64,000 nt of DNA from Ligilactobacillus faecis (lineage in GTDB: Bacteria; Bacillota; Bacilli; Lactobacillales; Lactobacillaceae). Of this stretch, positions 1 to 64,000 are shown piece by piece. The stretch spans positions 2,089,501 through 2,153,500 of the forward strand of contig NZ_CP123639.1 of the NCBI RefSeq assembly GCF_029889745.1. Reading direction: 5' to 3'. Under the pieces are notes generated by a model. That model made no database searches and was not told the DNA's origin. It saw only the letters and a list, made by a program, of their open reading frames with translations. Numbering within the stretch: position 1 is the stretch's first letter; each line of letters begins with the position of its first letter. The position numbers and the translations under genes are program-made.

Positions 1-534
1 TTGCATCCAAGCGTTGAAACTAACTAGATTGTCATGACTGATCTGAACGCCTTTTGGTACCCCTGTTGTTCCTGAAGTAAAGATGATATAAAAATTCTCA
101 TCGCCAGAAACAAACTGAGCTTTGGTAGTTAATTTTTCTTTATTAGAAAAGACTTCTGTCAACTTTTGTGGTTCAATGATCGTCATATCAGTAAATGTTA
201 ACGGTAACTCTTCAACTGCGATACAAGCAGCTGGTTTGGCGATCTCCTTGATGATCTTGATCCGTTCAAGTGGTGAATGAGCGTCTACTGGAATGTAAGC
301 ATGTCCTGCTTTGACTGCTCCTAAAAATGAAGCGATCATCTCAAAAGTTTGTCCCCCAAAAATGATCACTGGCGCCCCTTTTGGTAAATCTAATGTCATC
401 AAGTATGCGGCTAACGAATCAGAATACTCTTTTAATTCAGCGTATGTGTTCGTTTTCCCTAGATAATCATAAGCGATCTTATCTGGAGAAGTTTTAGCCC
501 AGCCATCGATCACTTCGATCAAATTTTCTGACAT
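1..534 (-). CDS. dltA: D-alanine--poly(phosphoribitol) ligase DltA, N-terminal part (cut by window edge)
   Basis: This ligase activates D-alanine with ATP and loads it onto the carrier protein DltC for D-alanylation of teichoic acids. The 178 codons present begin MSENLIEVIDGWAKTSPDK and include the adenylate-forming P-loop motif FTSGTTGVPKGV near residue 155, which is diagnostic of the acyl-AMP synthetase fold. The ATG at 534 follows AGGAGG at good spacing, 11 nt after the dltX stop, so the two are co-transcribed. The remainder of the gene and dltBCD lie outside the window. Fragment length and order match the usual dltXABCD operon. Identification is confident. Confidence 0.95.
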   Translation of the reverse strand, partial: MSENLIEVIDGWAKTSPDKIAYDYLGKTNTYAELKEYSDSLAAYLMTLDLPKGAPVIIFGGQTFEMIASFLGAVKAGHAYIPVDAHSPLERIKIIKEIAKPAACIAVEELPLTFTDMTIIEPQKLTEVFSNKEKLTTKAQFVSGDENFYIIFTSGTTGVPKGVQISHDNLVSFNAWMQ

Positions 535-545
535 CGCAGTTCCTC

Positions 546-695
546 CTAAAACTCATTATAAATAAAATGTGGCTGATTTACTCCGCTATAACTATATAAA
601 TACACTAACGCAAATAGTACAGCAAAATAAAAGATAGTCTTTAAGATAAAATCGACATAGCCATTACTTAAAAATTTTTGCCATTTTTTCTTCAA
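546..695 (-). CDS. dltX: DltX, small membrane protein of D-alanylation operon
   Basis: DltX is a single-pass peptide of about 50 residues at the head of dlt operons that takes part in D-alanine transfer to lipoteichoic acid. The product has one hydrophobic helix (ILKTIFYFAVLFALVYLY) and the conserved C-terminal tail GVNQPHFIYNEF. A TTG start at 695 is preferred because AGGGG lies 8 nt upstream and gives 49 residues, the normal family length. The longer frame opening at 743 has no ribosome binding site. It directly precedes dltA. Family assignment rests on length, topology and the conserved tail. Confidence 0.88.
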   Translation of the reverse strand: MKKKWQKFLSNGYVDFILKTIFYFAVLFALVYLYSYSGVNQPHFIYNEF

Positions 696-745
696 GCATT
701 TCACCCCTATATATTTAATAGGCACACAAATGCCACATCTCATTA

Positions 746-775
746 ATATTACAATAACTTTACCTCATAAAACAA
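746..775 (-). promoter_or_regulatory. Putative sigma-A promoter of the dlt operon
   Basis: On the minus strand TTGTTT (770-775) and TAATAT (746-751) are separated by 18 nt, about 50 nt upstream of the dltX start. The hexamers are only moderately close to consensus, so this is a reasonable but unproven promoter. Confidence 0.4.
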
Positions 776-848
776 GGCTTTATGTTTTCATTAAACATTT
801 AAAATGTCATTTAAGCAAGTCCTTGTCATTTAAAAAAAAGTTAAGATC

Positions 849-1514
849 TCAATTGTCCATCAATTCTTCTAAACGATCGATCGCTTCTTTTGGCCCCGCA
901 ACTAAAATACTGTCATTTAGTCCTAAAACATCATCTGCCGCAGGAAGACACATCTCACTTTTACTATGTGCTAAAGCGATCACATTCAACTTATATTTAT
1001 CGCGAAAATCTAATTCAGCTAATGAACGCCCAAAAAAGCGGGGATTGGTGATCAAGATCTCAGCCATTTTAAAGTTTGAATCAAGGTCTAAATAATCGAT
1101 CATATTTTTAGAAGTCAAGCTACGCCCGATCCGCACGCCCATATCCCGTTCTGGATGGACGACACGATCAACGCCTAGTTTCTCTAGAACTTTAGCATGG
1201 TAGCCATTTTGGGCTTTAGCTGTCACATACTTGACTCCTTGCTCTTTGACCATCAAAGTTACTAAAATACTTGCTTGGATATCTTCACCGATCGCCACGA
1301 TCACATGATCGAAATTTCTGATCCCTAAAGAGCGTAAAACATCTTCATCTTGAGCATCAGCTACAACAGCCTGAGTCGCAATATCTTTGTAGTCGTTGAC
1401 GCGTGCTTCATCCTTATCGATCGCCAAAACTTCTTTACCGGCATCAGCTAGCGTCTGACATACGCTCCCCCCAAATCGACCTAGACCGATCACTGCAAAA
1501 GTCTGTTTTTCCAT
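849..1514 (-). CDS. ktrA: KtrA/TrkA-type potassium uptake regulatory subunit
   Basis: This is a cytoplasmic gating ring protein of a Ktr potassium channel. The 221-residue product has an N-terminal RCK/TrkA-N Rossmann domain with G10-x-G12-x-x-G15 and an acidic Asp33 at the end of the second strand, as in NAD(H)- or ATP-binding RCK domains. A TrkA-C domain follows from about residue 140. The ATG at 1514 has GAAAGGA upstream. No membrane subunit (KtrB) is encoded next to it, so the partner must lie elsewhere. KtrA and KtrC cannot be separated from sequence alone. Confidence 0.9.
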   Translation of the reverse strand: MEKQTFAVIGLGRFGGSVCQTLADAGKEVLAIDKDEARVNDYKDIATQAVVADAQDEDVLRSLGIRNFDHVIVAIGEDIQASILVTLMVKEQGVKYVTAKAQNGYHAKVLEKLGVDRVVHPERDMGVRIGRSLTSKNMIDYLDLDSNFKMAEILITNPRFFGRSLAELDFRDKYKLNVIALAHSKSEMCLPAADDVLGLNDSILVAGPKEAIDRLEELMDN

Positions 1515-1545
1515 CTAGCTTTTTCCTTTCTAATATCTGCAAAGT

Positions 1546-1581
1546 AAAAAAGTCCAGTCTATGTCCGACCAGACTCTTTTT
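1546..1581 (-). terminator. Rho-independent terminator after apt
   Basis: On the minus strand AGACT pairs with AGTCT and the hairpin is flanked by complementary A and T runs (AAAAAG and CTTTTT), with a small bulge. It begins immediately after the apt stop and lies before ktrA. Confidence 0.65.
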
Positions 1582-1582
1582 A

Positions 1583-2101
1583 CTAGTATTCCATCAAACA
1601 CAACGTATCATAATTTTCGAGACGCTTGCGTCCATTTAGATCTTTCAATTCAATGATGAAAGCACAACCAACGACTTTTCCCCCAAGTTGTTCGACTAGA
1701 TCGATCGTAGCTCCGATCGTTCCCCCAGTCGCTAAAAGATCATCGACGATCAAGACTTTTTGCCCAGGCTTGATCGCATCTTTATGCATATAAAGTGCTG
1801 ATGTCCCATATTCAAGATCGTACTTAGCTTCGATCGTTTCGCGTGGTAATTTACCAGCTTTGCGGGCTGGAGCAAATCCGACCCCTAATTCATAGGCTAC
1901 TGGGCAACCGACGATAAAGCCTCGTGCTTCTGGGCAAGCGACCATCTCGACACCTTTATCTTTTGCAAATTGGACGATCCTATCAGTTGCTTGACGGTAG
2001 GCTTGACCGTCAGCCATCAAAGGTGTGATATCTCTAAAAATGATCCCTTTTTCTGGATAATCAGGGATACTTGCAACATAATTATTCAAATCTAAAGCCA
2101 T
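1583..2101 (-). CDS. apt: Adenine phosphoribosyltransferase
   Basis: Apt converts adenine and PRPP to AMP and pyrophosphate in cytoplasmic purine salvage. The product has the type I PRTase PRPP loop [13 protein letters not shown] near residue 120 and the family opening [19 protein letters not shown]. Starting at the ATG at 2101 gives 172 residues, the usual family length; an in-frame TTG three codons earlier is less likely. The ribosome binding site is weak. It lies 119 nt downstream of recJ, the order commonly seen in Firmicutes, and ends at a terminator. Confidence 0.95.
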
Positions 2102-2220
2102 TTTGCTCAACTATATAAATGTGAGTCCACAACCGTTGAGTTGCTTAAAAGTTTATATATTCCCTTCTTTAAAATATGCACTAAATATCCAGCTCACATC
2201 TCGACTTTTTCATGGATATT

Positions 2221-4518
2221 TTAACTACGTGCACTCAACCAATGTTTGAGTGTTCCTTCATCTGACTTAAGTAAAGTCGCTACGACTTGTTGCTTAGCCC
2301 TTTGGCTTTGGTAACTTGGAGTATCTTCCAAACGATGTGCTTTAGCACTAGCATTGAAGCTCAAGATACCCTTGTTTATTGTAACAAAACCCGCCTCAAA
2401 AAACACCTTTAAGATCAATAGCGCTTGATCGTCTTCTAAAGCACACGTCTTAGCAAGCGCAGCAAGATCGTCTGGAAACGTTATTTTTTGGTAGCGTTGC
2501 ATAAGTTTATAGACTTTGCCAAATTCTGCTCGTGTCGGTAATAAAACTTCTTGCTTTTTAGTGTAAAAATGAACTCGCATAGTTTTAGGACGGACACGTT
2601 TTAAAACAAACTCTAATTGGGTCAAATTAGCTGGCAGATCCACTAAAACTAACTCATCTAGGTCAGTCGTTGTTAAGTTCTTGTCAAAAACAAGGCACTG
2701 AGCTAGAGCTGGTAAATGAGGGCGGAGTTTTTGTGCCAATTGTGGATTAAAGAAACCATAAGTCACAGGACGTAAAAACATCTCCTGCGTTAATTTTACT
2801 TTGCGCTCGATAACAACTTTTGCATGTTTCTCAGCTAAGCTAAGATCTTTGATCAAAAGTTGAGGCTTGACCTGTCCGCGCCACTCGTTTTTAGCAAGAG
2901 AAGCTACAAATTGGATATCTGCTGGCGCTTGTAAGAGCTCAGGAAGTTCTTCTTTGACGCCAAACGCTAGTGCTGTGATCTCAGTTGCTCCATTTTTCAA
3001 TTCCAAGCGTAAATGATCGTTATTTTTTCCGATCGCTTTAGCACTTACAACTTGATGATCATTGATCTCAAAAAGTGGCAACTCATTCCCAGTTCCAAAA
3101 GGAGCTAACTTAGCAAGTTCATCGAGCAAATTCAGATCAACTTCGCTTAAAGATAAAGAACTAACGATCGCCAAGGCTTGTGCTTTAGCTTGATCTAATT
3201 TTTGATGTTTAGCTTCGGTATCTAAGATCTGTTGCAACTTTTCAATATTAGTTTGTAAAACCGTCACACCACAAGCCATATGATGTCCACCAAAGCTTTC
3301 TAAAAACTCTCGGTGTCCGTCAAGAGCATCAAAAAGATGAAAAGCTTCGACCGATCGACCTGAACCTTTAGCTTCTCCGTTTGCGAGATTTAAAACGACT
3401 GCTGGTCGTCCTGTCTTTTCAACTAAACGGCTCGCAACGATTCCTAAAACTCCTTCATGCCAATCAGTTCCAGCCACAACATCAACGAGATGTCCTGGCG
3501 CTTTAGCAACTTTAGCTAAAGCTTCCGTCGTGATCTTTTCAACTATTTCTTGGCGTTTAGCATTCAAAGCTTGCGCCTTTTTAGCTAACTCTTGGGCCCG
3601 CTCTTCATCTAAAGTCGTCAATAATTCGACTCCGATCTGAGCATGTTGCATCCGTCCGATCGCATTCAATCGTGGTGCCAAAGTAAAACCAACTGTTTGC
3701 TCTGTGATCTCTTTTTCATTGAGACCAGCCAATTCGTAAAGCGCCAACAAACCAGGCCTTAAAGTATTTTCTAAAGCAACCAGCCCAAATTTAGCTAGCG
3801 CACGATTTTCATCTGTTAAAGAAACAAGATCAGCGATCGTTCCTAAGGCAGCTAGATCTAAGAAATCTTCTGGGATCTCCTCTAACATCGCTTGAGCCAT
3901 TTTAAAAGCGACGCCAGCTCCAGAAAGATCGGCAAAAGGATAGTCACCTTTAGGATGACGCGGATGGATCACCGCATAAGCAGGTGGAAGCTGAGCTGGG
4001 AGCTCGTGGTGATCAGTTACGATCACATCTAAGCCTTGTTCTTTAGCATACGTGATCGCTTCAAGCCCAGCGACCCCATTATCAACAGTCACTAATAGTT
4101 CTGTGCCTTGTTCGAGCAGACGAGCATATACCTCTTTATTAGGACCATAACCATCTTGGAAGCGATCAGGGATATAATAATCAACATCTGCTCCCAATTG
4201 AAGTAATGCTTCATACATGATCGCAGTACTCGTCAGACCATCTACGTCATAATCACCATAAACTGTGATATGTTCTTCATTGACGATCGCATCTTGGATC
4301 CGTTCGATCGCCCTTTGCATATCAAATAATTGATATGGATCATAAAAACTCTCGCTTGTCGGTTCTAAGAAGCGTTTGATCTTAGCCACAGTGTCTTGTC
4401 CTCTAGCCACTAAGATCTCAGTCACTAGCGGAGAAAGTCCAAGTTCAGTTGCTATTTCATCGACATTTTCTTTTTCTGGGAGATCTTGTTTTTTCCATTC
4501 ATATTTTGGCGTGATCAA
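2221..4518 (-). CDS. recJ: Single-stranded-DNA-specific exonuclease RecJ
   Basis: RecJ is a 5'-3' ssDNA exonuclease of recombinational and mismatch repair. Visible motifs are the DHH-family metal-binding DYDVDG near residue 90, VTDHHELP near residue 160, and the DHHA1-type GGHHMACG near residue 400. A long C-terminal extension typical of Gram-positive RecJ follows. The frame opens with GTG at 4533, but TTG at 4518 is preferred because GAGGGA lies 6 nt upstream; both are possible. The gene follows lapA almost without a gap and is probably in one transcript with rnz, the SDR gene and lapA. Confidence 0.93.
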   Translation of the reverse strand: MITPKYEWKKQDLPEKENVDEIATELGLSPLVTEILVARGQDTVAKIKRFLEPTSESFYDPYQLFDMQRAIERIQDAIVNEEHITVYGDYDVDGLTSTAIMYEALLQLGADVDYYIPDRFQDGYGPNKEVYARLLEQGTELLVTVDNGVAGLEAITYAKEQGLDVIVTDHHELPAQLPPAYAVIHPRHPKGDYPFADLSGAGVAFKMAQAMLEEIPEDFLDLAALGTIADLVSLTDENRALAKFGLVALENTLRPGLLALYELAGLNEKEITEQTVGFTLAPRLNAIGRMQHAQIGVELLTTLDEERAQELAKKAQALNAKRQEIVEKITTEALAKVAKAPGHLVDVVAGTDWHEGVLGIVASRLVEKTGRPAVVLNLANGEAKGSGRSVEAFHLFDALDGHREFLESFGGHHMACGVTVLQTNIEKLQQILDTEAKHQKLDQAKAQALAIVSSLSLSEVDLNLLDELAKLAPFGTGNELPLFEINDHQVVSAKAIGKNNDHLRLELKNGATEITALAFGVKEELPELLQAPADIQFVASLAKNEWRGQVKPQLLIKDLSLAEKHAKVVIERKVKLTQEMFLRPVTYGFFNPQLAQKLRPHLPALAQCLVFDKNLTTTDLDELVLVDLPANLTQLEFVLKRVRPKTMRVHFYTKKQEVLLPTRAEFGKVYKLMQRYQKITFPDDLAALAKTCALEDDQALLILKVFFEAGFVTINKGILSFNASAKAHRLEDTPSYQSQRAKQQVVATLLKSDEGTLKHWLSARS

Positions 4519-4535
4519 ATTAAAATCCCTCACAA

Positions 4536-4841
4536 TTATTTAACTTTATCTGGACGTGTTTCAGTTGTTTCCTTTTTTTCAGTTCTGCGCATCGTTTTAT
4601 TAGCTTGAACTTGTTGCTCTAAACGTTTGATCTCATTTTTTTGTTGCAAGATCGTCGCTAACGACAACGAAACTGCAATGATCACACCGATCAAAAGCAC
4701 TAAAACTAAAACGATCACTAACGGCATCGTAACTTTAGCAAAACCAAAATTTACTGTCGCTGGTTGAACGTTCATCCAAGAAAAGATCACCACTAACAAA
4801 ACTAAGATCAATACTAAGACTAAGTTCCACTGTTTTTTCAT
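4536..4841 (-). CDS. LapA-family small membrane protein
   Basis: The 101-residue protein has two hydrophobic helices (about residues 7-25 and 38-65) separated by a short loop (MNVQPATVNFGFAKVTMP), followed by a charged coiled-coil-like tail. This is the architecture of the LapA/DUF1049 family, whose E. coli member LapA acts with LapB in LPS assembly; Gram-positive members have no settled role. It sits between an SDR gene and recJ in one operon. Family assignment is by architecture; the function is unknown. Confidence 0.75.
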   Translation of the reverse strand: MKKQWNLVLVLILVLLVVIFSWMNVQPATVNFGFAKVTMPLVIVLVLVLLIGVIIAVSLSLATILQQKNEIKRLEQQVQANKTMRRTEKKETTETRPDKVK

Positions 4842-4856
4842 TCTTTACCCCCCTTA

Positions 4857-5666
4857 CTATTTTTTGTTAAAGATCCCACCAGCTAAGTGATCACCTAACC
4901 ATGGGAAAAGTTGATAGCCATAATTAGCCCATTGCATATAACCAGGTAAATTCAATTCACGACGACTCGTTCCGATCGCATTAACGATCTTTTCTGCTAC
5001 GATCTCTGGGTTCAAAGCCATCCATTTGACTCGATCGATATACTCGCCTGAACGGTCTGCGATCTCAAAGAATGCGGTCCTGATCGGACCAGGGTTGACA
5101 GTCATCACTGCGATCCCTAAAGGTCTCAGCTCAAGTCTTAAAGCATTCGAATAAGCGATCACAGCGGCTTTAGTGGCCGAATAGATCGAAGATTTTGGCG
5201 TTGCGATCTTGCCAGCGACCGAAGCGACATTGATGATCATCCCCCGTTGTCTTTTAGCCATGTTCAAAGCAACGTATTTTGTAATATACATAACACCTAA
5301 AACGTTGACACGAAACATCTTTTCTGCGATATCCATATTAAAACTCAAAGCTTGATTCATCAAACCAAAACCAGCATCATTGATCAAGACATCAACTGGC
5401 CCGATATTATTCTCGATCTCATCGACGATTTGTTCGATCTCCTCTGGTTTTGAAACATCAAGTTGATAAGCATAGGCCATCCGCCCTGAGATCGCTTTAC
5501 AAACAGACATTACTTTATCTAATTTTTCTTTTCGACGAGCACAGCCAACAACGATCGCTCCTTTTTTGGCTGCTTGATAAGCGACTTGCTCTCCTAAACC
5601 AGAAGAGGCTCCAGTGATCAATACAACACGATTAGTTAAATTTTTTAATTGTCTATATCCCATCAT
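4857..5666 (-). CDS. Short-chain dehydrogenase/reductase
   Basis: This 269-residue classical SDR has the NAD(P)-binding TGASSGLGEQVA near residue 19, the structural NDAG motif near residue 92, and the catalytic Tyr-Lys in YSATKAA near residue 160, preceded by the active-site Ser of VASVAG. The substrate cannot be predicted. Its start overlaps the rnz stop in TAATG, so translation is probably coupled. The rnz-SDR-recJ order is common in lactobacilli and resembles the place of B. subtilis yqjQ. Confidence 0.88.
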   Translation of the reverse strand: MMGYRQLKNLTNRVVLITGASSGLGEQVAYQAAKKGAIVVGCARRKEKLDKVMSVCKAISGRMAYAYQLDVSKPEEIEQIVDEIENNIGPVDVLINDAGFGLMNQALSFNMDIAEKMFRVNVLGVMYITKYVALNMAKRQRGMIINVASVAGKIATPKSSIYSATKAAVIAYSNALRLELRPLGIAVMTVNPGPIRTAFFEIADRSGEYIDRVKWMALNPEIVAEKIVNAIGTSRRELNLPGYMQWANYGYQLFPWLGDHLAGGIFNKK

Positions 5667-6616
5667 TAAATTTCAGAACCTTTCTTGTTAAAGGGGACGT
5701 CGATCACATCAAAATCTTTGACGACCCGTGTTTGAGCAAAGACTTTGCGCGCATCTTTTTCAAGTTGTGTAACTAAAGGCCCAACATAACGAGCCGAGAT
5801 ATGCGTCAATAATAGTTCTTTGACATTAGCTCTAGTCGCTAAATTAGCCGCTTGAACACAAGTTGAATGGTAATAATTTCGAGCAAGTTTTGCTTCACCT
5901 TTACCAAAAGTACTTTCATGTACTAATATATCAGCATCTTGGGCCAAAGGTAAAATACTTGCAGTTTGGCGTGTATCACCTAAGATCGTGATCGTACGTC
6001 CTTTTTGAGGTGCCCCAACATAATCTTTGCCCTCAAGCACGCGTCCATCTGGCAAAGTCACTATCTCACCTGCTTTTAACCTACCATATACTGGTCCTGC
6101 AGGCACTCTTTCTTGCTTAAGTTTTTCGATCAAAAGTTCACCAGGATGATCTTTTTCTTCGATCCGATAACCTATACACTCGATCCGGTGGTCCAAGCGA
6201 TCAAATGAAACTTTAAATTTATCATCTTCAAAGATCACACCAGGCTCAGTTAATTCGACAAAATGCAACGGATAAGAGAGCCGTGTTTGAGAAACTTGTA
6301 AACTGATATCTACAAAAGCCTTGATCCCTTTAGGGCCATAGATCGTAAGCGGTCTGATCTCTTCACCACTTTGAAATGAACGACTACTCAAAAATCCAGG
6401 TAAGCCAAAAATGTGGTCTCCATGTAAGTGCGTGATAAAGATCTTATCGACTTTTCGTGGACGGATCGTCGTCCGTAAGATCTGATGTTGTGTTCCTTCA
6501 CCAACATCAAAGAGCCAAACGGCATTTTCTTCATCCAATAATTTGAGCGCAAGGGAGGTCACATTTCGAAATTTAGCGGGTGAGCCTGCGCCAGTTCCTA
6601 AAAACTCTAATTCCAT
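5666..6616 (-). CDS. rnz: Ribonuclease Z
   Basis: RNase Z is the zinc endonuclease that trims the 3' ends of tRNA precursors. The product carries the metallo-beta-lactamase motif H63-x-H65-x-D67-H68 ([10 protein letters not shown]), further metal ligands in LGDTR and HSTC, and the distal HIS element near residue 270. At 316 residues it is normal for the short, dimeric RNase Z. It is the first gene of the run rnz-SDR-lapA-recJ-apt on the minus strand. Confidence 0.95.
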
Positions 6617-6761
6617 GTTACTTTTTATTCCTATTCTAATCGGTCAGACCGAAGTAGTTTTCTTTGCATTCTTTTCTATTTTATCATCATTTTTTACAGC
6701 TTACAAAAAAGCCTTAAGAATTCTTCTTTATTTTAGAAAAATTACGTCACCACCCTTTTTA

Positions 6762-6790
6762 TTGACTAGCATGCCAGCTCCTTTTACAAT
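6762..6790 (+). promoter_or_regulatory. Consensus-like sigma-A promoter
   Basis: TTGACT and TACAAT are separated by exactly 17 nt on the plus strand. Transcription would begin near 6797, which rules out the ATG at 6771 as the start of the small gene that follows. Confidence 0.65.
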
Positions 6791-6839
6791 TAGAACACAG
6801 TTTATACGAAAGGATGGCTATTTAGCCAACATTAGATCT

Positions 6840-7109
6840 ATGCTTATCGGAGATTTCTTACTATTGACAAATGAATTAGACCAAACATTACAACTTGGCT
6901 TAGAGACCCCTGAAAAGCCTTTAGGATTTATCCGTCTTGATGGAACACAACTCATTTTCTTACCGGCTAAAAAAGCTTTAACTTTAAAAAAAGCACGACA
7001 AAAACTTGTCACCTTTGAACCAACATTTCAGTTATGCGTATTTGATAACGAAGACGCACGTTTACTCTTTGGCTTAAAGATCGCTCCTCCTTTTTTACTA
7101 CTCAAATGA
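6840..7109 (+). CDS. Small hypothetical protein
   Basis: This is an unrecognised product of 89 residues from ATG 6840 (MLIGDFLLLTNELDQTLQLG...), mixed hydrophobic and charged, with no membrane helix or catalytic motif. The frame stays open upstream to 6543, but the promoter at 6762-6790 places the transcript start at about 6797. AAAGGA at about 6811 is too far from ATG 6840 for a standard start, so the true N terminus is unclear. It ends at a bidirectional terminator shared with the convergent oatA-like gene. That context supports a real gene, but the coding evidence is modest. Confidence 0.45.
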   Translation: MLIGDFLLLTNELDQTLQLGLETPEKPLGFIRLDGTQLIFLPAKKALTLKKARQKLVTFEPTFQLCVFDNEDARLLFGLKIAPPFLLLK

Positions 7110-7117
7110 TCTTCCAC

Positions 7118-7171
7118 AAAATAAATGACCGCTAGTTACATTTACTTTTCAAACTAGCGGTCATCTATTTT
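7118..7171. terminator. Bidirectional terminator between convergent genes
   Basis: ATGACCGCTAGTT and AACTAGCGGTCAT form a perfect 13-bp stem flanked by A-rich and T-rich runs. It serves the small plus-strand gene and the minus-strand acyltransferase gene. Confidence 0.85.
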
Positions 7172-9032
7172 ATTTTAATATCTGACGGGCCACATATGGT
7201 CCATAGTATTTAAGTCCTTCTGGATTTGGGTGGACGTTATCATCATAAAACCACTCAGGATGATCTTTGCTATATGTATACCAATCGATCACTTTTAAAT
7301 TTGGATACTTTTTAGCAGCTACTTTCAGATCATTATTTACTTGATCTTGCCAACGTCTTGTTGGAACATGCACATTGATCCAGTAAAGTTTCCGCTCTTT
7401 TCCAACGATCGCCATGATCTGGTCTAGCTCTTGTTCAGAATACGGGCCATTCGTTCCTTCACTGAGTAAGACTGTATCTGCAAGTTTTCCACTTTGAGCT
7501 AAACTTTGTAAAACGGGGATCGCTTCTCCTACTTGCCGTCCTACTTTAGCGTCGACATACATATTAGGGAAGATTTCTTGCAAAGTAGTCGAAGAAGCAG
7601 CTAAAACTGAATCCCCAACGGCGGTGATCTGTAGTTGCTTAGCTTTGGCGATCTCATTTTCAGTCAGATCAAATTGCTTAGCTGTATTAGTATCAGCGCT
7701 ACTTGAAGAGTGCTCACTACTTGAAGTTTTAGCAGCGATATTTTTATTTTGTTTGGCAACTTTTTTATCGTTTTCTTTGATCGTCTTTTCAAGCGCTGTA
7801 TCTTTTTTAGCTTCAGAACCCGAAGTCGTTCCCGTTGTTGCTCCGACGACCGCTAACAAGACGATCAATCCTGGGATCAGCATATACCAACGCTTGTTGC
7901 CATAACTCGAATCTCGTCGACAAAACTCTTTGAGCGTACTCCATGTTTTAGAGTAATCAAAGTGTTGCAATGGCAGCTCTAAGAAGCGATATGACAGATC
8001 ACTCAAAACTAAGATCAGCGCTACTTCGATCAAAGCATACAAAAATGAATGATCAGCCACATTGATCTTACTCTCAAAAAAGACTAAAACAGGATACTGA
8101 TAAAGATAGATCCCATAGCTTCTTTTTCCGATCCAAGCAAAGAGTCGATTTGTCAACAGTCGATTCATATCAGCGCCAGGATGAGCAACAACTGCTACTA
8201 AGATCATCGATAAAACTGAGAAAAAGAACATCCCTCCGCGATAAACAAGGGCACTCTCTCCTGTCATCTGCATAAACATCAAACAAAGCAACATCAAAGC
8301 TCCGCCCCCGATCACATCTAGCAACAACCGCAGATTAGTCGGAAGATCTTTTCTCAAAGCTGTACTTGGCCAAACAACTGCTAAAGCCGCTCCAAGCAAG
8401 ATCGAAAACATGCGTGTATCGGTCCCGTAATAGACACGTGAAGGGTCTTGCCCGGTTCGGTATAAGATCGCCATCAAAAGCGCTGAAATAAACGCTAAAA
8501 TGATCATCGTGTCAAAGATCGGCTGCTTTTTCTTGACAAATTTCAACAAAATGATAATGATCAAAGGCCAAAAGAGATAAAACTGCCCTTCGATCGACAA
8601 CGACCATAAATGTGTAAACGGTGACTGCGTTCCAAATTTATCAAAATACGACTCGTGATGGGTCACTTGGTACCAATTGTACACATATAATAAGTTAGTC
8701 ATGATCACTGCCCGTATATTAGCCAAGAGATCACGAGCAAAGAGCGTGATATAGGCTGTCGTCGCCAAGACTAATGTTACTAAAGCAGGGTAAAGTCTTT
8801 TCACCCGCCTGATATAAAATCCAATAACATCGATCCGTTTATTTTGTTGCCATTCTTGAAATAAAAGATCAGTGATCAAATACCCAGAAACAACAAAGAA
8901 GATCGGCACGCCTAGAAAACCACCTTGAAATTGATATGGGGCCAAATGATATAAAATAACTCCTATCACAGCTAACGTTCTGATCCCATCAAATCCAGAA
9001 ATATATCTACTTTTTTTTAACCTTTTTCCCAT
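7170..9032 (-). CDS. OatA-like acyltransferase (acyltransferase 3 plus SGNH domain)
   Basis: The 620-residue membrane protein has an N-terminal acyltransferase-3 domain with about ten helices (residues 10-400; GFDGIRTLAVIGVILYHLAP at the start). A Ser/Thr/Lys-rich linker follows at about 405-450, then an extracellular SGNH-hydrolase domain with VGDSVLAA near 472 and a catalytic Asp/His in DDNVHPNPEG near 600. This is the architecture of OatA, which O-acetylates MurNAc and gives lysozyme resistance. Related proteins modify other envelope polymers, so the acceptor is inferred. Its stop lies within the shared terminator. Confidence 0.88.
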   Translation of the reverse strand: MGKRLKKSRYISGFDGIRTLAVIGVILYHLAPYQFQGGFLGVPIFFVVSGYLITDLLFQEWQQNKRIDVIGFYIRRVKRLYPALVTLVLATTAYITLFARDLLANIRAVIMTNLLYVYNWYQVTHHESYFDKFGTQSPFTHLWSLSIEGQFYLFWPLIIIILLKFVKKKQPIFDTMIILAFISALLMAILYRTGQDPSRVYYGTDTRMFSILLGAALAVVWPSTALRKDLPTNLRLLLDVIGGGALMLLCLMFMQMTGESALVYRGGMFFFSVLSMILVAVVAHPGADMNRLLTNRLFAWIGKRSYGIYLYQYPVLVFFESKINVADHSFLYALIEVALILVLSDLSYRFLELPLQHFDYSKTWSTLKEFCRRDSSYGNKRWYMLIPGLIVLLAVVGATTGTTSGSEAKKDTALEKTIKENDKKVAKQNKNIAAKTSSSEHSSSSADTNTAKQFDLTENEIAKAKQLQITAVGDSVLAASSTTLQEIFPNMYVDAKVGRQVGEAIPVLQSLAQSGKLADTVLLSEGTNGPYSEQELDQIMAIVGKERKLYWINVHVPTRRWQDQVNNDLKVAAKKYPNLKVIDWYTYSKDHPEWFYDDNVHPNPEGLKYYGPYVARQILK

Positions 9033-9063
9033 TTGTCAGCTATTCCTTCATTGCAATTAGTTA

Positions 9064-10368
9064 CTACTCTACAAATTCAAACGTAAAGCTACCGATCCGC
9101 ACTAGATCACCATTTTGAGCTCCTTTAGCTCGTAAAGCATCATCGACGCCCATACCACGCAATTGACGAGCAAAGCGCATCATACTTTCTTCATGATCTA
9201 AGTTTGTCATCTTGAATAACTTCTCTAATTTAGCACCCGACAAGACCCAAGTCGTATCTGGATCACGTGTGATCCCAAAGGCTTTTTCTTCTGGCTCTTC
9301 AAACTCATAAACTTTAGCTTCATTCATCTTCTTAGCTGCTACAGTTTCAAAGGCTGGGGTCTCTTCTAATAGCTTAGCCGTTTTTTGTAGCAATTCTTCT
9401 AAGCCTTGATGCGTTACAGAAGAGATCGCTAGGATCTCAGGTCGTTTTGGTAAAGTTGTGTCTGCTTCCAATTTTTCAGCAAAACGGGCTAAATTATCTG
9501 CCGCTTCAGGCATATCCATTTTAGAAGCAACAATGATCTGTGGTCGCTTCAGCAGATCTGGATCGTATTCAGCTAATTCAGCATTGATCTTTTGGTAATC
9601 TTCAAAAGGATCACGACCTTCTGTCCCAGACATATCGATCAAATGCAAGATCACACGTGTACGTTCAACATGGCGCAAAAATTGGATCCCTAAGCCAACA
9701 CCTTGGGAAGCACCTTCGATCAAACCTGGTAGATCAGCCATCACAAAATCTTTGCCACTATCTAAACGGACCATACCTAGATTTGGCACAAGCGTTGTAA
9801 AGTGGTAATCAGCGATCTTCGGCTTAGCACTTGTAACAACAGAAAGTAATGTTGATTTTCCGACAGATGGAAAACCAACTAAACCAACATCAGCCAAAAC
9901 CTTTAACTCTAGACGTAATGTCCTTTCGATCCCTGGTTCACCATTTTCAGCGATCTCAGGGGCTGGATTTTTAGCTGAAGCAAAGTGGATATTACCACGA
10001 CCACCGCGACCACCTTTAGCTACAACTAATTCATCTCCATCTTTGATAAGATCGCCTAAAACTTCACCAGTTTCATCATCAGTAACTGTCGTACCTTCTG
10101 GAACTGAGATATAGAGGTCTTTTGCTCCACGACCATACATGCCTTTTGTCATTCCATTTTGTCCAGGCATAGCTTTAAAAGTCCGATGATAACGAAAATC
10201 CATCAAAGTTCGCAGGCCTTCATCAACTTTTAAGATCACGCTACCTCCTTTACCACCATCACCACCAGCAGGTCCACCGTTAGGCACATATTTCTCACGA
10301 CGGAAAGCAACAGCCCCGTCGCCCCCTTTGCCGGCTTTAACTTGAATCTTAACCTGATCTACAAACAT
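9064..10368 (-). CDS. obgE: GTPase ObgE/CgtA
   Basis: Obg is an essential GTPase of late 50S assembly and stress signalling. The glycine-rich Obg fold occupies about residues 1-158 ([22 protein letters not shown]). The G domain has GFPSVGKST (G1), the switch region DLPGLIEGA (G3) and the G4-like SKMDMP, and an OCT domain is present at the C terminus. The ATG at 10368 is preferred because AGAAGGG lies 8 nt upstream; an in-frame GTG three codons earlier is inside the ribosome binding site. The length of 434 residues is normal. Confidence 0.96.
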
Positions 10369-10495
10369 TTTTTTCACCCTTCTAAATCTAGCTTCTACAT
10401 AAAAATCTTATTTTCAGATCACCATCGTCAGCTATAATAATAGCACTAAGCTTCAATATAACAGTTTTTTTAGACTTGGTCAAAATATTTATTCA

Positions 10496-12301
10496 TTACA
10501 TTTTATTTTTATTCTTTGAGTCTTTTTCCGTTGGATTCAAACTCAATTTGATCGTTTGAGCAACTTTTTTAGAGATACCTAGAGCCTGCAGTTCTTCTAA
10601 ACTAGCTTGTGCAACTTTCTTTAATGAACCATATTGGCGCAAAAGCTTGATCCGCGTCTTAGGTCCGACACCTGGGATCCGTTCCAAACGCGAAGATAGC
10701 GAATTTTTCGAGCGCACTTGGCGGTGAAACGCGATCGCAAAACGATGGACTTCATCTTGGATCCGCTGTAAAAGATAAAAGCCTTCACTTTTAGGATCTA
10801 AACCAAGCTTATGCCCATCTGCGCGCAAAAGATCAGCCGTCTTATGGTGATCATTTTTGACCATCCCAGCAACTGGGATCGCTAACCCCAATTGATTTTC
10901 TAAAACATCTTTAGCTGCTTCAACTTGGATCTCGCCCCCATCCATCAAGATCAGATCGGGTAAAGGTCGGTTTTCTTTTGCTAAACGACTATAACGACGA
11001 TAAATAACTTCACGCGTGCTTGCTGCTTCATCGGCATGATCGACGGTTTGCAATTTATATTTGCGGTATTCCTTTTTTTCTGGACGTCCATCGATAAAAC
11101 AGACCATCGCCGAAACAAGATCACTACCTTGGATGTGAGAATGATCAAAAGCTTCGATCCGATGTCCCAAAGGCAAGCCTAACGCATCTGTGAGCTCTTT
11201 CATCGCTCCGGTTGTTTTCCGATCATCTAATTCGAGTAAACGGAATTTTTCTTCTAAGATAAGTTGTGCATTTTTAGTAGCCAATTCCAGCAATTCTTTT
11301 TTAGGGCCACGTTTTGGTGTTTTGATCGGGACTCCTAAGATCTCACTTAAGATCTCTTTATCTAATTTAGCCGGAACTAAGATCTCTTTTGGTAACAGCC
11401 GATTTTTTTGGTTATAAAATTGAAGAATAAACGAAGCTAATTCTGCTTCAGGCGTATCGATACATGGGAAAAGCCGCTTCTCGCGCTTGATCAAGCGTGC
11501 TTGGCGGATAAAGAAGACTTGGATCGAGATCCAGCCTTTATCCATGTAAAAACTAAAGAGATCACGTGGCGTATTATCATTTGAAATGATCTTTTGTCGC
11601 TCAACTGTCATCTCAACGTAACGGATCTGATCTCGTAATTCACCCGCTCGTTCATACTCCATATTTTCTGCTGCTTGTTGCATTTTATGCGTGAGCTCTT
11701 TTTTGATCCCTTTTACATTTCCATTTAAAAATGATTTGATCTTTTTGATATTTTTAGCATATTCTTCTGGAGGTACTTCTTTGAAACAAGCACCTAAGCA
11801 CTGTCCCATATGATAATAAAGACATGGTCGTTTTTGATAACCGTGACACCGCCTCAACGGATAAACTTTTTGTAAAAGTTGCAGTGTCTCTTGGGCTGCA
11901 TAAACATTGGGATACGGGCCAAAATAATAGCCCCCATCTTTTTTGACTTGACTTTCGATCTTTAACACAGGATCTTTTTCATTTGTGATCTTGATATATG
12001 GATACCCAGTCCCCCGTTTTAATTTGATATTATAATGAGGCTTATGTTTTTGGATCAAAGTGATCTCAAGTAAGAACGCTTCTTTGTCAGTCGATGTTAC
12101 GATCGTTTCAAAGTCATAGATCTCAGAAACAAGCTTTGCTGTCTTACCTTCATGTGAACTCTTGAAATAAGAGCGCACTCGATTTTTCAAGTTTTTAGCT
12201 TTACCAACATAGATGATCTTACTATTGATATCTTTCATCAAATAGCAACCGGGAAGATCTGGTAGAAGTTTCAATTTTTTTTCGATATGTTCTGAAGCCA
12301 C
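10496..12301 (-). CDS. uvrC: Excinuclease ABC subunit C
   Basis: UvrC makes both incisions in nucleotide excision repair with UvrAB. Domains in order are GIY-YIG nuclease (GCYLMKDINSKIIYVGKAKNL), a UVR/UvrB-binding helix pair (ENMEYERAGELRDQI), an RNase-H-like UvrC domain with EAFDHSHIQG and LILMDGGEIQ, and C-terminal helix-hairpin-helix motifs (IPGVGPKTRIKLLRQYG). The GTG at 12301 is chosen because GGAAGGG is correctly spaced. It gives 601 residues, whereas the longer frame would run into promoter-like DNA. A TATAAT -10 lies about 40 nt upstream, and the IS1182-family element sits just beyond it. Confidence 0.95.
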   Translation of the reverse strand: MASEHIEKKLKLLPDLPGCYLMKDINSKIIYVGKAKNLKNRVRSYFKSSHEGKTAKLVSEIYDFETIVTSTDKEAFLLEITLIQKHKPHYNIKLKRGTGYPYIKITNEKDPVLKIESQVKKDGGYYFGPYPNVYAAQETLQLLQKVYPLRRCHGYQKRPCLYYHMGQCLGACFKEVPPEEYAKNIKKIKSFLNGNVKGIKKELTHKMQQAAENMEYERAGELRDQIRYVEMTVERQKIISNDNTPRDLFSFYMDKGWISIQVFFIRQARLIKREKRLFPCIDTPEAELASFILQFYNQKNRLLPKEILVPAKLDKEILSEILGVPIKTPKRGPKKELLELATKNAQLILEEKFRLLELDDRKTTGAMKELTDALGLPLGHRIEAFDHSHIQGSDLVSAMVCFIDGRPEKKEYRKYKLQTVDHADEAASTREVIYRRYSRLAKENRPLPDLILMDGGEIQVEAAKDVLENQLGLAIPVAGMVKNDHHKTADLLRADGHKLGLDPKSEGFYLLQRIQDEVHRFAIAFHRQVRSKNSLSSRLERIPGVGPKTRIKLLRQYGSLKKVAQASLEELQALGISKKVAQTIKLSLNPTEKDSKNKNKM

Positions 12302-12370
12302 GTGCGTATCCCTTCCTCTAAAATATCCTAACTTGATTATACCGCAAAATACTGAGCTACTCATGAAAAA

Positions 12371-12399
12371 AAACGTTTGCCTGGAATAGACAAACGTTT
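12371..12399. repeat. 29-bp target duplication (left) = complete terminator hairpin
   Basis: Arms AAACGTTTG and CAAACGTTT enclose the loop CCTGGAATAGA. The same 29 bases occur at 13918-13946 on the other side of the IS1182-family copy. Before insertion this was the single terminator downstream of the minus-strand glnQ gene. Both copies keep a stem followed by a T run. Confidence 0.92.
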
Positions 12400-12410
12400 C
12401 AGAACGTAGA

Positions 12411-12446
12411 CAAACTCTATTCAAATCGGATAGAGTTTGTTTTTTT
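12411..12446 (+). terminator. Inward-facing terminator at left end of IS copy 1
   Basis: CAAACTCTAT and ATAGAGTTTG form a perfect 10-bp stem with a 9-nt loop, followed by seven T on the plus strand. It would stop transcription entering the element from the left, antisense to the transposase. Confidence 0.75.
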
Positions 12447-13236
12447 ATGTATTTTTATAACTATATACTTTGAAATATACGAATATAACAGGGTTTTTCC
12501 CCAGTATTTTTACCAATTTTTTTAGATTTAGGCACGCAAATATCAACCCAACTTTAGCTAGAATTTTATCAATTCCTACTTCTCGGGCGTATCTCAAGTT
12601 GTGATATTCTTTTGCCGAACCAAAATTTCTTTCGATCGTCTCCTTTCGCGCTTCATACTTTAATTTTGAGCCAGTTTGATGCCTGATATCCTCACATTTT
12701 TCCATACTATCTTGCCAAACATGACGAGCGATAACTCTTTGATGATTTTTACTTTGTGTACATTTGTGCAGTAAAGGACATTTTTCACAGATTGTAGGAT
12801 CACTTTTATATTCACGATAACCACTTCGATTAGTTGTGGAGTACATTAAGATTTGATCGCCAGGACATAAATAACAATCATAATATTCATCATAAACAAA
12901 ATCTTTGGGTCTAAGCGTACCAACTTTGCCCCTTGGGCGTTTATAAGGAAGAATGGGAATTATGCCTTGAGATAGTAAAAAGTGTGCGATCGTGGGTGTT
13001 TTATAGCCAGAATCAGCGATAATATATTGTGGGTCGTACTTCCGTACTTTTTCAAATATTTCAGGAAAAAGTTGCGTATCATGGATATTTCCCGCACCGA
13101 CCACATAAGCTAAGAGCCACCCATTTTTATCACAGGCAGCTTGAACGTTATAGGCAAAAACCTGTTTGTGTTCACCCTTATGAAACCATCCACTATCAGG
13201 ATCAGTTTTAGATATTTTTACTTGTCTAGTTTTTTT
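12445..13236 (-). CDS. IS1182-family transposase, C-terminal half (frame -1), copy 1
   Basis: This frame opens within the A9 run at 13230-13238 and encodes the second half of the DDE transposase, through ISKTDPDSGWFHKGEHKQ, the second catalytic Asp in IIADSGYKTP and the Glu-bearing segment RKETIERNFGSAKEY. It lacks its own convincing start and ribosome binding site at the junction. It is therefore most likely translated only as part of a fusion with the upstream half after -1 slippage. Alone it lacks the first catalytic Asp. Confidence 0.85.
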   Translation of the reverse strand, partial: KKTRQVKISKTDPDSGWFHKGEHKQVFAYNVQAACDKNGWLLAYVVGAGNIHDTQLFPEIFEKVRKYDPQYIIADSGYKTPTIAHFLLSQGIIPILPYKRPRGKVGTLRPKDFVYDEYYDCYLCPGDQILMYSTTNRSGYREYKSDPTICEKCPLLHKCTQSKNHQRVIARHVWQDSMEKCEDIRHQTGSKLKYEARKETIERNFGSAKEYHNLRYAREVGIDKILAKVGLIFACLNLKKLVKILGKNPVIFVYFKVYSYKNT

Positions 13237-13832
13237 TTAGGTTTTTCTTCTTTTAAGGGTTTCTTTTGATGTTTAGCTCTATCTACATTTATTTCTTTTT
13301 CGAGATCTTCACTCATAAATTTTGACTTAGTTTCAATAACTTCAGTAGTATATTTACGGCTGTTAGCAGCAGCTTTCAAATGAGTTCCATCAATAAAGAT
13401 ATCAGTTGTGTCGATAAGATCATTTTCTAAACAGAGTTTCAAAATATGAGCAAAAATAGCTTCTATTACATGGCTTTCAGCAAATCTTCTTTTATAATTT
13501 TTACCGTAGGTAGAGAAATGAGGAACAGGATCATTTAAACCTAGTCCTAGAAACCATCGATAAGCGACATTAACTTGAATTTCTTTGATCGTTTGACGCA
13601 TAGAACGAATACCAAATAGATTTTGGATCAAAGGAATCTTTATGAGTAGTACAGGGTCAAGACTAGGACGACCATTATTTTTACAATAGGAATCTTCGAC
13701 AAGATCATAAATAAAAGAGAAATCAATAATTTGATCAATTTTACGGAGTAAATGATCTTTTGGGACCAAATCATCTAGAGAAGTACGAGCATATTCACAG
13801 CGTTTGAGATTGGGATCACTTTTGTGAAGCAT
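13218..13832 (-). CDS. IS1182-family transposase, N-terminal half (frame 0), copy 1
   Basis: The start ATG at 13832 has GGAGG 8 nt upstream. The half contains the DUF772-like N-terminal region (NGRPSLDPVLLIKIPLIQNL) and the first catalytic Asp of the DDE triad (DIFIDGTHLKAAAN). A lysine-rich tail then ends at TAA just after AAA AAA AAA. The other two catalytic residues lie in the next frame, so this 204-residue product cannot be catalytic. It could be an inhibitor or simply the unshifted by-product. The same split is present in the other copy. Confidence 0.85.
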   Translation of the reverse strand: MLHKSDPNLKRCEYARTSLDDLVPKDHLLRKIDQIIDFSFIYDLVEDSYCKNNGRPSLDPVLLIKIPLIQNLFGIRSMRQTIKEIQVNVAYRWFLGLGLNDPVPHFSTYGKNYKRRFAESHVIEAIFAHILKLCLENDLIDTTDIFIDGTHLKAAANSRKYTTEVIETKSKFMSEDLEKEINVDRAKHQKKPLKEEKPKKKLDK

Positions 13833-13868
13833 AATGAGCACCTCCGTAACCGTTTTCTTTAATTATAC

Positions 13869-13902
13869 AAAAAAAAGTCACCAGAGCACATACTCTGATG
13901 AC
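13869..13902 (-). terminator. Inward-facing terminator at right end of IS copy 1
   Basis: Read on the minus strand, GTCATCAGAG and CTCTGGTGAC form a 10-bp stem with one mismatch, followed by eight T. It lies between the right end and the transposase start, so outside transcription from that side would stop before the gene. A TATAAT directly follows and may be the transposase -10. Confidence 0.75.
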
Positions 13903-13917
13903 TTAGTCTACATTCTG

Positions 13918-13946
13918 AAACGTTTGCCTGGAATAGACAAACGTTT
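13918..13946. repeat. 29-bp target duplication (right) = complete terminator hairpin
   Basis: This is an exact copy of 12371-12399. It is still followed on the minus strand by its own fold and on the plus strand by seven T. It now serves as the terminator nearest to glnQ. Confidence 0.92.
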
Positions 13947-13950
13947 TTTT

Positions 13951-14685
13951 CTATAAAACCTTGGCTAAAAAATCTTTAGCCCGTTCAGTTTTAGGATGTT
14001 CAAAGATCTCTTCTGGCGTCCCGATCTCTTGAACATATCCATCAGCCATAAACCAAACTTCATCAGCCACTTCACGGGCAAAGCCCATTTCATGGGTAAC
14101 AACGACCATCGTCATTCCTGAATCAGCTAGATCTTGCATAACCTTTAAAACTTCTCCGACCATTTCTGGATCAAGCGCTGAAGTCGGTTCGTCAAACAAG
14201 ATCACTTCTGGATCCATCGCTAACGCCCGTGCGATCGCGACCCGTTGTTTTTGTCCTCCTGAAAGGCTCTCTGGATATTGGTCTGCTTTATCCAACAATC
14301 CCACTTTTTCCAAAAGCTCTTCACCACGTTTTTTAGCTTGCGCTTCTGGCACGTTTTTTACTTTCATCGGGGCTAATTTGATATTTTCAAGCACACTCAT
14401 ATTAGGAAAGAGATTGAACCCTTGAAAGACCATTCCCATTTTTTCGCGTAAAACATTCAGTTCTTTTTCTGAGATATCTGTCAGATCTTTACCTTCAAAT
14501 AAAATTTTCCCAGCTGTTGGTCGTTCTAAAACATTTAAACAGCGTAAAAAAGTACTCTTTCCTGAACCAGATGGGCCGATCACACAGATCACTTGCCCTT
14601 TCTTGACTGTTTCCGTGATATCTTTTAAAACTTCATTTTCACCATATTTTTTCTGCAAGTTTTTGATCTCGATCATATTATCCAT
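13951..14685 (-). CDS. glnQ: Polar amino acid ABC transporter ATP-binding protein (GlnQ-like)
   Basis: This cytoplasmic ATPase powers amino-acid import with the fused binding protein-permease encoded upstream. It shows Walker [10 protein letters not shown] near residue 36, the Q-loop in [16 protein letters not shown], the signature [15 protein letters not shown] near 142 and Walker [13 protein letters not shown] near 163. At 244 residues it is normal for the PAAT family. The start overlaps the permease gene by 8 nt and GGAAG precedes it. Glutamine or a related polar amino acid is the likely substrate, inferred from family only. Confidence 0.93.
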
Positions 14686-16150
14686 GGTTCAACTTCCTTT
14701 CAAAGACGTTAAGTAGCTTCGAGAGACTAAAGGTCATGACAAAGTAGATCACCATTGCAACAAAAAGCGGTAAGACCCCTTTATAAGTTGAGGATTGAAC
14801 TAATTGGGTCTGATACATCAGATCACCGACCCCGATGATCGAAACGATCGAGCTTTCTTTGATCAATGTCACAAACTCATTTCCTAGAGCCGGCCAAATA
14901 TTTTTAAGCGCTTGTGGGATGATCACATAACGGTAAGTATCTTTTTGGTCCATTCCAAGCGATCTAGCTGCCTCAGTTTGCCCAACGGGGATCGATTCGA
15001 TCCCTGAACGAATAACTTCAGCGATATAAGCTGCCGAGTTCAAAGAAGTTGCAATGATCCCAGCTATAAGCGCTGGAAGCGATTGGATCAAAGCACCGAT
15101 CCCAAAGTAAACAAACATCACTTGGACCATCAAAGGTGTCCCTCTGACAAATTCAATATAGCAAACAGCTAAACTATGCATCACCTTACTATTTGAAAGA
15201 CGCATCAATGAAAGTAAGATCCCTAAAATAAACCCGAAGAAAACAGCTGCGACTGTGATGATCAAAGTATATTCGATCCCTTTAGCAAAATAAGTCCAAT
15301 AACTTAAAACCGTATTGTTTTTAGTTGAAGTCTCCATATATTTAGCGGCTTCAGGTACGTATTTAGTATCGATCAAGTTCTCAGCTTTGATCTGATCCAA
15401 CGTTTTGTTGGCTGCTGCTACTAACGCTGGTGAATTTTTAGCAAAGGCGATCGCTGAACCAGTTTGGCTCGTATCGCTCACAAAACCTGGATCGATCGCG
15501 ACAACTTGACTATTATTAGCTGCGTAAGCTTTAGCTGTTGGTTCTTCCATCGCCACCCCAGTTACTTTACCTGATTGAAGCGCGATCACTAAGTTATTTA
15601 ATTTTGAAAGACCTTTGATCTCTGAACCAGGCAATTGTTCTTTAACTAAACTGTACTGTAATGAACCTGTCTGAGCTCCGATCGGTTGACCTTTAAAATC
15701 TGCTAATTTTCTATATTTTGTCACATCTTTTTTATTGATCAACATATATTGCTTACCAGTATAGTAAACATCTGAAAAATCAACGCTTGCTTTTCGTTCT
15801 GGCGTTGGATTCATCGCAGAGATAATTGCATCGATCTTGTGCGTTTCTAACGCGACCAATAAAGAATCAAAAGCCATATTTTTGATCTCAAGTTTGACAC
15901 CTAAGTCTTTGGCTAGCTTTTTAGCGATCTCAATATCGATCCCCACGTATTTTGTCTTATCGCCTTCTTTGACGGTAAATTCATACGGTGGATAATCAGC
16001 ACTTGTTCCAACCACTAATTTCCCGCTTTTTTTGATCTGCTCTAATGAAGCATCAGTTTGATCAGCGTGGATCTGGGTCGGTAAGAGTGGTACGAAAACA
16101 GCTAACAACATGACGACTAGTAATAGCATTTTTTTAGCTTTATTCATCAC
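14678..16150 (-). CDS. glnP: Fused amino acid ABC transporter substrate-binding protein and permease (GlnH-GlnP type)
   Basis: The 490-residue protein begins with a signal peptide ([24 protein letters not shown]). A class 3 solute-binding domain follows at about residues 35-265 ([16 protein letters not shown]), then a HisM-type permease with the EAA loop [23 protein letters not shown] near 400. The fusion tethers the receptor to the channel, as in lactic acid bacterial GlnP, though here with one binding domain rather than two. AAAGGGG precedes GTG 16150, with ATG 16147 as an alternative. It is co-transcribed with glnQ. Confidence 0.92.
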
Positions 16151-16183
16151 TTTAAAACCCCTTTTATTTTTTGATTTATTGGT

Positions 16184-16212
16184 ATTATACCCCCATAAGA
16201 TTATTTATGCAA
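16184..16212 (-). promoter_or_regulatory. Sigma-A promoter of the glnPQ operon
   Basis: TTGCAT (16207-16212) and a perfect TATAAT (16184-16189) are separated by 17 nt on the minus strand, about 34 nt upstream of the start codon. Confidence 0.75.
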
Positions 16213-16262
16213 TAAAATCACAATAAAATTTATTTTTATACATAAATTAAACATTTATTCAT

Positions 16263-16291
16263 TTGAAAAAAAGTACGCGACCTGTTATTCT
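16263..16291 (+). promoter_or_regulatory. Sigma-A promoter of the small plus-strand gene
   Basis: TTGAAA (16263-16268), a 17-nt spacer and TATTCT (16286-16291) lie about 30 nt before the ATG at 16323. Together with the glnP promoter it makes a divergent promoter region. Confidence 0.6.
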
Positions 16292-16322
16292 AGAGACAAA
16301 TCGAGCTAAAGGAGTTTTTTAC

Positions 16323-16460
16323 ATGGGCTTAAAAGTCAACCAACAAAATAGTTTAGAAGATCTCTTCAATAAATTTGCGATCGAACCCCAAAAAAAGAGC
16401 AAAGATGAAGAAAAAGAGAGTCGTGATCCTAAGAAAGAAGATAAAACAAAGAAAAAATAA
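16323..16460 (+). CDS. Small charged protein, similar to SPJ_0845-type proteins
   Basis: This 45-residue protein begins MGLKVNQQNSLEDLFNKFAI and ends in a lysine/glutamate-rich tail. The ATG at 16323 follows AAAGGAG at good spacing; an upstream in-frame extension overlaps the promoter and is rejected. The N-terminal pattern resembles the short SPJ_0845 family of streptococci and lactobacilli, whose function is unknown. This is recalled from memory and not verified. It is followed by its own terminator. Confidence 0.65.
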   Translation: MGLKVNQQNSLEDLFNKFAIEPQKKSKDEEKESRDPKKEDKTKKK

Positions 16461-16480
16461 CAGCGACTGGAAAAATCGCA

Positions 16481-16528
16481 AAAACGCTAAGAAGTACTTT
16501 TAAAAAAGTTTACTTCCTAGCGTTTTTT
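16481..16528. terminator. Terminator after the small charged protein gene
   Basis: AACGCTA/TAGCGTT plus GAAGTA/TACTTC form an interrupted stem followed by six T. The 3' flank TTTTTAGTATCGATAGTTATTT resembles the flank of the terminator at 28814-28862. Confidence 0.75.
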
Positions 16529-16579
16529 AGTATCGATAGTTATTTGCTTTTTACTTAGTGACCAAGTCTTGGCTAGTTT

Positions 16580-16879
16580 TTATGCATTTGGTGTAAAACC
16601 ATTGGGATAACGCTGATTGAGCGTTTCGATATTTTTTTCTGCCACTTCATCAAAAGGAATATCTGCCCACTGTGCGATCTGAGAAAGATACCATAAAACA
16701 TCACCCATTTCATCGATCAATTTATCTCGGTCAAGATCTTTACCTTTGAACGTATAATCTTTGACCAAATCGATCAATTGTCCACTTTCGCCTGCTAGAC
16801 CTAAGGCACAGTTTGTCAAAACTTGTTCGTTACCATATAATGTGCGGTTAGCCGCTACTTGATATTCATTAAACTCCAT
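16580..16879 (-). CDS. MazG-like nucleotide pyrophosphohydrolase
   Basis: This 99-residue all-alpha protein is of the MazG/dUTPase-like superfamily, which hydrolyses (d)NTPs to monophosphates. The metal-binding pattern is visible in GLAGESGQLIDLV near residue 28 and DEMGDVLWYLSQIA near 56. The length fits a single-domain MazG-like enzyme. It lies 13 nt after ysxC on the same strand and is probably co-transcribed with it. Substrate preference is not predictable. Confidence 0.85.
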   Translation of the reverse strand: MEFNEYQVAANRTLYGNEQVLTNCALGLAGESGQLIDLVKDYTFKGKDLDRDKLIDEMGDVLWYLSQIAQWADIPFDEVAEKNIETLNQRYPNGFTPNA

Positions 16880-16892
16880 TCGAGCTTGCCCC

Positions 16893-17477
16893 CTAATCTG
16901 TATGTTGTTCGATCCAATCCCAGATCTTTTCTTTACCTTGTTTTGTCACTGCGGAAAATAAAATCAGTTGATCTTCTTTATGCAGATCTAGCTTGCGTCT
17001 GATCGTGCTTTCGCTTTTATTCCACTTGCCACGTGCGATCTTATCGACTTTTGTCCCCACGACTAAGATCGGGAGCTCATAGTAATGTAAAAATTCGATC
17101 ATCTGTTTATCCAGTTCTGTTGGTTCATGTCGTGCGTCGACAAGTGAGATCACCCCGCGCAGTGGTTTGCGTGTTTCAAAGTAAGTTTCGATCATCTTAC
17201 CCCATTTTTCACGATCTTTCTTAGATACTTTAGCATAGCCATATCCAGGAACGTCAACAAAATATAACTCATCTTCGATATTATAAAAATTAAGTGTTTG
17301 CGTTTTTCCCGGTTGACTTGACGTGCGCGCATAATTTTTTCGATTGATCAAAGTATTGATCAAAGAAGATTTGCCCACATTTGAGCGTCCAGAAAGTGCG
17401 ATCTCAGGATAACCTTGCTCAGGATACTGTTCTGGCCTAACTGCACTGATCGTTAATTCGACATTATGTACGTCCAT
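16893..17477 (-). CDS. ysxC: Ribosome biogenesis GTPase YsxC/EngB
   Basis: This essential GTPase takes part in 50S subunit assembly. G1 is [11 protein letters not shown]3 is DVPGYGYAK and G4 is GTKVDK, in normal order. The start is placed at ATG 17477 ([20 protein letters not shown]), giving 194 residues, the usual length. A GGGGG stretch about 9 nt upstream may act as ribosome binding site. The longer in-frame extension to 17504 is not family-like. Confidence 0.93.
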
Positions 17478-17551
17478 CTGATTGACCCCCGTAAAGTAAT
17501 TCATGTTTCATTCTATCATAGATCTTTAACAAATAAGCAAGAATTGTATTT

Positions 17552-17595
17552 AAAAAAAAGAAACACCCCAGAACGTTAAAGTTTGGGCGTGCTTC
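17552..17595 (-). terminator. Terminator downstream of rpmF
   Basis: On the minus strand GAAGCACGCCC pairs with GGGGTGTTTC (one bulged G), followed by eight T. It separates the yceD-rpmF unit from ysxC. Confidence 0.8.
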
Positions 17596-17644
17596 AGTGA
17601 TAAAAACAGCTAGGGCCATGGTCCCTATTCGTTTTTATATAAAA

Positions 17645-17821
17645 TTATTTTGTTTTCACAACTTCTTTGTCACCGTAAAAACCACAAGCTGGGCATACGT
17701 GGTGTGATTTTCTTAATTCACCACAGTTAGGGCATGCGCTCATGCCAGGGACTGACAATTTGTAGTGTGTACGACGTAATCTTTTACGTGTTTTAGATGT
17801 TTTACGTGCTGGTACAGCCAT
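17645..17821 (-). CDS. rpmF: 50S ribosomal protein L32
   Basis: This 58-residue L32 begins [21 protein letters not shown]. It has a zinc ribbon of two cysteine pairs, CPNCGEL and CPACGFYG, so it is the zinc-binding form of the protein. It is too short for long-ORF calls. AGGAGG lies upstream of the ATG at 17821. It follows yceD on the same strand, the standard yceD-rpmF pairing, and ends at a strong terminator. Confidence 0.97.
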
Positions 17822-17898
17822 CGAGAAACACCTCCTTTAAAATTTTAAGAATCTCCAACAAAAAGAATTGTACTGGTTATTGGCCACTTTTGCAACTA

Positions 17899-18444
17899 TC
17901 ATTCTGATTTTTCAAAAAAATCTTTTAGTTTTGCAAAGCGTGGGTCGATCCCGTCTTTATCTTTTTGTAATTTCTTTAGCTGACCTTCACTGATGACGCT
18001 CCAATCAGAACCAGTCGGTAAACTCGCATCTGCTTTGCGCTCAGCTTCAGTCAAAACCTGCATCGGAATTTGTAACAAAATATTATCTTCGACCACACTC
18101 TTTAGATCTAAGATATCATTTTCTAAAATGATCACAACATCTGTATCTTCAAAGCGTGAGAGATCACGTTCATGAAAACTGACATAATGTTCAGTCAAAT
18201 CAAAATCAAGAGCGATCGTCGCTGGTTCAAGCGAACGAGTCGATGGCAAAACGACTGTCGTCTTGATCTTCAAATAACCTAAAACACCGAGTTCATCAAC
18301 AGAAAACAAGCCTTCAACTAATACATCAGAAACATCTAAAATATCTGGTCGGCGTTTCATCAGATCAGCTTTAAGGTCTAAAACTTCTTTAAAACGCAAG
18401 GGCTCGTCAACTGTTTGACGTAATTCATTTAGCGACCACTTCAT
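17899..18444 (-). CDS. yceD: YceD/DUF177 family protein
   Basis: This 181-residue protein is of the YceD family, almost always encoded just before rpmF and linked in other bacteria to rRNA/ribosome metabolism. It opens MKWSLNELRQ and has the central beta-rich segment typical of the family (VEGLFSVDELGVLGYLKIK). The usual cysteine pairs of some members are absent. AGGAGG precedes the start. It is transcribed from a consensus promoter at 18474-18502 together with rpmF. Confidence 0.85.
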   Translation of the reverse strand: MKWSLNELRQTVDEPLRFKEVLDLKADLMKRRPDILDVSDVLVEGLFSVDELGVLGYLKIKTTVVLPSTRSLEPATIALDFDLTEHYVSFHERDLSRFEDTDVVIILENDILDLKSVVEDNILLQIPMQVLTEAERKADASLPTGSDWSVISEGQLKKLQKDKDGIDPRFAKLKDFFEKSE

Positions 18445-18473
18445 GCTATATTCCTCCTAATGCAACAAAATTG

Positions 18474-18502
18474 ATTATACCTGTCTTAAAAAGCTTTGTC
18501 AA
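18474..18502 (-). promoter_or_regulatory. Perfect consensus sigma-A promoter for yceD-rpmF
   Basis: TTGACA (18497-18502), 17 nt, TATAAT (18474-18479) on the minus strand: both hexamers and the spacing are exact consensus, about 30 nt before yceD. Confidence 0.9.
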
Positions 18503-18523
18503 TGCTTTTTCCTTGACACCTGA

Positions 18524-19666
18524 TCAGAAAATGCGTATTGGCGCTCTTTTCAAGTCTTGTTCAGTTTTATTTTTCAACTGATAGATCTTACCTGCTCGAT
18601 AGTCAAGGGCAAAAAAATTATTTTTATCATCTTGTGAAACTTTAGTTACAAGTGGATGAGGATTACTTTTTTTAGCTTTATTCAAAATATTTTGCCCAGT
18701 CGGTGTAAAACCAAGTAGTCGCAAGTACGGAACTTTTTCATACGCTAAAACTTCGGCTGTTTTCATTTCTAATAAGATCGCACAAGCTAAACGAGAAAGA
18801 CGCGTATACGTAAAGCGCTTGGTTTTGACAGCTTTTAACCATGTTTCAAAATCAGCTTGATCTGTAAGGCGCTCCATCTGATCTTTCAAACGATATTCGA
18901 TACCTTCTGCCATTCCATAGATAGTCTGCAATTCTGCAACTGAACTTGAAAGCAACTTATACTTCAAATAAGGGAAGAAATCATCCCAAGATAAGAGTTC
19001 TTTTTGCCTTAAATCGTTAAAAGTTTGCGCTGGAATATACTGTGCAAGCTTATTTTCTCCTTGAGTATAGTTCTTTCTGATCGCAGAAGCACTGGCGATC
19101 GTTCCTTTCCCTAAGGTCACTTCATGGTAACCAGCTTGTTTTCTTTGGATCGGATGAAATGTCAACGGACTGTCAAAAGCTAAATTAGCCTTAGCATACG
19201 CTAACCCTAATAGATCGTTTGGTTGTGAAACTTCATGTCCGATCTTTGTTGTGATCGCCCGTTGAAATGAAGCCGCGTAAGATTCATCATATTTTTTAAA
19301 ATCACCATGTGCTTCTTTGACTAATTTGGCATATGTCATAAAATCATACTCGGCATGTTCAGCTCCAAAAAAGAGATCCGTTACGCCAAGTGCTGCTAAA
19401 CTGCGGACTCCACTTCTAGCAAAGCGATCAGCTGGTTGAACACAAGCAGCAACTGGTAGCTCTACTACAACATCTGCTCCGTTTTGAAGTGCTTGGTTAG
19501 CTCGTGTCCATTTATCTAAACAAGCAGGTTCGCCACGTTGCAAAAAATTTCCACTCATTGCGATCACAAGCGGAACGTTTGGTAAAGCGCGTTTGACTTG
19601 TTTGATCTGATATAAATGGCCATTATGAAATGGATTATATTCAGCAATGATCCCCGCTACTTGCAT
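18524..19666 (-). CDS. tmcAL: tRNA(Met) cytidine acetate ligase TmcAL (YlbM)
   Basis: TmcAL uses ATP and acetate to form N4-acetylcytidine at the wobble base of elongator tRNA-Met. The product begins MQVAGIIAEYNPFHNGHLYQ, containing the nucleotidyltransferase HxGH-like motif HNGH. Another conserved motif, LPVAACVQPADRFARSGV, lies near residue 70. At 380 residues it has normal length. It sits at the downstream end of the yqeG-to-methyltransferase cluster. Confidence 0.9.
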   Translation of the reverse strand: MQVAGIIAEYNPFHNGHLYQIKQVKRALPNVPLVIAMSGNFLQRGEPACLDKWTRANQALQNGADVVVELPVAACVQPADRFARSGVRSLAALGVTDLFFGAEHAEYDFMTYAKLVKEAHGDFKKYDESYAASFQRAITTKIGHEVSQPNDLLGLAYAKANLAFDSPLTFHPIQRKQAGYHEVTLGKGTIASASAIRKNYTQGENKLAQYIPAQTFNDLRQKELLSWDDFFPYLKYKLLSSSVAELQTIYGMAEGIEYRLKDQMERLTDQADFETWLKAVKTKRFTYTRLSRLACAILLEMKTAEVLAYEKVPYLRLLGFTPTGQNILNKAKKSNPHPLVTKVSQDDKNNFFALDYRAGKIYQLKNKTEQDLKRAPIRIF

Positions 19667-19686
19667 CTTAATCTCGCTTCCTTTTC

Positions 19687-20421
19687 CTATTTTTGACAGC
19701 TAAAAAACCAGCGTGTCGTTTTTTCAGTAGGTCGACTCTTCCCAAAATCAGCACTGACTTGGATCTGCTTGAACCCAGCTTGACGCAACAAACGCTGATA
19801 CGTTGCTAGCGGATATGTGCGCTCATGATGAAGCTCGCTGACCCGGCGATAGCTATCACGGGTTGGTTCATAAATAAAAAACGTTAATTCATGAACTGCA
19901 CTATGTGGTGCTTCATCAGCAAAACTGGACCAGACAAACGCCTGGGTCTCATCAGTATAATTATACATATAACCAGGATAAACTTCGTCTGTTTGGTATG
20001 GTGTGATCACATCAAAGATAAAACGCCCGCCAGTTTGCAAGTGCTGATTTACTTCGGTAAAAGCTTGGAGCATTTGAGCTTCATCTTTTAAATAGCAAAA
20101 AGAATCTGCAAAACAAGTTACGGCTCCAAACTTAGGTAATTCAGCAAGATCTAACATATCAGCCTGAATAAATGGGATCTCACACTGAGCCTCGCGAGCA
20201 TGCATTTCTGCTAAAGAGAGCATCTCTTCAGACAGATCAACACCAACGATCTCATAGCCACTTTGAGCTAACATAACAGCTAAACGCCCAGCTCCACATG
20301 CAAGTTCTAGGACAGGACTAACATTTGGCTTTAATTCATGGGTAGCAAAGTCAAACCACTTTTCATACATCGTTTCATCCATCAGCTCATCGTAGAGCTT
20401 AGCAAAACTTGAATAGATCAT
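19687..20421 (-). CDS. Class I SAM-dependent methyltransferase
   Basis: This Rossmann-fold methyltransferase of about 244 residues has motif I PVLELACGAGRLAVMLA near residue 39 and the acidic motif VGVDLSEEML. The start is placed at ATG 20421 (MIYSSFAKLYDELMDETMYE), one base after the rsfS stop, so translation is probably coupled. The substrate is unknown. Homologues occupy the same place between rsfS and tmcAL in many lactobacilli and resemble B. subtilis YqeM. Confidence 0.88.
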   Translation of the reverse strand: MIYSSFAKLYDELMDETMYEKWFDFATHELKPNVSPVLELACGAGRLAVMLAQSGYEIVGVDLSEEMLSLAEMHAREAQCEIPFIQADMLDLAELPKFGAVTCFADSFCYLKDEAQMLQAFTEVNQHLQTGGRFIFDVITPYQTDEVYPGYMYNYTDETQAFVWSSFADEAPHSAVHELTFFIYEPTRDSYRRVSELHHERTYPLATYQRLLRQAGFKQIQVSADFGKSRPTEKTTRWFFSCQK

Positions 20422-20422
20422 C

Positions 20423-20779
20423 TTATTCTTTGACCCAAGCACTTAAGTCAACTAATGGTGCTTCTGACCAAAGCTTTTCTAAATTATAAAATTGACGTGT
20501 TTCTTCTTTGAAAACATGCACGATGACATCACCTAGATCAAGCAAGATCCAATTGGCACCGTCTTTGCCTTCAACACTTTTGACTTCTTCTTTGGCTTCA
20601 TGTACTTTTTCCACGATCGCTTCTGTGATCGCTTTGACTTGGCGCTCTGAACCACCTTGCATGATCACAAAATAGTCAGCTAATAAGCTGACATTTTGTA
20701 CATCAAGGGCTACGATATCTTCTGCCCGCTTACTATCAGCGGCTTTAACAACTAATTCTAATAATTCTTTACTTTCCAT
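20423..20779 (-). CDS. rsfS: Ribosomal silencing factor RsfS
   Basis: This 118-residue protein of the Iojap/RsfS family binds L14 and blocks subunit joining during starvation. Visible signatures are DIVALDVQNVSLLADYFVIMQG, the DGANWILLDLGDVIVHVF core and FYNLEKLW. Its stop abuts the methyltransferase start and it follows yqeK closely. Length and motifs are typical. Confidence 0.95.
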   Translation of the reverse strand: MESKELLELVVKAADSKRAEDIVALDVQNVSLLADYFVIMQGGSERQVKAITEAIVEKVHEAKEEVKSVEGKDGANWILLDLGDVIVHVFKEETRQFYNLEKLWSEAPLVDLSAWVKE

Positions 20780-20813
20780 ATAGTACCTCTCAATTTTTTA
20801 TCGTCAGATCTTT

Positions 20814-21410
20814 TTACTTAGCCACATAGGCATTATAAGTCAAGATCGCTGCTGGATAGATCGTTTTTTCTTGTTGCATCAAATGGAGCAATGTATGCTT
20901 AGTCTCGTAACTGACGGCCTGTGTTAAGTTCTCAAAAGCAAGCTCACGCGCCTTGTTGACCCCTGGAAAGTCACGACCAGCTTCGATATAATCAGCAACA
21001 TATAAAACCTGTTCTAATAAAGTCATTTCTGGTGCACCGACAGTATGTCTGCGCACGGCTTCTAAGATCGCTTCATCGGTGATCTGCAACTCGTCTTTGA
21101 TGATCTGAGCCCCAACAACCCCATGCCAAATAAAGTTATTCCATAAAAGCAGTTCGGGATCAAGCCCCTTTTGTACGATAACAGCTTTAAATTCAGCCGC
21201 ACTGCGCTCTTTTGCATAGTCATGAACTAAAGCTGCTACACTTGCTTGTTCTAGGTCAACACCATTTTTTTCAGCTAATGTTAAGGCTGCTTGTTCGACT
21301 CCTAAAATATGAGCAAACCGCTTTTCACTAACGCTAGCTTTGACTTTTTCTAAAAGTTGTTGGCGTGTGCCTGGATAATAATGTTTTTGATACTCAATCT
21401 TTTTTGTCAC
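20814..21410 (-). CDS. yqeK: YqeK, HD-domain Ap4A hydrolase (symmetrical type)
   Basis: YqeK-type HD proteins cleave diadenosine tetraphosphate. The HD signature is visible as RFAHILGVEQ and ALVHDYAKE with distal WHGVVGAQI and the DYIEAGRDFPGV motif. The GTG at 21410 is chosen because AGAAGGG lies 7 nt upstream; this gives 198 residues and a 17-nt overlap with the nadD end. The longer frame runs inside nadD and is not family-like. Confidence 0.88.
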   Translation of the reverse strand: MTKKIEYQKHYYPGTRQQLLEKVKASVSEKRFAHILGVEQAALTLAEKNGVDLEQASVAALVHDYAKERSAAEFKAVIVQKGLDPELLLWNNFIWHGVVGAQIIKDELQITDEAILEAVRRHTVGAPEMTLLEQVLYVADYIEAGRDFPGVNKARELAFENLTQAVSYETKHTLLHLMQQEKTIYPAAILTYNAYVAK

Positions 21411-22032
21411 GATATAACCCTTCTTGCTTGATATATTCTTCAACTTCACGCGTGACGAGATACTTGATCGATCGATCTTGTCTAATTTTTTCACGGATCA
21501 AAGAAGAACTCAGATCGATCCGCAAAACATCGACCCAGATCAAAGGATAGTCACTTTGCTTTGGATATCCTTTGCGTTCAACACTGACAAATTGGACTAA
21601 TTTGACCAATTCATCGATCCGATACCATTTTGGAAGATAAGCGACCATATCGCCCCCAATGATAAAATAAAACTCGATCTCTGGATACATTGCTCTTAAC
21701 TCTAGGATCGTGTCATACGTATAGCTGACACCACCTCGCTTGATCTCAAGCTCTTCTAACTTGAAGTCAGGCTCGTCTTTAATGCTTAACGCGACCATCT
21801 TGACCCGATATTTGGCTTCAAGCGCATCTTTTTTATCGATGTGTGGTGGTAAATTATCTGGCATGAACCAAACTTCATCTAATCCAAGTTGTTCTTTGAC
21901 TTCTTTAGCGATGATCAAATGACCTAAATGTGGTGGATTAAAAGTCCCCCCCATCAGACCAACTTTTTTCTTCGGTAGCTCAGTCAAAGGCTGCACCTCA
22001 ACTTGCGTCAAGGGTCCATCTGTCTTGATCAA
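21394..22032 (-). CDS. nadD: Nicotinate-nucleotide adenylyltransferase
   Basis: NadD forms deamido-NAD from nicotinate mononucleotide and ATP. Motifs are GGTFNPPHLGHLIIA (nucleotidyltransferase GxFxPxHxGH) and the C-terminal DLSSSLIREKIR corresponding to ISSTxxR. A TTG start at 22032 is strongly indicated: AAGGGG lies 8 nt upstream and directly follows the yhbY stop. Upstream in-frame ATGs fall inside yhbY. The product is 212 residues. Confidence 0.93.
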   Translation of the reverse strand: MIKTDGPLTQVEVQPLTELPKKKVGLMGGTFNPPHLGHLIIAKEVKEQLGLDEVWFMPDNLPPHIDKKDALEAKYRVKMVALSIKDEPDFKLEELEIKRGGVSYTYDTILELRAMYPEIEFYFIIGGDMVAYLPKWYRIDELVKLVQFVSVERKGYPKQSDYPLIWVDVLRIDLSSSLIREKIRQDRSIKYLVTREVEEYIKQEGLYRDKKD

Positions 22033-22045
22033 CTTTGACCACCCC

Positions 22046-22360
22046 TTATAATTTAGCGACCTCATTTGAATAGGAACGATTCTCTTTTTTAGTAGCACGC
22101 TTATAAACGACTAAAACATGTCCGATCTTTTGGACGACTTGGATCGCAGTATTATCTTCAATAAAAGCGACCACTTCTTCATCTTCAACGAGTGCATTTT
22201 GTAAGATGTTGATCTTAAAAAGTTCACGTTTTTCGATCGCATCTTCGATCTGGGCTAACCAATTTGCACTCAATCCTTCTTTACCGACTTGAAATAATGG
22301 ACGCATCCCGTGTGCTTGGGAGCGTAAATAACGTTTTTGTTTTCCTTTAAGTTGTTGCAT
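22046..22360 (-). CDS. yhbY: YhbY/YqeI CRM-domain RNA-binding protein
   Basis: This 104-residue single CRM-domain protein associates with pre-50S particles. It begins MQQLKGKQKRYLRSQAHGMRPLFQVGKEG, the typical family opening, with the GxxG-like loop around QVGKEGLS. It lies between yqeH and nadD, with short gaps on both sides. Confidence 0.93.
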   Translation of the reverse strand: MQQLKGKQKRYLRSQAHGMRPLFQVGKEGLSANWLAQIEDAIEKRELFKINILQNALVEDEEVVAFIEDNTAIQVVQKIGHVLVVYKRATKKENRSYSNEVAKL

Positions 22361-22373
22361 TCTCTTTTTCCTC

Positions 22374-23492
22374 TTAAATCATTGCTCTTCTTAAGATCAC
22401 AGCGACTCCTTCAGGGGCCCAACCAGCGACGACACTATTAGCTTTGACAGTGACCCAGCCTAAACCTGCAAAAACAAGATCGCTCTTTTCTGTTGTTTTG
22501 AACTCAAAACGGACAAGTTTAGGGAAATCTTTCATTTCTGCCTTAGTCGGTGGCTGTAAAAGTTCTCCTGCATGTTTTTCATAAAAGGCACTAGCCTTTT
22601 CTGTCTTCGTTCGATGGATCATTAAATTATTATCTACATAGACTACGACACCTTGTTTTCCACCAGAAATATAATCAAAGCGTGCTAAAGCTCCAAAGAA
22701 CAGAGTTTGTCCTTCATTTAATTGATAAACTTTTGGTTTGATCTCTTTTTGCGGTGTTGCCAACCTTAATTCTTTTGGTGACAAATAATGCGCCATTTGA
22801 TGACGGTGAATGATCCCTGGCGTATCGATCAAAAAGTGCCCATCTCCCAATGGGATCTCGATCTTATCAAGTGTTGTCCCTGGAAAACGGGAAGTCGTGA
22901 TCACATCTTTGACTCCTGTTGAGTTGTCGATGATCTTGTTGATCAACGTTGATTTTCCGACATTTGTCACGCCAACGACATAAACATCGCGCCCAGCCCG
23001 ATATTCATCGATCAAGGCCAATAACTCTTCCAGATCTTTACCACGTTTAGCACTTGTTAAAGCTACTTCGACTGGACGAAGCCCTTGCTTATTAGCCTCT
23101 TGGCGCATCCAATCTTTGATCTTAGAGCGTTTGAGTGAATGAGGTAAAAGATCTTCTTTATTACCAACTAGAAGAACTGGATTATCACCTACGAACCGGT
23201 GAAGTCCTGGGATAAGTGAGCCATTGAAATCAAAAATATCAACAACATTAACGATCAAAGCATCAGCCTGTCCTAATTGATTCAAAAGACGTAAGAAATC
23301 ATCATCTGTCAAAGAAACATCGGCGACTTCATTATAATGTCGTAATCTAAAACAACGTTGACAATATAATTCACCCGTCTCGAGCCCTTTTTGCAAAGCT
23401 GCTTTAGGTGTGTAGCCTGGTTCATTTTTATCATCAGATTGGATCTTAGCTCCACAACCGATACAGTACAATTCTTCATTTGTTTCAGTCAT
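22374..23492 (-). CDS. yqeH: Ribosome biogenesis GTPase YqeH (circularly permuted)
   Basis: YqeH is needed for 30S assembly. The 372-residue protein has an N-terminal zinc knuckle (CIGCGAKI and CQRCFRL) and a permuted G domain: G4 (VGNKEDLLP, near 110) precedes G1 (GVTNVGKSTL, near 175) and G3 (DTPGI, near 218). This order is diagnostic. It overlaps the yqeG end by 8 nt, indicating translational coupling. Confidence 0.95.
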   Translation of the reverse strand: MTETNEELYCIGCGAKIQSDDKNEPGYTPKAALQKGLETGELYCQRCFRLRHYNEVADVSLTDDDFLRLLNQLGQADALIVNVVDIFDFNGSLIPGLHRFVGDNPVLLVGNKEDLLPHSLKRSKIKDWMRQEANKQGLRPVEVALTSAKRGKDLEELLALIDEYRAGRDVYVVGVTNVGKSTLINKIIDNSTGVKDVITTSRFPGTTLDKIEIPLGDGHFLIDTPGIIHRHQMAHYLSPKELRLATPQKEIKPKVYQLNEGQTLFFGALARFDYISGGKQGVVVYVDNNLMIHRTKTEKASAFYEKHAGELLQPPTKAEMKDFPKLVRFEFKTTEKSDLVFAGLGWVTVKANSVVAGWAPEGVAVILRRAMI

Positions 23493-24018
23493 CTAGCTTA
23501 TGCCCCCATTTTGTACTTAATCTGTTAGTCTTGACTAAACGTTTTTTGACTAAGCGTTCAAAAAAACGATTGATCTTAGTATTCCAAGCATCAGAATCAA
23601 CTAGTGGCCGAACTAAGATGCTTTTGATCTGCGCATTATTTGCTGCCAAAACATCGGTCATCAACTGATCACCAACTAATACGACTTCAGAACGCTTAAC
23701 GTGATAGCGTTTGAGTGCAACATTTATCCCTCGCGTCAATGGCTTTAAAGCCCGGGCGATAAATGGCAATGAAAGTTCATCCAAAGCTTTTTTGATCCGC
23801 TCATGTTTATTGTTTGAAACAACAACAACTGGGATCTTGGCTTTTCTCATTTCTTTTAGCCACTCATGGAGTTGTGGCGTCCCACTTGGGTTATCCCAAG
23901 CGATCAAAGTATTGTCAAGATCGGTCAAAACTACTTTGATCCCCTGTTTTTTTAATTGTTCAGGTGATAGATCATAGATCGACTCGACCATCCATGTTGG
24001 TCTAAATCTATTGAGCAA
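23485..24018 (-). CDS. yqeG: YqeG family HAD-type phosphatase
   Basis: This HAD phosphatase has the DxD motif VLTDLDNTLIAWD, a Ser/Asn motif in VVVSNNKHERI, and VLVGDQLMTDVLAA near the end. Homologues usually start shortly before the segment VESIYDLSPEQL. TTG 24018 gives 177 residues and fits family length, but its ribosome binding site is poor. Further upstream AAGAAAGGA precedes an in-frame ATA at about 24060, so the start is uncertain. It is the first gene of the yqe cluster. Confidence 0.85.
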   Translation of the reverse strand: MLNRFRPTWMVESIYDLSPEQLKKQGIKVVLTDLDNTLIAWDNPSGTPQLHEWLKEMRKAKIPVVVVSNNKHERIKKALDELSLPFIARALKPLTRGINVALKRYHVKRSEVVLVGDQLMTDVLAANNAQIKSILVRPLVDSDAWNTKINRFFERLVKKRLVKTNRLSTKWGHKLDD

Positions 24019-24195
24019 TTCTCTTTCTACTATATCTGCTCTTGCTTTTTTTAAAGATATAGCTTTTCCTTTCTTGATTTTAACGAGCAAAAGTTTTTGT
24101 TTTGTCCCTTTAATTTTGAGACACAAAGAACTTTTTTACTAAATATTATTATATGCTAGTTAGCTATGCTTTCGCAAAAATTTCTTTACTAAAAG

Positions 24196-24229
24196 AAAAA
24201 GCCGAGACAAATCTATGTCTCAGCCTTTT
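24196..24229 (-). terminator. Terminator of the infC-rpmI-rplT operon
   Basis: AAGGCTGAGACA and TGTCTCGGCTTTTT pair on the minus strand, with a T run, 18 nt after the rplT stop. Confidence 0.85.
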
Positions 24230-24247
24230 AACTAAATGAATGACAAA

Positions 24248-24607
24248 TTATTTTGCCAAAGCTTTCTTAGCTTCTTCAACGATAGCTGTAAATGCAGCTG
24301 CATCGCTGACTGCAAGTTCAGCCAACATCTTACGGTTAACATCGATGTTAGCTAATTTCAAACCGTGCATCAACTTGCTGTAGCTGATATCGTTCATGCG
24401 AGCTGCTGCGTTGATACGAGCAATCCATAATTTACGGAAGTTTGATTTTGTCTTACGACGATCGCGGAATGCGTATTGGTAAGACTTCATAACTTGTTGC
24501 TTAGCTACTTTAAATTGGATATGCTTTGAGCCGCGGTATCCTTTAGCTAATTTGATCATTTTTTTACGGCGTTGACGCGTAACTGTTCCACCTTTAACAC
24601 GTGGCAT
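24248..24607 (-). CDS. rplT: 50S ribosomal protein L20
   Basis: This 119-residue L20 begins [29 protein letters not shown], with the basic N-terminal extension and globular C-terminal domain of the family. L20 binds 23S rRNA early in assembly and represses its own operon through the leader upstream of infC. A 145-nt gap separates it from rpmI; the gap contains a small TGCAAT/ATTGCA inverted repeat but no gene. Confidence 0.98.
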
Positions 24608-24752
24608 GGTTAATTCCTCCTTAAACTTTGCCCGACGTATGTGCGGGACTCAAAAACTGATCTGTACGTTGAAACAAAACACCCACTGGTCTTTGCTGCA
24701 AGCACGTTTTTGCAATAATGTTATATTGCACCGAGTAATAGAATCTCAATAA

Positions 24753-24953
24753 TTATTTCATTTGAGAAAGCATTTGCTTGATACGCTTCATATCTGAAGC
24801 AGATACCATTGCTGGTTTACGCAATTGACGACGTTGTTTCTTCGTCTTGCCGTGGAAACGGTGAGATGTGAAAGCGTGAGCACGCTTTAAACCACCATTT
24901 CCTGTACGCTTAAAGCGTTTTGCTGATGCGCGGTGTGTTTTTTGTTTTGGCAT
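24753..24953 (-). CDS. rpmI: 50S ribosomal protein L35
   Basis: This 66-residue basic protein begins [21 protein letters not shown] and contains the L35 signature. It is placed between infC and rplT as in nearly all Firmicutes. AGGAGG precedes the start. Confidence 0.97.
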
Positions 24954-24985
24954 AATACTGTACTCCTCCTAAATAAACTATCAGC

Positions 24986-25501
24986 CTATTTTTCGGCTTT
25001 AGGCGCAAGCATCAAGAACATGCTGCGTCCATCCATTTTTGCTTTAGATTCAACTGTGGCAACATCACTTGTTTCATCAGCAAATCTATCGAGAACTTCG
25101 CGTCCGATCTCTTTATGAGTGATCGCACGACCCTTAAAGCGGATCGAGACTTTGACTTTATCACCTTTGGCTAAGAACTTACGCGCATTCTTGACCTTTG
25201 TGTTGAAATCATTAGTATCGATCGTTGGACTTAAACGAACTTCTTTAACGTTGATCACTTTTTGCTTTTTACGAGCTTCACGCTGTTTCTTCTGCAACTC
25301 AAAACGATACTTCCCATAATCCATGATCTTGGCAACAGGTGGTTTTGCTTTAGGTGCTACCAAAACAAGGTCTAAGTTAGCTTGTTCTGCCAACTTCAAA
25401 GCTTCTTGCTTAGATTTGACCCCCAACTGGGAACCATCATCAGCAATCAAGCGTAACTCACGTGCGCGAATGCCTTCGTTTACCATTTTATCAACTGCTA
25501 T
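24986..25501 (-). CDS. infC: Translation initiation factor IF-3, AUA start
   Basis: IF-3 binds the 30S subunit and proofreads start codons. The N domain begins [17 protein letters not shown], and the linker and C domain ([32 protein letters not shown]) are complete. The only good ribosome binding site, GGAGGTGA, lies 6 nt before ATA at 25501; the first ATG at 25486 is 21 nt away. An AUA start gives 171 residues. Non-AUG starts are known for infC, where they let IF-3 repress its own synthesis. Preceded by an L20-type leader. Confidence 0.93.
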
Positions 25502-25672
25502 GGCGTTTCACCTCCAAAAAAATTCAGAGAAAATGCAGAAAAAATGCGGGGATTTTGAAGTTACAAAGTCCCCGCACAGATCCGTTTTTATCGGAATTAC
25601 ATTCATAATTCTGCCCCGGGACTGATATATCCCTTAGGCGAGAAGCGGGAGCCTCTGCTTTTTTTCTCAACT
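25502..25672 (-). promoter_or_regulatory. L20-type ribosomal protein leader with attenuator upstream of infC
   Basis: The roughly 170-nt leader contains GC-rich paired segments (GAGGCTCCCGCTTCTCGCC, GTCCCGGGGC). It ends with a strong terminator at 25539-25576, in which TGCGGGGA pairs with TCCCCGCA before six T. The layout matches Firmicutes infC-operon leaders, where L20 promotes premature termination. The assignment rests on position and structure; no covariance search was run. Confidence 0.75.
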
Positions 25673-25677
25673 ATCAC

Positions 25678-25706
25678 ATCATAGCATATCCTTGAACTTA
25701 AAACAA
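25678..25706 (-). promoter_or_regulatory. Sigma-A promoter of the infC operon
   Basis: TTGTTT (25701-25706), 17 nt, TATGAT (25678-25683) on the minus strand, immediately before the leader RNA. Confidence 0.7.
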
Positions 25707-25720
25707 CTATAAAAACCAAA

Positions 25721-25752
25721 AAACTTCCTTTTATACAAAAGGAAGCCTTTTT
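25721..25752 (-). terminator. Terminator downstream of dps
   Basis: GGCTTCCTTTT and AAAAGGAAGTT form a tight hairpin with a 4-nt loop followed by T on the minus strand. Confidence 0.75.
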
Positions 25753-25755
25753 AGA

Positions 25756-26223
25756 TCATCGATCGATCTCTGGTGCTTGGTCTAATTCAGCACTGATCAT
25801 CCAGATCTTCTTTTCGATCGCAGTCTTAAAACCAATAAAGATATCTTGGGTACTGTAATCTTTTTCTTGATCGCTGACTTCGATCCCTTTTTGATAAAGT
25901 GCAGCTAGATAACGATAACCGACTAATAGACCAGCTAAACGTTCTGGGGTACTCTTTTCATATGTCCCAGGTTCATCTTTGATCCCTGTATGCTCCGCCA
26001 TTTCTGTCAAGGTCGAATATGGTGCGCCATCAAGTGCGATCAAACGTTCTGAGATCACATCGAGCTGAGCATTGATCTCATCCATGAACTCATCCATCAA
26101 GGGATGAAGCTTCAAGAAGTTCGTTCCACGCATATACCAATGTGTCTGGTGGATCACCATCGACATCTGACTTAGATCAGCTACAAGTTGATTCAAAACA
26201 TTTTTTGTTTCTGCATACTTCAT
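25756..26223 (-). CDS. dps: Dps family DNA-binding/ferritin-like protein
   Basis: Dps dodecamers oxidise and store iron and protect DNA from peroxide. The 155-residue product has the Dps signature at the inter-subunit ferroxidase site: HQTHWYMRG near residue 24, then LHPLMDEFMDEI. It lacks the long lysine-rich tail of E. coli Dps, as usual in lactobacilli. It has AGGAGG before the ATG and is a single-gene unit with its own terminator. Confidence 0.93.
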   Translation of the reverse strand: MKYAETKNVLNQLVADLSQMSMVIHQTHWYMRGTNFLKLHPLMDEFMDEINAQLDVISERLIALDGAPYSTLTEMAEHTGIKDEPGTYEKSTPERLAGLLVGYRYLAALYQKGIEVSDQEKDYSTQDIFIGFKTAIEKKIWMISAELDQAPEIDR

Positions 26224-26317
26224 AAAAAGATCCTCCTAAAACGTTTTCTTTTAACTACACATACACTATAACACTTCCTGATAATAACTTTCAAAATTTT
26301 AGCTTACTTGCGACATT

Positions 26318-26353
26318 AAAAAAGATCCCCTATCCATGCGATCGAGGATCTTT
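26318..26353 (-). terminator. Terminator downstream of the L,D-transpeptidase gene
   Basis: AAAGATCC and GGATCTTT pair, followed by T on the minus strand. Confidence 0.75.
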
Positions 26354-26364
26354 GTAGAAATTTA

Positions 26365-27753
26365 TCAGTAAATAACTACTGGTTCACTTTGCTCTAAGTT
26401 ATTAAAGACGTTCCCAGCCTCACTTGGTTTCATATTGACACATCCAAGCGATCCTTCTTTAATATAGGCTGTATTAGACCAATTCGTCCGCCAATCAGCA
26501 TCATGGAACCCACAACCATCAAGGGTAAAAGGAGCCCAGTATTCAACCGGACTTGCATAGGCTGAGCCATCTGCTCTAGAGCCACGTAAAGTTGTTTTTG
26601 TCTGTTTATACATTATATAGTAGACACCCTTAGGCGTATCGTTATGCGTACTTTGAGTTCCAGTGACAACATCGATCGAAGCGACTTGCTGACCGTTTTT
26701 ATAAGCCCAAAGATGTTGTTTTTCGATCGAAACTTCAACATAAGTGTTGCCGATCCCGTTATTATCTGTAATATCGTAACCAGTCCCCCGCGTATCATAA
26801 CCAGTTCCATAAATATCACCTTTAGCATCGACTTTGGTCTTGTCACCTGTCAACGCCTCAGTTAACGTTTTTTCTGCTTTAGTTGCACTGATCGCCCAAC
26901 CATAAGAACCATCAGGAACGCTGATCATATTACCTTCACTTGTCTTAAAATTAAATGCTTTATTCAAAGTTGCTTGTTTTTGATTGATCTCAACGATCTT
27001 ATTTTTTAAAGCTTGTGTATCAAACTCATATTTACCGTTTTGATACCGCGCTGTTGTCAATATGTCACTTGTCGTCAACTCGTAGTTCGTTTTTTGAACT
27101 GTATAGGTGACTTTTTTATCAACTAGTTCTTTTAACTTTTGTTCTTGTGTCTTGACTGTCTGACTCGTAGCTTTGACTGGTCGAAGGTACTTAGCAGTTA
27201 AATAGATCTTATCTGCACTCTCTTTTTGATTTAATTCCTTTATTAAGGCTGCGATATCGTACTGATCACCCTTGACCTCTTTTTGGACTCTGACTTTGCC
27301 CCCCTCTAAGATCGCATAAGCATCGACTGGTGCAGTTCTCGTCTTATTTTCTGCTGTTAATTTATTTGTAACTGCATCTTGCAAAGTTGCATCTTTTTTT
27401 CCAACTAGATCAGCTGGAACGATCGTATAATTCTTTTGTTCAGAATTTGGTAAAAATGTTGCTTGTTTTTTCAAAGTTGCTTCAAATTTTGTTTGATCTT
27501 TTGCTGTTATTTCAGAAGTTTTAGGCTCAGCTGTATAGAACAACTTCCCATTTAAGTAGACTTTTTTTTCAACTTTTGTTTTAGCTACTTTAGCGCGCGC
27601 TTCTTTAGCAGTCAAGCCACCGACATTGACCCCATTTATTTGAATATTTTTGTTAAAATGCGTTTGTTGTTGATAAATAAAATATCCGCCACATACTAAA
27701 GCAATTCCAGCTACCACAGCACAGATCGCTAATTTACTTTTGTACTTCATCAT
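26365..27753 (-). CDS. L,D-transpeptidase (YkuD) with peptidoglycan-binding domain
   Basis: The 462-residue cell-surface protein has an N-terminal membrane anchor (residues 9-27), putative peptidoglycan-binding-4 repeats at about 40-330 (INGVNVGGLTAKEARAKV), and a C-terminal YkuD catalytic domain from about 338 (VEVSIEKQHLWAYKNGQ). The catalytic Cys lies in EGSLGCVNMKPS near residue 440, with the His of GCGFHDADW before it. The usual SHGC is SLGC here. Such enzymes make 3-3 cross-links or attach proteins to the wall. It is transcribed alone. Confidence 0.9.
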   Translation of the reverse strand: MMKYKSKLAICAVVAGIALVCGGYFIYQQQTHFNKNIQINGVNVGGLTAKEARAKVAKTKVEKKVYLNGKLFYTAEPKTSEITAKDQTKFEATLKKQATFLPNSEQKNYTIVPADLVGKKDATLQDAVTNKLTAENKTRTAPVDAYAILEGGKVRVQKEVKGDQYDIAALIKELNQKESADKIYLTAKYLRPVKATSQTVKTQEQKLKELVDKKVTYTVQKTNYELTTSDILTTARYQNGKYEFDTQALKNKIVEINQKQATLNKAFNFKTSEGNMISVPDGSYGWAISATKAEKTLTEALTGDKTKVDAKGDIYGTGYDTRGTGYDITDNNGIGNTYVEVSIEKQHLWAYKNGQQVASIDVVTGTQSTHNDTPKGVYYIMYKQTKTTLRGSRADGSAYASPVEYWAPFTLDGCGFHDADWRTNWSNTAYIKEGSLGCVNMKPSEAGNVFNNLEQSEPVVIY

Positions 27754-27990
27754 AAATAGATAAAGATCTTGAATTTGATCTTTATCTGCTTCAACCCCTT
27801 TGCTTCATTTATTTATTGTGGTTTTTGATTTTTTTACAACATCGCTCACCTTTCAAAATATCTAATTATTACAGATATGTTACAATATTTTGCACAAAAA
27901 AACAAATTTTTAGGAAAATATTTACAAACACCATTTTAGTTTCCAAGAAAATTATACGCTCTTAGCTAAATTTAAGCATGAAATATGTGT

Positions 27991-27996
27991 TATAAT
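27991..27996 (+). promoter_or_regulatory. Extended -10 promoter of the DUF4931 gene
   Basis: A perfect TATAAT is preceded by TGT, giving an extended -10, about 37 nt before the ATG at 28033. No good -35 is visible. The rest of the 279-nt interval 27754-28032 shows nothing but AT-rich DNA. Confidence 0.55.
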
Positions 27997-28032
27997 GGTG
28001 TATCATTCGTCTAGAGTTAGGGGATATTTTAA

Positions 28033-28797
28033 ATGGAAACAAATAGTCTTTTGACCTTTGATCGCAGTATCGGAAAAACTAAACGAGTGGCTGGTAAAAA
28101 AGCGACTAGCTGTCCATTTTGCGATGTCGCACATTTGACTGATATTTACGACCAACAAGGTGACATGATCTTTTTAAAGAATAAATATCCAACCCTTAAA
28201 CAGACCGATCAGTTCGTCTTGATCGAATCAAGTAAGCATGACGGCAATATTTCTAATTACACAAAAACTGAGTGGGAAATGATCTTCACTTATGCGATCC
28301 AAAAATGGAAAACATTTTACAGTGACCCTAAATATAAAAGCGTCTTACTTTATAAAAATTACGGTAAGTTATCTGGTGGTTCTTTATCACACCCGCATAT
28401 GCAGATCGTTGGTCTGTTGGAAGCTGACGGTTATCGCGAGATCGCACCAGCTTATTTTACTGGGCAAATCGTTACAAAACGAGCTGGAGTTTACTTAAAC
28501 ATTTCAGACCATCCGATCATGGGTTTCTTAGAGTTCAACGTTAGCTTTACCGAAGAGACACTGCTTACAGCGGCAGACCTCATCAAAAAAGTTGTTTCTT
28601 TTATCTTAAAAGACTACAATGATGGTCAATGCGAAGCATACAATCTCTTCTTCTACAAATTAAATGACCGCCTATTTTGTAAGATCGTTCCACGTTTTAT
28701 AGTCTCGCCATATTTTGTTGGATATTTTATCAGTCAAAAATTCGATGATGCCTTTACTGACCGTGTCATCGCTAAATTAAAAGCTGACTACCTCTAA
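28033..28797 (+). CDS. DUF4931 (GalT/HIT-like) protein
   Basis: This 254-residue protein resembles galactose-1-phosphate uridylyltransferase in fold. It has a CPFC pair near residue 30 and the histidine-triad-like GGSLSHPHMQIVG near 115, but is shorter than GalT. Such proteins are annotated DUF4931 in lactobacilli, and the reaction is not established. It may be a nucleotidyl transferase or hydrolase. It is convergent with the rsmF-like gene across a shared terminator. Confidence 0.75.
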   Translation: METNSLLTFDRSIGKTKRVAGKKATSCPFCDVAHLTDIYDQQGDMIFLKNKYPTLKQTDQFVLIESSKHDGNISNYTKTEWEMIFTYAIQKWKTFYSDPKYKSVLLYKNYGKLSGGSLSHPHMQIVGLLEADGYREIAPAYFTGQIVTKRAGVYLNISDHPIMGFLEFNVSFTEETLLTAADLIKKVVSFILKDYNDGQCEAYNLFFYKLNDRLFCKIVPRFIVSPYFVGYFISQKFDDAFTDRVIAKLKADYL

Positions 28798-28813
28798 AAA
28801 GTCTCAAAGTAAC

Positions 28814-28862
28814 AAAAAGCACTAGGGAGCTCCACTTTTTTAGGTGCTCCTTAGCGCTTTTT
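28814..28862. terminator. Bidirectional terminator between DUF4931 and rsmF-like genes
   Basis: AAAAAGC-CTA-GGAGC pairs with GCTCC-TAG-GCTTTTT. The 3' flank TTTTTAGTATC and following AT-rich bases match the flank of the terminator at 16481-16528. Confidence 0.8.
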
Positions 28863-28906
28863 AGTATCATAATTATTTATTTGATGGCCACGTTTTAGTC
28901 TAACTT

Positions 28907-30277
28907 TTAGTTGTAAAAGCGGAGACCCTTTGGGAAAAAGTTTTTGACTGTCTTATCGACTAACTTTCCAAACGCAAATGGTTTTCCTTCACAAACTAAG
29001 AGATACCACCCATTTTTCAAGTCTTTTTTATCAAGCTGGACTGTATTGCCAGCAACATAATCTTGCCACTGTTTTTTAGTCACTGCTAAAACATTTTTGA
29101 CTTCATCTTGCCTTAAACTAAGAGCTAACGTATAACTTGGTTCAAAACGCTTCTTTTTAAAAACGCCTAGCAATAATCCTGGCCGCATAAAACGTAACCG
29201 CGAGATATCAGGCCAACTTGGAGCATAAAAATAAAGATATTCCCCATAGCATCGCAATTGGTCTAATGAAAAAGGTGTTTCTTTAAAGAAGTTTTGGGCA
29301 AAATCTTGCCACAACTGCTCTTGTTCTTTTGTCAAAGTCCCCTTTTGTTTTCGCTTTTTTTTCTTTTTGAGCTCAGTAGCTTTTTTAGGTCGCATATCTT
29401 TTAATTTAGCGATAAAATGCCCTTCACCCTTAAAATGATGTGGCATTAATCGAACTGTTCCAGTTAATTCTTCAGCACCATTCCCAAAAGCTGGAACACC
29501 TTGATCCATCCCTGCATAATGCTTTAATGGAACAATTTTTAAATACGGATAGTTCTCTAAAAGCCAGGCGATGATCTGTTCATCTTCTTCAGGAGCAAAT
29601 GTACAAGTCGAATAGATCAATTCGCCTCCAACGCCTAGCATTTTCAAGGCTTCGACCAAGATCTCTTTTTGGCGGACTGCACATTGAGCAGGATAATCTT
29701 TATGCCAATAACTGATCGCATGTGGATCTTTCCGAAACATCCCTTCACCAGAACACGGTGCATCGACTACGACTTTATCGAAATATTCTGGTAGCTCTTT
29801 TGCTAGCGTTTGTGGCTCTTCATTGACTACGATCACGTTTTTAGCCCCCGTTCGTTCAATGTTTTCGGCCAAGATCAAAGCCCGCTTTTTACTGATCTCA
29901 TTTGCGACTAACAAACCTTCATTAGCCATACTTTCAGCAATATGCGTCGATTTTCCTCCTGGGGCTGCACAAAGGTCCAAGATCTTTTCTCCGGGTCGAG
30001 CAGCTACGACCTCTCCTACATACATCGCGCTCAAGTCTTGACTATAGACATACCCCGCTTGATGTTCCAAAGTCTTACCACTGACAGCACCAACATAACC
30101 AGTCTTAACGTAAGCAACTGGTTCTTGCAAGGAAACGTCTACCTCTTGATAATTTTGTTTGAGTGGATTGATCCGAAAGCCTTTTTGAACTTCATCATCT
30201 AAGCTTTCAAAAAAAGCAGACGCTTCCTCACCTAATAATTTTGTATACTTTTCTTTAAAATCGACTGGTAATTTCAC
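28907..30277 (-). CDS. RsmF-like rRNA cytosine-C5 methyltransferase (NOL1/NOP2/Sun family)
   Basis: This is a 456-residue 5-methylcytosine RNA methyltransferase. The SAM site LDLCAAPGGKSTHIAE is near residue 110, motif IV DAPCSGEGMF near 177, and the catalytic Cys of motif VI lies in YSTCTFAPEEDEQ near 225. A C-terminal extension with RsmF-type domains follows. The 16S rRNA target is inferred from the family. It lies 10 nt downstream of a MacB-like membrane protein gene on the same strand. Confidence 0.9.
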   Translation of the reverse strand: MKLPVDFKEKYTKLLGEEASAFFESLDDEVQKGFRINPLKQNYQEVDVSLQEPVAYVKTGYVGAVSGKTLEHQAGYVYSQDLSAMYVGEVVAARPGEKILDLCAAPGGKSTHIAESMANEGLLVANEISKKRALILAENIERTGAKNVIVVNEEPQTLAKELPEYFDKVVVDAPCSGEGMFRKDPHAISYWHKDYPAQCAVRQKEILVEALKMLGVGGELIYSTCTFAPEEDEQIIAWLLENYPYLKIVPLKHYAGMDQGVPAFGNGAEELTGTVRLMPHHFKGEGHFIAKLKDMRPKKATELKKKKKRKQKGTLTKEQEQLWQDFAQNFFKETPFSLDQLRCYGEYLYFYAPSWPDISRLRFMRPGLLLGVFKKKRFEPSYTLALSLRQDEVKNVLAVTKKQWQDYVAGNTVQLDKKDLKNGWYLLVCEGKPFAFGKLVDKTVKNFFPKGLRFYN

Positions 30278-30287
30278 ACTAACGTCC

Positions 30288-31274
30288 TCATTTTCCTTCT
30301 TTTTCTAAGCGTGCCTTGATCAGTAAATAAAAGCTCATACTGCATAAGATCGCGATCCCTAGCAAATAACTGATCAGTGCCACATATGAAGTCATTTGGA
30401 AGTATAAGATCCCAAATAACGTACCACTTCCAAGACCTAATAAAAGCCACAGTGAATACGTACGCCATTCATCAAAAATAAAACGCGCTTTGTCAGCCTT
30501 TAAAAAAGTGGCCTCGGCAAACCGTTTGCCAGACGCTAACAGCCATAAAAGCATTTGCGCTAAGACCCCAACTACGACTGCCATTAGCCCTAATACTTGC
30601 GCTAAATGCGAAGATAACCATGACTCATGCGAAATGATAAAGTTTTTATTGACTAAACTTTTTGCTGTTGCAAGGTTTAATTGTTTCTTTAGTGTTTTAG
30701 CACTCAGCGGTTCTGTCATATCAAGTACGATCCGATAATGACTCGTATTCAGTTCATTTAACGTTGTTACTGAAGCTGCAATAAAGATCTGATCATCTAA
30801 CTCAGACGCATATTGTTCTCCCATGATCCCAAGCACAGGAACATACTGACCGTCTAATTTTAAATATGCTTGATCTTTAGGCTGGTAAAGTTTATCTTGA
30901 TAATTCTTACCAACGACTAGCAAAGGAACAGCCGAATCAAAGTCAGCATTTGAGAAAAAATGCCCCGAGATCATCGGAGGAACAGCATAGTCTCCTTTAC
31001 CGTAAAAATATGTTATCCGCGGGTCTTTTTTACTTTGATAATGGATCTGGATATCGTCTAAAGCACTTGCATTTTTGACTTTTTCACTAAAAGCTGCTAA
31101 AGATGAATTTTGCTTAGGTGTTACCTTATAAGCATCAAGCGACAAGTTATTATTATTCAAACGGATAATAATATCTCGTTCTTGGATCTTAAAAAAAAGA
31201 TAAACGCTCAAAAAAGCTAACAGAGCAATATAGATCACAAAGACGAACTTTCTTTTGAACACTTTATATACCAT
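30288..31274 (-). CDS. Membrane protein with MacB-like extracellular domain
   Basis: The 328-residue protein has an N-terminal helix (residues 10-27) and an extracellular region with MacB-PCD-like features (PPMISGHFFSNADF...VPLLVVGKNY). Three C-terminal helices follow at about 225-245, 270-292 and 297-318. This is the layout of one FtsX/MacB permease unit, but no ATPase gene is adjacent. It could be an orphan subunit or a repurposed protein. Function unknown; it is probably co-transcribed with the rsmF-like gene. Confidence 0.65.
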   Translation of the reverse strand: MVYKVFKRKFVFVIYIALLAFLSVYLFFKIQERDIIIRLNNNNLSLDAYKVTPKQNSSLAAFSEKVKNASALDDIQIHYQSKKDPRITYFYGKGDYAVPPMISGHFFSNADFDSAVPLLVVGKNYQDKLYQPKDQAYLKLDGQYVPVLGIMGEQYASELDDQIFIAASVTTLNELNTSHYRIVLDMTEPLSAKTLKKQLNLATAKSLVNKNFIISHESWLSSHLAQVLGLMAVVVGVLAQMLLWLLASGKRFAEATFLKADKARFIFDEWRTYSLWLLLGLGSGTLFGILYFQMTSYVALISYLLGIAILCSMSFYLLIKARLEKEGK

Positions 31275-31325
31275 TTGAATCGTGGGCTAAACACCCAACT
31301 CATTTTCCTTTCCTGCTTATTTAGC

Positions 31326-31646
31326 TCAATGGATCCCCAATGCCATTTTAGCATATGTTGTCATTCGCTCTGTCGTCCAAGCTGGTTCCCAGACAAACTG
31401 AATATCGACTTTCTCTACTTCGGGAACATCTTTTAAAGCCCTTTCGACCATATCTGCCAAAATATTTGTCAAAGGGCACCCCATCGTTGTAAGGGTCATT
31501 TGAACCTCACATGTTCCATCTTCTTTTAGATCGATCGCATAAACTAGACCTAAATTAACGATATCGACCCCTAGTTCTGGATCGATCACTGTTTCAAGCG
31601 CAGCTAAGATCTCTTCTTTAATAACTTCGGTTGCTCGTTTTTCCAT
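31326..31646 (-). CDS. MIP18/SufT-type metal-sulfur cluster assembly protein (DUF59)
   Basis: This 106-residue protein shows DPELGVDIVNLGLVYAI and TTMGCPLTNIL, the conserved Asp/Glu loop and Cys of the MIP18/DUF59 family that assists Fe-S cluster maturation. The start is placed at ATG 31646 (MEKRATEVIKEEILAAL), overlapping the end of the hydrolase gene by 15 nt, with GAAAGGA upstream. The upstream in-frame extension lies within the hydrolase. Confidence 0.88.
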   Translation of the reverse strand: MEKRATEVIKEEILAALETVIDPELGVDIVNLGLVYAIDLKEDGTCEVQMTLTTMGCPLTNILADMVERALKDVPEVEKVDIQFVWEPAWTTERMTTYAKMALGIH

Positions 31647-31659
31647 TTTTGATTTCCTT

Positions 31660-32421
31660 TCAGACATTGAAATATTCGGCAAATTTTTCAGCCATCTCAA
31701 CGGCAGCTTGATAACTAACTTTATGGCCTTGACCTTCAGCTGTTGTGAAAGTCACATTTCGTGCAAAAGGCTTTCCTTTGATCTGCTCATAGAAAGCATG
31801 ATCTGGTCCGTACAAAACGACCTCATCAGCTGTCCCATGCCAAAAATGAACTGGACGTCCTGCGATCTTTTCTGGCTGGCGTGAAAGATCGATCACTTCT
31901 AATTGTTGCAACTGTTCAGCGATATATTCGGCTGGAAGCTCTGCGGTTCCTGGTAGTTCAGCGATCAAGCGATGTGCAAATTCGACGGGACAAGGCGAGC
32001 CCATCAAACTCACTCCTGCTGTGATCTGTTCATAAACCGTTAAAAGTGCACAAGTCGTGATCGCTCCCATTGAAAGTCCGCTGACCCCAAGTTTGTTTTC
32101 TTTGATACCAATATTTTTTTGATAGTACGCGACTAGCGTAGGAAATTCTTTGACAGAACTTGCAACGATCTCCCAAAATTCTTGCCGATGTGTGATCGTT
32201 TCACCTACTTGTCTTTGACCATGAAACTTAGCATCTGGTGAGACGACTCTAAGTCCACGTTTAGCCAATTCATAACCTTCCATCAAGACTTTTTCTTTAC
32301 AGCCAGTCCAACCATGATAGAAGATAACAAGTGGTAACGCTTCGGCCTTTTTAGTGGCTGAAACTAGTTCTAAGACAGGAAGCCCTGCGATCTCTTTTGT
32401 TGTGATCTCGATCAAATCCAT
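31660..32421 (-). CDS. Alpha/beta hydrolase (prolyl oligopeptidase-like esterase)
   Basis: This alpha/beta hydrolase has an oxyanion segment FYHGWTGCKE, the nucleophile elbow GLSMGA near residue 117 and a C-terminal catalytic His in GQGHKVS. It resembles small serine esterases such as B. subtilis YitV. The substrate is unknown. Start codons are crowded: TTG 32433, ATG 32421 and TTG 32415. AAAGGTG best suits TTG 32415; ATG 32421 is given as a compromise. Its end overlaps the DUF59 gene. Confidence 0.85.
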   Translation of the reverse strand: MDLIEITTKEIAGLPVLELVSATKKAEALPLVIFYHGWTGCKEKVLMEGYELAKRGLRVVSPDAKFHGQRQVGETITHRQEFWEIVASSVKEFPTLVAYYQKNIGIKENKLGVSGLSMGAITTCALLTVYEQITAGVSLMGSPCPVEFAHRLIAELPGTAELPAEYIAEQLQQLEVIDLSRQPEKIAGRPVHFWHGTADEVVLYGPDHAFYEQIKGKPFARNVTFTTAEGQGHKVSYQAAVEMAEKFAEYFNV

Positions 32422-32596
32422 CGCACCTTTCAATTTGAGTTTCTCGTTAATTATACCAATTTTTATTTAAAAAACCTAATCACTAAATGCTATGCTTTTT
32501 AAATAACTTATTCTCCGTGATCGCTCTAACTTGTTTTTTTATAAACTTTATGATAACTTAAATCAGATAATATTTTGCACAGAGGATGAAAACTTT

Positions 32597-33406
32597 ATGG
32601 AACAAAAATTGATCGCGATCGACCTTGACGGTACGACGTTGAATAATCAAAGTCAGATCACTCAAAAAACAAAAGAAGTGCTCACAAAGGCAGTCCAAGC
32701 AGGCCATATCGTCTCGATCGTCACTGGCCGACCTAATCGGATCTCTGAAAATTACTACGACTTTTTAGGTCTCAGATCACCAATGATCAATTTTAATGGG
32801 GCCGTTGGACATATTCCTCATCAACAATGGGATAAAGAGTATGCTTTGACTTTTAATAAAGATATCGCTTTTGAGATCATGGCTAAAAAACAACACTTGG
32901 GGATCCAAGTGATCGCAGCTGAAGGAAAAAATATGGCATTAGCCGATGTTCCTAATACCGTGATCGACGACTTTTTCCCCGTAACATTGAAAGCAAATGA
33001 AGTTTTGAATCGGATCAACTTAAAAGAAGATCCTTCAGCAATGACGATGTTAGTTAAGCGTCCTCAAATGAAAAAAGTTGTTTCACTACTTGAAGATGAA
33101 TTTGGTGACAAGATCAATGTCGGCGTCTGGGGTGGCCCAAATCCAGTCTTAGAACTTTCACCTAAAGGCGTTGATAAAGCACATGGCGTTAAATTTTTAG
33201 CCGATACGTATCAGATCGACCGTAAAAATATCGTAGCTTTTGGTGATGAACATAATGACGCCGAAATGATCGATTATGCTGGGTGGGGAGTCGTCATGCA
33301 AAATGGAACAAAACAACTTAAAGCTTTAGCCAATGACATCACACCGCTAACTAACGAACAAGATGGTCTCGCCCACTATTTAGAAGAATATTTAAAACTT
33401 GCTTAA
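32597..33406 (+). CDS. Cof-type HAD hydrolase
   Basis: This HAD-IIB (Cof) phosphatase of 269 residues has the nucleophile motif AIDLDGTTL at residues 7-15, VTGRP near 43, a C2 cap, and the metal-binding GDEHNDAEMI near 215. ATG 32597 follows AGAGGA; the open frame further upstream is not family-like. The likely role is sugar-phosphate or cofactor dephosphorylation, with the substrate unknown. Confidence 0.92.
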   Translation: MEQKLIAIDLDGTTLNNQSQITQKTKEVLTKAVQAGHIVSIVTGRPNRISENYYDFLGLRSPMINFNGAVGHIPHQQWDKEYALTFNKDIAFEIMAKKQHLGIQVIAAEGKNMALADVPNTVIDDFFPVTLKANEVLNRINLKEDPSAMTMLVKRPQMKKVVSLLEDEFGDKINVGVWGGPNPVLELSPKGVDKAHGVKFLADTYQIDRKNIVAFGDEHNDAEMIDYAGWGVVMQNGTKQLKALANDITPLTNEQDGLAHYLEEYLKLA

Positions 33407-33448
33407 AACAAAAGATCGCTAACGCAAAAACGTCAGCGATCTTTTGTT
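33407..33448. terminator. Bidirectional terminator between HAD and tautomerase genes
   Basis: AACAAAAGATCGCT and AGCGATCTTTTGTT form a 14-bp perfect stem extended by ACG/CGT, with T on both exits. Confidence 0.85.
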
Positions 33449-33635
33449 ATTTTTCATCACTCTTTAACGTTCCACCAACAGCGTAACGATCCTTTTGCAT
33501 CTCGTTTAAAACAACATGCACGTGTTCAGCTGGCGCACCTGTGTTTTCAACTACGGCAGCTGTAACATCTTTAACTAAGTTCTTTAACTGTTCTTCACTC
33601 CGACCTTCGATCAGTTCGATATGAACTAAGGGCAT
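33447..33635 (-). CDS. 4-oxalocrotonate tautomerase family protein
   Basis: This 62-residue protein begins [16 protein letters not shown]; after Met removal Pro1 is the catalytic base, as in 4-oxalocrotonate tautomerases. The length equals the hexameric family. The lactobacillar role is not defined. It is a single-gene unit. Confidence 0.92.
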
Positions 33636-33784
33636 TTATTTCACCTTCTTTATTTTGATATCATGATTATAGCATAATTTTAGCCAGACCAAACTAAGAA
33701 GTTCTAGAGGATCTTTACACTTTTAACTTTTTTGATGCTAAAATTATCCTATCGAGCATTTCTAATTTAGAGAGGAAGTTTTTT

Positions 33785-35218
33785 ATGCCACTTTATAAAG
33801 GATTTGATTTTTCTGCTTGCACGAGTATTTTAGTCGGTAAAAAAGCGATGGCTGATGGTTCAACCGTGATCGGACGTAATGAAGATGCTAAAAGCGCGTG
33901 GCCCAAACATATGGTTATCCATCCCCATGAAGAATTTACTACTAGACAAGAATTCACCTCACGGGCCAACGGTTTTAAAATGCCCCTACCTAATGTCCGC
34001 TTCAAGTATAGCGCTACCCCTGAATGGACACCTGAATTTGGTCTTTTTGAAGAAGATGGGATCAATGAATATGGAGTTGCGATGAGCGCGACCGAAAGCG
34101 CCTATGCTAACGAACGCGTTTTAGGTGTCGATCCGTTAGTAAAAGACGGCATCGGTGAAGAAGCGATGGTCACTGTTGTCTTGCCTTATATCAAAAATGC
34201 GCGTGAAGGCGTCAAGCGTTTAGGTAAGATCATCGAAGAATATGGGACTTGTGAGACAAACGGGATCTTATTTGCTGACAACGATGAAGTTTGGTACCTA
34301 GAAACTGGTTCAGGCCACCACTTTGTCGCTCAACGGATCCCAGATGACCACTACGCTGTTGTGGCTAATCAATTAGCGATCCAACAGATCGACTTCAATG
34401 ATCCCGATAACTTTATGTACTCAACTGGGATCCAAGAATTTGTTGACAAAAATCATCTCAACCCAGATCCAACTTGCTTTAATTTTCGCAATATTTTTGG
34501 AACACATGAATTATCTGATGAGATCTATAGTACTCCCCGCGTCTGGTATGGGCAAAAATATCTTACACCTAGCGTCACCCAAGATCCAATGAGTGAAGAA
34601 TTGCCTTTTATCCAAAAAGCAGACCGTCTCTTATATTTAGACGATCTCAAATATGTTTTAGGCTCTCATTTTCAAAATACACCTTATGATCCTGTTGGTA
34701 ACGGTAGTTCTCAAGACAAACATAAATTCCGACCGATCAGTTTAGCTAAGACACAAGAATCTCACCTCTTACAACTTCGCCCTGAGCTACCATTAGAGAT
34801 CGCAGGTCTGCATTGGGTCGCTATGGGTGTCACAGCGCAAAGTATTTTCGTGCCAGTCTACGCTGGAACAAACGATGTCCATCCCGCTTATAAAGTTGGC
34901 CAACAAACTTATTCAAGCGACTCAGCTTACTGGACGTATAAATTGCTAGGTGTACTAGTTGATCCTCACTATCATCGCTTTAGTAAACAGATCGCTGATC
35001 TCCAAAAAGAGCTTGCAGTGCTTTTTAGTCAAAAGATCAGCCAAACCGATCAGTTAGCTTTAGAAGTGACCGACGCAAAACGCAGTCTACTTTTGACAGA
35101 AGCCTCAGTGGCTATGCAAGAACTAGGTTTGACTAAAACAAAAGAAGTCATCGCTTCGATCATCACCGAAGCAACTGATCTTTCGCCACTAAACTTCAAT
35201 ACAGACGCTAATTTATAG
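33785..35218 (+). CDS. pepD: C69-family dipeptidase (PepD type)
   Basis: This 477-residue N-terminal-nucleophile hydrolase cleaves dipeptides in the cytoplasm. The predicted nucleophile is Cys12 in FSACTSILVGKKAMADGS, exposed after removal of a short propeptide, and GRNEDA follows, as typical for MEROPS C69. Length and motifs fit PepD of lactobacilli, which carry several paralogues. Its terminator at the 3' side is the target of the second IS1182-family insertion. Confidence 0.92.
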   Translation: MPLYKGFDFSACTSILVGKKAMADGSTVIGRNEDAKSAWPKHMVIHPHEEFTTRQEFTSRANGFKMPLPNVRFKYSATPEWTPEFGLFEEDGINEYGVAMSATESAYANERVLGVDPLVKDGIGEEAMVTVVLPYIKNAREGVKRLGKIIEEYGTCETNGILFADNDEVWYLETGSGHHFVAQRIPDDHYAVVANQLAIQQIDFNDPDNFMYSTGIQEFVDKNHLNPDPTCFNFRNIFGTHELSDEIYSTPRVWYGQKYLTPSVTQDPMSEELPFIQKADRLLYLDDLKYVLGSHFQNTPYDPVGNGSSQDKHKFRPISLAKTQESHLLQLRPELPLEIAGLHWVAMGVTAQSIFVPVYAGTNDVHPAYKVGQQTYSSDSAYWTYKLLGVLVDPHYHRFSKQIADLQKELAVLFSQKISQTDQLALEVTDAKRSLLLTEASVAMQELGLTKTKEVIASIITEATDLSPLNFNTDANL

Positions 35219-35226
35219 TTAATAAA

Positions 35227-35253
35227 AAACGAGTAGCAAAGAACTACTCGTTT
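35227..35253. repeat. 27-bp target duplication (left) = complete terminator hairpin
   Basis: Arms AAACGAGTAG and CTACTCGTTT enclose loop CAAAGAA; the same 27 bases recur at 36772-36798. The ancestral hairpin lay between the convergent pepD and IscA-like genes. Confidence 0.92.
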
Positions 35254-35264
35254 CAGAACGTAGA

Positions 35265-35300
35265 CAAACTCTATTCAAATCGGATAGAGTTTGTTTTTTT
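35265..35300 (+). terminator. Inward-facing terminator at left end of IS copy 2
   Basis: Same 10-bp stem CAAACTCTAT/ATAGAGTTTG plus T run as in copy 1. Confidence 0.75.
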
Positions 35301-36090
35301 ATGTATTTTTATAACTATATACTTTGAAATATACGAATATAACAGGGTTTTTCCCCAGTATTTTTACCAATTTTTTTAGATTTAGGCACGCAAATATCAA
35401 CCCAACTTTAGCTAGAATTTTATCAATTCCTACTTCTCGGGCGTATCTCAAGTTGTGATATTCTTTTGCCGAACCAAAATTTCTTTCGATCGTCTCCTTT
35501 CGCGCTTCATACTTTAATTTTGAGCCAGTTTGATGCCTGATATCCTCACATTTTTCCATACTATCTTGCCAAACATGACGAGCGATAACTCTTTGATGAT
35601 TTTTACTTTGTGTACATTTGTGCAGTAAAGGACATTTTTCACAGATTGTAGGATCACTTTTATATTCACGATAACCACTTCGATTAGTTGTGGAGTACAT
35701 TAAGATTTGATCGCCAGGACATAAATAACAATCATAATATTCATCATAAACAAAATCTTTGGGTCTAAGCGTACCAACTTTGCCCCTTGGGCGTTTATAA
35801 GGAAGAATGGGAATTATGCCTTGAGATAGTAAAAAGTGTGCGATCGTGGGTGTTTTATAGCCAGAATCAGCGATAATATATTGTGGGTCGTACTTCCGTA
35901 CTTTTTCAAATATTTCAGGAAAAAGTTGCGTATCATGGATATTTCCCGCACCGACCACATAAGCTAAGAGCCACCCATTTTTATCACAGGCAGCTTGAAC
36001 GTTATAGGCAAAAACCTGTTTGTGTTCACCCTTATGAAACCATCCACTATCAGGATCAGTTTTAGATATTTTTACTTGTCTAGTTTTTTT
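35299..36090 (-). CDS. IS1182-family transposase, C-terminal half (frame -1), copy 2
   Basis: Same as the copy 1 C-terminal half: carries the second Asp (IIADSGYKTP) and the Glu (RKETIERNFGS) of the DDE triad and opens within the A9 run at 36084-36092. Confidence 0.85.
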   Translation of the reverse strand, partial: KKTRQVKISKTDPDSGWFHKGEHKQVFAYNVQAACDKNGWLLAYVVGAGNIHDTQLFPEIFEKVRKYDPQYIIADSGYKTPTIAHFLLSQGIIPILPYKRPRGKVGTLRPKDFVYDEYYDCYLCPGDQILMYSTTNRSGYREYKSDPTICEKCPLLHKCTQSKNHQRVIARHVWQDSMEKCEDIRHQTGSKLKYEARKETIERNFGSAKEYHNLRYAREVGIDKILAKVGLIFACLNLKKLVKILGKNPVIFVYFKVYSYKNT

Positions 36091-36686
36091 TTAGGTTTTT
36101 CTTCTTTTAAGGGTTTCTTTTGATGTTTAGCTCTATCTACATTTATTTCTTTTTCGAGATCTTCACTCATAAATTTTGACTTAGTTTCAATAACTTCAGT
36201 AGTATATTTACGGCTGTTAGCAGCAGCTTTCAAATGAGTTCCATCAATAAAGATATCAGTTGTGTCGATAAGATCATTTTCTAAACAGAGTTTCAAAATA
36301 TGAGCAAAAATAGCTTCTATTACATGGCTTTCAGCAAATCTTCTTTTATAATTTTTACCGTAGGTAGAGAAATGAGGAACAGGATCATTTAAACCTAGTC
36401 CTAGAAACCATCGATAAGCGACATTAACTTGAATTTCTTTGATCGTTTGACGCATAGAACGAATACCAAATAGATTTTGGATCAAAGGAATCTTTATGAG
36501 TAGTACAGGGTCAAGACTAGGACGACCATTATTTTTACAATAGGAATCTTCGACAAGATCATAAATAAAAGAGAAATCAATAATTTGATCAATTTTACGG
36601 AGTAAATGATCTTTTGGGACCAAATCATCTAGAGAAGTACGAGCATATTCACAGCGTTTGAGATTGGGATCACTTTTGTGAAGCAT
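36072..36686 (-). CDS. IS1182-family transposase, N-terminal half (frame 0), copy 2
   Basis: Same as the copy 1 N-terminal half: starts at ATG 36686 after GGAGG, carries the first catalytic Asp (FIDGTHLKAA) and stops shortly after the A9 run. Confidence 0.85.
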   Translation of the reverse strand: MLHKSDPNLKRCEYARTSLDDLVPKDHLLRKIDQIIDFSFIYDLVEDSYCKNNGRPSLDPVLLIKIPLIQNLFGIRSMRQTIKEIQVNVAYRWFLGLGLNDPVPHFSTYGKNYKRRFAESHVIEAIFAHILKLCLENDLIDTTDIFIDGTHLKAAANSRKYTTEVIETKSKFMSEDLEKEINVDRAKHQKKPLKEEKPKKKLDK

Positions 36687-36722
36687 AATGAGCACCTCCG
36701 TAACCGTTTTCTTTAATTATAC

Positions 36723-36756
36723 AAAAAAAAGTCACCAGAGCACATACTCTGATGAC
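36723..36756 (-). terminator. Inward-facing terminator at right end of IS copy 2
   Basis: Same GTCATCAGAG/CTCTGGTGAC stem and T8 as in copy 1, upstream of the transposase start. Confidence 0.75.
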
Positions 36757-36771
36757 TTAGTCTACATTCTG

Positions 36772-36798
36772 AAACGAGTAGCAAAGAACTACTCGTTT
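36772..36798. repeat. 27-bp target duplication (right) = complete terminator hairpin
   Basis: This is an exact copy of 35227-35253, immediately followed by the IscA-like gene end at 36803 on the minus strand. Confidence 0.92.
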
Positions 36799-36802
36799 TT
36801 TA

Positions 36803-37159
36803 TTAGGCACGTAAGTCGATGACATTCAAAACTGGGGTCAGATCTCCTGAGTTATTGCCGACTAAACGTAAAGTCATATTCTGCTCATTTACTTTGAGTT
36901 GCATCACTTGGTCTAAATACATGTCAGAGTAACCTTTGTAATAGACTTTACCTAAATTTGTCTCAAGCACTTGATCGTAATCATGTAGATCAGCTTCTTT
37001 AGGAGCTACGACTAATTGGAATGCTTGATTGAGTGAGCAGACTCCCACTTTTGAAAACGGTCCGACTCCATCGTCAAAATCCAATAATATAACTGCATTT
37101 TTATCGTCAAAATAAGGTTTTAATTTAGCTTCTGCTTCTTTTGTGATCGTTAATTGCAT
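36803..37159 (-). CDS. IscA/HesB-like iron-sulfur biosynthesis family protein
   Basis: This 118-residue protein has the Fe-S biosynthesis fold (MQLTITKEAEAKLKPYF at the start, LRLVGNNSGDLTPVLNVIDLRA at the end). The canonical three cysteines of A-type carriers are not all present: only one Cys is seen, in GVCSLNQ. It thus resembles the divergent YneR-like group of lactobacilli, and Fe-S binding is uncertain. A single-gene unit whose terminator was duplicated by the neighbouring IS. Confidence 0.8.
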   Translation of the reverse strand: MQLTITKEAEAKLKPYFDDKNAVILLDFDDGVGPFSKVGVCSLNQAFQLVVAPKEADLHDYDQVLETNLGKVYYKGYSDMYLDQVMQLKVNEQNMTLRLVGNNSGDLTPVLNVIDLRA

Positions 37160-37326
37160 AATATCGACCCTTCTTTTTTTAGTATATCTTGATTATTATC
37201 CTTTTTCTTTTTAAAGACAAGTTTTTTGCTTACCTTTAATAAGTTCTACGCAACTTGATCTAAATGTCTGTCTACTGAAAAACATGTTACAATTATATGA
37301 TAGGATATGTAGAAAGGGTGACTTTT

Positions 37327-38262
37327 GTGGAACCGATCATTGATCCCCAAACAAAAAATGTTACTTTTAAATTAGCTGATGACCAGACATTGTGGCTCGA
37401 TCCCCCAAGAAATGCAACTTTAAAGGCAAAAGACATCGTCTTATTCACACATCTTTCGACTGATATGCTTGAGCTCTTGAACCAGCCACAAAGATCTTTG
37501 CTTTATTTGCCACAAGAGCTTTTAAAATTACTCCAAAAGCTCGTTTGGCAAAAACGGATCACACCTTTAGTTTTAGATAAAATCAAGTGTTATCCCTACC
37601 ACTACTCGGTTTCTTTGACTACTGAGCTAAGTGTCACAGCTTTTCCAAGTGATGATGGCTTTTTAGGTGCTACTAGTCTCCTTTTAAAGACTAAGACTTC
37701 AACGCTTGGATATAGTGGGCGTTTCATCACCCAAGGGCCACATAAAAATCGAATCAAAAAATGGAAAAAAGCTTTCCAGCAAGCTGATATAGATCTTTTC
37801 TTGCTTGATAGTCGTGCTTTGCAGAGCAAAAAGCCTTTTAACAGTAGTGCTAAAAACTTGACCCGCTTTTTCAAGCAACTCCCAGAGACAAGTTTACCAG
37901 CGTTCAAACTTTCGCCTTTTGCGCCAGAAAAAACATTATTTTATTTAGCAAATACTGCTAAAAATGGGCGAACTCTCCTTTTAGATCTCGAAGATGCTAA
38001 ACTTTTACATGCCTTAGATCCGTTTACTGAATTTCCTGAGATCTCACAAGAAACTTTGACTGCAGCTTTAGCTGAGCCAACACACTATGCGCTTCAAAAA
38101 ACAGGTCCAGCTCAAGGCGAAAACGTCTTTAACGCTTCAGAAAGTTTTGAACTAGATGAGATCAATGCAGATCAGACTGTAAGTGAGCTAAAAGAGTTCG
38201 TTCATGTGATCGCACCTCAAAAGACACTCATTTATGGTCCAAATGAACTTGAATTTAATTAG
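37327..38262 (+). CDS. Degenerate metallo-beta-lactamase-fold protein
   Basis: This 311-residue protein is laid out like RNase J or MBL-fold hydrolases: VLFTHLSTDMLELL stands where the HxHxDH motif would be, followed by VSLTTELSVTAFPSDDGFLGATSLLLKT and a DLFLLDSRAL segment. The metal ligands are mostly missing, so hydrolase activity is doubtful. The GTG at 37327 is chosen because AAAGGG lies 8 nt upstream; ATG 37297 lies upstream without a site. Function unknown; it is followed 15 nt later by a YbjQ-family gene. Confidence 0.7.
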   Translation: MEPIIDPQTKNVTFKLADDQTLWLDPPRNATLKAKDIVLFTHLSTDMLELLNQPQRSLLYLPQELLKLLQKLVWQKRITPLVLDKIKCYPYHYSVSLTTELSVTAFPSDDGFLGATSLLLKTKTSTLGYSGRFITQGPHKNRIKKWKKAFQQADIDLFLLDSRALQSKKPFNSSAKNLTRFFKQLPETSLPAFKLSPFAPEKTLFYLANTAKNGRTLLLDLEDAKLLHALDPFTEFPEISQETLTAALAEPTHYALQKTGPAQGENVFNASESFELDEINADQTVSELKEFVHVIAPQKTLIYGPNELEFN

Positions 38263-38277
38263 AAAGGATGTCAAACT

Positions 38278-38592
38278 ATGTTGATCGTAACAACTGAAAA
38301 TATTCCCGGAAAAAATTATGAAGTCTTAGGTTCTGTTTTTGGCGTAACGACGCAATCACGAAACTTTGCCAGTGATCTAGGGGCTGGTCTCAAAAGTATC
38401 GTTGGGGGCGAGATCAAAGGTTATACAAAAATGTTGAACAACTCTCGTTTTGAAGCTTTAAAACGCCTCGAAAAAGAAGCAGCTACACTTGGAGCCGATG
38501 CCGTCGTCATGATGCGTTTTGACTCAGGCTCGATCAGCGCTGATATGCAATCAGTTGCTGCTTATGGAACAGCTGTTAAATTTATCGACTAA
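38278..38592 (+). CDS. YbjQ family (UPF0145) protein
   Basis: This 104-residue YbjQ-family protein, assumed to form pentamers, shows [25 protein letters not shown] and [14 protein letters not shown]-like segments ([15 protein letters not shown]). The fold was called heavy-metal-binding, but no role is proven. AGAAAGGA precedes the start. Probably co-transcribed with the degenerate MBL protein; ends at a strong terminator. Confidence 0.92.
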
Positions 38593-38634
38593 AAAAATAC
38601 CTTTCTAACACTATCTGTTAGAAAGGTATTTTTT
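38592..38634. terminator. Bidirectional terminator between ybjQ-like and glycosyltransferase genes
   Basis: AAAAAATACCTTTCTAACA and TGTTAGAAAGGTATTTTTT form a perfect 19-bp stem with a 5-nt loop. Confidence 0.9.
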
Positions 38635-38661
38635 GAGATCTTAGATCACCGCCACTAAACA

Positions 38662-40761
38662 TTAAATGCCGATTTTTTTTATGATCTCCGCTTGATATTT
38701 TTGATCATGAACCTCTGAAATATCGATATCATAGTTCATTTCAGCTGTATGTTTGCCCTCGATCGGGACCCTTGTTTTCGCTCCCATTTTGTACCATTCA
38801 TACTCTGGGTCAAGATGTCCTAGATCGATCACTTGTGTAAAACCTGCTAGATCTGCTGCAATAACACTAGCTGTCATTCCTAACATAACAAGAACCAAAC
38901 GCTCTTTTCCATATAGTTTTATTGCGTCTTCGATCTCTTGATATTTTGTCCATGCATTTTTAGAAGGACAAATGATCCGTTGAAGCGAACGGGCATTTGA
39001 AAATAGATCGTTGCCTACTCCCGAACGCGTGTAATGTCCTTCAACTATAAGCAGATCACGATCAGTCCAAAGTTCTTTTAGCTGCTTAAAGACCCGATCG
39101 GCTGCAGTCCGATCCTTAAAATCTATATATGGTCGAGTCACCATCGTATTACCATATATATTTTCTTTTTTGCCAAGTTCTCTATAATAATCAGCAAAAG
39201 TAATAAGATGTCCTTGCCACCAATCCCGTGCAGGATCAACTAACATATCCAAACCATGAAAAACGTCACTTAAACAAACTAAGAGCTCAGGGCTACTTCC
39301 TGCCTGTACGATCTCATTTAATCTTTTATTAAGTGCTGGATCTGCTTGTTGGAAAACTTGATCAACTCCGTTTAACAGTGCAATTTCTCCATCGCCGAAG
39401 CGAGATACTGAACACTGATGTTTTCTTATATACATCAAGGTATCTTCACTATCCATGACCCGCAGATCGTACTTAGCTGGGCGAAATAAGCTGGAAAAAT
39501 CAGCATTAGATCGCTCTGATAACTGCTTTGGTAGATCTATTGCTAGTTGATCAGAATGAACTGTAGTTTCTGCTTGTAATTTTTTTAAATAATTTATCAT
39601 ACCAGAAACATCAGTATCAGAAAAGCTCTGATAATTAACTGCATCTTTAAAAATAGAATTTACTTCATCAAAAGAAATGATCGGCTTTCCGGTTTTTTGA
39701 AACTTTTCTAATATCGCTTCGTTTTTAGTGCCGTAATTAATATCTAAGTAACAGTCAGCCTCATCTATCAATTGATCCCTAATAGTCCCGATGATCGCTG
39801 GATAAAGATGAACATTAGGATAACAAATCAATTTAGTTAAATTTTCTCCCATATTAGTATAGGCAGCTATATTAAAAGTCCAATTCGGTAATGCTCTAAC
39901 TAAGCGTTCAAGATCCTTTACGTTCTCACTATCTGTCATAGTAAAAGATCGTCCGTTTTCTTGGTATCCAAGCGTCGAAGGAATATGTGCATGCTGACAT
40001 ACTTCTGACCAGGAGAGATCATGATACTGCCACCACTTGCTCCGATAACGACTAGTGCTCAATTGGTCCCATGGCTTTGAAAACCCAGTGTAGTGAATAA
40101 TACTCCCCTTGATATCAGTCTTATCCCAGTAACCGTGGTCATACGACGGATAATAGTAACATAAAAAATCATACCCAATAGCAAGATTATACTTTAGTGG
40201 AAGTTTTAAATATGTGCTATTGAAGGCTTCATTTAAAAGCGCTCGAGCTTTCTCAGTTAACTCTTTGTCTATGCCGATCTTAAGTATTTTTGTGATAATA
40301 TCTGGGTATTTTTTTAGGACAGGCATGTTGAGCAATAATACACCAGGATCAAAGCGATCATCATAAAGTAGATCAGGAACAGCCGCGATAGGATGGTCAG
40401 CAAGCTCCAACTCAAACAATTCACTAAGATCTTGATCCACAATAACATCACTTTCTAGATATAATACTTGCTCATCATCAAATGATCCAGGGATCAAAAT
40501 GCGCTCATAAAATGTTTCGTCAGTTTTTGATCGCAGTGTATGTTCGTATGTTACAATGCTTTGATCAATTCTTGTATTTATAATTTGACTATCTACTTGC
40601 CTAAGATGCTTGTTGATATTGTTAAACCATTCTTGTGGAATATCCTCGTTAACTATATAGATTTTTGTCTTAGAATGATGATAAATAATTGATTTAGCAG
40701 TTGTTTCAATTTGATTTATATGCCCATAATCACTTACTAAAACAAAACTTTTTTGCTTCAT
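38662..40761 (-). CDS. Three-part glycosyltransferase (GT8 + GT-B-like segment + GT-D/DUF1792)
   Basis: This 699-residue protein has an N-terminal GT8 domain (about 1-260; VLYLESDVIVDQDL is a variant of the DxD site). The middle segment (about 280-390) resembles the C-terminal half of GtfA/B-type enzymes (CYPNVHLYPAII, DCYLDINYGTKNEAILE). The C-terminal SP_1767/DUF1792 domain (about 430-699) has the GT-D motif RFGDGE near 455. Such modules glycosylate serine-rich adhesins in streptococci and lactobacilli. No adhesin or SecA2 genes are nearby. Three different sugar-transfer modules in one chain suggest sequential glycan extension. Confidence 0.85.
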   Translation of the reverse strand: MKQKSFVLVSDYGHINQIETTAKSIIYHHSKTKIYIVNEDIPQEWFNNINKHLRQVDSQIINTRIDQSIVTYEHTLRSKTDETFYERILIPGSFDDEQVLYLESDVIVDQDLSELFELELADHPIAAVPDLLYDDRFDPGVLLLNMPVLKKYPDIITKILKIGIDKELTEKARALLNEAFNSTYLKLPLKYNLAIGYDFLCYYYPSYDHGYWDKTDIKGSIIHYTGFSKPWDQLSTSRYRSKWWQYHDLSWSEVCQHAHIPSTLGYQENGRSFTMTDSENVKDLERLVRALPNWTFNIAAYTNMGENLTKLICYPNVHLYPAIIGTIRDQLIDEADCYLDINYGTKNEAILEKFQKTGKPIISFDEVNSIFKDAVNYQSFSDTDVSGMINYLKKLQAETTVHSDQLAIDLPKQLSERSNADFSSLFRPAKYDLRVMDSEDTLMYIRKHQCSVSRFGDGEIALLNGVDQVFQQADPALNKRLNEIVQAGSSPELLVCLSDVFHGLDMLVDPARDWWQGHLITFADYYRELGKKENIYGNTMVTRPYIDFKDRTAADRVFKQLKELWTDRDLLIVEGHYTRSGVGNDLFSNARSLQRIICPSKNAWTKYQEIEDAIKLYGKERLVLVMLGMTASVIAADLAGFTQVIDLGHLDPEYEWYKMGAKTRVPIEGKHTAEMNYDIDISEVHDQKYQAEIIKKIGI

Positions 40762-40797
40762 CAGTTAAAGATCCCCTTTTAATAATAGTTTTATTTT

Positions 40798-40826
40798 ATT
40801 ATACTAGCTAACTGCCCCACGCTAAA
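40798..40826 (-). promoter_or_regulatory. Promoter of the glycosyltransferase gene
   Basis: TTTAGC (40821-40826), 17 nt, perfect TATAAT (40798-40803) on the minus strand, about 36 nt before the ATG. The rest of the 277-nt interval 40762-41038 holds no convincing gene. Confidence 0.6.
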
Positions 40827-41038
40827 GTAGGAGGCTCATGAGATCGATCTCTACAACTGAAGAGCTATAAATAAAAGAGATACTACACGAGATCACGAGC
40901 AAAAAACATATCAATTAGTAAATGTAAAAGCAATACATCTTTAAAACACGATGAGCAGATCTTTATTTTGATCAGATAAAATAGTGAGCAAATTAATTTG
41001 TAAAGCTTGACGTTGGTCTAGTGTCTCGCAGATATTTT

Positions 41039-42277
41039 TCAAACAAGATCTTCTTTTCGTTTTTGCAAGACAAAGTATCCTAGAAGTAACATCCCACTTA
41101 TAAGCAAAACTAACTCTACGATCCAAGCAAGCTTTAAGCTAAAGAAATAGAGCAGTAGCGTAGCTTGTAAAGAACCGAGTGGTGGCGCAAATAACAGCAC
41201 AAAATTCGTCAAGCTTGCAACGCGGGCAAGCTCTTCTTCAGGTACCATCTCGATCATCTCAGCCGAAAATTTCGGTACTAAATACCCCATCACACTTGCA
41301 AATGCTATCTGGGCTAATAAGACGACCCATAATGGACCGTAAAACAGACAATCGATGACACTAACGGTGATGATCCCGATCATGATCACTAAAAGCTCAG
41401 CATAACTTAAAGCTTCTAGCCATTTTGGACGCAAAAAAGCCCCTGTGAGCAAGCCTATAAAAAAGCATAATTCCAATGTAAACAATGTTTGACTGTAACT
41501 GCCAAAGTGCAAATTTTGATCAGCATCTAAAGCGACTTTTCGCAATAACGAAAAACTCGCCAAAATAAAATTGACTAACGCCATCATTATCAAATTATTC
41601 AACAATTTTGTCGTTTTGATCTGATGATAGGCCCTTTGCATTTTTGTCCCAAAATCTTTGAGCGAGATCTTTTCAGCTCGCTCTGTACTTTTTAGCGTAC
41701 CATCCACCTTTATGCGCTTTAAAAAACAAGCACACAGTAAAAAAGTCATAGCATTCAAAACTGAGAGCGTAGCAAACTTCTGCGGGTAAAGCATCAACCA
41801 GAAAACACCTAAAAGTTTACCCAAGATACTACAGATCTGGCGAATGATCGTTGACGCTGAAGAAAATAGGCGCAATTCATCTGACGCGACCCACCGTTTG
41901 ATCAGGGGATTTTGTAAAGCTATTATGTAATTATCTAAAATATCTGACAAAACGTTAGCTAAAACGACCACGATAAAAAGGGCAAATGGTAACTGAGAGT
42001 CAAGCAAAAAAATAGCTGTCACTAAGTAGATCAACGCTTGCACAAAACTTAACTGGATCCCCTTTTTTAGATGTTTTTCTTCACGATCACTCAAGTAAGC
42101 TGTAAACGGATCGATAATATCTGGCAGATAGCCTAGTAAACTGACTAACGAAATCGCTAAGGCAGGATCTTTTTGTTGTGACGCTAACGTCAAAAGCGCT
42201 AAGTTATAAAGTGAACTACCAATGATCGAGGCCGACTTACCCTCTAAAAGAGAGCCTAGATGAGGCTTTTTTCTCAT
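41039..42277 (-). CDS. MFS transporter (putative exporter)
   Basis: This 412-residue major facilitator protein has about 12 helices and a central loop (LKRIKVDGTLKSTERAEKISLKDF). Cytoplasmic loop motifs such as YLSDREEKHLKKG near residue 60 correspond to the MFS loop 2-3 signature. It resembles putative drug or peptide exporters. ATG 42277 has no ribosome binding site but overlaps, in TAATG, the stop of a 13-codon leader ORF with a strong site, suggesting coupled translation. Upstream lies an inverted repeat shared with the ABC exporter gene at 50.6 kb. Confidence 0.85.
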   Translation of the reverse strand: MRKKPHLGSLLEGKSASIIGSSLYNLALLTLASQQKDPALAISLVSLLGYLPDIIDPFTAYLSDREEKHLKKGIQLSFVQALIYLVTAIFLLDSQLPFALFIVVVLANVLSDILDNYIIALQNPLIKRWVASDELRLFSSASTIIRQICSILGKLLGVFWLMLYPQKFATLSVLNAMTFLLCACFLKRIKVDGTLKSTERAEKISLKDFGTKMQRAYHQIKTTKLLNNLIMMALVNFILASFSLLRKVALDADQNLHFGSYSQTLFTLELCFFIGLLTGAFLRPKWLEALSYAELLVIMIGIITVSVIDCLFYGPLWVVLLAQIAFASVMGYLVPKFSAEMIEMVPEEELARVASLTNFVLLFAPPLGSLQATLLLYFFSLKLAWIVELVLLISGMLLLGYFVLQKRKEDLV

Positions 42278-42318
42278 TAAAACTGCAAATTGACTTTGCT
42301 GAAGTTTTTTACTTTCAT
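42277..42318 (-). CDS. 13-residue leader peptide upstream of the MFS gene
   Basis: The ORF encodes MKVKNFSKVNLQF from ATG 42318, with GAGGGGGA 6 nt upstream, and its TAA overlaps the MFS ATG by one base. It supplies the only strong ribosome binding site near the MFS gene, so coupling is likely. Whether the peptide itself has a role (for example as a pheromone) is unknown; alternatively it is a decayed N terminus. Confidence 0.5.
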   Translation of the reverse strand: MKVKNFSKVNLQF

Positions 42319-42346
42319 CTCAATTCCCCCTCAAAACTTTTTGAAG

Positions 42347-42395
42347 AGCATAACATTTTTTAAGACTTCAAAACCAAAATTGTCTTTTTTGACAA
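42347..42395 (-). promoter_or_regulatory. Operator-like inverted repeat and extended -10 upstream of the MFS gene
   Basis: TTGTC-N6-GACAA at 42380-42395 is followed on the minus strand, after 27 nt, by TATGCT (42347-42352) preceded by TGT (extended -10). The -35 position reads GGTTTT, far from consensus. The same arrangement, with the same 27-nt distance, is found at 50654-50702. Confidence 0.65.
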
Positions 42396-42415
42396 AAAGT
42401 TTTTAAGTTTGAACT

Positions 42416-42456
42416 AAAAAATAAGCACTTGAGAATTCCCAAGTGCCTATTTTTTA
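42416..42456 (-). terminator. Terminator downstream of the EamA transporter gene
   Basis: GCACTTG and CAAGTGC with flanking AATA/TATT form a stem followed by T on the minus strand, directly after the stop at 42457. Confidence 0.85.
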
Positions 42457-43392
42457 TTAAAAATCTGCTTCCCGATAACCGGCTTTTTCTAAATTCTTAC
42501 GTCCCCGTTGTAAAATGTAGATCGCTAAAATAACTAAGACGATCCCCACAACTTCGACCCAATTCATGCCTAGACCTAAAAAGATCACGCTTAAAACTGC
42601 CGTCGTAGCTGGTTGTAAAGCATCCATGATACTGATAACATCTGATGGGGCAAAGCGAGAACTGTATAATAATAATCCAAATGGAATGATCGTGCCAAGT
42701 AAGATGACCGTTGAAATCGTTAGCACAAGTCCCCCTGTGATCGTTGGCGGAGCGACCCAAACTGGGTGATAACAGTTGAATAAGACTCCAGCAATGAAAG
42801 TCCCCCAACCTAAGATCACAACAGGGGGATAATCTTTAGCAATCGGTTTAGGCAAGACCACATAAAGTGCGGCTGTGATCCCAGAAACGATCCCCCACAA
42901 AAGTGAATCGACTGGGATCGACATTTGCGTAAAGTCACCTTTAGTGATCGCAAGTATGACCCCTAATAAAGCGACGATAAAGGCGATCATGTCTGTCGTC
43001 AAAGGTCGTTGACGTTTGATAAAGATCCCACCTAATACGATAAATAACGGACTCAAGTACTGTAAGATCGTCGTGGCTGAAGCATTCCCTTTTTGGATCG
43101 AGATATAAAATGACAATAAGTTTGCCATCAAACCAAAGATCGCATAGGCAAGCAAATAGCCAAATGTTCTCCAAGACGAAAAAACACCAAAAGTCTGTTT
43201 ACCATACAAAATAAAACTGATAAGTAGTAAGATCACACCGGCACCTAACGTTCGGATCGATAAGTACCAATCAGCTGGTAAGTTCTGATTTTGTGAAATA
43301 AATTGCACAGTAGTGCCTGAGATCCCCCAGACTGCTGAAGCCACAGCCGACCAAAAGATCCCTTTCATAACATTATTTGATGTTGCCTTCAT
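42457..43392 (-). CDS. EamA/DMT family permease
   Basis: This 311-residue protein has ten predicted helices arranged as two EamA repeats (GIFWSAVASAVWGISGTTVQF in the first; LLWGIVSGITAALYVVLPKP in the second). It belongs to the drug/metabolite transporter superfamily; substrates are often amino acids or metabolites but are not predictable. ATG 43392 has GGAGGGA upstream; the longer frame runs through the promoter at 43415-43443. Confidence 0.9.
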   Translation of the reverse strand: MKATSNNVMKGIFWSAVASAVWGISGTTVQFISQNQNLPADWYLSIRTLGAGVILLLISFILYGKQTFGVFSSWRTFGYLLAYAIFGLMANLLSFYISIQKGNASATTILQYLSPLFIVLGGIFIKRQRPLTTDMIAFIVALLGVILAITKGDFTQMSIPVDSLLWGIVSGITAALYVVLPKPIAKDYPPVVILGWGTFIAGVLFNCYHPVWVAPPTITGGLVLTISTVILLGTIIPFGLLLYSSRFAPSDVISIMDALQPATTAVLSVIFLGLGMNWVEVVGIVLVILAIYILQRGRKNLEKAGYREADF

Positions 43393-43414
43393 TGATATTC
43401 CCTCCAAATATTTA

Positions 43415-43443
43415 ATTATATTGTGAGATCTTGATTTTGGCAA
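43415..43443 (-). promoter_or_regulatory. Promoter of the EamA permease gene
   Basis: TTGCCA (43438-43443), 17 nt, perfect TATAAT (43415-43420) on the minus strand. Confidence 0.7.
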
Positions 43444-43524
43444 TCATCTATTTTACTTTAGCTACTAAAAAGTAGCATTAGCTTTTAGCTATGATCTAAA
43501 TACGAAAAACTAGTGTCAAAATAA

Positions 43525-43571
43525 AATAGACCTCTTAAGCTAGATCCTTCAGCTAACTTAAGAGGTCTATT
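43525..43571 (-). terminator. Terminator downstream of oleate hydratase
   Basis: AATAGACCTCTTAAG and CTTAAGAGGTCTATT form a 15-bp perfect stem, about 14 nt after the stop. Confidence 0.85.
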
Positions 43572-43584
43572 CAAAAATCAGTTT

Positions 43585-45279
43585 TTACTCAAACATGCGT
43601 TTTGTTGCCCGTAACAAGACACGGGGATCTTTATCATATCTTGGCGTTTTGACTAAGCGCTCGGCTGGAACACCGGCAAAGTGGAACGCAGCGATCTCAC
43701 CTGAACGGACTGCACTTTGCTCAGTGAAGACCATTTGGTAAGGTTGTTCGACAAATTCACCTGTGAAGGCTAAATTTGTGGAATGTTCTGGGATGATCTC
43801 TGGGCGATCTGTCTTAGCCCGGTTATTGAAGAGCGCTGAAGCATACGGCATATAAACTGGGATACAGTTGATCACACTTTCCATGATCTCTTTTTCTTTT
43901 TCTTTGATGTTGACTGGACCTGGGTCAACTTTTGAAAGTTGTCCGATCAACTCTTGGAGCATTTCCTTCCCAGTCATCTTGATATATGGTTTGTCAACAA
44001 ACTCCCCGTGACGTCTTGGATATAAGAAGTAACCCCAAAGAACTGTTTCGTTTGGCTTTTGTGTCGTAAAGTGCGGTTGATGATGTACAACGATCGACAT
44101 ATTGACGTCTTCTTGACCTAGTGGCGTGATCGGCGTCGTTGATAAGAAGGAATTCAAAGCATTCCCTGGTAATTGAGTCGTAATCCGAGTGATCTCATTT
44201 AACAAAAGATGATCTTTAGTCGTCAAAGTAAAACTGACCCACTCAGAAGCATTGCGATCAGCAAAGAACTTATCTGGATTACCAAGGTTGTAGAAATGCT
44301 CAGTCGCTTGTTTCCAAAGCGATGAGGCTGCACCATAATCCATATTTTCAGGAGCAGGTGTATTGAAATCACCTAAAGTTGCTGAATCAGTGATCGAACC
44401 GTTTGTGAAGAAGACTGCTGTCTTATCATCGATCTCAACATGTTTCTCTTCGTTAGTCTTTGTGTCTAAGATCTTAAGTCCAGTAACAGTGATCTCATCT
44501 TGCATTGGTGTTTCTTTAAAATCAAAAGCCGTGACGCGACTGTTCATGATAAAGTGACATCCTTTATCTTTCAAGTATTCGATCAAAGGCAACATGATAC
44601 TTTCAAATTGATTATAGCGTGTCCGATTGACCCCTACTAAATGTTCGATCTGAGTAAATTCGTAGATCATTTGGTGCATATAGCGCCGTAACTCTTGCGC
44701 AGAAGATTCGACCCGGAAAGCAAAAGTCGTCTCCCACATATACCAGAAGTTCGTTTGGAACATGTGTGGATCGTCTTTGAAGTATTCAGCGATCGAAACG
44801 TTATCTAACTCTTCTTCTTTGTCATCTGGCATCATGACTAAACGTGTCAATAACAAGCGGTCTAAATTATTCAGACCTAATTTATGTCCATCGATGATCC
44901 CTTTGCCACCTTGCATCAAACGTGCTTTATCATAGGTCCGATGTTTGCTGTCAAAATCACGTGTATCTTCAGCTGCCGTCATCCCTTTTTCTGTAACCGA
45001 AGGAACACGGTCTAATAAGTCCATCAGATCGACATAAGTCCGGTAGTTGAGCATCCGTCCACCACGGGCAACATAGCCTTTAGTGTTTTCCATTGGGTGA
45101 TTTCTGTTCCAATATTGTTCTGCCGCAATTGAAGCAGCTGCCCCATCGTTTGAACCATGTAGGTCAAGTGCATAGAAAGTGATATCATCACCTTTCCAAT
45201 GTCCTTCTTGGATCAAGTAAACGGCAGCTGCCATATTGGCAATACCGCCACCGATCATTACAGCTTTATTCTTTAACAT
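43585..45279 (-). CDS. ohyA: Oleate hydratase (fatty acid double-bond hydratase)
   Basis: This FAD-dependent enzyme adds water to cis-9 double bonds of unsaturated fatty acids, giving 10-hydroxy acids (also known as myosin-cross-reactive antigen). The FAD-binding VMIGGGIANMAAAVYLIQEG is at the N terminus, followed by GSNDGAAA and GGRMLNYRTYVDLMDLL, all family hallmarks. The start ATG 45279 is preceded by GGGGTG; the upstream in-frame ATG 45300 is less likely. The length of 564 residues is normal. It probably detoxifies dietary unsaturated fatty acids. Transcribed alone. Confidence 0.94.
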   Translation of the reverse strand: MLKNKAVMIGGGIANMAAAVYLIQEGHWKGDDITFYALDLHGSNDGAAASIAAEQYWNRNHPMENTKGYVARGGRMLNYRTYVDLMDLLDRVPSVTEKGMTAAEDTRDFDSKHRTYDKARLMQGGKGIIDGHKLGLNNLDRLLLTRLVMMPDDKEEELDNVSIAEYFKDDPHMFQTNFWYMWETTFAFRVESSAQELRRYMHQMIYEFTQIEHLVGVNRTRYNQFESIMLPLIEYLKDKGCHFIMNSRVTAFDFKETPMQDEITVTGLKILDTKTNEEKHVEIDDKTAVFFTNGSITDSATLGDFNTPAPENMDYGAASSLWKQATEHFYNLGNPDKFFADRNASEWVSFTLTTKDHLLLNEITRITTQLPGNALNSFLSTTPITPLGQEDVNMSIVVHHQPHFTTQKPNETVLWGYFLYPRRHGEFVDKPYIKMTGKEMLQELIGQLSKVDPGPVNIKEKEKEIMESVINCIPVYMPYASALFNNRAKTDRPEIIPEHSTNLAFTGEFVEQPYQMVFTEQSAVRSGEIAAFHFAGVPAERLVKTPRYDKDPRVLLRATKRMFE

Positions 45280-45354
45280 CCTTATCACCCCATCAATCAT
45301 AATTCACCTACATTATAGTTCCCACTTGTAAATAATGCTCAATTAAACACTTAA

Positions 45355-45386
45355 AAATGGGACATTTTTTTCAAAATGTCCCATTT
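45355..45386 (-). terminator. Terminator downstream of the M20 peptidase gene
   Basis: AAATGGGACATTTT and AAAATGTCCCATTT form a 14-bp perfect stem followed by T on the minus strand. Confidence 0.85.
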
Positions 45387-45389
45387 CAA

Positions 45390-46724
45390 CTATTTTTCTC
45401 GTCCGTAAGCAACTAAGATCTTTCCTAAAAGTTCGGTCCCGTTGACAAAATCAGCTAACCGGATATGTTCATTTGGACTATGAACTTGACTACCTGCATA
45501 AGAAACACCTAAGATCGCGATCGGAAGTTCTAATAACTTTCCGAAAACTTCTGCTGGCCCACCCCCAGCCGAGTTAGGCAAATATTTTGTTTCTGGACCG
45601 TATTGTTTCTTTGCTTCTGCTAGCGCTAACTGGATAAACGGATCATCCATTTCTGAGCGATAACCATTTTCTCCTAAACGATAACGAACTTTTAGATCGG
45701 GATAACCGTTTTTGATGAGTTGTTTTTGGATCAGTTCTGCGATCTTTTCTGGATCTTGACTTGGAGTAAGGCGGCAATCGAGCTTAGCAGTCGCTAGATG
45801 AGGGATCACTGTTTTGATCCCTTTGCCTTGATAACCCGAAGTGATCCCGTTGATCGTTAGTGTCGGTTGATTGACCAATTCAACTTTATGATCTTTTTTG
45901 ATCGTCCGGCGTAACCCCGCCCGACTGATCGCCACATCAAGGTCAAAATCATAGGCAAAGACTGCTTGTTCTTCTTTAGGCGATAAAGGTTCTACATCAT
46001 CATAAAAGCCTTCGACTAAAACAGTCCCATCATCAGCACGCAACGAGGCTAGACCTCGAACTAAACGCCATGCAGCATTTTCAGCATAAGAGGCTAGCGA
46101 TGAATGTAGATCGATATCAGCTGTCACAGCTTGAACATCAAAGATCGTGATCCCACGCATCCCACCAACGATCTGGTAGTTATCGACATAATTTTTACCG
46201 CCACCTTCCCAAATGCAAGCATCAGCCTGAAGTTTGAAGCGATTTTTTCGCACGATCTCTTCAACATGGGGACTTCCATTTTCTTCTTCACCTTCAACGA
46301 AAAATTTTATATTGACCGGTAACCCGCCATGCTCTTGAAAATATTTGACTAAGACTAGCCGCGAGATCAGCTCACCTTTATTATCTGAAGCACCCCGGGC
46401 AAAAAGTTTTTCGTCTCTGATCACTGGAACAAATGGATCACTTAGCCATTTTTCTAACGGTTCAGGCGGTTGGACATCGTAATGTTGATAAAACAACACT
46501 GTTTTATCAGAACGTTCACTAGTAAATTCCGCAAAAACTGCTGGGGGGTGTCCTGGACCACCTAGTTTTTCGACCCTAGTCGCGCCGAGTTCTTTAAAAG
46601 TTTTGACTAAATATTCAGCTGTTTGGTTGAGCTCGGAACGCTCAGATGAAACTGAGCGAAAAGTAAAAAGTTCGGCATGATCCATTAAATGTTTTCGTGC
46701 AAATGTGCGTAAAGTTTCTCCCAT
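45390..46724 (-). CDS. M20 family metallopeptidase (dipeptidase-like)
   Basis: This 444-residue zinc peptidase has metal ligands in YQHYDVQPPE (His), GASDNKGE (bridging Asp), EGEEENGSP (catalytic Glu and ligand) and the terminal QVHSPNEHI (His). A lid domain lies between. It resembles M20 dipeptidases such as CNDP-like enzymes; substrate unknown. Transcribed alone with a good terminator. Confidence 0.9.
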   Translation of the reverse strand: MGETLRTFARKHLMDHAELFTFRSVSSERSELNQTAEYLVKTFKELGATRVEKLGGPGHPPAVFAEFTSERSDKTVLFYQHYDVQPPEPLEKWLSDPFVPVIRDEKLFARGASDNKGELISRLVLVKYFQEHGGLPVNIKFFVEGEEENGSPHVEEIVRKNRFKLQADACIWEGGGKNYVDNYQIVGGMRGITIFDVQAVTADIDLHSSLASYAENAAWRLVRGLASLRADDGTVLVEGFYDDVEPLSPKEEQAVFAYDFDLDVAISRAGLRRTIKKDHKVELVNQPTLTINGITSGYQGKGIKTVIPHLATAKLDCRLTPSQDPEKIAELIQKQLIKNGYPDLKVRYRLGENGYRSEMDDPFIQLALAEAKKQYGPETKYLPNSAGGGPAEVFGKLLELPIAILGVSYAGSQVHSPNEHIRLADFVNGTELLGKILVAYGREK

Positions 46725-46836
46725 ATTACCCTCTCATTTTAGCAAAATGCTTTCATTTTTTTCTAAAGTATATTTAATCTAAAATGAGTTGTCAATCATT
46801 CGCAAGCATTTCTTCCCTAAAAACTAACTGACACGA

Positions 46837-48276
46837 TCATCGATAGGCTTGCTTTTGTAATTCATATAACTCGCGGTAACTTGGCTCAGTCGCTAAGAGC
46901 TCTTTATGTGGGCCACAAGCGACTGACCGCCCATCTTTTAAAAATAAAACTTTGTCGGCTAGATTCACGGCTGACATCCGGTGTGTCACAAACAAAAGCG
47001 TCGTATCTTTTCCGAGTTCTACAAAATGTCTATAAAGCTCTTGTTCACTCTTAGCATCAAGCGCTGCAGTCGGTTCGTCTAAAAAGATCAGTTTACTTTT
47101 TCGATGTAAGCAACGCGCTAAAGCAACTTTTTGCCATTGTCCGCCAGATAGCTCAGTTCCGCCTTCAAATTCACGCGATAAGATCGTTGTTAGCTCTAGC
47201 GGTGCTTTTAACGGTAGCGTAACTTCTTGCAAAAGCGCTTTGACTGTTGCCTCGGGTAGCTCTTCAAGTGCAGTCACATTATCTTGCAAACTCAATTTAA
47301 AATGACTAAAGTCTTGAAAAGCAACTGTCACTTTTTGCCAATAACTTTTAGCACTAAGATCACATAGCTTTTGTTCATCAAAACTGATCGTTCCACTTGA
47401 AGCTGGATATAGTTTGAGCAGTAACTTGACTAAGGTCGACTTACCCGAACCATTCTCACCAACAATCGCGATCCGCTCACCTTTTTTGACTGAGAAATTT
47501 ATTTGATGTAACACTTCTTTAGTTGAAAAAGGATATGTAAAAGAAAGATCTTTAACTGTCAGTGCTTCAAAATCAGCATCAAATTCGAGCTTTCCATCTG
47601 TGGCCGATTCTTTGAAGTCTAAAAAGTGCTCATATTTTTTGACCCATAATAATGAATCGTAGAGTAAACTCGTTGTCTCAACGATATTTGTCATCCTCTC
47701 GACGATACTTGCGATCACTGAGATATATAATAATAAGATCCCGACTCCTAAAACTTGACGTTGAACTTGTACGATGAACCACCAAAATCCAAGCGAACTG
47801 ACCGTCACTGTCAAAAGCAAAAAACAACTTGCGATCACGAGTTGCTTTTTGCGCACTGCATTTACCGTACGCTGTGTTTCAAAAAATAACGTACGATACT
47901 TTTTGATCACAGAATTAAACATTTGAAAGATCCTGACTTCTTTAGCATCCTTTCTTTCTAACAACAGTGAGCTAAAATAATCGAGTTTCCGGGCATTTTT
48001 ACTACGTGTTACCATCGTTTCAAAGGCTTCTTGTTGGATCCGATAATAAACTAATGTTTGTGGCAACAAAACTAAAAATAATAAGAGTGCTAAAAACCAG
48101 TTATATTTTCCTAACAAACAAAACATCCCAACTAAAGTCAAAGCATCGCGTAAAACAGCAACTCCAAAGACGATCAAATTGACTGGGCGCCAACTAGCAT
48201 CTTCACTCAGTAATTTGAGATCGTCAAAATAAGCACTGTTATCAAGAAGTTCTAACGTTACTAGTTTTTTAGATTT
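46837..48276 (-). pseudogene. ABC exporter, C-terminal part of a gene broken by the IS607-type element
   Basis: The frame runs open from the IS junction (KSKKLVTLELLDNSAYFDD) to the stop at 46837. It includes transmembrane helices and an intact nucleotide-binding domain: Walker A VGENGSGKST, signature ELSGGQWQKVALARC, Walker B LIFLDEPTAALD. The N-terminal 108 codons lie across the mobile element at 50301-50623. The whole protein would be about 588 residues, normal for a homodimeric exporter of the multidrug or peptide type. Internal starts (for example TTG 48177) might yield a fragment lacking the first helices, unlikely to transport. Confidence 0.88.
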
Positions 48277-48480
48277 CTGCTATATAAAATATGAATAAAT
48301 GTAATCAAACGTGTCGAATGATTACATTTGAGAAAGAAATATAGCTTTTCCTTTCCTAATTTTATTTACTACCGTCAATGCTAGTATTCCCATATCCTAA
48401 CTAGAGGGTAATGACATTGACTAGCTCTGATAGCCTAAGGGGGTAGCCCACCCCGTTATCTTTTTAATTTAATAAAGCTA
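48277..48480 (-). ncRNA. Putative omega RNA (reRNA) at the 3' end of tnpB
   Basis: The 3' end of tnpB and the following about 190 nt to the right end include GC-rich paired segments (GGGGTGGGCTACCCCC) and the conserved-looking GGGAATACTAGCATTGACGG. A terminal hairpin AAATGTAATC/GATTACATTT lies at 48297-48329. TnpB guide RNAs derive from this position with the guide reading into the flank. Inferred from position and structure only. Confidence 0.5.
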
Positions 48481-49627
48481 AAAGATTAGCTACTGCATTT
48501 TCATCTCGATCCATGATCGCACCACATTCATAACAAATATATTCGTTATGCTTAGTTCTGTGCTTTTCATTACCATTAAGACCGACTTTATCTTCGCCAG
48601 TCTTAATGAAGCCACACTTAGAACAACGTTGCGTGCTTGGATAATATTTATCAGCCAAAACTACTTTTTTACCATACCAGTTGCACTTATAAGTTAATGT
48701 TTGTCTAAAGTAGCCAAACAATGAACGGTGAAGCCCTTTAGAGGCAACATGTGTCATCTGCATTTTCTTGACATCTAGATCTTCTATTACGACCTGATCG
48801 TAATTAGTCACTAACTCAGTGGTAAATTTATGGATAATGTCATGTTGGATACTAGCCGCTTTGCGATAATCACGTTGTAACTTGGCTCTCGTTTTAACGT
48901 AATTACTCGTTTGAGTAGCTTTTTTACCATTCACAACACGTTTTCTAGCTAATTTTCTTTGATAATACTTGATACGTTTATAAAGTCGTTTCAAATTACT
49001 TAGCAAAGTATTGATCTTACCGTCTGTGTAGTTTAGATGTCCGACATTGACGTCAACGGCTGAGTTCTTACCAGTCTTGATCTTCTTTTTTATCTCGATC
49101 TCAAAAGGCAAACTCGCCCAGTACTTACCATTTTCACGATAAATTGAAACAACTTTTAATTCACCTTCTAAGTTCTTAGCACCTTTGAATCTAATATCAT
49201 ACCAAATTTTGATCCCTCGAGGTTTATCTAGACGTAACTTTCCCGCAACGATCTTAGCTCGATCAGTTTTAAAACCTTGTCTAGGAGCTTTCTTGGACTT
49301 AAATTTTGGTTTGCCCCAATCAGGTTGGGATCTATTAAAGAAATTTTTCCAAGCTTTACCTAGATCAGAGATCGCTAATTGTAAACAACGAGCTGATAAC
49401 AAATATTGCCAATCTTCTTTATTAGCTACTAATTCATCACGAACCTTACGTTCGCTAGGTTTTAACTTTTTATCCTCTAAAATCAAGGAATTATCATACA
49501 TATCATTCCATAAAGCTAAGCCTTGATTCCAACAATATCTGCGATAATCACACAAATCATCAATCACCTTTTTCATGGTCTTGTTTGGATAAAGCCTTAC
49601 TTTTTGAACTCGAATCATTATTTTCAC
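48464..49627 (-). CDS. tnpB: TnpB, RNA-guided transposon nuclease
   Basis: This 387-residue TnpB shows the RuvC-like Asp in NSAVDVNVGHL, the Glu in VVIEDLDVKKM and the last Asp in IMDRDENAVANLL, so the catalytic triad is intact. A zinc-binding CSKCG/CYECG pair lies between the last two. TnpB proteins are guided by an RNA from the element end to cut the empty donor site, helping the element persist. It overlaps the tnpA end by 68 nt. Residues near the first Asp are shortened compared with typical family members, so activity needs testing. Confidence 0.9.
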   Translation of the reverse strand: MKIMIRVQKVRLYPNKTMKKVIDDLCDYRRYCWNQGLALWNDMYDNSLILEDKKLKPSERKVRDELVANKEDWQYLLSARCLQLAISDLGKAWKNFFNRSQPDWGKPKFKSKKAPRQGFKTDRAKIVAGKLRLDKPRGIKIWYDIRFKGAKNLEGELKVVSIYRENGKYWASLPFEIEIKKKIKTGKNSAVDVNVGHLNYTDGKINTLLSNLKRLYKRIKYYQRKLARKRVVNGKKATQTSNYVKTRAKLQRDYRKAASIQHDIIHKFTTELVTNYDQVVIEDLDVKKMQMTHVASKGLHRSLFGYFRQTLTYKCNWYGKKVVLADKYYPSTQRCSKCGFIKTGEDKVGLNGNEKHRTKHNEYICYECGAIMDRDENAVANLLALLN

Positions 49628-50228
49628 CAGCTTTCAAAGACTTGTCATTTTTTAATTTACTTTTGTATTTACGTAAACCATATAAGCGACAAGAAAATCC
49701 ATGTACAATGCTTATCATATCGTCGATCATTTCTTGAGTAGGACTAGTTTCAATGTTATTTAACACTACAATTTTTGTATTGTGCATCTTACATAATCTT
49801 TCAAACCATTCGTAACCAAAGCGGATAAATCTATCTTTATAGGTAATAAAGATCGCATCGACTTGATCATCCATTACTTCTTTTAGTAATTGATTCCATT
49901 TTTTACGGTTATAATCAAGCCCGCTGCCAATATCAGTAAATGTTTCATCAAGAATAATGCCTTTTGCATTAGCATATTGTCTAATAAAAGCAATTTGATT
50001 TTTTAAATCATCTTTCTACCCATATGTTGAGACTCTAGCATAAGCAACATTCTTACGATCATTACTGGTTGATCGACCGATGTATTTTAAGTATTGTTCT
50101 TCTGTGTAATATCTTCGATTAGTGGGAGTACGATAAGCTTTTAAAATCCCATTATTATCCCAGCGTTGGAGGGTCAGAACAGTAACGCCCAATCTTTCAG
50201 CCATTTCTTTTGGTTTTAATATCGCCAT
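49560..50228 (-). pseudogene. tnpA: IS607-type serine recombinase TnpA with an internal amber stop
   Basis: The frame starts at ATG 50228 after GAGGTAG with a MerR-like helix-turn-helix (MAILKPKEMAERLGVTVLTLQRW), then the serine-recombinase opening VAYARVSTYG. This is followed by TAG at 50016-50018, where relatives have Gln or another codon before KDDLKNQ. Reading continues in the same frame to 49560 (AIFITYKDRFIRFGYEWFE), total 222 codons. One nonsense change has therefore disabled the recombinase unless the stop is suppressed. Confidence 0.9.
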
Positions 50229-50300
50229 AATATCTACCTCACATTTTATCTTTATTGTAGATATTATATAACATTTGATTATATTTTAATTAACAGTTAT

Positions 50301-50623
50301 CTCCTCCATCAATGAGATATTGATAAAACCAGTCAGTTTATCAGTCAAGATCCCTTGGATGTTTGTTACTAAGACCGGCAACAGTTGCGTTAATAATGTT
50401 GCTATGATCCAAAGTATCAAAAAGTAAACATAACTTTTTTGTGCCGTTAACTGATCGACTAATTTTGTCCAGCTTGAACGGTCACTAGTGGTAACAAAGC
50501 CTGGATCGGCGTCAGTAAAACTAATAGTAACGTTATCTTAAAAGCTGCTTAAAAAAACGTCTGGTATGTCTTGTATAATAACTTGAGATACTGTTTGATC
50601 TGTTCAAAATGAATGACTAACAT
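50301..50623 (-). pseudogene. ABC exporter, N-terminal part, with stop and frameshift
   Basis: From ATG 50623 (AAGGGGGG upstream) the peptide reads MLVIHFEQIKQYLKLLYKTY, then a TAA at 50549-50551, then in frame AAFKITLLLVLLTPIQALLP. A one-base shift near 50470 precedes WTKLVDQLTAQKSYVYFLIL and TDKLTGFINISLMEE, up to the IS607-type junction. Two independent lesions besides the insertion show that the gene is decaying. The predicted helices match the first two of an ABC exporter. Confidence 0.85.
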
Positions 50624-50653
50624 CTGATCCCCCCTTAAGCTATAATTGCTTTG

Positions 50654-50705
50654 ATTATAGCAAAAAGTAAGGCTTGAGCTATATTTTTGTCATATATGAC
50701 AAAAA
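50654..50705 (-). promoter_or_regulatory. Perfect 22-bp palindrome and extended -10 upstream of the broken ABC gene
   Basis: A perfect palindrome at 50684-50705 contains the core TTGTC-ATATAT-GACAA (50687-50702). Exactly 27 nt further on the minus strand is TATAAT (50654-50659) with TGC before it (extended -10). The -35 position reads ATAGCT, not consensus. The layout matches 42347-42395 upstream of the MFS gene, suggesting the same regulator. Confidence 0.7.
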
Positions 50706-50727
50706 CCCGCTAAAAAACTTAGCGGGT
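50700..50727 (-). terminator. Terminator downstream of the 49-residue ORF
   Basis: ACCCGCTAA and TTAGCGGGT pair with a short loop, followed by T on the minus strand; the T run is also part of the adjacent palindrome. Confidence 0.75.
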
Positions 50728-50750
50728 CCAACGTTTTTAGTTATCGGCCT

Positions 50751-50900
50751 CTAACGCCTTTTTTCTTGGTGGAGCTTTTCTTTTAGTTTGCGACGTTTTT
50801 CTTTGACCAACTCTTCGTACTTGTGCGGGACATATGTTTTCAAATAACTAGCAGCTGTCGTCTTCAATTCTGCTTCATCAAAATCAAACTCTTTATGCAT
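50751..50900 (-). CDS. Small hypothetical protein, 49 residues
   Basis: The ORF begins MHKEFDFDEAELKTTAASYLK and ends in a basic segment (KEKRRKLKEKLHQEKRR). AGGTGA lies 7 nt before the ATG at 50900, and a terminator follows. The helical, charged composition suggests a soluble helix or nucleic-acid contact, but no family is recognised. It lies downstream of thrS. Confidence 0.55.
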   Translation of the reverse strand: MHKEFDFDEAELKTTAASYLKTYVPHKYEELVKEKRRKLKEKLHQEKRR

Positions 50901-51029
50901 TTAAACGTCACCTCGATCTTTATTTATTTGCCTTTATCCTACCTCTCATTTCTTTAAACTGCAATAGAAAACGCTTTAATTTAAAACTAAAAAAAGAGAT
51001 ACTCACGAGCATCTCTTCTTATGATTTTT

Positions 51030-52979
51030 TTAATCTTTACGGCTGTATGTTTCAACGTCGTGCAAGATCAGATCTCTGAATTGGTCTTGACTCATCGTTT
51101 CTGTATCTTCACTACCGTATTTGCGGACAGTCACTGTTCCGTCAGCTACTTCTTGATCACCGACAACTAAAGTATATGGTGTCTTCATCACTTGCGCTTG
51201 ACGGATCTTGTAACCCATCTTTTCATTGCGATCATCGATACTTACACGAAGCTTGTAAGCCCCGAGTTTTTCACTCAACTTGCGCGCATAGTCTAAATGA
51301 AGTTCATTTTTGACTGGGATGATCTCAACTTGTTTTGGTGCTAACCATGTTGGGAATGCCCCCTTGTACATTTCTGTCAAGTAAGCTGTGAAACGTTCCA
51401 TCGTTGAAACGATCCCACGGTGGATCATAACTGGACGGTGTTCTTCACCATCAGCACCAGTATATTTAAGATCAAAACGTTCTGGTAACAAGAAATCCAA
51501 TTGGATCGTGGATAATGTTTCTTCGCCACCTAAAGCGGTCTTCGTTTGCACGTCTAATTTAGGACCGTAGAAAGCAGCTTCACCTTCAGCTTCAAAATAT
51601 TCTAGCCCAAGATCGTCCATCGCAGCTTTCAACATCCGTTGTGATTTTTCCCACATTTCATCATCATCGTAATATTTGTGGGTATTCTTAGGATCACGAT
51701 AACTCAAACGGAAACGGTAATCTTTGATGTCAAAGTCATTATAAACATCGACCATCAATTGTAATGTCTTCTTGAATTCTTCTTCGATCTGATCTGGTGT
51801 CACAAATGTATGACCGTCATTTAAAGTCATTTCGCGAACGCGTGAAAGACCTGTCAAAGCACCAGATTTTTCATAACGGTGCATCATCCCAAGTTCAGCG
51901 ATCCGCAATGGAAGGTCACGATAAGAGCGAATATGGTGGTTGTAAACTTGGATATGTGATGGACAGTTCATCGGACGTAATTCAAGCAATTCGCCATCGC
52001 CCATATCCATTGGTGGGAACATATCTTCCCGATAGTGATCCCAGTGACCTGATTGCTTATAAAGATCAACGTTAGCTAAGATCGGTGTGTAAACATGTTC
52101 GTAGCCACGGGCCACTTCTTTATCGATGATATAGCGTTCGATCGTTCGGCGGATCGTTGCCCCGTTTGGCATCCAGTAAGGTAGACCAGCCCCCACTTTA
52201 GGATCAACAAAGAAAAGATCTAAGTTGTTTCCGATCACACGGTGATCACGTTCACGCGCTTCTTTGCGACGTTGTAATTCAGCTTCAAGATCTTTTTGCT
52301 TGTAAAAAGCTGTTCCGTAGATCCGTTGTAACATCGGGTTGCTTGAAGCGCCTTTCCAGTAAGCACCAGCTACTGAAAGAAGTTGGTAAACTTTGATCGA
52401 ACCTGTTGTTGCAAGTTGCGGACCAGCTGAAAGATCGATAAAACCATCTAAAAGATGCGCAACGACTTTGCCATCGTTATCGCGTGCGATCTCTTTGACT
52501 AATTCAGTTTGGTATTCATCACCTGCAACAGCTGCTAAAGCTTCTTCTTCTGTATAAACGACACGTTCGATCGGTAAGTTTTGCTTGATGATCTCGTTCA
52601 TCTTCTTTTCGATCTTTTCAAAGTCAGCTTCTGCTACTTGCCCGGAAGCGTTATCTGTATCAAAGTAGAAACCGTGTTCTAAGCTTTCCCCTTGACCAAA
52701 CTTCATTTCAGGATAAAGGCTATGTAAAGCACTTGCCATAACATTAGCCACTGTTTGCCATAAAACTTGCATACCTTCAGCTGAATCTTTTGTGATGATC
52801 TCGATCTCACCGTCTTCAGTCAACGGTTCGGTATAATCGACTAATTTACCGTTGAATTTACCGGCAACAGCTTTTTTAGCTAAGCTGATGCTGATCGATT
52901 CAGCGATCTCTTTTGTCGTTGTGTTAACTGCAAATTGCTTTACTGCGCCATCTGGAAATTTGATATTGATCTCTGACAT
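51030..52979 (-). CDS. thrS: Threonine--tRNA ligase
   Basis: This 649-residue class II synthetase has an N-terminal TGS domain ([16 protein letters not shown]), an editing domain with [13 protein letters not shown] near 205, a catalytic core with [12 protein letters not shown] and [30 protein letters not shown], and a C-terminal anticodon-binding domain. ATG 52979 follows AAAGGAG. The longer frame upstream reads into the T-box leader and is rejected. Expression is controlled by the T-box at 53005-53242. Confidence 0.97.
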
Positions 52980-53004
52980 AAAATCTTGCTCCTTTATTTT
53001 TGAC

Positions 53005-53242
53005 AAACGAACGTAAAAAACGCCCCTAATACTTCTAAAAAGTACTAGGGGCGTCTTTTGACGCGGTTCCACCCAAATTCCAGGCCAAACAGACCTGCTC
53101 TTAGACCGTTGATAACGGAAACGAACCGTCTTACCTTTACCGTAAGCTTTCAGCGTAAAAGTGGTAAGCTCCTCTTTTAAGAGACTTGCAGTCGAGATCT
53201 CTTTCCCTGGATCGATTTGCCGTTTGTCTTTTACTAATGTAA
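53005..53242 (-). promoter_or_regulatory. T-box riboswitch controlling thrS
   Basis: The leader contains the T-box core AATTTGGGTGGAACCGCG at 53062-53079 and a downstream terminator hairpin (ACGCCCCTA pairing with TAGGGGCGT, then T6) at about 53013-53054. ACC at 53163-53165 in a loop-like context (TTACCAC) is the likely threonine specifier. Binding of uncharged tRNA-Thr would favour the antiterminator and thrS expression. Confidence 0.9.
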
Positions 53243-53247
53243 CTCCT

Positions 53248-53276
53248 ATTTAAGCACGAAAATTTGATTTTTTCAA
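53248..53276 (-). promoter_or_regulatory. Promoter of the T-box-thrS transcript
   Basis: TTGAAA (53271-53276), 17 nt, TTAAAT (53248-53253) on the minus strand, just before the T-box leader. Confidence 0.6.
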
Positions 53277-53294
53277 GTCTCTACTAAAATTTCT

Positions 53295-54221
53295 TTAAGG
53301 ATTTCGTCGGTTTTTGCCGACAATATGATATTCGTCTGCTAAAAATTTGATCCGCTCCATGATCCTTAAAGCTTTTAACGGTTCAGCCTCGCCACGATTA
53401 TTGATCGCTAAATACTCATTTTCTAACTGTTCAAACGAAAGATTTGAACTAAAGAAGGTCGGCAGTTCTTCTTGCATACGATATTGCAAGATCACCCCTA
53501 AAACATCGTCGCGGATCCAGCTACTCAATGAATCAGCTCCGATATCGTCTAACATCAAGATCGGAGCTTTTTTTAAACGTTCTAGATACTCTGTCGTCTT
53601 ATTTTGTCCGATCGAACCTTTGATATCGACAACAAAAGAAGGAAAATGTACTAATGTCGTTTTATATCCTCGTTTGGCTAGATCATTAGCGATTGCAGCT
53701 AATAAATATGTTTTACCGACACCAAAACTACCTTCTAAATATAAACCTTTATGAAATTTTTTTGGTTCTTTGGCATAGTCATTTGTAAACTGCAAGGCAG
53801 CGCGGAAAGCTTCATTTCGTTCTTCGCTACGATCATAATCGACTAATTGAGCTTGGCGCATGCTCTTTGGTAAAGCGATCATCTTGACGCGCGCATCAAG
53901 TTCTTGTTTAGCTCGTTTAGCTAAAAGCTGTTCACTTGGAACATAAACGACTTCGATCCGGTGTTTACTCACCGCTAACGTCGGCAAATATCCAGGCGCA
54001 AAGGTTTGCTCTCCTTGAGCCATTTTTTGCTTGATCGTCACATATTCATAAAGCTTACTGATGCTTTTCATAACATCGTCTTTTGTCAAAAGATGCTTAT
54101 TTTCAGCTAAAAAGCGTTTGACATCTGGATCATTTAAGGCCGTTTCGACTAATTCATTATAGCGCTTTGACCAGTTATGCCGTTGCATCTGTTCTGTCAA
54201 ACTTTTCCCTATATCTTCCAT
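53295..54221 (-). CDS. dnaI: Primosomal protein DnaI (helicase loader)
   Basis: DnaI is an AAA+ ATPase that loads the replicative helicase. This 308-residue protein has an N-terminal helicase-binding region and an AAA+ domain with Walker A EGSFGVGKTYLLAA near 165 and Walker B ILMLDDIGADS near 225, then sensor residues in FSSNLSFEQLE. It follows dnaB by 13 nt, the usual dnaB-dnaI order. Confidence 0.95.
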   Translation of the reverse strand: MEDIGKSLTEQMQRHNWSKRYNELVETALNDPDVKRFLAENKHLLTKDDVMKSISKLYEYVTIKQKMAQGEQTFAPGYLPTLAVSKHRIEVVYVPSEQLLAKRAKQELDARVKMIALPKSMRQAQLVDYDRSEERNEAFRAALQFTNDYAKEPKKFHKGLYLEGSFGVGKTYLLAAIANDLAKRGYKTTLVHFPSFVVDIKGSIGQNKTTEYLERLKKAPILMLDDIGADSLSSWIRDDVLGVILQYRMQEELPTFFSSNLSFEQLENEYLAINNRGEAEPLKALRIMERIKFLADEYHIVGKNRRNP

Positions 54222-54234
54222 AGTCTTTCTATCC

Positions 54235-55605
54235 TTATTCTTTATTTTCTTCGAGTTGTGCTAAGAGATCATCGATCTCAGCATCTAACTTCTGTTTTTC
54301 AGTTGCTGAGCTTTTTTCTTTTGAACTAGACTGTTCTTTTTTAGCCCAATCCGGAAGTGTCTCACGCTGAACGACCTTTCTTGAGGCATAACTTTGCTTT
54401 TTCTTTGTTCTTTTTTCTAAAGCTTCTTGATTCGCACGTTTCATAAGATCCATCGCTTCTTCTGGGGTCTGGACCTTGTTTTCTGCCAGTTTAGCCGCTG
54501 CTACCGTAAAGCGATTAGAAACTCTACCCTCTAACACAGGATTATCTTGAGCGATCAAATAATAATGCAACAAGACATTGATGACTGCATTTGGCAAAAC
54601 TTTTTTCGTCACTAAATTTTGAACGACATAACGCTCTAAATCAGAAACAAAACTATTTTTTTGTTGCTTTAAGACCGTTAAAAACTCAAGTGGTAAATAA
54701 GCTTTGCAAACTTCAGCGATCGCTTGTTCTTCTTTTGAGAGCACCGGAAGTTCTTTTGCCGTCTCGTTCTTACTTTCAACAACTTGTTCTCGTGGCTGAA
54801 GCTCGCGCTCAAATTGGCGTGTGGCTAATTTTTTGAATTCTTCATGATCAACTGTATTATCATGCACGTTCAAGGCTTGTTCTAATAAGCGAACGATCTG
54901 TAATTCATCTAAACCATAAAGGAGCGTTACCGTTTTGATCAGCTCACTTGCTTTAGTCAACTCTTCTTCAGGAACAAATGAATTTGCCACAAGATCTTTC
55001 AAATATTCTAGATCTAAGGTAACTTCGACTTGTGCAAGTGGGCTTTTTTTCGGACGTTCAACGACCCGCGGACGTTTTGAAGCAGTCAATAGATCTGCAC
55101 TTTTGACTGTGTAGACATCTAATAAATCCCGAGTGATCTCTTGCACTTTAGGATATTCCAATTTTGTAGCTAAATAGCTAGTTTTCAGTTCATCATAACG
55201 AACTTGCCCAACTGAATCACAAAGTAACGTGCTAAAAAGGTCGTCTGTAAAAAAAGCTTTGGCGCTTAAAGGTGCTTGGAGCTCATAAATAAGCAGATGG
55301 CCTAGATCATCTGTTCGTTCAAAAGTTCTAAGAAGCCCTAAAGCTTCTAACTTGATCCGTGCTTCATAAAAAGCCCGCAGACCTAAACCAGAACTAGCCA
55401 ATAGTTCTTTATGCAAGCGCCGTTCAAGTAGATCAAAAGTACGCTGAGCCTGTGAAACTAACAGTGCATAGATCCCATAAGCTTCGACTCCCAGAAGTGG
55501 TTGATAGAGCTCTAAAACTAGCTTAGCTTCAGTGGAGCCGATCTGGTCTAGCGTTGTTGCGATATAGCCATCTTTAGGCGACAGCTGTTTTAATGCATCA
55601 ACCAT
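54235..55605 (-). CDS. dnaB: Replication initiation and membrane attachment protein DnaB
   Basis: This Gram-positive DnaB (unrelated to E. coli helicase DnaB) acts with DnaD and DnaI at the origin and in restart. The 456-residue product has DnaB/DnaD-type winged-helix and DDBH2 regions (YQPLLGVEAYGIYALLVSQ; AVINVLLHYYLIAQDN) and a charged C-terminal tail ending in acidic residues. It lies between nrdR and dnaI with gaps of 13 nt on each side. Confidence 0.93.
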   Translation of the reverse strand: MVDALKQLSPKDGYIATTLDQIGSTEAKLVLELYQPLLGVEAYGIYALLVSQAQRTFDLLERRLHKELLASSGLGLRAFYEARIKLEALGLLRTFERTDDLGHLLIYELQAPLSAKAFFTDDLFSTLLCDSVGQVRYDELKTSYLATKLEYPKVQEITRDLLDVYTVKSADLLTASKRPRVVERPKKSPLAQVEVTLDLEYLKDLVANSFVPEEELTKASELIKTVTLLYGLDELQIVRLLEQALNVHDNTVDHEEFKKLATRQFERELQPREQVVESKNETAKELPVLSKEEQAIAEVCKAYLPLEFLTVLKQQKNSFVSDLERYVVQNLVTKKVLPNAVINVLLHYYLIAQDNPVLEGRVSNRFTVAAAKLAENKVQTPEEAMDLMKRANQEALEKRTKKKQSYASRKVVQRETLPDWAKKEQSSSKEKSSATEKQKLDAEIDDLLAQLEENKE

Positions 55606-55618
55606 CGACAGACCCCTT

Positions 55619-56101
55619 TCACTCTTTATTTTCAGTCTTAGGTGCCTTTTCGCGGGCCATCAGCTCTTGGAGCTCATTTGCAAAAGAAGCCATATCTTTG
55701 AACTCACGGTAGACACTAGCAAATCTGATGTAGGCGATGTCATCAACATCAACTAAGATCGACATCACATATTCTCCGATCAATTGACTAGAAACTTCAT
55801 TTCCACCAACTGCTCGGATCTTCTTTTCAACTTGATCAACGATCGCTTGGATCTGATCCATTGGGACTGGACGTTTTTCGGCAGCGCGCATCACGCCCCG
55901 CAAAACTTTTTCACGATTAAATTCTTCTCTAGCTCCATTTTTCTTGATAACGAGTAGTGGAGTTGCTTCAACTCTTTCAAAAGTTGTAAAGCGAAACCCA
56001 CAATTTTCACATTCCCTGCGCCGCCTGATCGCATGTCCATTGTCGGCGGGCCGGCTGTCCACTACGCGTGATCCATTTTGATGACAATTTGGACACTTCA
56101 T
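55619..56101 (-). CDS. nrdR: Transcriptional repressor NrdR
   Basis: NrdR represses ribonucleotide reductase genes in response to dATP/ATP. The 160-residue protein has a zinc ribbon ([16 protein letters not shown] and CENCGFRF) and an ATP-cone domain ([23 protein letters not shown]). Length and order (coaE-nrdR-dnaB) are typical of Firmicutes. Confidence 0.96.
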
Positions 56102-56117
56102 GTTTCTTTACCCCATC

Positions 56118-56717
56118 TTATCTTTCTATCAAATGATTTGTCTTTAGCCATTTTATCATTTGTGCCCGCGTCTCTTCAACTGTTCCCGAACTATCAAGCA
56201 CAACAGTCGCCTTTTTACGCCTGATCTCATCTGGTAATTGGTGTTTGATCCGCGCTAAAGCATCTTCTTTTGCAAGGTGATCGCGTGCCATGATCCGCTT
56301 TATTTGTAAAGTTTGCGGTAAACTCACAGTCACGACTGCATCACAAAGCTCATCATATCCTTGCTCAAATAATAAAGGCGCATCAAGAACGATCACCTTG
56401 GCTGATTTGGCGTGCGCGATCTGAGTTAGATACTCAGCTTTGATCAATGGTATCATCACCGTATTTAGCTTAGCTAACATCTTAGGATCGTCAAAAACGA
56501 TTTTTCCTAAAACAGCCCGATCTAGATCACCTTCAGGCGTTAAGATCTTTTGGCCAAACGTGTGCACGAGCCGTCTTAGACCGGGTGTCCCTTTTTTGAC
56601 GACTTTTCGGGCGATCTGGTCAGCATCTAAAACACAAAAGCCTAACGTTTTCAAATAGGTGCTCAAAGTTGATTTTCCCATTCCGATCCCGCCAGTCAAG
56701 CCTAAAATATAACTCAT
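56118..56717 (-). CDS. coaE: Dephospho-CoA kinase
   Basis: CoaE phosphorylates dephospho-CoA in the last step of CoA synthesis. The 199-residue protein begins MSYILGLTGGIGMGKSTLS with the P-loop and has LDAPLLFEQGY and the lid KRIMARDHLAKEDALARI. The ATG at 56717 overlaps the mutM stop as ATGA. The longer frame upstream lies in mutM and is not used. Confidence 0.95.
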   Translation of the reverse strand: MSYILGLTGGIGMGKSTLSTYLKTLGFCVLDADQIARKVVKKGTPGLRRLVHTFGQKILTPEGDLDRAVLGKIVFDDPKMLAKLNTVMIPLIKAEYLTQIAHAKSAKVIVLDAPLLFEQGYDELCDAVVTVSLPQTLQIKRIMARDHLAKEDALARIKHQLPDEIRRKKATVVLDSSGTVEETRAQMIKWLKTNHLIER

Positions 56718-57544
56718 TTTGGCACCTGCTGACATTGAGGGCAAAAATGCGTTCCTCTTTGACCAACAACTGTTTTTTCGATCAAGGTCCCACAACGCTT
56801 GCATGGCTTACCCGTTTGACCGTAAACATCTAATTCAAATTGGAAACCACCTTCATTTTCAAACGCATCTGTATAGCTTCGGATCGTTGTACCTCCAGCT
56901 GCGATCGCCATTTTAAGTTCGGCAATGATGTTATCATGAAGTTCTTTAGCTTTAGCAAAAGATACTGCATTACAAGGTGTCAACGGATGAAGTTTTGTCT
57001 GCCATAAAACTTCGTCGACATAAATATTACCTAGACCCACAACAAGCGTTTGATCAAGTAAGGCTGTTTTGAGCGCCTTTTTCTTTTTTTGTAGACCTGT
57101 ATAAAAAGTCTCAACTAAAAAGTCGCTTGCGACAGGTTCTGGTCCCAATTTTTTTAAACTTGCAAGTTGGGCTTCTTGCCCAGTTTTCACTAGCTGCATT
57201 CGCCCAAATTTGCGTACATCGTTATAACGCAGTTGTTTTCCCGAGGCAAGCTCAAAAATGACATGTGTATGCTTATCGACTGGTTCGGTAGCTTGTTTGA
57301 CATAATATTTACCTTCCATTCGCAAATGAGAAACAACGGTCTTGGCATTTGAAAAGCGTAATAGAAGATATTTTCCGCGCCGATCGACACGTTCTAGCGT
57401 TTCCCCTGCTAATGCCTGTTCAAACTCACTTGGATCGCCTAAGATCATCTTAGGATATAAGACCTCGACTTGTTTGATCTTTTCATGCAAAACCAGTTGC
57501 GTTAGTCCGCGTCTGATCGTTTCAACTTCTGGTAATTCTGGCAT
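56714..57544 (-). CDS. mutM: Formamidopyrimidine-DNA glycosylase
   Basis: MutM (Fpg) excises 8-oxoguanine and cuts the abasic site. After Met removal the catalytic Pro1-Glu2 stand at PELPEVETIRRGL. The helix-two-turn-helix VGLGNIYVDEVLW and the zinc finger CKRCGTLIEKTVVGQRGTHFCPQC are present. ATG 57544 with AGGGGG upstream is required to expose Pro1; the in-frame extension to 57574 overlaps polA. Confidence 0.96.
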   Translation of the reverse strand: MPELPEVETIRRGLTQLVLHEKIKQVEVLYPKMILGDPSEFEQALAGETLERVDRRGKYLLLRFSNAKTVVSHLRMEGKYYVKQATEPVDKHTHVIFELASGKQLRYNDVRKFGRMQLVKTGQEAQLASLKKLGPEPVASDFLVETFYTGLQKKKKALKTALLDQTLVVGLGNIYVDEVLWQTKLHPLTPCNAVSFAKAKELHDNIIAELKMAIAAGGTTIRSYTDAFENEGGFQFELDVYGQTGKPCKRCGTLIEKTVVGQRGTHFCPQCQQVPK

Positions 57545-57555
57545 TTTCTTTCCCC

Positions 57556-60219
57556 CTATTTTGTATCGAACCACGTTTTGCCACTAGCACTTTCGACTTT
57601 AAGTGGCACGGCTAATGAAACTGCAGAATCCATCACTTGTGGCACAAGTTGGGCTAGTTTTTCGATCTCATCTTTTGGCGCTTCAAAGATCAACTCATCG
57701 TGGACTTGCAAGAGCATCTTAGCTTGTAAGCCTTCTTTTTGGAGCATCTTTTGCATATTGATCATCGCAACTTTGATGATATCGGCAGCACTTCCTTGGA
57801 TCGGCGTATTCATTGCAGTTCTTTCGGCAAAAGAACGCAGATTATAGTTTCTGCTATTGATATCATCTAAATAACGGCGGCGGTGGAAAAGTGTTTCAAC
57901 ATAGCCTTGTTCTTTAGCTTGCTCAACGATCTCTTGCATATACCGATGGACACCTGGGAACGAGGCAAAATAAGCTTCCATAAACTCTTTCGCTTGTTTA
58001 CGTGTACTATTGATGCTTTGGGCCAACCCAAAATCACTGATCCCATAAACGATCCCAAAGTTAACAGCTTTGGCTTGACGACGCATATTAGGCGTTACTT
58101 GACTTGGATCATCTAAGCCAAAGATCTGCATGGCCGTATTAGCATGGATATCGCGATCCTCCCGAAAGGCTTGTTGCATCCCTTTATCGCCTGAGATATG
58201 TGCTAAAACGCGTAATTCGATCTGCGAATAATCAGACGCAAAGATCTCCCAGTCGGGATGACTTGGAACAAACGCTTGTCTGATCTTACGGCCTTCTTCT
58301 AAGCGAACTGGGATATTTTGCAAGTTAGGATCGACTGAAGATAGACGTCCGGTTGCAGTCAAAGTTTGTGTATAACGCGTGTGTACTTTTCCATCTGGTG
58401 CGATCACTTTTAAAAGCCCTTCGACATAAGTAGACTGTAACTTAGCTAACTGACGATATAATAAAATATTATCGATGATCGGTGACATTCCCCGTAATTT
58501 TTCTAAAACACCAACTGCCGTTGAATAACCAGTTTTTGTCTTTTTGATAACTGGTAATTTGAGCTTTTCAAATAAGATCACTCCCAGTTGTTTGGGTGAA
58601 TTGATATTGAATTCTTCTCCGGCTTCCTGATAGATCACTTGCTCTAACTCGCTTAAACGTTCTTTAAACTCGCTTTGCATGCGATCAAGCCGCTCACGAT
58701 CTACTTTGATCCCAGCCAGCTCCATCTGCGCTAAAACTAAAGAAAGGGGACGTTCGATCTCAAAATAAAGCTCATCTTGTTTGTTTTGCGCTAGTTCTTC
58801 CATCAATTGATCTTCAAGATCTGAGATCGCCTTGGCTTTATGCGCTAAATGTTCAAAATAGAGCTGATCATCAGCGGGAACTTTTTTCTTTGCGCCTTTA
58901 CCGTAAACTTCTTCATCTGTTTTGACGTCTAAATAGTTATGCCGTTTAGCCAAACTCCCTAGATCATTGCTATTATCGCTTGTATTCAAGAGATAAGATA
59001 CTAATAAAAGATCAAAATTGATCCCAGTTAGTGTGATCCCTAACCGATCAAGCGCAGCATAAGTTTGTTTTCCATCAAAAACATCGATCTTAAAACGTTC
59101 ATCTTCAAGAAGCGTCTTTAACTTTGGCTCTTTTAACAGCTCAACATCCCGACTTGCATAGTATTTTTCATCGATCTTAAAAACAAAGCCCCAAAAATCG
59201 GCTGTATGATAATTATCATCAGCTAACTCTAAATAAAAACTGATATCTGAGTCAGGTGTAAGATCGAGTTTAGCGAATGTTTCAGTTGTCAAAGGGGTCA
59301 CAGCTAAGTGACTGATAGCTTCGTCTTCTTCAGGTATTTTAGCGTCTAATTGCGTTAAGAAACTCTTAAAATCCATCTCCTCAAAAAAGTCAACGAGTTT
59401 AGTATGATCTTTACCGTTCCATGTAGTTTGAGCTAAGGTCATTTCGACTGGCGCATCTTGTTTGATCGTGGCAAGTTCTTTACATTTGAAAGCAAGCTCT
59501 TGGTCGGCCAAAAGATTTTCTTTGAGTTTTGATTTTTTCATCTCGGCGATATTTTCATAGATCCCTTCGATCGAACCATACTGTTTCAAAAGTTTGATCG
59601 CGGTTTTTTCGCCAACTTTTGTTACCCCAGGATAATTATCTGAACTATCCCCAGTCAGACCTTTCATATCAATGATCTGAGCTGGCTCTAAGCCATATTT
59701 TTCTAAAACATGTTTTGGAGTATATTTCTCGATCTCTGTAACGCCTTTGATCGTTACCGCTACAGTCGTGTTATCTGTCGTCAATTGCGTTAGATCTCGA
59801 TCTCCTGTCACGATCGTAACTTGATAACCTTCATCTTCTGCTCTTTTAGCCATCGTTCCGATGATATCATCAGCTTCGTAGTTAGGTAGTTCATAATTTT
59901 TGATCCCATAAGCAGTCAATAACTCTTTTAAATATGGAAACTGCTCGGAAAGCTCCCCTGGAGTCTTAGAACGTCCTCCTTTATAATCAGCATAAGCTTT
60001 AGTTCTAAAAGTTACCTTACCAGCATCAAAAGCCACTAAAACATTTTGCGGATCAACTTCAGCTAAGATCTTATCTAACATCAATTTAAAACCATAGATC
60101 GCATTTGTATGCAATCCCGCATGATTGACAAACCGCTCTAGTTGATTATGCATCGCAAAAAAAGCACGAAAAGCCACACTATTCCCATCGATCAAAAGTA
60201 ATCGTTTCTTTTCTGCCAT
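57556..60219 (-). CDS. polA: DNA polymerase I
   Basis: This 887-residue family A polymerase has an N-terminal 5'-3' nuclease domain (LLLIDGNSVAFRAFFAM; TGDRDLTQLTT; GDSSDNYPGV), a degenerate 3'-5' exonuclease-like domain, and a polymerase domain with motif A FASDYSQIELRVLAH, motif B RRQAKAVNFGIVYGIS and motif C LLQVHDELIFEAP. Such degeneracy of the proofreading domain is common in Firmicutes. It precedes mutM by 11 nt on the same strand. Confidence 0.97.
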   Translation of the reverse strand: MAEKKRLLLIDGNSVAFRAFFAMHNQLERFVNHAGLHTNAIYGFKLMLDKILAEVDPQNVLVAFDAGKVTFRTKAYADYKGGRSKTPGELSEQFPYLKELLTAYGIKNYELPNYEADDIIGTMAKRAEDEGYQVTIVTGDRDLTQLTTDNTTVAVTIKGVTEIEKYTPKHVLEKYGLEPAQIIDMKGLTGDSSDNYPGVTKVGEKTAIKLLKQYGSIEGIYENIAEMKKSKLKENLLADQELAFKCKELATIKQDAPVEMTLAQTTWNGKDHTKLVDFFEEMDFKSFLTQLDAKIPEEDEAISHLAVTPLTTETFAKLDLTPDSDISFYLELADDNYHTADFWGFVFKIDEKYYASRDVELLKEPKLKTLLEDERFKIDVFDGKQTYAALDRLGITLTGINFDLLLVSYLLNTSDNSNDLGSLAKRHNYLDVKTDEEVYGKGAKKKVPADDQLYFEHLAHKAKAISDLEDQLMEELAQNKQDELYFEIERPLSLVLAQMELAGIKVDRERLDRMQSEFKERLSELEQVIYQEAGEEFNINSPKQLGVILFEKLKLPVIKKTKTGYSTAVGVLEKLRGMSPIIDNILLYRQLAKLQSTYVEGLLKVIAPDGKVHTRYTQTLTATGRLSSVDPNLQNIPVRLEEGRKIRQAFVPSHPDWEIFASDYSQIELRVLAHISGDKGMQQAFREDRDIHANTAMQIFGLDDPSQVTPNMRRQAKAVNFGIVYGISDFGLAQSINSTRKQAKEFMEAYFASFPGVHRYMQEIVEQAKEQGYVETLFHRRRYLDDINSRNYNLRSFAERTAMNTPIQGSAADIIKVAMINMQKMLQKEGLQAKMLLQVHDELIFEAPKDEIEKLAQLVPQVMDSAVSLAVPLKVESASGKTWFDTK

Positions 60220-60281
60220 AATATCGCCATCCTTTATACGTTTCTACTTACTTTCTATTTTACCAAAATTTTGATCAGATT

Positions 60282-60310
60282 AAAAAAAGCCTCTCATAAA
60301 GAGAGACTTT
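60282..60310 (-). terminator. Terminator downstream of the Bax-inhibitor-like gene
   Basis: AGTCTCTC and GAGAGGCT pair on the minus strand, followed by seven T. Confidence 0.8.
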
Positions 60311-60322
60311 AAAATCACTGGA

Positions 60323-61027
60323 TCAGTCGCGGTCGCCACCAACACCAGTAAAGATATTTAGCAAGAAGATAAAGATGTTGATAAAGTCAAGATAGAGTTG
60401 TAAAGCTCCCATCAAAGCTAAGTTATTGACGTTGACTTGTGATCCCATCTGAAGATACATTTGCCGTAAACGTTGTGTATCCCAAGCTGTCAAGCCCATA
60501 AAGATCACTAACCCTACAAAAGAGAAGATATAGTTGATCATTGGACTTCTTAAAAAGAGATTGATCAAAGAAACAATGATCAAAGCGATCAACGCAGCGG
60601 TTGCTTGCCGTCCGATCCCTGAAAGATCTTTTTTCGTTGTCGTTCCCATGATCGCTAAAACAGTAAACATCACAAAGGCAGCCACAAAAGCACTCGTGAT
60701 GTTTTGCGCAGTATAAACGATAAAGATCCCGCTAAACAAAAGCCCTTCTAAACCAGCAAATAAAAATAACCCTAAGGCACTCATCAACGGTGAACGGTCT
60801 GCTTTGACCGAAGACATCGAGTAGACTAAAACTAGTTGGATCGCAAAAACCCCAAATAAGGCTAATGGGTTGCTCATCATTCGGATCACAGTTGGATTAA
60901 ATGACCCAATGTAAGCAGTTAGGGCACTGATCGCAACTGCTAAGCCCATATATCCATACATCTTTGTAAAAAAGCTGTTCAATCCTGTCGAACGGCTATC
61001 ATATAGATTTGGTTCGTTATTCATCAA
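60323..61027 (-). CDS. Bax inhibitor-1/YccA family membrane protein
   Basis: This 234-residue protein has seven helices and the family hallmarks GYMGLAVAISALTAYIG and TAWDTQRLRQMY near residue 185. In B. subtilis the homologue YetJ is a pH-dependent calcium leak channel; other bacterial members interact with FtsH. The role here is inferred from family only. It has its own terminator. Confidence 0.92.
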   Translation of the reverse strand: MMNNEPNLYDSRSTGLNSFFTKMYGYMGLAVAISALTAYIGSFNPTVIRMMSNPLALFGVFAIQLVLVYSMSSVKADRSPLMSALGLFLFAGLEGLLFSGIFIVYTAQNITSAFVAAFVMFTVLAIMGTTTKKDLSGIGRQATAALIALIIVSLINLFLRSPMINYIFSFVGLVIFMGLTAWDTQRLRQMYLQMGSQVNVNNLALMGALQLYLDFINIFIFLLNIFTGVGGDRD

Positions 61028-61048
61028 AAATTCCCTCTTCCTATTAAA

Positions 61049-61489
61049 TTACTCTTGGCGTGGAGGACGCGCCATGACGACTGAATCTAAAACACGTTCG
61101 TCCTGACTATTAGTCGCTTCGACCGAGATCATGACGACTTCTTTCATTAAGTCGACTTTAATGACTTCGAAACTAAACGTGATGATCTCATCGTGATAGA
61201 CTGGCATGATAAAATTAGCTGACAAATTAACGATCTCACTTCCTGGACCAGGTAAAAGTTTTGAGACCGAACTAGTGATGATCCCACTCAATAAGATCGG
61301 TGGAACGATCGTCTTCTTATGGCCTAAACTCTTAGCATATTCGTTTTGAATATACAACGGATTGTTATCATTTGTCAGTCCTAAATAGATCAAAAGATCT
61401 CTTTCTGAGATACTTTCGGTTACTGTCAACGAATCACCTTCGCTGATAGCAGTGATCGGTTTTCCTTGCCTATGCACATCATCAGGCAT
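61049..61489 (-). CDS. MaoC-like hot-dog dehydratase family protein
   Basis: This 146-residue protein has a MaoC/hot-dog fold pattern: TVTESISERDLLIYLGLTNDNNPLYIQNEYAKS carries the family's early motif, followed by IVPPILLSGIITSSVSKLLPG in the hydratase loop. The classic catalytic Asp/His pair is only partly matched (NDNNPLY rather than xDxNPxH). It may act on acyl thioesters or be a binding protein. It lies 21 nt upstream of the Bax-inhibitor-like gene on the same strand. Confidence 0.75.
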   Translation of the reverse strand: MPDDVHRQGKPITAISEGDSLTVTESISERDLLIYLGLTNDNNPLYIQNEYAKSLGHKKTIVPPILLSGIITSSVSKLLPGPGSEIVNLSANFIMPVYHDEIITFSFEVIKVDLMKEVVMISVEATNSQDERVLDSVVMARPPRQE

Positions 61490-61571
61490 AAAGCTTCACA
61501 CTCCTCTACGTTGTCTTAGATACATAATAGCACACCTGATTTTTTTGCTCAAATAACGTACTCAAATAACT

Positions 61572-61602
61572 AAAAAAGCTGGCATTCAAGCCAGCCTTTT
61601 TT
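61572..61602 (-). terminator. Terminator downstream of murC
   Basis: AAGGCTGGC and GCCAGCTT pair on the minus strand with T6 following, overlapping the murC stop region. Confidence 0.85.
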
Positions 61603-62932
61603 AGTTATTATTCAAACTTAGATCACTTAAAAGTTTTTCATAAGCATATTCGTATTTTTGAATATCGCCTGCGCCCATGAAGACCACGACATCATCATGG
61701 TAATCAAGTAATGGCGACATATTATCGAGTTCTAAAACTGCGCCACCCTTAGTGATCTTTTCACCTAGATCTTTAGCTGAGACTTTGCCATCATGTTCGC
61801 GGATCGAGCTGAAAATATCCGTCAAATAGACTTTGTCAGCTAGATCTAAACTTTTAGCAAAATCATCCATCAAAGCGATCGTCCGACTGAACGTATGCGG
61901 TTGAAAAACAGCAATGATCTTTTTATCTGGGTATTGTTGCCGGGCAGCGTCAAGTGTAGCAGTGATCTCAGATGGATGGTGTGCATAATCATCGATAATG
62001 ACCATATCAGCAACACGTTTTTCTGTGAAGCGCCGTTTAACACCTTTAAAAGTTAAAAGTTCCTTTTTGATCTCTTCTTGATCGACTTTTTCTAAATGTG
62101 AAACAGCGATCACAGCTAAACTATTTAAAATGTTATGCTTGCCAAACATCGGAATCTCGTAATTGCCCAGATATTGGTCATGCAAATAAACATCAAAAGT
62201 CGAGCCTTTAGTCGTGCGCTTGATATTTTCAGCGCGAACATCATCATTTGCTTCTGTACCATAGTAGTAAACTGGGACATCAGCCTTCAAGCGCCGTAGA
62301 TACTTATCTTCACCCCAAACAAAAAGTCCCTTTTTAGTCTGTTTTGCCAAAGTTTCAAAAGCATCACAAACATCATCGATCCCAGTGAAATAGTCTGGAT
62401 GATCAAAATCGATATTTGTCATGATCGTATAATCGGGGTGGTAAGCGACAAAATGTCGGCGGTATTCGTCAGCTTCAAAAACAAAGAAACGAGCATCTGG
62501 GATCCCTTTTCCCGTTCCATCCCCAACTAAAAAACTTGTTGGTGAAACGCCACTCAACACATGTGCTAACAAACCTGAAGTACTTGTCTTACCATGGGCT
62601 CCCGCCACACCGATACTTGTTGTTTCTTCGATCAACATTTGCACGACTTCAGGATAGCGTAAAACTTTCAAACCTAATTCACGTGCTCTTTTGATCTCTT
62701 CTTGATCATCACCAAAAGCATTTCCGGCTACGATCGTCATTTTTTTATCAATATTTTTTTCATCAAACGGGTAGATCTTGATCCCCGCTTGTTCTAATCC
62801 TCTTTGCGTAAAAGTATACTTTTCGATATCTGAACCGGCGACTTTACAACCTTTATCATTTAAGATCAAAGCTAAAGCGCTCATTCCAGTCCCTTTGATA
62901 CCTACAAAAAAGTAGGTTGTATCCATATCCAT
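61601..62932 (-). CDS. murC: UDP-N-acetylmuramate--L-alanine ligase
   Basis: MurC adds L-Ala to UDP-MurNAc in the cytoplasmic stage of peptidoglycan synthesis. The 443-residue protein has the N-terminal UDP-binding [17 protein letters not shown], the ATP motif [16 protein letters not shown] near 115, and the C-terminal [10 protein letters not shown]. Length is normal. It is followed by its own terminator. Confidence 0.97.
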
Positions 62933-63037
62933 GGTAAAGATCCTCTTTTCTTATTTAACGGTCAAAAACAGTTTACCATAGATAATAGATCGATTGAAAG
63001 TCTTGTAAGCCTTTCAAAGAAAACTTAGTATTTTTAA

Positions 63038-64000
63038 CTACTGTGTAGTTAAAGGTTTAAGTTTCCCAAGATCTGCGATGATCTCAAACATCTCAGTTTT
63101 TGTCTTAGTATTGAAAATATAGCCGATATCTCCCATCACATCTGCAAAAACACCAGGAACTTTTTGGATCTCTTTTAAATTAGTTTGATATTTTTGTTTG
63201 ATCTCTTGTTCACTATAATAGTAATTTTGCTCTAAATCGCGTGAAATATAGACACTATAGTAAGGACAATCACTTGTGCCATAGAAACGATCTTCAAGCA
63301 CGATGTGGGCATATTCATCAAAGAGACTCAGTTCGTGCGCATGATTCATAAGATCGATCGAAGGTCCTCCTGGTGGGCGACAATTGATCTCTAACGCGAT
63401 CAACTTACCAGTTTTCGTTTTGAAAAATTCAAAGTGAAAGAAACGTTCACGAATATCAAAAGCTAAAACGCATTTCACACCTAATTCATATAGGTCTGCA
63501 GGCACGTTTCGTGTTTCATAGAAATACATATCACCAGCACGTGAAACTGTTTCTAGCGCCGGCTCCTGATACACTAAAGAAGAATAAAAAACAACATTAC
63601 CGCTTTGGTCTGTCAGACCATCAAACGTCACGATATCACCTTCGATAAATTCCTCCATAAAGTATGGACGATCATGTTTGTTCTTCAAAAAATCGGCTAG
63701 CTCTTTTTCATTTGTGATCTTATATGTATCACTTGCCCCAACGCCTTCGTCTGGTTTAATGATAACTGGATAGCCTAACTCTGATAAAGCTTGCTTAGCT
63801 TCAGCTTCAGTCGTAAAGACTTGGCCTTTAGCAACTGGGATCGCATTTTTTAAAAAGACCTCTTTCATTTTAGATTTATACTTGATAACATCCATGTCTT
63901 TTGTTTTATAACCTGGAATATTAAAATCAGTTCTTAACTGAGCATCTTGAAAGAGCCAGTATTCGTTATGCGATTCTAAGCGATCGATCTTCCCGTATTT
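63038..64000 (-). CDS. ATP-grasp domain protein, 5' part beyond window
   Basis: The open frame continues past the window edge: KYGKIDRLESHNEYWLFQDA precedes the first in-window ATG at 63895, so the protein is longer than 320 residues. The ATP-grasp core is visible (YPVIIKPDEGVGASD, MEEFIEGDIVTFDG, ALEINCRPPGGPSIDLM). Members ligate a carboxylate to an amine or similar. The substrate is unknown and amino-acid or peptide ligase activity is only a guess. Confidence 0.85.
   Translation of the reverse strand, partial: KYGKIDRLESHNEYWLFQDAQLRTDFNIPGYKTKDMDVIKYKSKMKEVFLKNAIPVAKGQVFTTEAEAKQALSELGYPVIIKPDEGVGASDTYKITNEKELADFLKNKHDRPYFMEEFIEGDIVTFDGLTDQSGNVVFYSSLVYQEPALETVSRAGDMYFYETRNVPADLYELGVKCVLAFDIRERFFHFEFFKTKTGKLIALEINCRPPGGPSIDLMNHAHELSLFDEYAHIVLEDRFYGTSDCPYYSVYISRDLEQNYYYSEQEIKQKYQTNLKEIQKVPGVFADVMGDIGYIFNTKTKTEMFEIIADLGKLKPLTTQ

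Follow-up and report, generated by a model that had tools for sequence, protein, structure and literature searches.

Results

Copy 1 and its flanking hairpins

The window, by which we mean the whole analysed stretch of 64,000 nt from Ligilactobacillus faecis, carries an insertion sequence of the IS1182 family, copy 1, between uvrC (TIGR00194, 610.6 bits) and a gene for a GlnQ-like transporter ATPase (best model NF007027, 309.7 bits, below its cut-off of 379). The ends of this copy are CAGAACGTAGAC and, on the opposite strand, CAGAATGTAGAC, and terminal inverted repeats are present as in the IS1182 family; a consensus terminal repeat, CAGANTGTAGACAAA, served to locate the element ends in relatives. 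The features of the locus are as follows:

12371..12399, unstranded: left copy of the 29-nt target hairpin, with an A run (a T run on the minus strand) solely on its left
12400..13917, unstranded: IS1182-family insertion sequence, copy 1, 1518 bp; ends by comparing 17 copies, both coding halves matching NF033551
12400..12415, plus strand: left terminal repeat CAGAACGTAGACAAAC, from the window sequence and the copy comparison
12408..12442, plus strand: inward-facing terminator-like hairpin at the left end, from terminator prediction and from presence at both ends in relatives
13875..13904, minus strand: inward-facing terminator-like hairpin at the right end, on the same grounds
13902..13917, minus strand: right terminal repeat CAGAATGTAGACTAAG, from the window sequence and the copy comparison
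13918..13946, unstranded: right copy of the 29-nt target hairpin, with a T run solely on its right

Direct comparison of the flanks demonstrates that the 29 nt at 12371-12399 and the 29 nt at 13918-13946 are identical. The repeated unit is AAACGTTTGCCTGGAATAGACAAACGTTT, each copy of which is able to form a stem-loop with the outer stem AAACGTTTG/CAAACGTTT, and the left copy is terminator-like on the minus strand (12400-12370). The first-pass annotation had described 29-bp identical flanks that are a complete stem-loop, and this is exact. It had also included the T run in the duplication; three T are indeed duplicated with the stem-loop, but the rest of the run is unduplicated and lies on the outer side only.

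The transposase and its split frame

The element encodes its transposase in two overlapping frames on the minus strand:

13218..13841, minus strand: transposase part A, DUF772, with the presumed first catalytic D, from domain match and alignments
13230..13238, minus strand: nine-A run on the coding strand, meeting point of both frames and presumed slippage or frameshift site
12445..13236, minus strand: transposase part B, DDE_Tnp_1_6, in the -1 frame, with the presumed second D and the E, from domain match and alignments

The two halves match complementary parts of NF033551, the IS1182 model, part A with 197.7 bits over model positions 8-216 and part B with 238.8 bits over positions 244-487, as befits an IS1182-type transposase. 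Owing to the split, neither half attains the 270-bit cut-off of this model, whereas L026, an unsplit relative, scores 443.4 bits. The two-frame transposase is found in 17 of 17 copies of the source genome, including copies 98% identical to that of the window, with the nine-A run at the frame junction in every one, and seven unsplit relatives from plasmids and a phage have a single frame of about 443-504 codons. Copy L015 differs from the commonest copy by 14 synonymous and 6 nonsynonymous codons in part A; in part B there are 2 changes of each kind. The split at the nine-A run looks like a programmed frame change, and a fused product made through it would probably be needed, since, as we read the alignments, the catalytic residues are divided, the first D being in part A and the other two, D and E, in part B. 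The candidate triad, D148, D273 and E400 (L051 numbering), is invariant or nearly so in alignment A2, and its members sit in a strand, a strand end and a helix of a predicted structure whose mean pLDDT is only 61. The best fold match of this model is piggyBac (E 1.4e-3), from which no reading is drawn, and a sequence search of the PDB gave no match.

Hairpin duplications in the source genome

The 2.38 Mb source genome was searched for further copies, and the 40 scored among 71 first-look candidates comprise at least 17 full-length copies and one 45-nt piece. The latter (L018, G000:C1:497677-497721) has 87% identity to element positions 1466-1510 at the right end, the rest of the element being absent. 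An exact direct repeat of 21-34 nt surrounds all 17 full copies; the 17 repeats differ in sequence, and each of them folds as a stem-loop with its foot at the element or one base from it. The second copy in the window is arranged in the same manner:

35227..35253, unstranded: left 27-nt hairpin copy of copy 2, exact duplication, stem-loop
35254..36771, unstranded: copy 2 of the same element, by copy comparison
36772..36798, unstranded: right 27-nt hairpin copy of copy 2, exact duplication, stem-loop

None of the 17 insertions lies within an ORF of at least 100 aa, and at 14 of them the hairpin starts no more than 10 nt from a stop codon. A search of Rfam gave no match, and the left end of the element, sought in viral contigs, gave no copy.

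Insertion sites across the clade

Relatives were collected from plasmid and phage records, from a scan of genome contigs (the best 80 of 450 loci used, 10 of the 80 without an end), from an order-wide search, with relatives in 51 of 395 genomes and 17 of 80 genera, and from stretches of multi-copy genomes; 2 of 60 further loci lacked a pair of ends. The surveyed clade covers Lactobacillales, Staphylococcaceae, Bacillus and Clostridia. In nearly all rows the terminal repeat, independently of the flanks, fixed the ends; for L193 and L027 they were located by a search in which repeats were weighed as well, and the ends of L028 were not found. The 152 rows were reduced to 124 distinct sites by dropping 14 with a flank shorter than 60 nt, 6 with an uncertain end (among them L026, where a 16-nt repeat is present) and 8 repeated sites.

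An exact duplication of at least 15 nt, and up to 57 nt, is present at 91 of the 124 distinct sites. A first, looser hairpin test was satisfied at 612 of 3750 random positions and was discarded; the strict test used instead asks for at least eight Watson-Crick pairs, at most one mismatch and a foot within 1 nt. By this measure a hairpin stands on both sides at 82 of the 91 duplicated sites, on one side at 1 (L133) and on neither at 8, and random positions of the same loci show a strict foot at 50 of 4960 and feet on both sides at 1 of 4960. Folding leads to a single stem-loop closing no more than 2 nt from both ends for 88 of 90 distinct duplications; the two that do not fold end to end are L133 and L157, where one cut lies 5 nt inside the stem and the duplicated hairpin is short of part of one arm. 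Hairpin duplications of 20-34 nt also flank every one of 12 copies from six more genomes, whose ends were placed by copy comparison. In genome G380 one element, in copies of equal length (L167-L170), has duplications of 29, 35, 40 and 57 nt, each a hairpin. The same insertion is shared by G377 and by Secundilactobacillus kimchicus (locus L070), both Lactobacillaceae.

The proposal made from the first reading of copy 1, that the element targets hairpins, is thus borne out by the 17 source-genome copies, by the 91 duplicated sites and by the 88 end-to-end stem-loops; a majority of other copies lying outside hairpins, or having short unrelated duplications, was not what their flanks gave. The avoidance of ORFs in the source genome is also what one would see if insertion were random and only those copies sitting in terminators survived selection. 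Such selection, however, cannot fix the ends of a duplication at the feet of a stem, nor can it tie the length of the duplication to the hairpin, and we regard this explanation as extremely improbable.

The 33 sites with no exact duplication are flanked by two different hairpins (18), by a hairpin on one side (13) or by none (2). Two of them, L183 and L184 (G323:C2 near 800060 and 812059), are about 12 kb apart and in opposite orientation, and their hairpins are reciprocally swapped and inverted, as an inversion between copies would leave them; this pair bears the trace of an inversion between the two copies. For the other 31 sites we assume recombination or decay. At L149, where the 11-nt duplication forms no fold, the element may have inserted outside a hairpin.

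Stem pairing and sequence at the feet

The stems were analysed in 89 distinct duplications without offset, 16-57 nt long (median 25). Stem pairs 2-10 covary, being complementary far above shuffles and in all four pair types: complementarity is seen for pair 5 in 87 of 89 duplications, again with the four types all represented (at most 38 in shuffles), for pair 8 in 82 of 86 (at most 36) and for pair 10 in 55 of 62 (at most 31). The first stem pair is a fixed A-T without covariation (75 of 89 against a shuffle mean of 73.1). Position +1 is A in 80 of 89 and position -1 is A in 77 of 89, and the feet follow a conserved pattern, A^A R R ... Y Y T^T. The fixed first pair and the A at +1 and -1 therefore indicate a sequence preference at the feet, which stands alongside a pairing requirement inside the stem. 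The palindrome extends at least one pair past the cut in 71 of 89 duplications, so that the cut is near, and not at, the end of pairing.

The conserved feet could be explained if the transposase reads a sequence dyad, two A^A-purine half-sites, in ordinary duplex DNA with no extrusion. Yet pairs 4-10 have no fixed sequence and are still complementary in 55-87 of 62-89 duplications (shuffle maxima 31-43), and the half-sites can be anything from 16 to 57 nt apart. Recognition of a plain dyad would call for neither the pairing nor such variation, and this possibility is a very slight one. Since the inner pairs covary and constancy is confined to the A^A...T^T of the feet, the target is structural, and duplication length seems to depend on target shape instead of on a fixed spacing.

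Terminators and insulation of the neighbouring genes

The outer sides of the 91 duplicated sites are T-rich (at least 4 T in 8) on both sides at 65, on one side at 23 and on neither at 3. Three duplications (L090, L168 and L170; 3 of 89 distinct duplications) have a U-tract on neither outer side, which suggests that what is targeted is hairpin DNA and not terminators specifically. Terminators would be the main targets because they are the commonest hairpins with A-rich feet. A preferred orientation of the element relative to the T-rich or the A-rich side was tried and rejected (16, 18 and 14 ties of 48).

Because the U-tract lies outside the duplication, a hairpin copy can end only transcription leaving the element. 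Inward terminator-like hairpins are found at both ends of 100 of 108 distinct elements, and in the control 312 of 2160 inner stretches match. At copy 1 the glnQ-like gene is read leftward and its transcription now meets the hairpin followed by CAGAAT, the U-tract being gone; the next candidate terminator in this direction is the element's own, at 13904-13875. The inward terminators of the element could make up for the lost U-tract.

These results refine what had been said about termination at this locus. Equating the duplication with a functional terminator is right in that the whole hairpin is duplicated and that such hairpins are mostly terminators; the U-tract is missing from the duplicated unit. 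The claim that glnQ and uvrC stay insulated would apply, through the outer U-tracts, to transcription leaving the element. Leftward transcription from the glnQ-like gene meets a hairpin that has no U-tract; any insulation remaining on this side would depend on the element's inward terminator-like hairpin at 13904-13875. For the host, the cost of insertion would be low.

Orthologous places lacking the element

We compared three congeneric relatives (G017, G003 and G004), which have 79-83% identity over the genes neighbouring copy 1. In all three uvrC and glnQ are adjacent and the element is absent. By the strict test the gap between these genes holds one hairpin in G003, and one strong (16 pairs) and one weak (8 pairs) hairpin in G017; G004 has one similar in sequence to that of the window, and folding adds a second, imperfect one nearer glnQ. 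At the place of L014 all three relatives keep both flanks, and the 56-100 nt that separate these contain one strong hairpin. The place of copy 2 is comparable on the left side only, because the right flank is not adjacent in the relatives; on that side each of the three has one strong hairpin after the left gene. Except in G004 at uvrC-glnQ, the hairpins of the relatives differ in sequence from those beside the element. Hairpins thus stand at these places without the element, in other species and so not as exact empty copies.

Place in the IS1182 family

A phylum-wide search with NF033551 gave matches at E<=1e-60 in 82 of 398 genomes. Two copies each were taken from 18 genomes, together with three of a second IS1182 subgroup in the source genome, leaving out L269, which is partnerless; the 12 copies from six genomes described above belong to this sample, and the other 27 have no duplication of at least 15 nt. 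Of the 49 transposases in a phylogenetic tree, 30 are from duplicators (the window and 29 loci), picked for hairpin duplication and not randomly; these form one clade with support 1.0, and non-duplicating elements are located elsewhere. Nearest outside this clade are L194 (ISCfr1), with a 6-nt repeat, and L196, with no repeat. ISCfr1-like and other IS1182 members (L194-L196, L198 and L199) have IS1182-family transposases like that of the window but, unlike the duplicators, show repeats of 4-6 nt or none, each judged from a single copy.

PMC4923244 and PMC5678879 describe IS1272 and TnSha1 as inserting into hairpins, often terminators, with no consensus in primary sequence, and IS1272 as removing all or part of the hairpin and leaving no duplication. 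These elements share with the element of the window the transposase family and the hairpin target; whereas IS1272 deletes the hairpin, the window element and its clade duplicate it whole, at all 17 copies of the source genome and at 91 of the 124 surveyed sites. The IS1272-type transposase L197 is outside the duplicator clade.

The second IS1182 subgroup of the source genome (L230, L231 and L232; G000:C1 near 588457, 1767670 and 398004) is of the IS1272 kind, with the terminal repeat GGGGCTGGGAAAAAAC and no long duplication. The idea that IS1272-like copies leave complementary stem stubs was unsupported: among 19 copies, the 15 with located ends gave 4.47 of 8 complementary positions beside the element, against 4.45 for shuffled pairs. 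L231 is flanked by AAAAAAC and GTTTTTT, and hairpins stand at the same place in its relatives L279 and L280, which is only suggestive of stem stubs; the place of L230 in relatives showed no clear hairpin.

Discussion

In DDE elements the length of the target duplication is normally constant. Within the clade described here it varies inside a single genome, from 21 to 34 nt in the source genome and from 29 to 57 nt in G380, and follows the fold of the target. We consider it likely that the DDE transposase of the duplicator clade targets hairpin DNA by way of cruciform extrusion, attack at the 5' feet and a gap repair that duplicates the hairpin. In this mechanism the palindrome would extrude as a cruciform rather than as a hairpin of one strand, each strand would be attacked at the 5' foot of its hairpin by one of the two 3' ends of the element, usually between two A, and gap repair would then copy the whole hairpin to both sides. 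Because the feet meet at the junction whatever the length of the stem, the cutting geometry need not change even though the duplication tracks the hairpin (16-57 nt).

The folded target might instead be a hairpin on one displaced strand, at a replication fork or in a transcription bubble, the other strand being cut opposite the same feet. The duplications show that the palindrome matters and are silent on whether one or both strands fold, and most hairpins directly follow a gene (at 14 of 17 sites the stop codon is at most 10 nt away), a position at which transcription unwinds the DNA. However, the two feet are cut symmetrically, one at A^A and the other at T^T, as would suit a symmetric junction, and no excess of either element orientation accompanies the T-rich or A-rich side (16, 18 and 14 ties). 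A one-strand target therefore seems unlikely to us. Returning to the cruciform, a more specific form of the proposal, which we advance tentatively and with rather less assurance, is that the target is the DNA four-way junction itself. Transfer at both 5' feet would then allow any length of duplication, a switch from the 5' to the 3' feet inside one family would turn duplication into replacement, and the inward terminators of the element would fit as replacing the termination that the insertion splits.

Some parts of this picture have been drawn before. In PMC5678879 (Wan 2017), pathway b of Fig. 13 is a hypothetical attack on the 5' feet of a cruciform, in which the whole stem-loop is duplicated. 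That pathway predicts the duplication seen here, a whole stem-loop with a length following the stem; there it is a drawn alternative, whereas in the duplicator clade it corresponds to the regular outcome. That certain IS1182 members have palindromic targets is credited to Siguier and co-workers by both PMC4923244 and PMC5678879, and the latter states that this account gives no detailed data. PMC12056078 (2025) describes these elements as little known and names as possibilities that they duplicate, delete or recognise structured DNA. A survey of titles and abstract openings, outside most subscription papers and ISfinder, showed none with whole-hairpin duplication as the rule of a clade. Structure-directed insertion is thus known from IS1272; whole-hairpin duplication as a regular outcome would be new, and fits a pathway that had only been drawn.

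Other mobile elements have related targets and use other chemistry or belong to other families than the window element: group IIC introns target terminators, and IS elements such as IS1397 target extragenic palindromes. Neither group is known to make variable-length duplications of a whole hairpin. For some IS1182 members ISfinder reportedly lists long direct repeats.

The duplicator clade offers a directly testable case of a transposase reading the shape of DNA, and together with IS1272 it provides two opposite outcomes in one family for comparison. Insertion at hairpins explains how such elements can multiply without breaking genes. Furthermore, the insertions may record hairpins that really form in living cells.
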